A DNA stretch of 32,232 nt. Source: Tannerellaceae bacterium. Lineage in GTDB: Bacteria > Bacteroidota > Bacteroidia > Bacteroidales > Tannerellaceae. The notes under the pieces are model-generated. The model was given only the letters and a program-made list of their open reading frames with translations. It made no database searches and had not been told where the DNA came from. Every line of letters begins with the position of its first letter. The stretch's first letter is position 1. The position numbers and the translations under genes are program-made. Positions 1-32,232 of the stretch are shown in pieces. Location of the stretch: the NCBI GenBank assembly GCA_031284375.1, contig JAISZY010000204.1, forward strand, positions 1 to 32,232, written 5' to 3'.

Positions 1-105
1 AATGCCATAGAGAAAGAACTAAAAACCCGCTACAAGCATTATGCCCGCCAGAATGCGCCCTTTAGTCAATATGGTTTCGGCGCCACGATGGTCACGATAT
101 GCTAA
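1..105 (+). CDS. C-terminal end of an unidentified protein (partial)
   Basis: Frame 1 is open from the window edge to a TAA at 103-105 and gives about 34 residues ending in GFGATMVTIC. The composition looks coding (Tyr, Arg and Lys rich with no early stops), and the next gene starts 27 bases later on the same strand, so it may head an operon with the CYTH gene. I do not recognise the family from this fragment. It is absent from the ORF track because it has no start inside the window. Confidence 0.5.
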   Translation, partial: NAIEKELKTRYKHYARQNAPFSQYGFGATMVTIC

Positions 106-132
106 GGCAAACACCGGAAATACATACTCGAA

Positions 133-612
133 ATGATAGAAATAGAACGAAAATTTACCCTCCTCTCCGGCAACTTCCGCAAGGAAGCGACCCATTCGCG
201 CCGCATCACCCAAGGATACATCTGCGCCGACGAAGGACGAACCGTACGGATTCGACTGTCCGACGGCGAAGCCTTTCTCACCATCAAAGGCCCTTCGGAC
301 CAAAAAGGCTGGAGCCGGTATGAATTTGAACAAAAGATACCCACGGCCGATGCCGTAGAACTCCTCCAACTCTGCCGGGAAGGCATCATCGACAAGATTC
401 GTTACTACATCCCCCAAGGAAAACATGTATGGGAAGTAGACGTATTTTGCGGAGAAAACGAAGGACTGGAGATAGCCGAAATAGAACTGGCCGGAGAAAA
501 CGAACCCTTCGACAAACCCGCCTGGCTGGGAAAAGAAGTAACCGGCGATGAAAGATACTACAACGCCATGCTCGCCCATACGCCCTACAAACAATGGAAA
601 AATAAAGATTGA
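133..612 (+). CDS. CYTH-domain protein (triphosphate tunnel metalloenzyme family)
   Basis: A 159-residue cytoplasmic protein that consists of a single CYTH domain. The N-terminus has the defining ExExK signature (EIERK, residues 3-7). The paired basic and acidic residues that line the tunnel can also be seen: R39/R41 in VRIRL, K52 in TIKG, E64/E66 in YEFEQK, K88/R90, and the alternating acidic residues of EVDVF (101-105) and EIAEIEL (113-119). Members of the family bind triphosphate compounds with divalent metal and act as inorganic triphosphatases, thiamine triphosphatases or class IV adenylate cyclases; the exact substrate cannot be read from the sequence. The length fits the short stand-alone bacterial members. 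It lies 18 bases upstream of the S46 peptidase gene on the same strand and could be cotranscribed with it. Confidence 0.9.
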   Translation: MIEIERKFTLLSGNFRKEATHSRRITQGYICADEGRTVRIRLSDGEAFLTIKGPSDQKGWSRYEFEQKIPTADAVELLQLCREGIIDKIRYYIPQGKHVWEVDVFCGENEGLEIAEIELAGENEPFDKPAWLGKEVTGDERYYNAMLAHTPYKQWKNKD

Positions 613-630
613 CATTAAATAAAAAGTAAT

Positions 631-2784
631 ATGAAAAAATGGTTTGCCCTATGGACATTGTCCGTTATCACCCCCGGCCTCTATGCCGACGAAGGTATGT
701 GGATGCTTCCTTTGCTGAAGCAACAACGATTCTCCGAGATGCAAGCCCTGGGATTAAAACTCCAGGATTACCACATCTATCACCCCGATTCGTCTTCCCT
801 GAAAGACGCCGTAGTTATTTTCGACGGCGGATGCACCGGCGAAATCATCTCGTCCGACGGATTAGTACTCACCAACCATCACTGCGGATACAGCCGGATA
901 CAACAACACAGCTCGCCCGAACACGATTACCTGACCAACGGCTATTGGGCTACAACGCGCAAAGAAGAATTGCCTAATCCGGGACTGAGCGTCACCTTTA
1001 TCGAAAAAATAGAAGACGTAACCGAATACGTGCTCTCACGCCTCGAAAAAGACGACGACCCTACGGGCATGAACTTTCTCTCCGCCACATACCTGAACGC
1101 GCTGGCAGCAGAAAAACTTGGCCGGCAATTCCTCCGCGAGCATCCCGGCACGGAAGTAGAAATCAGAGCCTTCTATGGAGGAAACCAATACTATATGTTC
1201 ACCAAAAAACGATACGCCGACGTCCGGCTGGTAGGAGCGCCGCCCTCGTCGGTCGGAAAGTTCGGCGCCGATACGGACAACTGGATGTGGCCCCGTCATA
1301 CGGGCGACTTCTCGCTCTTCCGCGTCTATGCCGACGCCAACGGCAACCCGGCCGAATATTCCGAAACCAACCTCCCCCTTCGCCCCAAACGCTGGCTCCG
1401 CATCTCAACGCGAGGCATAGAAGAAAACGATTTCGCCATGATGATAGGCTTTCCCGCACGCACAAACAAATACTACACCTCGTGGGAAGTGGCCGAACGA
1501 CGCGACATAGACAACGCCATACGCATCCATATCCGTAACCTCCGACAGCAAATCATGCTCGAAGAAATGCTGAAAGACCCCGCCCTGCGCATCCGCTACG
1601 CCAACAAATACGCCTCCTCGACCAATGCCCACAAAAACGCGGAAGGCTCATCCTGGGCTATCAACAACCGCAACCTGGAACAGGTAAAGCAAGCCGAACA
1701 AGACCGCCTGATTGCCTGGGCCAAACAAACAAACAAGCCGGACTATCCCGATGCCCTGCGGATGATGGAACAAATCGTGACAGACAGGAAGAGCCTACGC
1801 TATCGGAGCGTGTTACTCGACGAAGCCCTGCTGCGCGGAATAGAATTTACCGGCATACCCGTCGATATTCAGCCCGTGGTCGATGCGCTGAAAGGGAACG
1901 ATAAACAAAAACGGCAAGAACAAATCCGATTGCTCGCCATGGCATACCGTCGCTTTTTCAACGCCAATTATTCGCCCCAATTGGACAAGAAAATAGCCAA
2001 GGTAATGCTGAAGGAATATCGCCGCCTGGCCGCTGCGTACCACCAGCCGGCTTATTTCGCCGTGATCGACAAGAAATTCAAAGGCAACACCGATCGCTTT
2101 GTAAACTATCTTTTCGAAAACTCTATCTACGGAAAGTCCGAAAACTTCAGCGCCTTCCTCGAACGCCCTTCGGCCCAAGCCCTCGAAAAAGACCCGATGA
2201 TTCTCTTCGCCCAAGCCGTACAAAACGAACGGAAAGCCATCGCTTCGGCCTTGAACGAGTTCGACGTCGCCTTGGCATCCGAACATCGCAACTACGTAAA
2301 AGGTTTGTTGGAAATGCAAGACGGAGCGCATTTCCCCGACGCCAATTCAACCATCCGCCTCACCTACGGACAGAAGAAAGGATACGCCCCGCGCGATGCC
2401 GTTTATTACGAAAGTCAGACTACACTCCACGGCGTGATGGAAAAAGAAGACCCCAACAACTGGGAATTTGTCGTACCCCCACGTCTGAAAGAACTGTACG
2501 AAGCGCAGGATTTCGGCCCTTACCGGATGTCCAACGGAAAGATGCCCGTAGCCTTCACCCTCAACACGCATACAACGGGCGGAAACTCCGGCAGCCCCGT
2601 ACTGAACGCAACCGGCGAACTGATAGGCATCAACTTCGACCGTAATTGGGAAGGCGTAGGAGGCGACATCCAATACCTGCCCGACTATCAGCGAAGCATC
2701 ATCGTAGACATCCGCTACGTTCTCTTCCTTATCGACAAATACGCCGGCGCCGGCTATCTGCTAAAAGAAATGGAGATAGAATAA
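631..2784 (+). CDS. dpp11: S46-family dipeptidyl-peptidase, DPP11-type (Asp/Glu-specific)
   Basis: A 717-residue secreted serine exopeptidase that removes N-terminal dipeptides from oligopeptides in the periplasm. An N-terminal signal peptide probably ends near YA-DEG (residue 19/20). The chymotrypsin-like triad is visible: His84 in TNHHCGY, Asp226 in RHTGDF and Ser653 in GGNSGSP. In the S46 family the residue 18 positions after the catalytic Ser sets specificity: Gly in DPP7 (hydrophobic P1) and Arg in DPP11 (Arg673 in P. gingivalis numbering). Here it is Arg671 in NFDRNWEGVGG, which points to cleavage after Asp or Glu. The length is normal for the family (about 710-720) and the gene appears intact. 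Such peptidases feed the amino-acid fermentation of asaccharolytic Bacteroidales. The gene starts 18 bases after the CYTH stop. Confidence 0.93.
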   Translation: MKKWFALWTLSVITPGLYADEGMWMLPLLKQQRFSEMQALGLKLQDYHIYHPDSSSLKDAVVIFDGGCTGEIISSDGLVLTNHHCGYSRIQQHSSPEHDYLTNGYWATTRKEELPNPGLSVTFIEKIEDVTEYVLSRLEKDDDPTGMNFLSATYLNALAAEKLGRQFLREHPGTEVEIRAFYGGNQYYMFTKKRYADVRLVGAPPSSVGKFGADTDNWMWPRHTGDFSLFRVYADANGNPAEYSETNLPLRPKRWLRISTRGIEENDFAMMIGFPARTNKYYTSWEVAERRDIDNAIRIHIRNLRQQIMLEEMLKDPALRIRYANKYASSTNAHKNAEGSSWAINNRNLEQVKQAEQDRLIAWAKQTNKPDYPDALRMMEQIVTDRKSLRYRSVLLDEALLRGIEFTGIPVDIQPVVDALKGNDKQKRQEQIRLLAMAYRRFFNANYSPQLDKKIAKVMLKEYRRLAAAYHQPAYFAVIDKKFKGNTDRFVNYLFENSIYGKSENFSAFLERPSAQALEKDPMILFAQAVQNERKAIASALNEFDVALASEHRNYVKGLLEMQDGAHFPDANSTIRLTYGQKKGYAPRDAVYYESQTTLHGVMEKEDPNNWEFVVPPRLKELYEAQDFGPYRMSNGKMPVAFTLNTHTTGGNSGSPVLNATGELIGINFDRNWEGVGGDIQYLPDYQRSIIVDIRYVLFLIDKYAGAGYLLKEMEIE

Positions 2785-2808
2785 GGAATACTCAAAATAT
2801 CCACTACG

Positions 2809-2932
2809 CCTGGATTGCTTCACCCTTCGGGTTCGCAATGACGTGCCCCCGCCACCTCCGTCCTTGCGAACCCGGAGGGTGAAGCAAGCCAGCGCTGCCC
2901 CGTCATTGCGAACAGGGTGAAGCAATCCAGGG
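2809..2932. repeat. Cluster of three palindromic intergenic repeat units
   Basis: Three related units of about 32-35 bases fill the gap after the peptidase gene. Unit 1 (2809-2843) runs as CCTGGATTGCTTCACCC...TTCGCAATGACG. Units 2 (2860-2894) and 3 (2901-2932) are in the opposite orientation, with TTGCGAA...GGGTGAAGCAAGCC and CATTGCGAA...GGGTGAAGCAATCC. Units 1 and 3 are therefore inverted copies able to form a long hairpin. The core resembles the CATTGCGA...GAAGCAATCC repeats scattered through many bacterial genomes. The ORF-track start at 2917 falls inside unit 3 and is not the real start of the next gene. Confidence 0.75.
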
Positions 2933-2976
2933 AACCTTATAACAACCATAGTTTACTTACACATAAAATTATTTTT

Positions 2977-3423
2977 ATGAGAACACATTCCATTTATTTC
3001 ATCCTTCTCTTCGCCCTCTTATCCTTAGGAGGATGTGCAGATAAGAACAGCGAAGAAGAAGAAAATATTGAGGGTATATTAGAACCCTCTCAACGCATCC
3101 TGGGGCAATGGCAAGAAATTGCCTGCGGAAACGAATATAATCCCGAACTCCCCCCCACCTCTCAGACCATTGAGTTCTTTTCCGGCGGAACGTATTACGG
3201 CGCCTATGGCTTCCATAACGGCTGGAATGTTGGCAAGGCTGATTACCAAATAGCATCCGATTCATTGATTTTGTCCCGAGAAGGCAGCCGTATACATATT
3301 TACCGGTACATTTTTATCGGCAAAAAACAACTTCTGGTAGATCACATCTATGGCGATGTGCCATACGTAATGACTATACCTAAATATCATATTTTCGAAC
3401 GAATAAACACCCAAAAACCATGA
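2977..3423 (+). CDS. Lipocalin-like lipoprotein, paralogue 1
   Basis: A 148-residue predicted lipoprotein. The ATG at 2977 is chosen over 2917 because it directly gives a signal peptide with lipobox LGGC (Cys at residue 20) and because 2917 lies in a dispersed repeat. After an acidic linker (NSEEEENIE) comes GQWQEIACGNEYNPELPP, then IEFFSGGTYYG and a C-terminal strand ending YHIFERI. The same scheme, G-W-EIA-GN-PEL ... IEF-T ... I-KRI, recurs in the genes at 4364 and 4822, so the three are paralogues. The pattern resembles small Bacteroidetes lipocalin-like lipoproteins, probably a beta-barrel binding domain at the outer membrane; the ligand is unknown. Its stop overlaps the next start (ATGA), which suggests translational coupling. 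The family call is by pattern only. Confidence 0.75.
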   Translation: MRTHSIYFILLFALLSLGGCADKNSEEEENIEGILEPSQRILGQWQEIACGNEYNPELPPTSQTIEFFSGGTYYGAYGFHNGWNVGKADYQIASDSLILSREGSRIHIYRYIFIGKKQLLVDHIYGDVPYVMTIPKYHIFERINTQKP

Positions 3424-4343
3424 AACAGCTTATTTGTATTTTCCTTGCGCTTTTAAGCAGCGGCATCGCAGTTTCCGCACAAGTGTATAGCTACTATTAT
3501 GATAGCAGGGATGCATTTTGCAAGTTTCCGCAGTTGAAACCGGTTTACGACCGTGCATTTATAAAATCCATGCCTTCTTTCAATGTAGACAGCCTGCTGG
3601 AAGAAGACAGAAAACAGGAAGAAGGAGGCCTCTGGAAGGGACCCTTCCGCTTTGGATACGCTTTTGATGTGGATTACACGCTAAACGACGGGCAATGGAC
3701 GGTAGAAGAAGACAAACGCATCTGGCGCCTGCGTTTCTATTCCAAAGGAGCTTATTCCCTCAATTTTGTTTTTTCCGAAATGAACCTGTCGCCGGACGCC
3801 GAACTATACATCTTCAGTACGTATGGATATATGGTCTATGGGCCGGTAACGCAATACCAAATCCTTACAACGGGGAATTTCCTGTCCGATTTGCTGATAG
3901 GAGACGATGTAGTGATTCAATTAATAGAGTCTGCCGCTACGAAAGAGGAATCGAAGTTGAGAATTTCGCGCGTGGTTCATGGCTACCACAACACGTATGA
4001 GGGAAGGTATTCTCCACCGGATACTCCGCCATCCACCACCCCATGTATAAGTTCCTATTCCGATATCCTCACAATGAAAAACCCCATAACAAGCAACAGT
4101 TACACGGTTGTTTCGGGAACAAACAAGCAGGTTACGGTTTCTTTTCCCTACGATGAAAACACCGTACCGGTAAACCGGACCATCGCCTGGTCGCTATACA
4201 ATTCTTCCGGCGCATTGGCAGCAAGCGGACGTATCGCGGCGCAAGGCGGAACGCTGAACTTCGGCAACCTGCCAAGCGGCATCTATGTGCTTTCGCTCGA
4301 CACGGAAGCCACCCCGTATACCCACAAGATTGTTCTGAAATAA
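3420..4343 (+). CDS. T9SS-exported protein: protease-type prodomain joined to a sorting domain, catalytic domain absent
   Basis: A 307-residue secreted protein of unknown function. Residues 1-20 are a signal peptide (ending VSAQ). Residues of about 30-185 resemble the N-terminal prodomain of secreted Bacteroidetes serine endopeptidases of the lysyl-endopeptidase type: IWRLRFYSKGAYSLNFVFSE, LSPDAELYIFSTYGYMVYGP, then LIGDDVVIQLIES and KLRISRVVHGY. A Pro/Thr linker (YSPPDTPPSTTP) follows. The last 80 or so residues form a type IX sorting domain (SLYNSSGALAASGRIA, LPSGIYVLSLDT, THKIVLK). No His/Asp/Ser protease core lies between prodomain and tail, so it is either a decayed protease or a stand-alone inhibitor- or chaperone-like module. 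It overlaps the upstream lipoprotein by 4 bases and is followed by two lipoprotein paralogues. The prodomain match is from memory of the family pattern. Confidence 0.75.
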   Translation: MKQLICIFLALLSSGIAVSAQVYSYYYDSRDAFCKFPQLKPVYDRAFIKSMPSFNVDSLLEEDRKQEEGGLWKGPFRFGYAFDVDYTLNDGQWTVEEDKRIWRLRFYSKGAYSLNFVFSEMNLSPDAELYIFSTYGYMVYGPVTQYQILTTGNFLSDLLIGDDVVIQLIESAATKEESKLRISRVVHGYHNTYEGRYSPPDTPPSTTPCISSYSDILTMKNPITSNSYTVVSGTNKQVTVSFPYDENTVPVNRTIAWSLYNSSGALAASGRIAAQGGTLNFGNLPSGIYVLSLDTEATPYTHKIVLK

Positions 4344-4363
4344 AAACACAACACGATCCGATT

Positions 4364-4795
4364 ATGCAACTAAAAACATTTTCCATAATTCCTATTTTCT
4401 TCGCCCTCTCATACTTGAGCGAATGTGGAGACTACTACAACATAGAACCCACTGCGAAAACTATCCTGGGGAAATGGCAAGAGATTGCCCGCGGAAACGA
4501 TTGGTATCCCGAACTCGAACCCGATGGACACATCATTGAATTTCTACCCGACGGAACAATGCCCGAAGGAACTTATCACAGTGGCTCTTTCACCCTCAGT
4601 CTGATTGGAATCCGAACGTCAAGCTACCAGATAGACGAAGAGTTTGTGTATCTGAACAGCGGCAAGCCGCTGATAGGGTATACCTACCAATACAGCTTTA
4701 GCGGAACAGATACGCTCCGGATGGATCTTATCTCCGGTGTGAGGACATTTTCCATGGGAACCCCTCTTTTTAATATCTACAAACGAGTAAAATAA
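4364..4795 (+). CDS. Lipocalin-like protein, paralogue 2 (atypical lipobox)
   Basis: 143 residues, starting 20 bases after the T9SS protein. The core GKWQEIARGNDWYPELEPDG-HIIEFLPDG and the ending TPLFNIYKRVK make it a close paralogue of the genes at 2977 and especially 4822. The two later copies also share near-identical DNA at their ends (CTCTTTTTAATATCTACAAACGA) and in the core, which indicates recent tandem duplication. The signal sequence ends LSECGD: a Glu stands at position -1 where Gly, Ala or Ser is expected before the lipid-modified Cys, so lipidation may be impaired. Its role is unknown; by family it would be a small beta-barrel protein of the periplasm or outer membrane. It carries an extra segment (EGTYHSGSFTLSLIGIRT) relative to paralogue 3. 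Confidence 0.75.
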   Translation: MQLKTFSIIPIFFALSYLSECGDYYNIEPTAKTILGKWQEIARGNDWYPELEPDGHIIEFLPDGTMPEGTYHSGSFTLSLIGIRTSSYQIDEEFVYLNSGKPLIGYTYQYSFSGTDTLRMDLISGVRTFSMGTPLFNIYKRVK

Positions 4796-4821
4796 ATTCA
4801 CTCATAACACCCCACATCATT

Positions 4822-5244
4822 ATGCAACTTAAAACAATTTATCTAATCCTTGCCCTCGCCCTCTTGGTTCCAACAGGATGCGCAGACAATAACGAGGAAC
4901 AAGAAGTAACGATGGAAATCCGGGAACTCTTCCTGGGGAAATGGAAAGAAATCGCCCGCGGAAATGATCTACATCCCAAACTCGAACCCGATGGACACAT
5001 CATTGAATTTCTGCCGGACGACACCTATCATGCTTATTTCGACAATGGAGAAGTTTCAACAAGCAGCTACCGGATAGATGCAGAATTTATGTACTACGAC
5101 GGCGGAACACCCCCCAGCGGATTTACTTACCGATACGGTTTCTCCGGCACAGACACGCTCCGGCTGGATTATGTGACCGGAAATCTAACCAAAATATCAT
5201 CTACCCCTCTTTTTAATATCTACAAACGAATAAACACCCCGTGA
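4822..5244 (+). CDS. Lipocalin-like lipoprotein, paralogue 3
   Basis: A 140-residue predicted lipoprotein with a normal lipobox (PTGC, Cys at residue 20) and an acidic tether (NNEEQE). The core is GKWKEIARGNDLHPKLEPDG, IIEFLPDDT, then SSYRIDAEFMYYDGG, GFSGTDTLRLDYV and TPLFNIYKRINTP. It is the last gene of the cluster 2977-5244 and lies 26 bases after paralogue 2, with a possible terminator just downstream. Paralogues 2 and 3 begin with almost the same sequence (MQLKT), including the untranslated bases before the start. The function is unknown; a lipocalin-like ligand-binding role is an inference from the general pattern. Confidence 0.77.
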   Translation: MQLKTIYLILALALLVPTGCADNNEEQEVTMEIRELFLGKWKEIARGNDLHPKLEPDGHIIEFLPDDTYHAYFDNGEVSTSSYRIDAEFMYYDGGTPPSGFTYRYGFSGTDTLRLDYVTGNLTKISSTPLFNIYKRINTP

Positions 5245-5267
5245 ACCATGAAACAAAACATCGCAGC

Positions 5268-5310
5268 CGGCCTTACCCCTTAAAAACGGCAAGGCCGACT
5301 GATTTTTGTT
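5268..5310 (+). terminator. Probable intrinsic terminator of the lipoprotein cluster
   Basis: An inverted repeat, CGGCCTT (5268-5274) and AAGGCCG (5291-5297), with a 16-base loop, is followed by a T-rich run (GATTTTTGTTT). It lies 23 bases after the last lipoprotein stop. The stem is only 7 bp, so efficiency is uncertain. Confidence 0.5.
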
Positions 5311-5324
5311 TAAGAATCATTCAC

Positions 5325-5610
5325 ATTCAACGCTTCGCACAAATTCTAAACCTTGATCAACGTTTCATTCAACGTTTCGCGCAAAATATATTTTACAAAA
5401 ATTTATATTCAACGCTTCGCGCAAATTCTAAACCTTGATCAACGTTACAATCAACGCTTCGCGCAAATTCTAAACCTTGATCAACGTTACAATCAAGGCT
5501 TCGCACAAATTCTAAACCTTGATCAACGTTTCATTCAAGGCTTCGCGCAAATTCTAAACCTTGATCAACGTTTCATTCAAGGCTTCGCGCAAATTCTAAA
5601 CCTTGGTCAA
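5325..5610 (+). repeat. 42-bp direct tandem repeat, about 7 copies
   Basis: Units start at 5325, 5367 (degenerate, 40 bp), 5407, 5449, 5491, 5533 and 5575 (truncated). The consensus runs ATTCAACGCTTCGCGCAAAT then TCTAAACCTTGATCAACGTT plus TC. Copies differ at a few sites (CGC/GGC, GCG/GCA, TTTCATT/TTACAAT). Because 42 is a multiple of 3, one frame stays open (IQRFAQILNLDQRF repeated), but the differences among copies change amino acids and there is no convincing start, so it is read as non-coding. There are no spacers, so it is not CRISPR. It sits between the terminator and the promoter of the next gene and fills most of the 468-base gap. Confidence 0.9.
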
Positions 5611-5631
5611 ATTTTTTTTTGAAAAAAACAG

Positions 5632-5661
5632 TTGCATATATTGTTTTTTTTCCCATATTTG
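5632..5661 (+). promoter_or_regulatory. Probable Bacteroidetes-type promoter
   Basis: TTG at 5632-5634 and CATATTTG at 5654-5661 are close matches to the Bacteroidetes -33 (TTTG) and -7 (TAnnTTTG) elements, with about 20 bases between them. The site is 52 bases before the ATG at 5713 in a T-rich stretch just past the tandem repeat. Confidence 0.45.
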
Positions 5662-5712
5662 TGCCCAATAGAAAAACATACCATTTATATATTCATCTAA
5701 AAAATAACGATC

Positions 5713-6903
5713 ATGCTGGAAATAATTATTCAACCCTCAGTGATGGGAAAATTGCGAAATGCCGAACATTTCGATATGCTCTTCAACGTTGTCCTCCACG
5801 TAAAAAGCAAAGGAGAACTGAAACCCGCCGCCCTTCTGACCTCTTGGAACGCCTTCGATCAAGCCTTCGACCACGAAGACAAAATCTACAAACGAGCTGC
5901 CAAACGCGAAGAAACAACCCTCATTAAAGCCGCCCACGAAAAACGAAAAAAATCCTATATGGGATTCAAATATCTGGTCGAAGCCGCCTCTTACGACGGA
6001 ACTCCTGCCTCGCAGGATGCCGCCAAACTGATCCTCTCCGTAATGGAAAACTATCACAGCGCCTATTATGCGCCCATGACGGAGGCCTCGGCCCTCTTCG
6101 TGAACCTTGTCCAAGACATGGAAAAAGAAAATCACGCCGACAAAGTGGCCCTCATCACCGGAGCAGCCGTAGCGCTGGCCAACCTCAAGGCAAACAACGA
6201 AGCCTTTATAACCCTCATGGCCGGACGTACCTTTGCCGAAGAAGAAGCCAAAGTGGAAGGCACCATGAGCGACGCCCGAAAACAAACAGACCAGAAATTC
6301 ACCCTCTTTGCCGAAGACGTGAACGCCTTCTACCGAACCAACGAAAGAGCAGCGACCAAAGACCCCGAAGTAAGCGCCCTGCTGGCCGACATCATCGTCT
6401 TTATCAACTCCTATATCCACAAATACGAAACAACCTATTCCCGCCGCAATGCCAAATATCACAGCGGCGGCAACAAACCCTCGCAACCCGACGAAGAACT
6501 CCCCGACGAACCGGCCCAACCCGCCATCCCGGAGTTCTCCATCAACGCCCAGGAAACATTGGGCAACAGCTCCGTCATCTCCGGCTACGGCACCCAGATG
6601 ACCCTCCGCGCTACCGACCCAGAGGCCTTTGCCGACGTACTCTACCCCGTAGCCCGCGGCGGTATCCTGAAGCTCGCCTATCCCGAAACGGAAAACGCAG
6701 AACTTTACCCCATAGCCGATTTCCTGTTCGACACCGACGGCACAACCCCCATCGGCCTCTTGGTAGACGCCCCGAACGCCTACACAGCCTTTGCCAAACC
6801 CTTCGTCGCCTCCGGCCCGGCAGAGACCCAGGTATTGAAAGACGACCAACTCTTAGCCATCCTCTTAGAGGTACAGTTCCCGGCTACAATGAGCGAAGGG
6901 TAA
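5713..6903 (+). CDS. DUF6261-like family protein
   Basis: 396 residues with no signal peptide or membrane segment. The first 250 or so residues are alpha-helical in character, with charged helices (VALITGAAVALANLKANNEA, FTLFAEDVNAFYRTNER) typical of the poorly characterised Bacteroidales DUF6261 family. A Pro-rich linker (SQPDEELPDEPAQPAIPE, about 256-273) separates this from a C-terminal part of about 120 residues (INAQETLGNSSVISGYG to the end), which looks like a beta-rich appended domain. The function is unknown. The assignment rests on remembered family appearance. The gene has its own likely promoter and ends 13 bases before the ATPase gene, so the two may be cotranscribed. The 370-aa antisense ORF over it is a codon-bias shadow. 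Confidence 0.7.
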   Translation: MLEIIIQPSVMGKLRNAEHFDMLFNVVLHVKSKGELKPAALLTSWNAFDQAFDHEDKIYKRAAKREETTLIKAAHEKRKKSYMGFKYLVEAASYDGTPASQDAAKLILSVMENYHSAYYAPMTEASALFVNLVQDMEKENHADKVALITGAAVALANLKANNEAFITLMAGRTFAEEEAKVEGTMSDARKQTDQKFTLFAEDVNAFYRTNERAATKDPEVSALLADIIVFINSYIHKYETTYSRRNAKYHSGGNKPSQPDEELPDEPAQPAIPEFSINAQETLGNSSVISGYGTQMTLRATDPEAFADVLYPVARGGILKLAYPETENAELYPIADFLFDTDGTTPIGLLVDAPNAYTAFAKPFVASGPAETQVLKDDQLLAILLEVQFPATMSEG

Positions 6904-6916
6904 TATCGTTCGCCAC

Positions 6917-8108
6917 ATGCAACAGATAGCGATAAAAAATTTCGGCCCTGTAAAAGAAGGGATTGTTCATATAAATAAAGCTACCGTATTAGTCGGCAAT
7001 CAAGGCTCCGGCAAAAGTACGGTAGCTAAACTTATCTCAACGTTTATCTGGATAGAAAAAGCCTTGGTACGCGGCGATTACGACAAAAAATGGTTTGAAA
7101 GTAAAAACAAACTGAAAAATCAATACCTCGCCTACCACCGCATAGAGAATTATCTTTACCCCGATACGGAAATCCAATATCAAGGTAGCGCTTATATCAT
7201 CCAATATCGGGAAGGAAGGATGTTGATAACAGAAACATCCGAAAATACATACCCGCTACCTCAAATTATGTATGTTCCGGCCGAAAGAAATTTTCTTTCC
7301 TACATAAAAGATGCCAAGGGATTCAAACTATCATCGGCCTCCTTGCGGGAGTACAATACCGAATATTTTAACGCCAAACAAGCCATGAAAGGCGCCATAC
7401 GGTTGCCCATTAACGATACGGATGTAGAATACAACAAACAATACGACAATCTGTATCTGAAAATTGCCCAGGATAAAAAAATAGAAATATCGGAAGCCTC
7501 CAGCGGTTTTCAATCGTTTGTTCCCTTGTATTTGGTATCGGATTATCTGGCCAATTCGGTAAAATCTCGCCCGGATAAGAAAGAAGCCATAAGTAGCGAG
7601 GAAGAAAATCGTTTCAAGAAAGGCGTACAGGCTATATGGGCAAACGAAACTTTAACCGACGAGCAAAGCCGCCTTGTCTGCAAGATTTACCAAAACGGCA
7701 TTTATCAATATTGTAGAAGAACCGGAACAAAACCTTTTCCCTACGTCTCAATGGAAAATGTTGCAAAGTTTGTTGGAATTTAACAAGATGAACAACGGCA
7801 ATAAACTGATTCTAACCACACACAGTCCGTATTTAATCAACTATTTAACCTTGGCCGTAAAGGCAGGGGAGTTAAAACAACAAATTAAAACAAACGCACA
7901 AAGAAACAGTTTGGAACGAATCGTACCGTCGGAAGCAACAATTGATGCAAAAGATTTATCCATATACGAATTGGACGAACAGCGCGGAAGTATTCAACCG
8001 CTTAAAACATACGAAGGACTCCCCTCGGATGAAAACCGGCTTAATAAGATGCTGGATGAAGGCAATGAATTGTTTGCTCAACTCATCGAAATTCAACAAC
8101 AGTTATGA
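6917..8108 (+). pseudogene. AAA/OLD-type ATPase, split by a frameshift
   Basis: Two ORF-track entries (6917-7783 and 7674-8108) are halves of one SMC/ABC-like ATPase of about 397 residues. The first half has an N-terminal strand (IAIKNFGPVKEG), Walker A GNQGSGKST near residue 30, an SSGFQS signature-like motif and ends sensibly near TDEQSRL. The second half, one base out of phase, supplies Walker B FINIVEEPEQNLFP and the switch-His motif LILTTHSPYLINYL. The break lies near 7660-7680; past it the first frame reads as nonsense (CKIYQNGIYQYCRRTG). No obvious slippery heptamer is seen. Intact relatives of this ATPase type often work with a downstream nuclease-type partner, but here the next gene is convergent rsmE, so a partner is missing. 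It looks more AT-rich than its neighbours. A sequencing error cannot be excluded. Confidence 0.85.
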
Positions 8109-8132
8109 GTGCAAAGAAAACATTCCCTCTGT

Positions 8133-8876
8133 TTAGTTTTTTCGATTCTGCCAAACAATATCATTCGCCACATGCACCGTATGGCAAGCCGCAAAGGCGG
8201 CGGTTTCGGTACGGAGCCGGCTTTGTCCCAACGAAACCGCGCGGAATCCCTGTCCGCAGGCCTCGTCTATTTCTTCGGGGCTGAAATCTCCTTCCGGACC
8301 AATCAGAATCAACGTATTTTCTCCCGGTGAACAGGCGCGGGCCAAAAGGAGATTTTCTTTTTCCCGGCAATGGGCAATAAATTTATGTCCGTCGAAAGGT
8401 TGCCGAACAAAGGCCGAAAAATCCGTCATCCCCCTGCCCAGGCTGGGCAATGTAGCTTTGCCGGATTGCTTCATGGCCGAGATAAGAATCTTTTCCAAAC
8501 GCGACGTATTCACTTCGCTTCGTTCGGAAAAGCGGCATTTCAGAAACGTAATGGCATCGATGCCCACTTCGGTGGCTTTTTCGCAAAACCACTCCATCCG
8601 GTCTATATTTTTGGTGGGAGCCACGGCGATGTGGAGGCGGAAATTCCAAAGAGGCGCCGTAGCGTATCGTTCTGTGATAGTTACTTGGCAATGTGCAGGA
8701 TTCGTGGAGCGGAGAACGGCCTTGTAGAAAAAGCCCTTACCGTCGGCGAGCAACACCTCGGCGCCTTCTCCCAGGCGGAGTACGCGGAGAGCGTGACGGG
8801 CTTCTTCTTCCGGCAATTCGGGATTCAGCGCAATGTGGGGCGCAAAGAATATCGGCATAGAGAATGGTTGGCTCAT
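8133..8876 (-). CDS. rsmE: 16S rRNA (uracil1498-N3)-methyltransferase RsmE
   Basis: About 247 residues. The enzyme methylates N3 of U1498 in 16S rRNA in the mature 30S subunit, using S-adenosylmethionine. The SPOUT-type C-terminal half is clear: LILIGPEGDFSPEEIDEA (about 190-206), then RAVSLGQSRLRTETAAFAACH (about 212-232), which form the trefoil-knot SAM site. The N-terminal part has the PUA-like HALRVLRLGEGAEVLLADG and IDRMEWFCEKATEVGID. The start at 8876 (MSQPFSMPIFF) is chosen because it overlaps the nupC stop as ATGA; an internal Met at 8858 is the alternative. The ORF-track entry 8133-9989 merely runs on upstream through nupC in another frame. It is the last gene of the nuclease-nupC-rsmE operon and converges with the broken ATPase, with 24 bases between the stops. 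Confidence 0.95.
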   Translation of the reverse strand: MSQPFSMPIFFAPHIALNPELPEEEARHALRVLRLGEGAEVLLADGKGFFYKAVLRSTNPAHCQVTITERYATAPLWNFRLHIAVAPTKNIDRMEWFCEKATEVGIDAITFLKCRFSERSEVNTSRLEKILISAMKQSGKATLPSLGRGMTDFSAFVRQPFDGHKFIAHCREKENLLLARACSPGENTLILIGPEGDFSPEEIDEACGQGFRAVSLGQSRLRTETAAFAACHTVHVANDIVWQNRKN

Positions 8877-10186
8877 CCCATAATCATGCCCACGATGGTG
8901 GCCGACATAATCGACACCAACGCGCCGCCAATCATGGCCGGAAACCCGAAACGGGTAATCATTTCTTTCTTTCCGGGCGCCAGTACGCCGATACCGCCCA
9001 GTAAGATGCCGATGGAGGAGATATTGGCAAAGCCGCACAGGATGTAGGTAGACATGACGACCGATTTTTCGTGCAGAAACATACCGGCCTCTTTCCATTG
9101 TTGCATCTGCGAATAGGCCACAAACTCGTTCAGGATGGTTTTCTGTCCCAGCAGCGAACCCACCGTAGCGATATCGTCGAAGGGTACGCCCGTCAGCCAC
9201 ATGAAAGGCGCCAAGATAATCCCCACAATAAACTGAAAGGTAAGCCCGTCCGATTTGCCGTTCGTGAAATCTTGTATCCATTCGTTCAGCCCGGTATAGC
9301 GACCGATTATGTCTTTCGACACATAATTGACCAAAGCCACCAGGGCAATAAAGACCAGCAACATGGCGGCGATATTCACCATCAGTTTTATACCCGTAGA
9401 CGTTCCGGCCGCCAGGGCGCTCAGGGGACTGGCATGTTCGTTCGTTTTTTCTATTTCCACCAGTTTGTCGCCGGTTTTTTCCGTTTGCGGGCAAAGCATT
9501 TTCGCCATCACGATAGCGCCCGGAGCCGCCATCACGGAAGCGGAGAGGAGGTGTTTGGCAAACATCACTTTCTCCATCGGGCTGTCGCCTCCCAACATGC
9601 CGATGTAGGTACCCATCACCGACCCGGCTATCGTTCCCATACCGGACACCATCACTAAGAATATTTCCGAGCGATTCATCGAAGCCAGATAATTCTTGAT
9701 TAAAACCGGCGATTCGGTCATCCCCATAAAGATATTCCCGGCAGCAACGAGTCCTTCCGACCCGGATATATTCATAAACCGTCGCAGCAGCCAGGAAAAA
9801 CCTCCTACCACTCGCTGGATAATTCCCCAGTAATAAAAGAGCGAAACCAGGGCGGAAAAGAATATCACAATGGGCAACGAATGTAGCAGGAAGCTGAATC
9901 CGTTCGCCCGCTCGGCATAGGGGCCTAAGAGGAAGACCAGCCCGCTGTGCGTGAAATCCATCAGCTTGACAAACGCCCGGCCTGCCCATTCAAACAAAAG
10001 ACCTACAAAGGGAACATACAATACGGCAAGGGCCAGTATGACTTGCAGAAACAATCCGGCGCCTACCAACTTCCAGTCGATATGCTTACGGTCAAAACTG
10101 ATGGCATAGCACACAAACAGTATGCAAATCATTCCTACAACGCCTCTCAGGAGCGACACGGCATTAAATCCCAGGGGTTCTATCAT
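8873..10186 (-). CDS. nupC: NupC-type concentrative nucleoside transporter (CNT family)
   Basis: A 437-residue inner-membrane protein with many hydrophobic helices, importing nucleosides by cation symport. CNT family landmarks are present: NIFMGMTESPVLIKNYLASM (about 151-170), the following VMVSGMGTIAGSVMGTYIGM re-entrant segment, and near the C-terminus YILCGFANISSIGILLGGIG. The N-terminal helices (LLRGVVGMICILFVCYAISF) also fit the family. A hydrophilic loop (CPQTEKTGDKLVEIEKTNEHA) separates the two halves. The start overlaps the upstream nuclease stop and its own stop overlaps the rsmE start, both as ATGA, so the three genes are translationally coupled. Which nucleosides are transported, and whether H+ or Na+ drives it, cannot be told. 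Confidence 0.93.
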   Translation of the reverse strand: MIEPLGFNAVSLLRGVVGMICILFVCYAISFDRKHIDWKLVGAGLFLQVILALAVLYVPFVGLLFEWAGRAFVKLMDFTHSGLVFLLGPYAERANGFSFLLHSLPIVIFFSALVSLFYYWGIIQRVVGGFSWLLRRFMNISGSEGLVAAGNIFMGMTESPVLIKNYLASMNRSEIFLVMVSGMGTIAGSVMGTYIGMLGGDSPMEKVMFAKHLLSASVMAAPGAIVMAKMLCPQTEKTGDKLVEIEKTNEHASPLSALAAGTSTGIKLMVNIAAMLLVFIALVALVNYVSKDIIGRYTGLNEWIQDFTNGKSDGLTFQFIVGIILAPFMWLTGVPFDDIATVGSLLGQKTILNEFVAYSQMQQWKEAGMFLHEKSVVMSTYILCGFANISSIGILLGGIGVLAPGKKEMITRFGFPAMIGGALVSIMSATIVGMIMG

Positions 10187-10836
10187 GATGGTTCTCCTCC
10201 GTTATCTTTTTTCCGGCGTGTCAGTTCGTCTTTGTACATTTTGGCATGTTCGTAATTCTCGATTGTAACGGCTTGCTCCATACGAAACTCCAGGTCGCTG
10301 TCTTGCAAAAGAGAGAGCCATTTTGTCAACTGGGCTTCATCTTTTATATCGCCCGGCTCTACATTCTTAAGCATAAAGCGGTCGTTATTATCCTCGTCTT
10401 CCTCGCCTTCTATGGTAGAAGGGGTATCCATTTCAACGCCACAATCAGAAAGAATCTTTTCGTTGACGTAGATATCGCATCTCATGCGAAGCGCAATAGC
10501 AATCGCGTCCGACGTGCGCGAATCTAACCGGATTTGCCTACCCTCGTTTTCCAGCAACAGTTCGGAAAAGAAGATATCGTCTTCACATTTATATATACAC
10601 ACTTCGACCAAACGGATATTATACGTTCGGAGGAAGGTATGAAACAAATCGTGCGTAAGCGGCCTGGGGGGGACGATTTGTTCCAACTCAATAGCGATAG
10701 CCTGGGCTTCGGCTATTCCAACGGTAATAGAGATATGCCGCGAACCGTTTTCTTCGGCAAGAATCAGAGCATAGGTACCATAGTGTATCTGACTGTTAGT
10801 TAAGCCCTGCACTTGTAATTTTACTTTTGTATCCAC
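10183..10836 (-). CDS. Bifunctional nuclease family protein (DUF151) with C-terminal UVR-like motif
   Basis: 217 residues. Residues of about 1-140 form a DUF151/bifunctional nuclease domain: YALILAEENGSRHISITVGI, EAQAIAIELEQI, PRPLTHDLFHTFL, then DIFFSELLLENEGRQIRLDS and RTSDAIAIALRMRCDIYVNE. Plant members of this family have been reported to have RNase and DNase activity; the bacterial role is poorly known. An acidic linker (EGEEDEDNND) precedes a C-terminal stretch, LEFRMEQAVTIENYEHAKMY-KDELTRR, that looks like the UVR helical hairpin of UvrB/UvrC. It is the first gene of the operon with nupC and rsmE, overlapping nupC by 4 bases, and probably has a promoter just upstream. Confidence 0.88.
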   Translation of the reverse strand: MDTKVKLQVQGLTNSQIHYGTYALILAEENGSRHISITVGIAEAQAIAIELEQIVPPRPLTHDLFHTFLRTYNIRLVEVCIYKCEDDIFFSELLLENEGRQIRLDSRTSDAIAIALRMRCDIYVNEKILSDCGVEMDTPSTIEGEEDEDNNDRFMLKNVEPGDIKDEAQLTKWLSLLQDSDLEFRMEQAVTIENYEHAKMYKDELTRRKKDNGGEPS

Positions 10837-10859
10837 GTTTTTATTGTCTTAAACTCCTA

Positions 10860-10867
10860 CAAAAATA
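10860..10867 (-). promoter_or_regulatory. -7 element upstream of the nuclease-nupC-rsmE operon
   Basis: On the minus strand the sequence reads TATTTTTG, a full match to TAnnTTTG, 24 bases upstream of the ATG at 10836 in a very AT-rich stretch. No convincing -33 TTTG at the usual distance was seen. Confidence 0.4.
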
Positions 10868-10942
10868 ATATTATTTAAAACAATTTGTTTTCATGCCGTA
10901 AATTTCTTGTTGTTTATTCGGATTTTGACGACAGAAAAGTTC

Positions 10943-11120
10943 TCAATAAACAACTTTCGCGGTATGACCTCCGTTCGTGACGATGTAAAGGCCGCGTACC
11001 GGCAGCGGGAGACGTTGCTCCACGGTGCGAGCCGTTTCGCCGAAGACGAATACTCCATGCAAATTCATTTTCCCACCCGTTGGCTTCAAGCGATGGAGAT
11101 ATTTTGTTTGGCCGGGATGA
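10943..11120 (-). pseudogene. Remnant of a T9SS C-terminal sorting domain
   Basis: On the minus strand, the end of the 10943-11218 ORF reads GKMNLHGVFVFGETARTVEQ then RLPLPVRGLYIVTNGGHTAKVVY and a stop. The pattern 'LP..RGLYIV...HT.KVV' at the very end is typical of type A sorting domains of T9SS cargo proteins. Nothing upstream reads as a cargo domain or signal peptide, and the region is bounded by the nuclease operon and the dsbD-like gene, so it appears to be the tail of a gene whose body was deleted. The competing plus-strand ORF (10907-11161) shows no recognisable features. This accounts for most of the 339-base gap between genes. Confidence 0.5.
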
Positions 11121-11175
11121 AAGAAAATTACCGGGCGGATGTTACCTTTGTGGAATATTAATTTAAGAATAAGGT

Positions 11176-13245
11176 ATGAGGAAAATTTACAAAGTTCTGA
11201 TGATGTTTGCGCTGGCAACGATGGTTGAAGCGCAAATTGTGACGCCTGTTACATGGAAAATTACGCTGGACGATACCGGTTCGCCGGAAAAAACAATCGT
11301 CTTCTCCGCCGTCATCGATAAAGGATGGCATCTGTATGACATGAATCTGCCGGCCGGCGGACCGGTGTCTACTTCTTTCGACTTCGAAACGCTTACCGGC
11401 GCCGAACGAGTAGGCGCACCGGAAGCTTCCACGCCGCCTACTGTAATATACGACGAGTTGTTCAATATGGAATTGCGCTGGTACGGGGGACAAGTTTCCT
11501 TCAGACAAAAAATAAAAGTAACGGATGCGAGAAAATTCAAAGTAGCCGGCGAAGTAGAGTTTATGGCTTGCAATGACGAGATGTGCCTCCCGCCGGAACG
11601 GAAAACATTCCGGTTCGACAGGAAAGATATAAAAAAGGAGGGCGACATCCTCGCTTCCTCGAACGAAGAGACGGAAGAAGAACTTGCCGCCGTTTCCGAA
11701 GACGATGAAGCAACATTCGACTCTACCGATACTTCCGCCCACGCCGTATCTTCATCTTTGGAAGAAAACAAGAAGAACACCGCAGCCGGAGAAACAACCC
11801 CAACGGCAGAACCGGCGCTCTGGAAACCGGTCATCGACGAAATGAAAGCCTTTGGCGACGTCACCCTGTCGGCCGCCGATATGTCGTGGCTCTTTATCTT
11901 TTTCGCCGGCTTCCTTGGAGGATTACTCGCCTTGCTCACACCCTGCGTGTGGCCCATGATTCCTATGACGGTGAGTTTCTTCCTCAAACGAACCAAAGAC
12001 CGCTCCAAAGCCATCCGCGACGCGCTGACCTACGGGCTGGCCATCATCCTTATCTACTTAGCAATGGGATTGATTCTTACCGGCCTTTTCGGAGCCGGCG
12101 CATTGAACGACCTGGCAACAAACGCCGTGTTCAACGTCTTGTTCTGCCTCCTGCTGGTGATGTTTGCCGTCTCCTTCTTCGGCGCCTTCGAGCTGACGCT
12201 GCCCGCTTCGTGGACGAGCAAATTAGACCGCAAGGCCGACTCGGCCACCGGCCGGCTGAGCATTTTCTTTATGGCATTTACCTTGGTCTTGGTGTCGTTC
12301 TCCTGCACAGGGCCTATCATCGGCACATTGCTGGTACAGGCGGCGGCGATGGGAAGCATTGCCGGGCCGGCCATCGGCATGTTTGGCTTTGCGCTGGCAT
12401 TATCCGTTCCGTTTGCCCTTTTTGCCATCTTCCCCAATTGGCTGCAAAATATGCCCAAGTCCGGCGGCTGGCTGAACAGCGTGAAGGTCACGCTGGGATT
12501 CCTGGAGCTGGCGCTGGCGCTGAAGTTCCTTTCCGTGGCCGACCTGGCTTATGGATGGAGAATCCTCGACCGCGAGGTATTCCTGGCGCTGTGGATTGTG
12601 ATATTCGCCTTGCTGGGATTTTACTTACTGGGAAAAATCAAGTTTGCCCACGATAGCGACGTGAAACACCTCTCCGTTTCCCGTCTGTTCTTAGCCATGG
12701 TATCGCTCTCCTTTACCGTATACATGCTCCCCGGTCTGTGGGGCGCTCCGCTGAAGTCTATCAGCGCCTTCGCTCCTCCTTTGTACACGCAGGATTTCAG
12801 TCTGTACGATAGCGAAGTGCATGCGGCCTTCGACGACTACGAAGCCGGTATGCAATACGCCCGGCGAGTAGGCCGGCCGGTGATGATAGACTTCTCCGGC
12901 TATGGATGCGTGAATTGCCGGAAGATGGAAGCCGCCGTATGGACCGATCCGAAGGTGAAACAATTGCTCGAAAAGGATTATGTGCTGATTACGCTTTTCG
13001 TAGACGACAAAACCCCGCTCCCCCGCATCATGGAGGTAAAAGAAAACGGCAAGGCGCGCCGGCTCAAAACCGTGGGCGACAAATGGAGCTACCTGCAACG
13101 AAGCAAATTCGGAGCCAACGCCCAGCCGTTCTACGTATTGCTCAACAACGAAGCCTATCCCCTCGGCCCCTCGTACGCTTATAATGAAGATATATCCCAA
13201 TACATAAAATTTCTGCAAGATGGCCTGGCAAACTACCTCCCGTGA
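11176..13245 (+). CDS. dsbD: DsbD-like thiol:disulfide interchange protein
   Basis: A 689-residue inner-membrane protein that would carry electrons from cytoplasmic thioredoxin to periplasmic thiol proteins. It has a signal peptide (to about residue 19, MVEAQ), then an N-terminal periplasmic domain with a Cys pair (ACNDEMC, Cys132 and Cys137), an acidic/Ser-rich linker (about 155-215), and a membrane domain of about eight helices (238-525). That domain carries the CcdA/DsbD cysteines Cys257 in LLTPCVWPM and Cys377 in VSFSCTGPI. The C-terminal thioredoxin-like domain has active site GCVNCRKME (Cys578 and Cys581). All three redox pairs are present, so it should be functional. It heads an operon with mazG and mutY; the mazG start lies inside its last 26 bases. 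Length is normal for Bacteroidetes members, which differ from E. coli DsbD mainly in the N-terminal domain. Confidence 0.92.
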   Translation: MRKIYKVLMMFALATMVEAQIVTPVTWKITLDDTGSPEKTIVFSAVIDKGWHLYDMNLPAGGPVSTSFDFETLTGAERVGAPEASTPPTVIYDELFNMELRWYGGQVSFRQKIKVTDARKFKVAGEVEFMACNDEMCLPPERKTFRFDRKDIKKEGDILASSNEETEEELAAVSEDDEATFDSTDTSAHAVSSSLEENKKNTAAGETTPTAEPALWKPVIDEMKAFGDVTLSAADMSWLFIFFAGFLGGLLALLTPCVWPMIPMTVSFFLKRTKDRSKAIRDALTYGLAIILIYLAMGLILTGLFGAGALNDLATNAVFNVLFCLLLVMFAVSFFGAFELTLPASWTSKLDRKADSATGRLSIFFMAFTLVLVSFSCTGPIIGTLLVQAAAMGSIAGPAIGMFGFALALSVPFALFAIFPNWLQNMPKSGGWLNSVKVTLGFLELALALKFLSVADLAYGWRILDREVFLALWIVIFALLGFYLLGKIKFAHDSDVKHLSVSRLFLAMVSLSFTVYMLPGLWGAPLKSISAFAPPLYTQDFSLYDSEVHAAFDDYEAGMQYARRVGRPVMIDFSGYGCVNCRKMEAAVWTDPKVKQLLEKDYVLITLFVDDKTPLPRIMEVKENGKARRLKTVGDKWSYLQRSKFGANAQPFYVLLNNEAYPLGPSYAYNEDISQYIKFLQDGLANYLP

Positions 13246-14020
13246 CGAACAAATGAAAGCTTTCGGCAAACTGTTGGATATTCTCGACGAATTGCGCGTG
13301 AAATGTCCGTGGGACAGAAAACAAACCAACGAAAGCCTCCGCTCCAATACCATAGAAGAAACCTACGAACTCTGCGACGCCATCATCCGCGCCAGCAATG
13401 CCGATATAGAAAAGGAATTGGGCGACCTCCTCCTCCACGTTGTCTTTTACGCCAAAATAGGGGAAGAAAAGGAAGCCTTCGATATCGCCTCCGTATGCGA
13501 AACCCTGTGCGCTAAGCTGATTTACCGACACCCGCACGTATTTGGCGACGCCGGAGAAACCAACACCGCCACCCAAGTGGAACAAAGCTGGGAACAACTC
13601 AAACTGAAAGAAAAAGACGGCAACAAAACCGTGCTGGAAGGCGTGCCCGCCTCGCTCCCCTCCGTAGTAAAAGCCCACCGCATACAAGACAAGGCGAGAA
13701 ACGTGGGCTTCGACTGGGAAGAACGCGAACAGGTATGGGATAAGGTGCAGGAAGAATTGAACGAACTGAAAGTCGAAATCGCCCAATTGGACGCCGACCG
13801 GATGGAGGCCGAGTTTGGCGATCTCTTTTTCAGCCTCATCAATGCCGCCCGACTGTACAAAATCAACCCGGATAATGCGCTCGAACGTACCAACCGGAAG
13901 TTTATCCGCCGCTTCAATTACTTGGAAGAACATACCATACGGGAAGGTCGTCCACTCAAAGGTATGTCGCTCCAAGAGATGGACAAAATATGGAACGAAG
14001 CCAAAGCCAAAGGATTGTAA
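13220..14020 (+). CDS. mazG: Nucleoside triphosphate pyrophosphohydrolase MazG
   Basis: A 266-residue cytosolic enzyme that hydrolyses NTPs and dNTPs to monophosphate and pyrophosphate, removing aberrant nucleotides. It has two MazG-fold repeats. The first has CPWDRKQTNESLRSNTIEET, YELCDAI and EKELGDLLLHVVFYA, with the metal-binding EExxE and ExxD residues. The second has VWDKVQEELNELKVEI and EAEFGDLFFSLINAARL. The start at 13220 overlaps the dsbD-like gene by 26 bases; it is preferred over the Met at 13253 because the intervening TSRDEQMKAFGKLL matches the usual MazG N-terminus. Its stop overlaps the mutY start (TAATG). Together with MutY it forms an oxidative or nucleotide-pool repair pair. 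Confidence 0.95.
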   Translation: MAWQTTSRDEQMKAFGKLLDILDELRVKCPWDRKQTNESLRSNTIEETYELCDAIIRASNADIEKELGDLLLHVVFYAKIGEEKEAFDIASVCETLCAKLIYRHPHVFGDAGETNTATQVEQSWEQLKLKEKDGNKTVLEGVPASLPSVVKAHRIQDKARNVGFDWEEREQVWDKVQEELNELKVEIAQLDADRMEAEFGDLFFSLINAARLYKINPDNALERTNRKFIRRFNYLEEHTIREGRPLKGMSLQEMDKIWNEAKAKGL

Positions 14021-15075
14021 TGGAGATGAGCGATATACTAATCCACTGGTATCGGGAGCACAAAAGAGAACTGCCCTGGCGAGAAGTAAAAGACCCCTAT
14101 CTTATCTGGATTTCGGAAGTCATCCTCCAGCAAACCAAAGTGGCGCAGGGAAGAGAATATTTCCTCCGCTTTACGGAACGCTTCCCCAACGTACCTTCGC
14201 TGGCCGAAGCCGAAGAAGACGACGTGCTTAAATACTGGCAGGGACTGGGCTATTACAGTCGCGCTCGCCATCTGCACGCGGCAGCACGCAGCATCATGGA
14301 ACATTTTGGCGGACATATTCCTTCGGATTATCACGCCCTGCGTTCCCTCCCCGGCATTGGCGAATACACGGCGGCGGCCATCGTTTCCTTTGCCTGGAAC
14401 AAACCCTACCCGGTGGTAGACGGGAATGTTTTCCGCGTCCTTGCCCGTCTTTTTGCCATCAACACGCCAATAGACGCCGGCCGGGGCAAGAAAGAAATTA
14501 CCGCGCTGGCAACGTCTCTTATGAATCCCCAAAAAGCCGGGCTGCATAACCAAGCCATCATGGAGTTCGGCGCCCTCCATTGCCTTCCGGCCAATCCGGA
14601 TTGCCTACATTGTGCGCTTCAAACTAAATGTATGGGATACGCCTCCGGTTCGCCGCAGGCGTATCCGGTAAAACAGCACAAAGCCCGCACACGTTCGCGT
14701 TATTTCCACTACCTTCATGTAGTGTGCGAGGGGAAAACCTGGCTGCATCGCCGGGAGAAGAAAGACATCTGGACAGGGTTGTACGAATTTCCATTAATCG
14801 AAACCCCGGAGCCGGCAGATTTCGTTGAACTACAAGCTACGGAAACCTTCCGGCATCTTTTTTCCGGAGCGGGGCAGACAGCCGTATCCATTGTTTTGCC
14901 CGACGTGAAGCACATCCTTTCCCATCAGATACTTTATGCCACTTTCTACCGCATAGAAATAGAAACGCCCACGGAAGCCATGCAATCTTATCTCCAAGTT
15001 TCGGGCGAAACGCTCAACGACTACGCAATCCCCCGCCTGATTCAGATTTATTTGGAAAAGGACGGGTCTGCGTAA
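14020..15075 (+). CDS. mutY: A/G-specific adenine DNA glycosylase MutY
   Basis: 351 residues from the ATG at 14020, which overlaps the mazG stop as TAATG; the ORF-track start at 13990 lies within mazG and a further Met at 14026 is possible. The enzyme removes adenine mispaired with 8-oxoguanine. The catalytic Glu33 is in SEVILQQTKV, the helix-hairpin-helix is LRSLPGIGEYTAAAIVSFAW (108-127), and catalytic Asp134 is in VVDGNVFRV. The [4Fe-4S] ligands have the exact MutY spacing C-X6-C-X2-C-X5-C (Cys188, 195, 198, 204). The C-terminal NUDIX-like domain that reads the 8-oxoG strand follows (TWLHRREKKDIWTGLYEFPL, then KHILSHQILYATFYRIE). It appears intact and is the last gene of the operon. Confidence 0.97.
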   Translation: MEMSDILIHWYREHKRELPWREVKDPYLIWISEVILQQTKVAQGREYFLRFTERFPNVPSLAEAEEDDVLKYWQGLGYYSRARHLHAAARSIMEHFGGHIPSDYHALRSLPGIGEYTAAAIVSFAWNKPYPVVDGNVFRVLARLFAINTPIDAGRGKKEITALATSLMNPQKAGLHNQAIMEFGALHCLPANPDCLHCALQTKCMGYASGSPQAYPVKQHKARTRSRYFHYLHVVCEGKTWLHRREKKDIWTGLYEFPLIETPEPADFVELQATETFRHLFSGAGQTAVSIVLPDVKHILSHQILYATFYRIEIETPTEAMQSYLQVSGETLNDYAIPRLIQIYLEKDGSA

Positions 15076-15110
15076 TGTATGAACCCTGTCCCGGACAAAC
15101 CGTAAAGGGG

Positions 15111-15312
15111 AACCGGAACGGATTTCCCTCGCCATAATTTATGGCGAACGAAACCGGAACGAATCTCCTCCGCCATAATTTATGACGAAGGGAACCGGAA
15201 CGAATCTCCTCCGCCATAATTTATGATGAAGGGAATCGGAACGAATCTCCTCCGTCATAAATTATGGCGAGGGAAATCAGGATGAATCTCCTTCGTCATA
15301 AATTATGGCGGG
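15111..15312. repeat. 41-bp tandem repeat with a palindrome in each unit, 5 copies
   Basis: The unit is AACCGGAACGAATCTCCTCC followed by GCCATAATTTATGRCGAAGGG. Each unit contains a near-perfect palindrome of the form CGCCATAAtTTATGGCG. The palindromes start at 15130, 15171, 15212, 15253 and 15294, exactly 41 bases apart. In the first three the central base is T and the right arm varies (GGCG, GACG, GATG); in the last two the centre is A and the left arm reads CGTC. The array lies after the mutY stop and before the DUF4988 terminator. Short ORFs in it are not considered coding. Confidence 0.9.
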
Positions 15313-15355
15313 AATCTTCCGATATTATGCTCCCCAAAGATGCCCCCGGCGAAAC

Positions 15356-15405
15356 AAAAAAAACAGCGAACGTACGTTAGGCTTTACAGATAACGTACGT
15401 TGCTG
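15356..15405 (-). terminator. Strong intrinsic terminator of the DUF4988 gene
   Basis: The arms CAGCGAACGTACGTTA (15364-15379) and TAACGTACGTTGCTG (15391-15405) pair over about 15 bp with one bulged base and an 11-base loop. Read on the minus strand the stem is followed by eight U residues (A8 at 15356-15363). It lies about 130 bases past the stop at 15539. Each arm also contains the palindrome AACGTACGTT. Confidence 0.8.
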
Positions 15406-15538
15406 CTTTGAGCGATGTTCTTACTTTCACAAGCCGGCACACCTTATATAGTTCGTATGGATGTACGCTTTTGGCTACGTACACCAGAGAAAAAGAATGC
15501 AAAATTTATTTAGTCCAACTCGTCTCCGCTGAGGCGAA

Positions 15539-17131
15539 TCATTCAATTGCTCTCACCTTGATGGTTTCCTGATATATCGCTCCGTCCTTCTGAAGCTTAT
15601 TAACGATTATATCGAAATCATAAAAGTCGCCGGGATTTTGCAATAGCGTATCCACTTTAAATACTTTGATAATGGTATCGTTGATAAGAGGGGTAAGAGG
15701 GTAAAGACGAATTGAATCTGCCGGCTTCGAAGAGGTAATATAATGATCGAACAGGTTGCCCGAATAACTATTGAAACCCAGTTGATACCTTACGGACGTA
15801 TCATTCGGTATATCATATCTTGAGTTTGCCTGATCCCACGACACAGTAGCTACTTTTGAAGGTATCAAGTTACTTACCGTTGCTACCGATAATGGCCAAG
15901 GAGTCGCAATTCTAAGCGGATAGGGCGATAACTCAGACCGTACCGTGTCGTTAATTACTATGCGGTAATATATGTTTTTTCCGAATTCCATAGCGGGAAC
16001 AGTCGTGAGCCACGGATCATTCCTCATGCGGGCAACATATAAGGTATCGTTATTGCTGCCTACTTTGGTGATTAATCCTTTATCGTCGAAAAATTTCGGG
16101 CGATCTAACCGAACGGCCGTTAATGGCTCATTTCTTGAATTTCTTAGTTGGAAATCACTTCTCGAAGAAGAAGGATCTCCTAACAAGTTCATGTATTCTC
16201 GCGACTTGTTGATGGAGAAGATTACGGCCAAACTGTCGCTGCCTACCAGTCTTGCTATATGGAATTGGTCTTCTACAAGTTCTCCCGTCCCTCGCCGTTT
16301 CCATTTCCACATGAGACTATCTTCTGTAATCTGCGTAGTTCCATGACGAACAAAATCCATCCATGTATATTGTAAGTTTAAGTCTTCTGTAAGCAATTCA
16401 ACCACAGAATCTCCCGGCAGCACCTTCGCGTAGCCAATGAACTTGAAAAACAATGTCGGCTCCGGATCCGGTTTCCATTTGGGGAGTTTAATGTGGTCCC
16501 ATGTCCTTTTTACTTTTTGCCTACCGGTTACGGGGTCTGTTATCATAACCGGATTGCCGAACGCATCTTTTTCCTGGATGGGGGTATATAGTTCGTAGTA
16601 GTCGCTAAAGTCTACAATATACATCAATAATGTATCGGCCATCATCTTTGATGTGGTAGTATCATACGCTCCTTTTACGGAGTTCCATTCGTAGAACGTC
16701 CAATAGCCGTCATCGCTGACTGTGGGCGCTTTCGCATCGGCTCCTCTCTCTCCGTCGCGAGCGATAGCCCGATAAGATGTCGGACTCCCAGGAGGCGTGG
16801 CATTATACCACATACTATCAAGTATGACCCACTCTGTTCCATCTTTTCCCGCTGCTCCATCTTTTCCATGCTTAACCTCTTTTGTCATAACAGTATTACC
16901 CTTCGCATCCGAAAATGTAATAACGTATCCTTCAGGTGATTCGACTACAGACGTAACCACCATTCCCTTATCAATCAACGCCTGAATTTCCGCCAATTGT
17001 TCCTCTACCTTCGTAATACGATCATCCAACACATCCAATTCCACCCCATAGCATGTGGTAAATATATAAGCCATCACCAACCCCAATGGAATGAGATAAA
17101 ATAAAATACTCTTAATTTTTTTTGCACTCAT
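15539..17131 (-). CDS. DUF4988-type surface lipoprotein with coiled coil and collagen-like segment
   Basis: 530 residues. The N-terminus has a hydrophobic segment ending IFTTCYG, a loose lipobox, so it is probably a surface or outer-membrane lipoprotein. A short coiled coil follows (LDDRITKVEEQLAEIQALID, about 34-53) and then VVESPEGYVITFSDAKGN, the arrangement seen in DUF4988 / PL29-lyase N-terminal domains of Bacteroidetes. A brief collagen-like GKDGAAGKDGTEW comes next. The remaining 400 residues are beta-rich with no recognised domain. Such proteins are often coded near polysaccharide-use genes, but none is here, and there is no SusC/D pair. It is a single-gene unit with its own terminator and lies divergent from the TonB receptor. 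Confidence 0.75.
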   Translation of the reverse strand: MSAKKIKSILFYLIPLGLVMAYIFTTCYGVELDVLDDRITKVEEQLAEIQALIDKGMVVTSVVESPEGYVITFSDAKGNTVMTKEVKHGKDGAAGKDGTEWVILDSMWYNATPPGSPTSYRAIARDGERGADAKAPTVSDDGYWTFYEWNSVKGAYDTTTSKMMADTLLMYIVDFSDYYELYTPIQEKDAFGNPVMITDPVTGRQKVKRTWDHIKLPKWKPDPEPTLFFKFIGYAKVLPGDSVVELLTEDLNLQYTWMDFVRHGTTQITEDSLMWKWKRRGTGELVEDQFHIARLVGSDSLAVIFSINKSREYMNLLGDPSSSRSDFQLRNSRNEPLTAVRLDRPKFFDDKGLITKVGSNNDTLYVARMRNDPWLTTVPAMEFGKNIYYRIVINDTVRSELSPYPLRIATPWPLSVATVSNLIPSKVATVSWDQANSRYDIPNDTSVRYQLGFNSYSGNLFDHYITSSKPADSIRLYPLTPLINDTIIKVFKVDTLLQNPGDFYDFDIIVNKLQKDGAIYQETIKVRAIE

Positions 17132-17301
17132 ATTCTTTTAATTTATTGTTTATACTTGTTTGTGGATTCATTCTGTGTATGATTTCCGCGGGCTAAGGTA
17201 TGCCTTTTCTAATGCCTCAAATCATTTTTTAATGCCTTATTACCGACAGGTAAAGGCCGATTTCTGTTGAAAAACTGTTCATAACTGTTCATATATTGTT
17301 C

Positions 17302-17399
17302 GTGCATCGGAGGGGACGGTATGAGCTTTTCAATACGCTTCCGACGAACTTTCCGTATCACTGCTTGGCTTTTTTGAACTGAGCCAAGATGCCGACAGG
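17302..17399 (+). promoter_or_regulatory. Structured leader of the TonB receptor gene, possible divergent cobalamin riboswitch
   Basis: The 317-base gap between divergent genes holds nested inverted repeats on the receptor strand: CGGAGG (17308-17313) with CTTCCG (17338-17343), enclosing GTAT (17319-17322) with ATAC (17333-17336). A second hairpin, CTTGGCT (17364-17370) and AGCCAAG (17382-17388), overlaps GAGCCAAGATGCCGACAGG (17381-17399), which loosely resembles the 3' B12 box (AGYCAGGAGACCTGCC). GTATCACTG just before it is like the CACTG element of cobalamin riboswitches. The match is imperfect, so this is a suggestion. A near -7 motif, TACCTTCG, is at 17411-17418. Confidence 0.3.
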
Positions 17400-17448
17400 A
17401 TGTTTATAACTACCTTCGCGCCGTATTTGAAAACTTTTTTAAAATCGT

Positions 17449-19437
17449 ATGAAACATCAACATTTTTACCAACAACGGCCCTTCCGCTTCAAAAGGTTTG
17501 CGAGAAAGGGCTACGCTGTATTTAACAGTATGCACAGAGTAGTGAACATCGGAGTAGTGGCCGGTTGCGTGCTGACGGCTATGCACGTTCCTGCCGCCCA
17601 TGCGCAAATTACCCTGACGGAAGTAACCGTAACGGCTGCACGAATTGAGACGCCGCTCAGCCGGGCGCCCAAACCGGTTACGGTTATCACCAAAGAAGAA
17701 ATTGAGCGCGCGCCCGTTCGGAGTATCCAGGATTTATTGGTCTATGCCGCAGGAATAGACGTGGTGCAACGAGGCGGCCACGGCGTGCAAGCAGACCTCT
17801 CCATCCGCGGAGGTACATTCGACCAAAACGCCATCCTACTAAACGGCGTGAACCTCTCCAACGCCCATACCGGGCATTATAGCTTAGACGTCCCTGTCAA
17901 TTTGTCCGACGTAGAACGTATTGAAATCATCCACGGCCCCTCGGCGCTGGTTTATGGCGTAGGCTCTTTTTCCGGGGGAATCAACATCGTAACGAAAAAG
18001 AAAGCTTCCGAAAAACTTTATGCCCGCACCGAAGCGGGGATGCACCGCCTTAGAGGTATGGAAATACGAAGCGCCCTACACAGCGGTAAGGCTGTGCACA
18101 GTCTCTCGGCAGGCCACAACAGTTCCGGGGGATACGTGGCCAATAGCGATTATACTATATATAATGTATTGTGGCAAACGCGCCTCAACCTGCCGGGCGA
18201 ATCGAAAATAGATGTGCAGGCCGGGTACAACGACAAGAAATATGGAGCCAACACGTTCTATTCCGCCCGTTATCCGAATCAATACGAACAGACTTCTACC
18301 TATATGGGCGCCATAAAAGGGGAATTGGGCGCAACACTGAAAGTTATTCCTATTCTTTACTGGGACAGACATTACGACCAATTCGACCTGACAAAAGGTT
18401 CGGAGGCCGGACGTAACTTCCACCGAAACGACACCTACGGCGGAAACCTTATCCTAATGTATCGCTCCCGACTGGGGAATACCAGCTTGGGCGTTGAACT
18501 GCGCCAAGAAAACATCGTGAGCAGCAACTTGGGCAAACCCATGCCGAAGCCGTGGGGAAACTATACAAAGTCCGACGCCCGCACCACCATAGGCGCTGCT
18601 TTGGAGCATACGCTCGTTCTGAACCGCTGGACGCTCTCGGCCGGCGCTCTGCTGAGCCATACCGGCCTCCTGAAAAACAACTATACGCTCTACCCCTCGG
18701 TAAGCGCGGCCTGGCGTCCTTCCGATGCCCTGAAGCTGTCCGCCTCGTGGAGCAAGTCCACCCGTATGCCCACCTTCACCGATTTGTATTATACCACGGA
18801 AACACATAACGGCAATGCAGGGCTGAGACCCGAAAAGTCGGAATCCTTCGACCTCGAACTGCAATACAACGCCTCGCCGATACAGGTGCATCTGCGGGGA
18901 TTCCTCCTCTACGGCCGCGACATGATAGACTGGGTAAAGACGAATCCGCAAGACAGCAAATGGGCGTCGTGGAATCTGACCCAAGTAAACACGCAGGGTT
19001 TGGAGGCCGGCTTCCGCTTCCGGCCCGCCCGATTCCTGCCTTTCCTGGGAGAATCTTCGGTGGTGGCGGTCGATTATGCCCGGATGCATCAAACTACCGA
19101 TACGCAGGGACTGATTTCGATGTATGCGCTCAATTATCTGAGGGATAAATTCACGGCGCAGTTCAGTCACCCGATAGTAAAAGAGTTGTCGGCCAACTGG
19201 TATTTTCGTTTCCAGAAGCGCATGGGCGTATACGAGAAGTTCGAGAACTTAGAAAAAACAGGCGACGTTCCCTACCCCGCCTTCTCTACCCTCGACCTGC
19301 GCCTGGCTTACCGGTATCAGGACATCACCCTCTATCTTAATCTCAACAATCTGTACGATACGTATTATTTCGACAAAGGCAACGTGCCCCAAGCCGGTTT
19401 CTGGCTTATGGGCGGAATCGGCTACACGCTCCGGTGA
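17449..19437 (+). CDS. TonB-dependent outer-membrane receptor, BtuB-like
   Basis: A 662-residue outer-membrane beta-barrel that imports a ligand with energy from TonB. It has a long N-terminal leader (basic FKRFARKGYAVFNSMHRVVN, then a hydrophobic core to HAQ at about residue 53) as in a set of Bacteroidetes receptors. The TonB-box-like LTEVTVTA is followed by a plug domain (PVTVITKEEIERAPVRSIQD, IRGGTFDQNAILLNGVNLS, VERIEIIHGPSALVYGVGSF, GGINIVTKK). The barrel shows NAGLRPEKSESFDLELQY and ends with LNLNNLYDTYYFDKGNVPQ and an amphipathic strand. Size and plug resemble BtuB-type cobalamin receptors rather than SusC (no SusD partner, no carboxypeptidase-like domain). The substrate is inferred. 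It converges with the LolC/E-like permease gene, with 24 bases between the stops. Confidence 0.88.
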   Translation: MKHQHFYQQRPFRFKRFARKGYAVFNSMHRVVNIGVVAGCVLTAMHVPAAHAQITLTEVTVTAARIETPLSRAPKPVTVITKEEIERAPVRSIQDLLVYAAGIDVVQRGGHGVQADLSIRGGTFDQNAILLNGVNLSNAHTGHYSLDVPVNLSDVERIEIIHGPSALVYGVGSFSGGINIVTKKKASEKLYARTEAGMHRLRGMEIRSALHSGKAVHSLSAGHNSSGGYVANSDYTIYNVLWQTRLNLPGESKIDVQAGYNDKKYGANTFYSARYPNQYEQTSTYMGAIKGELGATLKVIPILYWDRHYDQFDLTKGSEAGRNFHRNDTYGGNLILMYRSRLGNTSLGVELRQENIVSSNLGKPMPKPWGNYTKSDARTTIGAALEHTLVLNRWTLSAGALLSHTGLLKNNYTLYPSVSAAWRPSDALKLSASWSKSTRMPTFTDLYYTTETHNGNAGLRPEKSESFDLELQYNASPIQVHLRGFLLYGRDMIDWVKTNPQDSKWASWNLTQVNTQGLEAGFRFRPARFLPFLGESSVVAVDYARMHQTTDTQGLISMYALNYLRDKFTAQFSHPIVKELSANWYFRFQKRMGVYEKFENLEKTGDVPYPAFSTLDLRLAYRYQDITLYLNLNNLYDTYYFDKGNVPQAGFWLMGGIGYTLR

Positions 19438-19461
19438 GGCGGATGCTGTAACTTCGGGCGG

Positions 19462-20706
19462 CTACTCGAAACGGATGCTTTGAGCAGGTTCTATATGGGT
19501 AATCAACCGGGTGGGGCCAAGCATCATAAGCAGGATGGCGAGGAGTGCGCCGAGGTTCAGCAGAAGAAGAGACGAGAGGTTGAGGTCGATAGGCACGGCG
19601 TCGAGGTAATAAGTAGAAGGATTTAGTTTGAAGATACGGAAGGTCTGTTGCACAAAGCAAACGGTGATGCCTATCAGGTTTCCCCAGAGCATCCCTTTAC
19701 TTATCAGGAAGAAAGATATATAGAGGAATACCTTCCGGATGCTGCGGTTGCTCTGTCCTAAGGCTTTGAGGATGCCAATCATGCGGATTCGTTCCAGTAT
19801 AATAATCAGCAGGCCCGAAATCATGGTGAAACCGGCTACGGCCAGCATCAGGACGAGGATAACAACCACGTTGGTGTCGAGTACGTCGAGCCAGCCGAAT
19901 ATCATGGGGTTCAAATCCTTGATGGAGCGAACGTAGAGGGAGTTTCCCTTGGCGTCGGCGTTTTCGGGGAGGGCAAAGAAGAGGTCTTCGGCCGTTTGCT
20001 CCACCCGGTTGTAGTTGTCTACCAGAAGTTCCAGTCCGCTTACTTCGTTCTCGTCCCAACCATTGAGGCGGCGGATTTGCTTGATGTCCGTCAGAACAAA
20101 AAGCTTGTCGTAATCGGCAAATCCCGTCTCGTATATGCCTACAATGGCGAATCGCCGGGCGCGCACATCCTCCTGAACAAAGTAGGTGAGGAAGGTATCG
20201 CCCGGTTTCAGCCTCAGCAGGTTGGCAAGGTATTGGGAGATGATTACTTCGGTAGAAGTTTGTTCCGGGTGGATGGCCGGGATGTTGCCTTCCTTCAGAT
20301 TGTTTCGGAAGAAAGTCCAATCGTAGTTTTCGTCTACGCCTTTTAGTATAATGCCTTGGAAGTCCCGGTCGGTTTTCAGTATCCCCGGCTTGGTGGCGAA
20401 GGCTTCCACGTGGCGGATGCCGGGATGCGAAACGATGGTTCGGAGCAGTGAGTCGCTCAGGGCGATGGGCTGGGTTTCGTAAGACGTATTGCTGTCGAAA
20501 TACGTGATGCGGATATGCGAGCCGAAGCCAATCACCTTGTTCCTCACTTCCTTTTTGAAGCCGATGATAATCGCTACCGAAAGAATCATCACCGCCATCC
20601 CCAGGGCGATACCTGTCAAGGCGATACGAATGGCGGGGGGCATCAGCCGACGCCCCTCTTCCTTGTTGAAGTAAATCTTCTTTGCTAAGAAAAACTCCGG
20701 ATTCAT
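19462..20706 (-). CDS. ABC transporter permease, LolC/LolE (FtsX/MacB) type
   Basis: A 414-residue inner-membrane protein. An N-terminal helix (IRIALTGIALGMAVMILSVAIIIG, about 26-49) is followed by a large periplasmic MacB-PCD-like domain, then three helices typical of FtsX-family permeases: VVVILVLMLAVAGFTMISGLLI, then after the coupling segment ILERIRMIGILKALGQSNRSI come ISFFLISKGMLWGNLIGITV and a last helix near the C-terminus. The start LAKKIYFNKEEGRR and the segment LNPSTYYLDAVPIDLN agree with the lipoprotein-release group LolC/LolE. No cognate ATPase (LolD) is adjacent, so it would have to use one encoded elsewhere. The start overlaps the aminotransferase stop by 4 bases (ATGA), so the two genes are coupled. 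Confidence 0.85.
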   Translation of the reverse strand: MNPEFFLAKKIYFNKEEGRRLMPPAIRIALTGIALGMAVMILSVAIIIGFKKEVRNKVIGFGSHIRITYFDSNTSYETQPIALSDSLLRTIVSHPGIRHVEAFATKPGILKTDRDFQGIILKGVDENYDWTFFRNNLKEGNIPAIHPEQTSTEVIISQYLANLLRLKPGDTFLTYFVQEDVRARRFAIVGIYETGFADYDKLFVLTDIKQIRRLNGWDENEVSGLELLVDNYNRVEQTAEDLFFALPENADAKGNSLYVRSIKDLNPMIFGWLDVLDTNVVVILVLMLAVAGFTMISGLLIIILERIRMIGILKALGQSNRSIRKVFLYISFFLISKGMLWGNLIGITVCFVQQTFRIFKLNPSTYYLDAVPIDLNLSSLLLLNLGALLAILLMMLGPTRLITHIEPAQSIRFE

Positions 20707-21899
20707 TGCCTGCCGTTATACTTTTCGAGCGCCTTGGCCAATACTTCGAGCGCCTTGGCTAAGTCTTCTTTCCGAAGAACGTAGGCCATTCGCACCTGGT
20801 CTTTTCCCAGATGGGGGGTGGTGTAGAAACCGGAAGCGGGCGCCATCATGATGGTTTGCCCTTCGTATTCGAATTCGCTCAGGCACCAGGCGCAAAACTT
20901 GTCGGCGTCGTCTACCGGCAGGCGGGCTACGGTATAAAAGGCTCCCATCGGGATGGGCGAGTAGCATCCGGGGATGCGGTTCAGGCCGTCTACCAAGAAA
21001 TTGCGTCGTTCTACGTACTCGTTGTACACATCGAGCATGTATTCTTCCGGCGTATCGAGCGAAGCTTCCGCTATGATTTGGCCAATCAACGGGGGACTGA
21101 GGCGCGCCTGACACCACTTCATTACGTTTTCGCGCACCGCCCGGTTTTTGGTGATAATGGCGCCGATGCGGATACCACATTCGCTGTATCGTTTGGATAC
21201 GGAGTCGATGAGCACCACGTTGTTTTCTATTCCTTTCAGGTGAAAGGCCGAGATGTAGGGCGCTCCGGTGTAGCAAAATTCGCGATATACTTCGTCGGAA
21301 AAGAGGAAGAGGTCGTATTTCTTTACGATGTCGCGAATCTGACTCATTTCTTTTTGCGTGTACAGGTAGCCTGTCGGGTTGTTGGGGTTACATATCAGGA
21401 TGCCTTTGGTGCGGGGGGTGATGAGTTCTTCAAATTTTTCGAGGGATGGCAGGGCAAACCCTTCGTCTATGGTGGAGGGGATGGTTTTGATTACCGCTCC
21501 GCTCGAAATGGCGAAGGCCATATAGTTGGCGTAAGCCGGTTCGGGAACAATAATTTCGTCGCCCGGATCGAGGCAGGCCATAAAGGAGAACAAGACGGCT
21601 TCCGAGCCTCCGGTGGTAACGATAATATCTTCTACTTCCGCCTCGATATTGAATTTGGCGTAGTAGGCGGCCAGTTTTTCGCGGAAGCTAAGGATGCCTT
21701 CGCTGGGCGAATATTCCAGCACTTTGCGGTCTACTTGCTTCATGGCGTCGATGGCCACCTGGGGGGTGGCGAGGTCGGGCTGACCGATATTAAGGTGATA
21801 CACTTTGATTCCTTTGGCCTTTGCGCGGTTGGCCAGCGGTACAAGTTTCCGGATGGGGGAAGCCGGCATATTGATTCCCCGTTCTGAGATAAGAGGCAT
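20703..21899 (-). CDS. PLP-dependent aminotransferase, class I/II
   Basis: About 398 residues from the Met at 21899 (MPLISERGINMPASPIRKLV); the ORF-track start at 21989 adds 30 residues that reach into the yitT end and look non-native. It is a cytosolic fold-type I enzyme. Landmarks: NIGQPDLATP (37-46), TTGGSEA, PAYANY, NPNNPTGYLY (171-180) with the cofactor-contacting Asn, Asp202 and Tyr205 in SDEVYREF, the Schiff-base Lys236 in DSVSKRYSECGIRIG, and a C-terminal RMAYVLRKEDL. It belongs to the aspartate/aromatic aminotransferase group; the amino acid used cannot be fixed from sequence. It sits between yitT (40-base gap) and the permease (4-base overlap) in one operon. Confidence 0.92.
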   Translation of the reverse strand: MPLISERGINMPASPIRKLVPLANRAKAKGIKVYHLNIGQPDLATPQVAIDAMKQVDRKVLEYSPSEGILSFREKLAAYYAKFNIEAEVEDIIVTTGGSEAVLFSFMACLDPGDEIIVPEPAYANYMAFAISSGAVIKTIPSTIDEGFALPSLEKFEELITPRTKGILICNPNNPTGYLYTQKEMSQIRDIVKKYDLFLFSDEVYREFCYTGAPYISAFHLKGIENNVVLIDSVSKRYSECGIRIGAIITKNRAVRENVMKWCQARLSPPLIGQIIAEASLDTPEEYMLDVYNEYVERRNFLVDGLNRIPGCYSPIPMGAFYTVARLPVDDADKFCAWCLSEFEYEGQTIMMAPASGFYTTPHLGKDQVRMAYVLRKEDLAKALEVLAKALEKYNGRQ

Positions 21900-21939
21900 T
21901 CGTTTTATAATTTTGTTGGTTGATTGATATTCGTTATGT

Positions 21940-22824
21940 TTATATTCCCGGAGGGGGAGAGTCTTTGCTGGCGTGCATGGTGGAGACAAAGGCTTGGGGG
22001 TCGATTGTTTTCACTTCGTTTTTGATGCGGGGGAGGTCTTTGCGTTCGGCAATGGTGAAGATGATTTCTTTTTCTTTTCCTTCAAACATGCCTCGTCCGT
22101 GCAGGAAGGTGCCCCGCATTCCCATCTTGTCGACGATAAGTTCTTTTATCTCCTGCGTTTTCTGCGATACGATAAAGACAGCCCGGTTGGGGTTTTCGCT
22201 CTGAAACATGTCTACCACTTTGCCGTACACAAAGATGGTGAACCAGGAGTAGAGAGGAACCGCCCAGTCGCGGAAAACAAACAGACCGACCAGCACAACA
22301 GCCGAGTCGAGGAGGATAAGCATATTGCTGACCTTCATATTTGAGCCGGCGGCTATCACGCGGGCCAGCACGTCGCTGCCGGCGCTGGTGCTTTGCGCCC
22401 GGAAGATGCAGGTAACGCCCATCCCCAGTATCGCTCCTCCGTAGAAACAGGCAATGAAGCGGTCGTTTTCTACCAAGGGTTCCGTACCGAAAACGTAAGA
22501 GAGCGTATCGGTAAGGGTGGAAATGAGCAGGAAGGTGACGATGGTCTTCGGCCCGGAGGCCAGCCCGATTTTCTTCATGGCAAGTATCATCAGCGGGATG
22601 TTGAAGCAGAGCGCGGTGGCTCCCATCGGCAATCCGTCGGGGAGGAAGGGGAAAAGTCCTTGCGAAACGTGGTGCAGAATGATGGAGATGCCGTACACTC
22701 CGCCGGGCACAATCTTGTAGGGCGCCAGAAAGAGGACGTAGCTGAGCGCCTGAAGAAAAGCTCCGACCAGGATGAGCGAATAATCGGCGGCATGATGTGT
22801 CAGTGTTGCTTTGGAAAATGTCAT
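21940..22824 (-). CDS. YitT family membrane protein (DUF161/DUF2179)
   Basis: About 294 residues from the Met at 22824 (MTFSKATLTHHAADY); the longer ORF-track start at 22965 would run back through the likely promoter at 22851. The N-terminal part has five or six hydrophobic helices, starting LILVGAFLQALSYVLFLAPY followed by IVPGGVYGISIILHH, the YitT signature, and later CIFRAQSTSAGSDVLARVIA. The C-terminal DUF2179 domain is cytosolic (NRAVFIVSQKTQEIKELIVD, GTFLHGRGMFEGKEKEIIFT). The family is widespread and its transport role is unproven. It is the first gene of the operon with the aminotransferase and the LolC/E-like permease. Confidence 0.92.
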   Translation of the reverse strand: MTFSKATLTHHAADYSLILVGAFLQALSYVLFLAPYKIVPGGVYGISIILHHVSQGLFPFLPDGLPMGATALCFNIPLMILAMKKIGLASGPKTIVTFLLISTLTDTLSYVFGTEPLVENDRFIACFYGGAILGMGVTCIFRAQSTSAGSDVLARVIAAGSNMKVSNMLILLDSAVVLVGLFVFRDWAVPLYSWFTIFVYGKVVDMFQSENPNRAVFIVSQKTQEIKELIVDKMGMRGTFLHGRGMFEGKEKEIIFTIAERKDLPRIKNEVKTIDPQAFVSTMHASKDSPPPGI

Positions 22825-22850
22825 CTGTTTCTTTGTTTTAAAATTGCAGG

Positions 22851-22858
22851 CAAAGGTA
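22851..22858 (-). promoter_or_regulatory. -7 promoter element for the yitT operon
   Basis: The minus strand reads TACCTTTG, a full match to TAnnTTTG, 26 bases upstream of the ATG at 22824. No clear -33 element was found. Confidence 0.5.
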
Positions 22859-22927
22859 AGGAAAATTAACGGTTCGCGGTCAGCGATTAGTTCCTTTCTT
22901 CTTTCGGCCCAAATCGAAAATAATGGA

Positions 22928-22935
22928 TAATTTTG
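22928..22935 (+). promoter_or_regulatory. -7 promoter element of the PD-(D/E)XK nuclease gene
   Basis: TAATTTTG matches TAnnTTTG fully, and TTTC lies at a fitting upstream distance (22902-22905). It falls just after the ORF-track ATG at 22923, so transcription would begin past that codon. This favours the ATG at 22959 as the real start. Confidence 0.45.
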
Positions 22936-22958
22936 CACTCTATAATGGAACAATACGT

Positions 22959-24020
22959 ATGACAACAGACGAAAAGCAACAAAGAGAATCGAGACCGTAC
23001 ATCATCGCCAATCCGATATACGATACGGTGTTTAAACGGTTGATGGAAAACATGAAGATCGTCAAGTTTTTCCTGAGCACCATCCTGGGTCAGCAGGTTA
23101 CGGCAGTAGATGTCCGTCCGCAGGAGTTTACGCATAGAAATCTGAAAGAAGCTGAGACCGATGGAAAAGATGAGATTGCGATACCTTATTCGGTTTACCG
23201 TGTCGATTTCATGGCAACGGTTCTGACTAAAGAAGGAGAATATCGCAAGATATTGATAGAAGTACAGAAGTCGCTGGGAACAGTAGACGTGCACCGCTTT
23301 CACCAATATCTGGGGGCGCAGTATTCGACGCGAGACACCGTTATCATTAATAAAGTGAACAGGAAGATGACGCTCCCGATCATAACGATTTACATCTTGG
23401 GAAGCAAATTAGCCGAAATAAAATGTTCGTGTCTGAAAGTTGGACGCACATACACCGACATGCTAACGAATGAACCGGTCGCCGGTCGGGATGATTTTGT
23501 CGAACAGCTTACGCACGATTCCTACATCATTCAAGTGGGCCGGATAGCAGACAACCGTTATTCTACGGCTCTGGAAAAGCTAATCAGCGTATTTGAACAA
23601 ACCTGTTTTGTTGATAACGATTCGGAAGTAGTGAAGGAATACCGCTATCATCCCTCTCCCGAAGACGAGGAGATGCTCCTGATTACCCAAACGTTGCACG
23701 AAATGGGCGTAGACCCCGAAGAACGTAGGGAGATAGAAAACGAAGCGGAATTTGTCCGCACCATCGACGACACGTATGGTTTTAAAATCAGGGAACTGAC
23801 GGAAGTACTCGAAGAGAGAGATAAAGCGCTCGGAGAAAAAGATAAAGTACTTGAAGAGAAAGACAAAGTACTCGAAGAAAAAGACAAAGCGCTCGGAGAA
23901 AAAGACAAAGCGCTCGAAGAGCAGGCGAAACGAATCGAGGAACAGGCGAAAGCGCTCGAAGAGCAAGCAAAAAAATATGCGGAAATGGAGCGTATGTTCC
24001 GCAATAAACCAATTGAATAA
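22959..24020 (+). CDS. PD-(D/E)XK nuclease of the Rpn/transposase-associated family
   Basis: About 353 residues from ATG 22959 (MTTDEKQQRESRPYIIANPI). The nuclease core is typical of Bacteroidetes proteins annotated 'PD-(D/E)XK nuclease family transposase': IYDTVFKRLMENMKIVKFFL, then the catalytic Asp in YRVDFMATV and ExQ in ILIEVQKS, followed by DVHRFHQYLGAQYSTRD. Relatives of E. coli RpnA are DNA endonucleases that raise RecA-independent recombination, so a role in DNA cutting is likely. The last 75 or so residues are a charged coiled coil made of eight 7-residue repeats (LEEKDKA and LEEQAKA types). No transposon ends or target duplications are seen, so it is treated as a stand-alone gene. 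It is divergent from yitT. Confidence 0.88.
   Translation: MTTDEKQQRESRPYIIANPIYDTVFKRLMENMKIVKFFLSTILGQQVTAVDVRPQEFTHRNLKEAETDGKDEIAIPYSVYRVDFMATVLTKEGEYRKILIEVQKSLGTVDVHRFHQYLGAQYSTRDTVIINKVNRKMTLPIITIYILGSKLAEIKCSCLKVGRTYTDMLTNEPVAGRDDFVEQLTHDSYIIQVGRIADNRYSTALEKLISVFEQTCFVDNDSEVVKEYRYHPSPEDEEMLLITQTLHEMGVDPEERREIENEAEFVRTIDDTYGFKIRELTEVLEERDKALGEKDKVLEEKDKVLEEKDKALGEKDKALEEQAKRIEEQAKALEEQAKKYAEMERMFRNKPIE
23808..23975 (+). repeat. 21-bp tandem repeat inside the nuclease gene (8 units)
   Basis: Eight consecutive 21-base units begin at 23808, 23829, 23850, 23871, 23892, 23913, 23934 and 23955. Most start CTCGAAGA or CTCGGAGA and each codes for one heptad (LEERDKA, LGEKDKV, LEEKDKV, LEEKDKA, LGEKDKA, LEEQAKR, IEEQAKA, LEEQAKK). 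Copy number can change without breaking the frame. Confidence 0.9.
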
Positions 24021-24134
24021 GCTGACCGCAAAGGATTTTCGTCCGACAAGACCATTCCTGATGTTGTTCGTGTTCCTCGGTTCGGGATTTTGCCGCCTCC
24101 GGCTCCTGCCAGAGTTCTGCGAGGGCGAAACCCG

Positions 24135-25904
24135 TTAGACTTTCTCGCTCAGTTCGAGCCAGCGCATGGTTTGGGCGTCTATTTCTTCCATCAGGAAGGC
24201 CACGCGCTGCGCTTGGGAAAGGAGTTGTTCGTTGTTGAGCAGGCCGCTGCTCATGGAAGTTTCGAGCGAAGCTTTTTCGGCTTCCAACTGGGGTATGCCG
24301 GCTTCCAGGCTCTCCAACTCGCGACGTTCTTTGAAGGTAAGTTTCGTACTTTGGGGTTGATCCGTAGCCGGTTTGGTTGCGGGGGGCGTTTTTTCCCGCC
24401 GGGAGGTAGCGGCGTCTTTGTCCGGTTGTTCCTGCGCCTCTTTCCAGGCACGGTATTGGGAGTAATTTCCGGGGAAATCTTTCACATCGGCATCGCCCCG
24501 GAAGACCAACAGGTGGTCTATCACTTTGTCCATAAAATACCGGTCGTGCGAGACCACAATGACGCATCCTTTGAAGTTGCAGAGATATTCCTCCACGATA
24601 TTGAGGGTTACGATGTCGAGGTCGTTGGTCGGCTCGTCTAATACTAAGAAATTAGGGTTCCGCATCAATACGGTGCAGAGGTAGAGGCGTCGTTTCTCGC
24701 CTCCGCTCAGCTTGTAGACGTAGTTGTGCTGTTTTTCGGGCGGGAAGAGGAAATGGTTGAGGAATTGCGAAACGTTCAGTTTATGTCCGTCGCCCATATC
24801 AACGTATTCGGCCATGTTTTGCACTACGTCTATCACCTTCATCTGTTCGTCGAACTGCAATCCGTCTTGGCTGTAATAGCCAAAGCGTATGGTTTCTCCG
24901 ATGTCGAAGTATCCGCTGTCGGGCGCCACGGCTCCGGTCAGCATTTTGATAAAGGTCGATTTGCCGGCGCCGTTATTTCCGGTGATACCCATTTTTTCGT
25001 ATCGCGCAAAGGTATAGTTGAAGTTTTCCACAATCCGGATATTGCCGAAACGTTTGCTCACCTCTACGGCTTCGAATATTTTGGAGCCGATGTAGGACGA
25101 TTTCATCCCCAGGTTGACGCCGGCAGCTTCGCGCCCTCGTTGGGCTTTCTTTTCCAGTTCGAAGAAAGCGTCTATCCGGTATTTTGCTTTTGTTCCCCTG
25201 GCTTGCGGCTGACGGCGCATCCATTCGAGTTCTTTTCGCAAGAGGTTGTTGGCTCGTTCTGTTTCTGCGTTCTGAGCTTCTATCCTTTCCTGGCGTTTCT
25301 CCAAATAATAACTGTAATTGCCTTTGTAGCGGTAGATTTGCCGGCGGTCTATTTCGATGATTCCGTTGCATACGCGGTCGAGGAAATAGCGGTCGTGCGT
25401 CACCATCAGGAGGCTGATGTTCTGCCGGCTGAGGTAGTTTTCCAGCCATTCGATCATCTCCAGGTCTAAATGATTGGTTGGTTCGTCGAGCAGGAGCAGT
25501 TCGGGTTCTGTGATGAGAACGTTGGCCAGCGCCATACGTTTGAGTTGTCCGCCGGAGAGTTCTTCCACTTTTTGTTCCGGCCGGACGATGTTCAGTTGTG
25601 TAAGGATTTGTTTTGCTTTCAGTTCGTTTTCGCCTGCATTCATAGCCTGCATCACGGTAAGTTCGGCGGGAAAGGAGGGCGATTGCTCTAAGTATCCGGT
25701 TCGCAAGTCGTTTCGAAAGACCACGCTTCCGCTATCACAGGTATCTTTTCCGGCCACGATATTGAGCAGAGTGGTTTTTCCCGAACCGTTTGGGGCAATC
25801 AGCCCTATTTTTTCTCCTTGCGCTATCCCGAAGGAGATGTCTTCCAAGAGGTGCAAACTGCCAAAGGATTTCGACAGTTTTTCTATTTGTAGATAACTTA
25901 CCAT
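24135..25904 (-). CDS. ABC-F family ATPase (Uup-like)
   Basis: A 589-residue soluble protein with two fused ABC ATPase domains and no membrane part. Domain 1: Walker A APNGSGKTT, signature LSGGQLKR, Walker B LLLLDEPTNHLD. Domain 2: Walker A GNNGAGKST, signature LSGGEKRR, Walker B FLVLDEPTNDLD. The linker between them is charged and helical (YYLEKRQERIEAQNAETERA). After domain 2 comes a Pro/Lys/Asp-rich stretch and a coiled coil (FKERRELESLEAGIPQLEAE), the C-terminal extension of the Uup subgroup. ABC-F proteins act on ribosomes; Uup has been linked to precise transposon excision and to ribosome or DNA-associated roles. It is probably a single-gene unit, with a -7 element at 25930. Confidence 0.94.
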   Translation of the reverse strand: MVSYLQIEKLSKSFGSLHLLEDISFGIAQGEKIGLIAPNGSGKTTLLNIVAGKDTCDSGSVVFRNDLRTGYLEQSPSFPAELTVMQAMNAGENELKAKQILTQLNIVRPEQKVEELSGGQLKRMALANVLITEPELLLLDEPTNHLDLEMIEWLENYLSRQNISLLMVTHDRYFLDRVCNGIIEIDRRQIYRYKGNYSYYLEKRQERIEAQNAETERANNLLRKELEWMRRQPQARGTKAKYRIDAFFELEKKAQRGREAAGVNLGMKSSYIGSKIFEAVEVSKRFGNIRIVENFNYTFARYEKMGITGNNGAGKSTFIKMLTGAVAPDSGYFDIGETIRFGYYSQDGLQFDEQMKVIDVVQNMAEYVDMGDGHKLNVSQFLNHFLFPPEKQHNYVYKLSGGEKRRLYLCTVLMRNPNFLVLDEPTNDLDIVTLNIVEEYLCNFKGCVIVVSHDRYFMDKVIDHLLVFRGDADVKDFPGNYSQYRAWKEAQEQPDKDAATSRREKTPPATKPATDQPQSTKLTFKERRELESLEAGIPQLEAEKASLETSMSSGLLNNEQLLSQAQRVAFLMEEIDAQTMRWLELSEKV

Positions 25905-25929
25905 GTTGCCGGTTGCTGTATTGTGGGCG

Positions 25930-25937
25930 CAAATGTA
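25930..25937 (-). promoter_or_regulatory. -7 promoter element of the ABC-F gene
   Basis: The minus strand reads TACATTTGC, matching TAnnTTTG, 26 bases upstream of the ATG at 25904. A TTG lies about 14 bases further upstream, which is shorter than the usual spacing. Confidence 0.5.
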
Positions 25938-25959
25938 CGTTTTTCCGGCGACAAGTTCC

Positions 25960-26487
25960 CTATATCCGCTTCGTTGTATATTCTTCCATATTGAAAGGAG
26001 TAAGACCTTCGGCGTATCTCACGTACAACGGATGCCGGGGATGTCCGTATTTTGTGAGAGGCCCTGTCTTACGCCAGTTTGTTTTGTGTTTGCCGATTAT
26101 TTCTACAATATCTTTCAAGCAATCTTTCAGATAAGAGCGCATCCCGATGTTGGAGCCAAAGGCAACAAGCACATCTATTTCTTCATAATCTTTCAGGATA
26201 GCGTCGATAGTTTCCAGGTTTGTTTGGTGATATTCGTTGTTAAATTCTATCGGTAAATCATTGGGAGAAGTAGCCCTTAGCGGATATAGATTAATAACGA
26301 TAAAGCCGTCTTTTTTCGCACCATCTGCAATTCCCATCACTTTCCTAATGGTTCGATCCGGTTTTTTTTCGTCTGCCGTACTGGGGTTCAGAGCTAATAC
26401 TACCAGAGGATTGTTCCCCTTTATTCCTAATGCATAGCGGAGGCGATTGTCGTCGCTGTTTTTGTAAATGTCAATTTTGTATTCCAT
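25960..26487 (-). CDS. DUF1643 family protein
   Basis: 175 residues, no signal peptide or membrane segment. The DUF1643 pattern is plain: RYALGIKGNNPLVVLALNPS, then TADEKKPDRTIRKVMGIADG, VINLYPLRATSPNDLP, later VLVAFGSNIGM and a C-terminal GHPRHPLYVRY. The Asn-Pro-Ser-Thr-Ala core and the Asn-Leu-(Phe/Tyr)-x-Leu-Arg-Ala-Thr motif are the family hallmarks. The biochemical role is not known; the family is often found in variable genome regions. It lies upstream of the ABC-F gene on the same strand, but the ABC-F promoter lies between them, so they are likely separate. Confidence 0.9.
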   Translation of the reverse strand: MEYKIDIYKNSDDNRLRYALGIKGNNPLVVLALNPSTADEKKPDRTIRKVMGIADGAKKDGFIVINLYPLRATSPNDLPIEFNNEYHQTNLETIDAILKDYEEIDVLVAFGSNIGMRSYLKDCLKDIVEIIGKHKTNWRKTGPLTKYGHPRHPLYVRYAEGLTPFNMEEYTTKRI

Positions 26488-26527
26488 TTTGTTTGTTGTT
26501 TTTGTTATTTATATTAAAGAAACTAAA

Positions 26528-26566
26528 ACCTGTCCTCAGTCCTAAGATTGAGGACAGGTACTTTTT
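26528..26566. terminator. Bidirectional intrinsic terminator
   Basis: ACCTGTCCTCA (26528-26538) and TGAGGACAGGT (26549-26559) form a perfect 11-bp stem with a 10-base loop. On the plus strand it is followed by ACTTTTTT, and on the minus strand by TTTTAGTTTC. On the minus strand it would end the transcript of the small zinc-ribbon gene at 26630, about 70 bases upstream. Confidence 0.75.
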
Positions 26567-26629
26567 TATCGTCACTTGGACGCCGTGCAACAGCGTAATA
26601 CTTTGTTTACGCTTACCGGAGGCATCATA

Positions 26630-26749
26630 CTATCTTTTGCCTTTTGCCTCTTGCTCGCACTTTTTGCCGCAATAGCTATAAGGAGCCGAAGCCGCCGATT
26701 TACTCGTCTCATACTCCTTCCCACACCATTTACACGTCTTTTTGACCAT
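26630..26749 (-). CDS. 39-residue zinc-ribbon-like protein (not in the ORF track)
   Basis: The ORF starts ATG at 26749 and stops TAG at 26630. It reads MVKKTCKWCGKEYET, then a short Ser/Ala stretch and PYSYCGKKCEQEAKGKR. Four Cys (6, 9, 27, 31) in CX2C-X17-CX3C give a plausible zinc-binding knuckle, and the tail is strongly basic. Small proteins with this CKWCGKxY...YC(S/G)KKCE pattern are common in Bacteroidetes, where they are usually left as hypothetical; a nucleic-acid-binding role is an inference. It is below the 60-residue limit of the track. A terminator follows about 70 bases after it, and the transcript may begin at 27112. Confidence 0.65.
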   Translation of the reverse strand: MVKKTCKWCGKEYETSKSAASAPYSYCGKKCEQEAKGKR

Positions 26750-26821
26750 ACTTATGCATATTTTTAAATTGTGCCTACTCTAAGCGGTTTTCGGCATCTC
26801 CGGCTGCGGGTTTGGATAGAC

Positions 26822-27119
26822 AGGAAAAAAGGACACAGCTCTCTTTTTTTCCTATTCTATCGGTTGGGCTCTGGCAAGCCTGAGATCAAAATAAGTAAAA
26901 ACAGTCCGTGCCCTTATGGGGTACTAACGTGCTTAAACCTATTATTCCTGATCTCAAAAAAATCGCCAGATTTAACCGAATCGAATAATAGTTTGCAAGT
27001 TATGCAATATGTCTTTTATAGAACTTTTCTACATTCCGCTTGGGGAGCGTAGCAACTGCGAATTAACGCAAAAAAGCTCGAACAGCAAAACATATCACGG
27101 ACTTTTGTGCACAAATGTA
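26822..27119 (-). ncRNA. Possible structured RNA or long 5' leader between the MORN-repeat and zinc-ribbon genes
   Basis: The 396-base gap has no credible ORF. On the minus strand a TACATTTG -7 element (27112-27119) lies immediately after the MORN-repeat stop and directs transcription towards 26749. Inside, TGAGATCA (26881-26888) and TGATCTCA (26949-26956) are perfectly complementary. They enclose ATAA/TTAT, and CCC/GGG flanked by AGT/ACT, which suggests an imperfect long hairpin of about 75 bases. Further on are AGGAAAAAA and TTTTTTCCT (26822-26853) with a U-rich end. It could be a small RNA (an imperfect rod like 6S RNA) or a leader of the zinc-ribbon gene. No family was recognised. Confidence 0.3.
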
Positions 27120-27145
27120 GAACCACCTTATGCCAATCCGAAGCA

Positions 27146-28516
27146 TCAGTTGCCGGGTTTTGTTCGTTTCACCGTGCTTCCGTTATCGTATATAGTTTCT
27201 TCTTTGAGTTTGCCGTCCGTGTCGTACTCGGTCCATGTGCCGTGTCTTCGTCCTCGTTCAAAGAGTCCTTTGGTTTTTGTTTTGCCGTCCTTCGCCCATG
27301 TTTCGAGATATTCGCCGTGCTTGTCGTCCCGTTCGTTGTAGTTGGTTATTTCAAAGTACCCTCCCGTTATATCGTTTGAGACATACTCTTTTCTCATTTT
27401 CCGGACGCCGTTTTCGTAGGTTTCTTCCGGCCCCGGCGACTTTCCGTCCGGATAACCGTAGAGCCACAGACCGTGTTTTTTGTCTTTTACATACAGGCCT
27501 TTGGATCTCAGTTTTTCTGTTTCTTCCCAGATTTCGGTAAATTCGCCGTCTTTCAGGCCGTTTTCATCATAGATAGCATGTTCGAAGAAAGAACCTGCAC
27601 TGCCGCTGAAACGTCGCATCTGCTTGCCTACTAATTTTCCGTTTACGTAATGCTGATCCCGTATCAGGCGACCGCCTTCGAAGGCGTATTCTTTTTCCGC
27701 GCCGTGCTTTTTCCTTTCCGCATTGAAATGAGTTTCCGTATTGACGCTGTTGTCGGTATAATAGGTGGTTCGTTTCACTACGTTTCCGTTTTCGTAGACT
27801 TCGGTTGGGCCGTCGTGTTTGCCGTCGCGTTTGAAGGATTCCCATAGTCCGTCTTTTTCCCCGCCCTTGTAGGCGCCCTTTGTTTTGACGGTTCCGTCGG
27901 CATAAACGATCAGGTATTCGCCGTCCTCTTTCCCGTCTTTGTAGTAGGCGGTGGTTTGTGTTTCGCTCGATCTACCCCGATTGGCGATACTGAACTTTTT
28001 CCCGTCTGTTTTTCCGTTTTTGTAGGATGTTTCGGAGAGGAGGGTTCCATCATCGTCGTAGTTTCGTTCATAACCGTTATCTACTCCCTCCTTCATATTT
28101 TTCTCGTATGTTTTCTTCCCTTCCGGAGAGAATCCTTCTACGAGACCATCGGGTTTTCCGTTTTTCATTACAGCGCGGCTCTTAACGGTTTTTCCATCGG
28201 CATGATACTCGATTGCTTCGCCGTGCATCAGACCGTCGGCATACTGTTTTACTTCGGCCAATAGATTATTCCGGTAATATTCCCATTTACCTGCGGCATA
28301 GCCTTTGTCGAACTGAGCGTTCATGTATTCGGTTGTGTAACCTGTAATGATACGTACTTTGCCGTCGATAGGCGTTTTCTTCTTGTCGTCCATCGTGGCA
28401 AACAATCGCCCGTCGCCAAGGTTAATCATCCGGATATCGGACAGCTCAATGGATTTTTGTCCCCAGACGGCAAAACCGGAGACCCATACGCAGAGTAGTA
28501 AAATCAATTTTTTCAT
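27146..28516 (-). CDS. MORN/YwqK-type repeat protein, secreted
   Basis: 456 residues: a signal peptide (to about residue 19, VWGQ) followed by at least a dozen repeats of about 22-30 residues. Their pattern is 'G..HG....Y..DGK.K....Y.NG...G', for example YADGLMHGEAIEYHADGKTV, YKNGKTDGKKFSI, YKGGEKDGLWESFKRDGK, VKDKKHGLWLYGYPDGKSPG and FERGRRHGTWTEYDTDGKL. This is the MORN-like pattern of proteins often labelled 'toxin-antitoxin system YwqK family antitoxin', a label that says little about function in Bacteroidetes. With a signal peptide it is probably periplasmic or surface-exposed; the repeats would form an extended beta structure. There is no toxin gene beside it. It follows the porin gene by 51 bases on the same strand. 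Confidence 0.85.
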   Translation of the reverse strand: MKKLILLLCVWVSGFAVWGQKSIELSDIRMINLGDGRLFATMDDKKKTPIDGKVRIITGYTTEYMNAQFDKGYAAGKWEYYRNNLLAEVKQYADGLMHGEAIEYHADGKTVKSRAVMKNGKPDGLVEGFSPEGKKTYEKNMKEGVDNGYERNYDDDGTLLSETSYKNGKTDGKKFSIANRGRSSETQTTAYYKDGKEDGEYLIVYADGTVKTKGAYKGGEKDGLWESFKRDGKHDGPTEVYENGNVVKRTTYYTDNSVNTETHFNAERKKHGAEKEYAFEGGRLIRDQHYVNGKLVGKQMRRFSGSAGSFFEHAIYDENGLKDGEFTEIWEETEKLRSKGLYVKDKKHGLWLYGYPDGKSPGPEETYENGVRKMRKEYVSNDITGGYFEITNYNERDDKHGEYLETWAKDGKTKTKGLFERGRRHGTWTEYDTDGKLKEETIYDNGSTVKRTKPGN

Positions 28517-28567
28517 GTGTATATAATTTTAAATGATTGTTGGCCGTAAAGATATGTAAAATATGGT

Positions 28568-29830
28568 TCACTTCTCCAGAAACCGGGGTTTGAAACTGAC
28601 CATCACATAGCCCCATTGGGGGAAATGTGTATTTATTCCTGTTTGAGTTTTCAACAAATCTGTTTGCCTGTTGCGGAAATAAATACTCCAGCCTCCTTGC
28701 AGGGAGAGTTGAGGAGAGATGATGTAATGAGCGGTAAGGTCTATTTCCGAACCGATATGTTTGCGGTTTGTTTCGGCCAATGCTTCCGTAACCGAAAAGG
28801 AGCGGAAGGTGAGGTTGATGTCGAACTTCGAGCCGGTTCGGAAGGTGGCGCCTCCGTATAATTCGCAGAGTCCTTGTTCCGGCAGCGTGGTCCAGTATTC
28901 CATCATGCCGTTGAATAAATTATTGCCTCCGTACAGTTTGTTGAACGTTCTATTTCTATCCTTTCGTTCCTCCGGGGTTGAGCCGGAGAAATAATCGACG
29001 CCCGCCTTTATATCCCAGGCGTCGGAGAATTTGTATTGAACGTTCAACGCCAGCAGATAGGCGTCGAGGGGAGTGTTCGTGGGGTCGTGTCCGAACTGGT
29101 AATATGCGGTGGCATAGAACGAGAAGGGTAGTTCTTTCTTTTTCATCTCCAGGTTGCCGCCGAGGGTATGGCGGAATGATTTCCGGCCGCTATCGGCATC
29201 TGTTGTGCCGTAGTTGAAGACATCGTTAAGCCATATCGCACTGAAATTCCACGGAGCGAACGACTTTCCGAACCACACAAAAGTAAGCGCTTTATAGCTT
29301 CGGGACACGTTGTATGTTTTCTCGTATTCGTTGTCGCCGTTATTGTTCCAGGCGCCTCCCCAGTGAAGGTTAAAGCGGTGAGGGGATTCGTATTTCAGCA
29401 AGATCAGGTCGTGGGCGTTTCCTGTATTGCTCCAGTTGGAAGCGGTCAGCAAACGTTTGTCGTCGTACTCGATCGCCTGCCGGCCTAAGGTGACGGAAAG
29501 GTCGGGCGTAAGTAAATAGCTCCCCCATGCTTCGAAGACGCCCAGCGAGTTGCGCGTATCGTTCGTTCCTGCTTGTCCGTAGATGCGGGTATCCTGAAGG
29601 ATTATTCGGGTTTGTATCTTTTCGTGGGCATAGTTCAGTTGAATACGCGTCCGGAGGGAAGCTATTGCGGCGCCTTGCAATGTATCGGCAAGCGGTTTGT
29701 GGAAGCCTTCCCTGTATTCAATCCGGGAGCGTATTTCTCCGTCTATTCCAACGTCCTGCCCCGGCAGCGGAGCAGAACATACCAAAAGGAAAATACCTGC
29801 GGACAGGCTGCGAAAATCTTTCTTTTTCAT
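28568..29830 (-). CDS. Outer-membrane porin, alginate-export (AlgE-like) family
   Basis: 420 residues: a signal peptide ending near PLPGQ, then EIRSRIEYREGFHK and IASLRTRIQLNYAHEKIQTR, the usual start of the Bacteroidetes alginate-export-family barrel. The rest is alternating amphipathic strands rich in Tyr, Trp and Asn (LGVFEAWGSYLLTPDLSVTL, GRQAIEYDDKRLL, DIKAGVDYFSGSTPEERKDR), and the C-terminus is GYVMVSFKPRF, with an aromatic end typical of barrels. It probably forms an outer-membrane channel; the family name does not imply alginate. It is the third gene after DUF5020 and the NCS2 permease (22-base gap), so it may serve uptake of the same substrates. Confidence 0.8.
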   Translation of the reverse strand: MKKKDFRSLSAGIFLLVCSAPLPGQDVGIDGEIRSRIEYREGFHKPLADTLQGAAIASLRTRIQLNYAHEKIQTRIILQDTRIYGQAGTNDTRNSLGVFEAWGSYLLTPDLSVTLGRQAIEYDDKRLLTASNWSNTGNAHDLILLKYESPHRFNLHWGGAWNNNGDNEYEKTYNVSRSYKALTFVWFGKSFAPWNFSAIWLNDVFNYGTTDADSGRKSFRHTLGGNLEMKKKELPFSFYATAYYQFGHDPTNTPLDAYLLALNVQYKFSDAWDIKAGVDYFSGSTPEERKDRNRTFNKLYGGNNLFNGMMEYWTTLPEQGLCELYGGATFRTGSKFDINLTFRSFSVTEALAETNRKHIGSEIDLTAHYIISPQLSLQGGWSIYFRNRQTDLLKTQTGINTHFPQWGYVMVSFKPRFLEK

Positions 29831-29852
29831 ACTTTATACATTAATATATTAG

Positions 29853-31148
29853 CTACGTAAGGATATAGTTCAGGATAAAAAGTATCGCCAGGATATACAT
29901 CACGGGCGAGATGTCTTTGTATTTGCCGCAACATAGTTTGAGTATTACGTAACAGAGTAGTCCCAGAATCATACCATCGGCAATAGAATAGGTAAGAACC
30001 ATCATGAGGATGGTAACGAAGGCCGGGAGCGCCTCAGATATATCATCCGTATTGATTTTGCGAATAGCATCCATCATAAAGACGCCTACCAATACAAGCG
30101 CACCCGTGGCGGCCGAACCGGGAATGAGCAGAAAGATGGGCGAAAAGAATAGGGCAACAAGAAATAATACGCCTGTTACCAACGATGTAACCCCCGAACG
30201 TCCGCCTTCGGCTATACCTGCAGCGCTTTCCACAAAGGTGGTAACGGTGGATGTTCCCAGCATCGCCCCAATGGTTGTTCCGATGGCGTCCGACATCATG
30301 GCTTGTTTGACTCTGGGAATATTTCCTTTTTCATCCATAACGCCCGTCTTGGAGGCAAGTCCCACAAGAGTACCTACCGTGTCGAAGATATTCATAAACA
30401 ACAAGGTGAAGATAACGACCGCCATGTCGAACGTAAAAAAACCGGAGAAATCGAACCGCAGGAAAGTTGGCTCCGGCGAATGAGGCATGGAAACCGGCAG
30501 GAAATTCTCCGGTATCTGTGTAACCCCCAGCGGTATCCCTATGAGAGTGCAAATCAGGATACCGTAAAACAAGGCTCCCTTTACCTTCTTTGCTACTAAG
30601 ATGCCGCTCAGCAGAATCCCGGTCATAGCCAATACGGATACCGGCGTAAAGTCTCCTAAGCGTACCAAGGTAGACGGGGAGTCTTCTATGATGCCGGCAT
30701 TCTTCATCCCGATAAAAGCAATAAACATTCCGATACCGGCCGATATGGCATGTCGCAGATTCATGGGGATACTGTTCAGTATGATTTCACGGATATTCAG
30801 AAGAGTTATCAGGATAATGAGAAGGCCTTCGACAAACATAGCCGTCAGCGCCGTTTCCCACGAATATCCCATACCCTGCACCAATGTAAAAGCAAAGAAA
30901 GAATTGAGCGCCATACTCGAAGCTTGTGCAAAAGGCTGTTTGGCGGTAAAGGCAACCAGCAAAGTAGCGAGGGCTGCCGTCAATGCCGTTGCGGTGAACA
31001 CTGCCCCCTTATCCATTCCTGTGGTTCCGAGTATCGACGGGTTTACGGCAAGGATATAACACATCGTGAGAAACGTCGTTATACCGGCAATCCATTCCGT
31101 CCGGAGCGTCATGCTCTGTTTGTCAAACCCGCAAAGTTTCAGTATCAT
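29853..31148 (-). CDS. NCS2 family purine/nucleobase permease
   Basis: A 431-residue inner-membrane protein with about 12-14 helices. It has the AzgA/PbuG-like marks of the nucleobase-cation symporter-2 group: EWIAGITTFLTMCYILAVNP at the start, QASSMALNSFFAFTLVQGMG, MNLRHAISAGIGMFIAFIGM, FMNIFDTVGTLVGLASKTG and DAIGTTIGAMLGTSTVTTFV plus ESAAGIAEGGRSG. These proteins import adenine, guanine or hypoxanthine with protons. Length is normal. The start is one base after the DUF5020 stop, indicating tight coupling, and together the two give an outer- and inner-membrane step for the same solute. Confidence 0.93.
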   Translation of the reverse strand: MILKLCGFDKQSMTLRTEWIAGITTFLTMCYILAVNPSILGTTGMDKGAVFTATALTAALATLLVAFTAKQPFAQASSMALNSFFAFTLVQGMGYSWETALTAMFVEGLLIILITLLNIREIILNSIPMNLRHAISAGIGMFIAFIGMKNAGIIEDSPSTLVRLGDFTPVSVLAMTGILLSGILVAKKVKGALFYGILICTLIGIPLGVTQIPENFLPVSMPHSPEPTFLRFDFSGFFTFDMAVVIFTLLFMNIFDTVGTLVGLASKTGVMDEKGNIPRVKQAMMSDAIGTTIGAMLGTSTVTTFVESAAGIAEGGRSGVTSLVTGVLFLVALFFSPIFLLIPGSAATGALVLVGVFMMDAIRKINTDDISEALPAFVTILMMVLTYSIADGMILGLLCYVILKLCCGKYKDISPVMYILAILFILNYILT

Positions 31149-31149
31149 A

Positions 31150-31866
31150 TCAATTAAACGACCATTTCATTGCCAATGTTGGAATGGCATAGAAACCCTT
31201 GAGCATGGAAAAGTTGTTTGTCAGCTCTACTTCGCTGCCAACGCTCAGGTTGAAAGCGTTGTTAATTCCTTTTATTTTATTCAGATTTATCCAGAATTGT
31301 GGTTCGGCCATAAAGATAAAATCTCCCACATCTGTTTTTTCTCTCCACCAGTCGGCGAATCCCGAAAAGGTGCAAAGCCCGTTTCTGCCAAAGTTCAGAT
31401 ACCATGTTCCGGTTAGCTGAAAATTATGCGGTTCGTTATGCTTCCGGATATATTTATACATGGCGCTTACCGAGAATCCTTTGCTGAAGTCTTTATTGTC
31501 ATACGTATAAGTTACTCCCCCCAAGTATGCGTTCCGGAAGGAAAAGAAAAGCGTTTGTCCGCCGTTGTACTCTACATGAAGGGAGAATGGTCTTTCCCAA
31601 AAGCGGAGTTCGCGTGCAATTTCCCAATATCCGCCGGTTATCCCGTTGGCCGTATAGTCCATATCAATAAAGAAAAACGTACTGCCCCATGCATCGGGCT
31701 TAAACATCTCGACGGTAGAGGTTAACACCGGACGAGCGCCGTAATCTTTGTTGTACATAGCGCTACCGAAGTCGTAATGTAATTGTACATTCTGTGCTTT
31801 ACCGCAAAATGAACCCGGTAATAATACCGTCAGGCTCAGAATAGTTGAAAATAAGAAATGCTTCAT
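31150..31866 (-). CDS. DUF5020 protein, Tsx-like outer-membrane channel
   Basis: A 238-residue outer-membrane protein with a signal peptide ending near GKAQ. It has a small-barrel pattern: VQLHYDFGSAMYNKDYGARP, VEMFKPDAWGSTFFFIDMDY, GGYWEIARELRFW, VEYNGGQTLFFSFRNAYLGG, FGRNGLCTFSGFADWW, and a C-terminal LKGFYAIPTLAMKWSFN with a terminal strand. It belongs to the DUF5020 group, related to nucleoside-specific channel Tsx (DUF5020 and Tsx share the GGYWEIAR/WGSTFFFIDxDY style). It heads the operon with the NCS2 permease and the alginate-export-type porin. The pairing with NCS2 supports a nucleobase or nucleoside channel role. Confidence 0.85.
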   Translation of the reverse strand: MKHFLFSTILSLTVLLPGSFCGKAQNVQLHYDFGSAMYNKDYGARPVLTSTVEMFKPDAWGSTFFFIDMDYTANGITGGYWEIARELRFWERPFSLHVEYNGGQTLFFSFRNAYLGGVTYTYDNKDFSKGFSVSAMYKYIRKHNEPHNFQLTGTWYLNFGRNGLCTFSGFADWWREKTDVGDFIFMAEPQFWINLNKIKGINNAFNLSVGSEVELTNNFSMLKGFYAIPTLAMKWSFN

Positions 31867-31918
31867 AAATGTGTTTATTGTATATGTATATACTCTGCTA
31901 AATGATATAATGAGGGAG

Positions 31919-31926
31919 CAAAAATA
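31919..31926 (-). promoter_or_regulatory. -7 promoter element of the purine uptake operon
   Basis: The minus strand reads TATTTTTG, matching TAnnTTTG, 53 bases upstream of the ATG at 31866. The 366 bases from here to the window edge contain no credible ORF and no recognised purine riboswitch. Confidence 0.4.
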
Positions 31927-32071
31927 ATGAAAAATCGGTTAATCCTTTTTTTGAGGCGCTATGAAAAATATCCGACCGTACAATAGAGGAAGAAATGATA
32001 GGTCACAAGCGATTAAAACGTCCGGATAGGAATCGTTTATTTCCGGCAAGGACGATGTCACCTCTCTTTCT

Positions 32072-32105
32072 ACATTTTGCCAAAATATCATTTTGCAAAC
32101 TAAGT
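32072..32105. repeat. Perfect 12-bp inverted repeat near the window edge
   Basis: This entry marks the intergenic inverted-repeat region. CAAACCCTCAAA at 32172-32183 and TTTGAGGGTTTG at 32194-32205 form a 12-bp stem with a 10-base loop. A second, imperfect one, TTTTGCCAAAATATCATTTTGC, is nearby at about 32085-32108. Neither is followed by a clear T tract, so they are listed as hairpins, not terminators. They lie far upstream of the DUF5020 gene. Confidence 0.45.
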
Positions 32106-32232
32106 GTCAAAACTATCATTTAGTCAGATTTTGGAAGAAGAAAAGTCGTTTTTTTGCCGTCCAACTCTCCGCAAACCCTCAAAAACGCCTGGATTTGAGG
32201 GTTTGGAAAATACAAAATAGTATATATGCAGA

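Follow-up and report, generated by a model that had tools for sequence, protein, structure and literature searches.

The DNA considered here, referred to as the window, is a stretch of 32,232 nucleotides from a Tannerellaceae bacterium (GenBank assembly GCA_031284375.1, contig JAISZY010000204.1). On its forward strand lie four closely packed ORFs: a potempin-like, lipocalin-type lipoprotein of 148 aa (lipoprotein 1, 2977..3423), a secreted protein of 307 aa (3420..4343) identified below as the remnant of a miropsin-like protease without its catalytic domain, and, downstream of it, two further potempin-like lipoproteins of 143 aa (lipoprotein 2, 4364..4795) and 140 aa (lipoprotein 3, 4822..5244). 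The stop of lipoprotein 1 and the start of the remnant gene overlap in the sequence ATGA (3420-3423), and by ORF coordinates gaps of 20 bases and 26 bases separate the remnant from lipoprotein 2 and lipoprotein 2 from lipoprotein 3. An earlier interpretation of this region, made from the DNA letters by themselves (the sequence-only reading), had described three paralogous small lipoproteins flanking a secreted protein in an operon-like arrangement; the ORFs and their packing are as it described, the lipoproteins showing 34-55% pairwise identity.

The order lipoprotein-protease-lipoprotein-lipoprotein recurs at one related locus, L086, whose contig stops inside the last gene. Genes outside the cassette are not alike in the window, in L086 and in a further relative, L084, which argues that the cassette occupies no single fixed site. 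Immediately 5' of it in the window, at 2813-2930, is a REP-like inverted-repeat element, ATTGCTTCACCCTTCGGGTTCGCAATGACG, with only a chance-level match in Rfam; between lipoprotein 3 and a DUF6261 gene, a 42-base unit is repeated in tandem in 6.9 copies (5323-5610). Further downstream, an AAA_15-type ATPase gene (6917-8108) is seemingly split by a frameshift, the N-terminal part occupying 6917-7783 and the C-terminal part of the domain 7674-8108. Acido-Lenti-1 RNA, reported 3' of miropsin and karilysin (PMC13298647), was looked for in 2401-6000 of the window and not found. The source assembly (3.17 Mb, 271 contigs, 84% complete) contains ten matches to the sorting-domain model TIGR04183 above its cut-off, together with PorV, from which a type IX secretion system (T9SS) is very probably in use.

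The 307-aa protein is composed of two recognizable parts and a short linker. Its signal-peptide-like start and prodomain (residues 1-194; 3420..4001) share 53-68% identity with the prodomains of full-length S1 proteases within the genus (67-68% with one of them, P0001), about 42-52% with those in other genera of the family, and 40-42% with a protease of Tannerella forsythia (L102/L079). Residues 205-307 (4032..4340) correspond to the end of a C-terminal extension followed by a T9SS type A sorting domain (its TIGR04183 score of 30.7 bits exceeds the cut-off of 23), with the terminus THKIVLK, hence KIVLK rather than KLIKK. Between these parts, at 4002..4031, about 10 new residues (GRYSPPDTPP) take the place of some 384 residues of the relative: in P0001, which is 676 residues long, the remnant is matched by residues 1-191 and by about 575-676, and the tail alignment begins at a point common to three intact relatives, where the window reads STTPC and the others STSSC (residue 575 in L084, 602 in L086, 587 in L087). 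Missing from the remnant are most of an extension read as Ig-like and the entire S1 catalytic domain, with the His, Asp and Ser residues that L084, L086 and L087 possess; the deletion is in-frame, with zero stops across the 307 codons. The suggestion of the sequence-only reading that an orphan prodomain of lysyl-endopeptidase type is fused directly to a sorting domain is borne out, the N-terminus being clearly a protease prodomain. Its core is predicted with confidence by AF2 (pLDDT about 90), while a profile of prodomains found no relative in the PDB and searching known folds with a model of the whole 307-aa protein was of no help (TM about 0.2).

Elsewhere in the same genome we found no catalytic domain of close kind, just a paralogue of 29% identity on contig C52. 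Contig C154 carries a sorting-domain ORF of 105 aa, which was considered as a second case and set aside as a contig-end fragment. On that contig (L162, 3767-4999, minus strand) the sequence ends within the sorting domain, and next to it comes a lipoprotein containing two lipocalin-like stretches; the pair may be a second cassette. Across the order, matches to the prodomain occur nearly always in open frames of >500 aa, the shorter ones lying mostly near contig ends.

The intact forms are well represented. Genomes of the same genus encode full-length homologues of about 676-707 aa, consisting of prodomain, S1 catalytic domain, Ig-like extension and sorting domain, in which the motifs LTAYHC, TDF and GGSSG supply the His, Asp and Ser. 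Immediately 5' of the protease gene these relatives have a lipoprotein gene of the window's kind. P0001 has a Pfam Trypsin_2 match and resembles Achromobacter protease I (E 7e-30) and the lysyl endopeptidase of Lysobacter (E 1e-29), marking the catalytic domain of the window's intact relatives as homologous to those S1D enzymes. A scan of named genomes placed the nearest relatives in Tannerellaceae metagenome-assembled genomes (MAGs), which from their isolate names we take to be termite-gut-derived. In a prodomain tree the window falls inside a six-sequence Tannerellaceae group (support 100/99), and since the other five members retain the catalytic domain, its loss in the window is a derived state. 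These alignments show that a secreted, miropsin-like S1 protease of lysyl-endopeptidase type gave rise to the 307-aa protein through in-frame loss of the catalytic domain, in keeping with the decayed protease locus that the sequence-only reading had offered as one possibility. In the same tree, the protease in a MAG record labelled Ruminococcus flavefaciens (L110) groups, fully supported, with a sequence from an uncultured member of Bacteroidales; its contig or label is probably wrong.

Scans against Pfam and NCBIfam returned nothing significant for the lipoproteins, and no further close copy was found in their own 3.17 Mb assembly. Lipobox-like cysteines occur in each, as LGGC in lipoprotein 1, LSEC in lipoprotein 2 and PTGC in lipoprotein 3; LGGC and PTGC are plausible, whereas the atypical LSEC, with E at -1, leaves lipidation of lipoprotein 2 unsure. 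A family profile of 18 members placed Potempin E (PotE) first among PDB entries, with E values of 6e-10 for the full chain and 3e-6 for the mature chain, the latter showing that the match does not come from the signal peptide alone; the lipocalin Bos d 2 followed in the same search at 5e-5, about tenfold worse than mature PotE. On iteration a profile moved away from the lipocalin type and took in other lipoproteins, probably via their common signal peptide, and homology claims are for this reason drawn from the A1 and A3 profiles only. On this basis the window lipoproteins are, by profile comparison, remote but detectable relatives of PotE. Potempins adopt either an OB fold or an eight-stranded up-and-down barrel, and the AF2 model of lipoprotein 3 (pLDDT 86) predicts an N-terminal helix and an eight-stranded barrel. 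Foldseek matched this model best to uncharacterised Bacteroides lipocalin-like barrel proteins, PotE being absent from the top 50. Two such proteins, 4gzv and 4i95, share the predicted barrel and helix but are not among the matches of the sequence-profile search; we know of no link between them and proteases. A hint of BSAP-5i immunity was dismissed (E 0.02; it scored 14.9 bits where 150 are required).

The position of these lipoproteins beside proteases was compared across loci. A lipoprotein gene lies directly upstream of 28 of 32 close, miropsin-like homologues and of 3 of 35 distant lysyl endopeptidases; the Fisher p value of 2e-11 is a guide only, because a simple, ad hoc lipobox rule was used to call lipoproteins and loci that are related do not count as independent; among the 28, L145 is a doubtful case. 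Of the four exceptions, L090 and L092 have a lipoprotein of the window type downstream, and L098 has masked bases at that place. Lipoprotein and protease genes overlap, as in the window, in L084, L088, L093 and L108. The sequence-only reading would have been refuted had the neighbours never been kept together in another genome; they are kept together in others, and the window lipoproteins belong to a family normally located directly upstream of the intact protease. Two types of lipoprotein alternate at this place: the IGKWQEIARGN type of the window, and a FKFCLLNEQGEPATVFNEGENF type, which is the one beside miropsin-2 in T. forsythia. Members of the latter stand upstream of proteases in L091, L093, L094, L096-L098, L100-L107, L112, L115 and L129; no Pfam match was seen in the two members scanned, and no significant PDB relative for the one member searched. 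They are a candidate second inhibitor family beside miropsin-like proteases. Miropsin-like proteases with an adjoining lipoprotein extend from termite-gut-type Tannerellaceae to Bacteroides sp. 214 and to MAGs of Prevotellaceae and Prolixibacteraceae.

Several loci contain lipoproteins of more elaborate form. In L088 a fused lipoprotein (490-1665) with three lipocalin-type domains lies 5' of the protease; in L166 (2790-4379, minus strand) apparently about four related domains are joined in one lipoprotein, 5' of a protease interrupted by a stop; and in Bacteroides sp. 214 (L108, 6095-11658) about seven paralogous lipocalin-type lipoproteins surround a miropsin-like protease.

The closest known system, which the sequence-only reading missed, is found in Tannerella forsythia, with its KLIKK proteases and their potempins. 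Every KLIKK protease gene in that species has a small lipoprotein ORF in front of it, and latency imposed by the profragments has been proposed (PMC4404884); the potempins were described, as data to be published, as specific inhibitors of the co-expressed protease (PMC7296668). In strain ATCC 43037, the KLIKK protease adjoining karilysin (L102) belongs to the same protease family as the window's relatives, and a lipoprotein gene lies 1 base upstream of it. The identity of this locus is fixed by the gene 5' of karilysin, which is PotA (8b2m), and we take its protease to be miropsin-2 because the locus number adjoins that of karilysin (PMC4404884; BFO_2679, BFO_2683). Likeness between the two loci extends to the S1 family, the profragment, the C-terminal extension, the T9SS domain and the lipoprotein gene directly upstream. 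The window differs in having no catalytic domain and little of the extension, in its KIVLK end, in having three lipoproteins distributed on both sides, and in placing PotE-type lipoproteins beside a miropsin-type protease, miropsin-2 itself being accompanied by the other lipoprotein type. The genetic partner of PotE is reportedly forsilysin, a metalloprotease rather than a miropsin; in T. forsythia, potE is said to precede the forsilysin gene.

Loss of the enzyme is not confined to the window and has recurred independently. In L112 the prodomain continues, out of frame, into the final codons of a KLIKK-like tail beside an intact lipoprotein; in L115 the protease is truncated and the lipoprotein intact; and in L113 the protease is frame-broken. 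Stops interrupt the proteases of L094 and L090/L071, and frameshifts those of L085 and L088; where a single base is involved, sequencing error could be responsible. A recoded codon was judged a less likely cause, TAA, TAG and TGA all being among the in-frame stops, which makes ordinary nonsense mutations likelier. In the converse case, L107, a seemingly shortened lipoprotein accompanies an intact protease. Among the copies examined, the window's is the only catalytic-less one in which the prodomain still shares a reading frame with the sorting domain.

We consider it probable that the locus is an inhibitor-protease cassette of the potempin/KLIKK type that no longer has its enzyme and retains orphan inhibitors along with a prodomain that is probably inert, perhaps reused. 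By analogy with potempins, we infer that the lipoproteins are protease inhibitors: anchored in the outer membrane, these lipocalin-fold proteins would have capped the mature cognate S1 protease at the cell surface and so protected the producing cell, in the manner of potempins. Once the enzyme was deleted, they may have persisted as an envelope guard against proteases of relatives, paralogues or host, a form of orphan immunity, or too little time may have passed for their loss. If the remnant is produced, the T9SS would carry it to the outside, where it would be displayed or set free as a prodomain with no enzymatic activity; lacking a catalytic domain it cannot cut, and it is most likely an inert relic. 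Protease inhibition, at which the sequence-only reading had guessed for this locus, accordingly keeps its place for the lipoproteins, by homology only, and loses it for the prodomain protein.

The inhibitor interpretation has to contend with the remoteness of the PotE homology, with the metalloprotease reported as PotE's genetic partner and with the generic Bacteroides proteins at the top of the Foldseek matches. Those matches, and Bos d 2 in the profile search, would suit ordinary lipocalin-like surface lipoproteins of ligand-binding or structural role, beside a protease by coincidence. We regard this as distinctly improbable, given the concentration of adjacency in the miropsin-like clade, often with ATGA overlap, the rank of PotE as best PDB match, and the exchange of unrelated lipoprotein types, including that of T. 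forsythia miropsin-2, at the same place. More improbable still is that the deletion is an artefact and the true gene intact: the assembly is fragmented and incomplete, and KLIKK genes are suspected of poor assembly in MAGs (PMC13298647), but the junction keeps frame with a linker absent from aligned homologues, blastn finds no repeat linking the two deletion edges, and the contig is 32 kb long, with no catalytic fragment of close kind found elsewhere in the assembly.

The relic interpretation faces a remnant that is not obviously decaying. It retains 31 of 35 otherwise invariant prodomain positions; under neutral drift at 0.1 substitutions per site it would remain stop-free with a probability of about 0.03; and pairwise dN/dS is about 0.2, of purifying type (0.17-0.23 for the prodomain against L084, resembling 0.14-0.22 for L084 against L088), although synonymous sites are near saturation and the average includes the period before the deletion, so that a recent deletion would give like figures. 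Such conservation, with the in-frame junction that preserves signal peptide, prodomain and sorting domain, would fit a remnant reused, through display by the T9SS, to act in trans on relatives' homologous proteases, whether as inhibitor, as decoy or as folding partner, alongside the retained lipoprotein inhibitors. We think this unlikely. The window's end branch (0.34) is about threefold that of its sisters L084 and L088 (0.11-0.12), though intact L087 has one equally long (0.40), and damage is plain in the other copies that have no catalytic domain (L112, L113, L115). Combining a displayed dead prodomain that acts in trans on competitors' homologous proteases with an expanded set of potempin-like inhibitors would make an all-defence cassette, a speculation to which we likewise give a small chance. 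A recent deletion and a reused product would look the same in these data.

The kind of system described here is already known. To our knowledge, the KLIKK/potempin system has been studied in a single oral bacterium. A pangenome paper of 2026 left the history and origin of the KLIKK protease genes to be investigated (PMC13298647). In the literature searched we did not find the in-frame catalytic-less form, a PotE-type lipoprotein beside a miropsin-type enzyme, or the wide spread in Bacteroidales. Our data place a miropsin-like protease with its adjoining lipoprotein across that order, with one protease family accompanied by differing lipoprotein types in the same adjacent place. The repeated loss of the enzyme with retention of the lipoprotein resembles the orphan immunity genes of toxin systems, and the window offers a natural catalytic-less case for asking whether such inhibitors may be kept as a defence against others.
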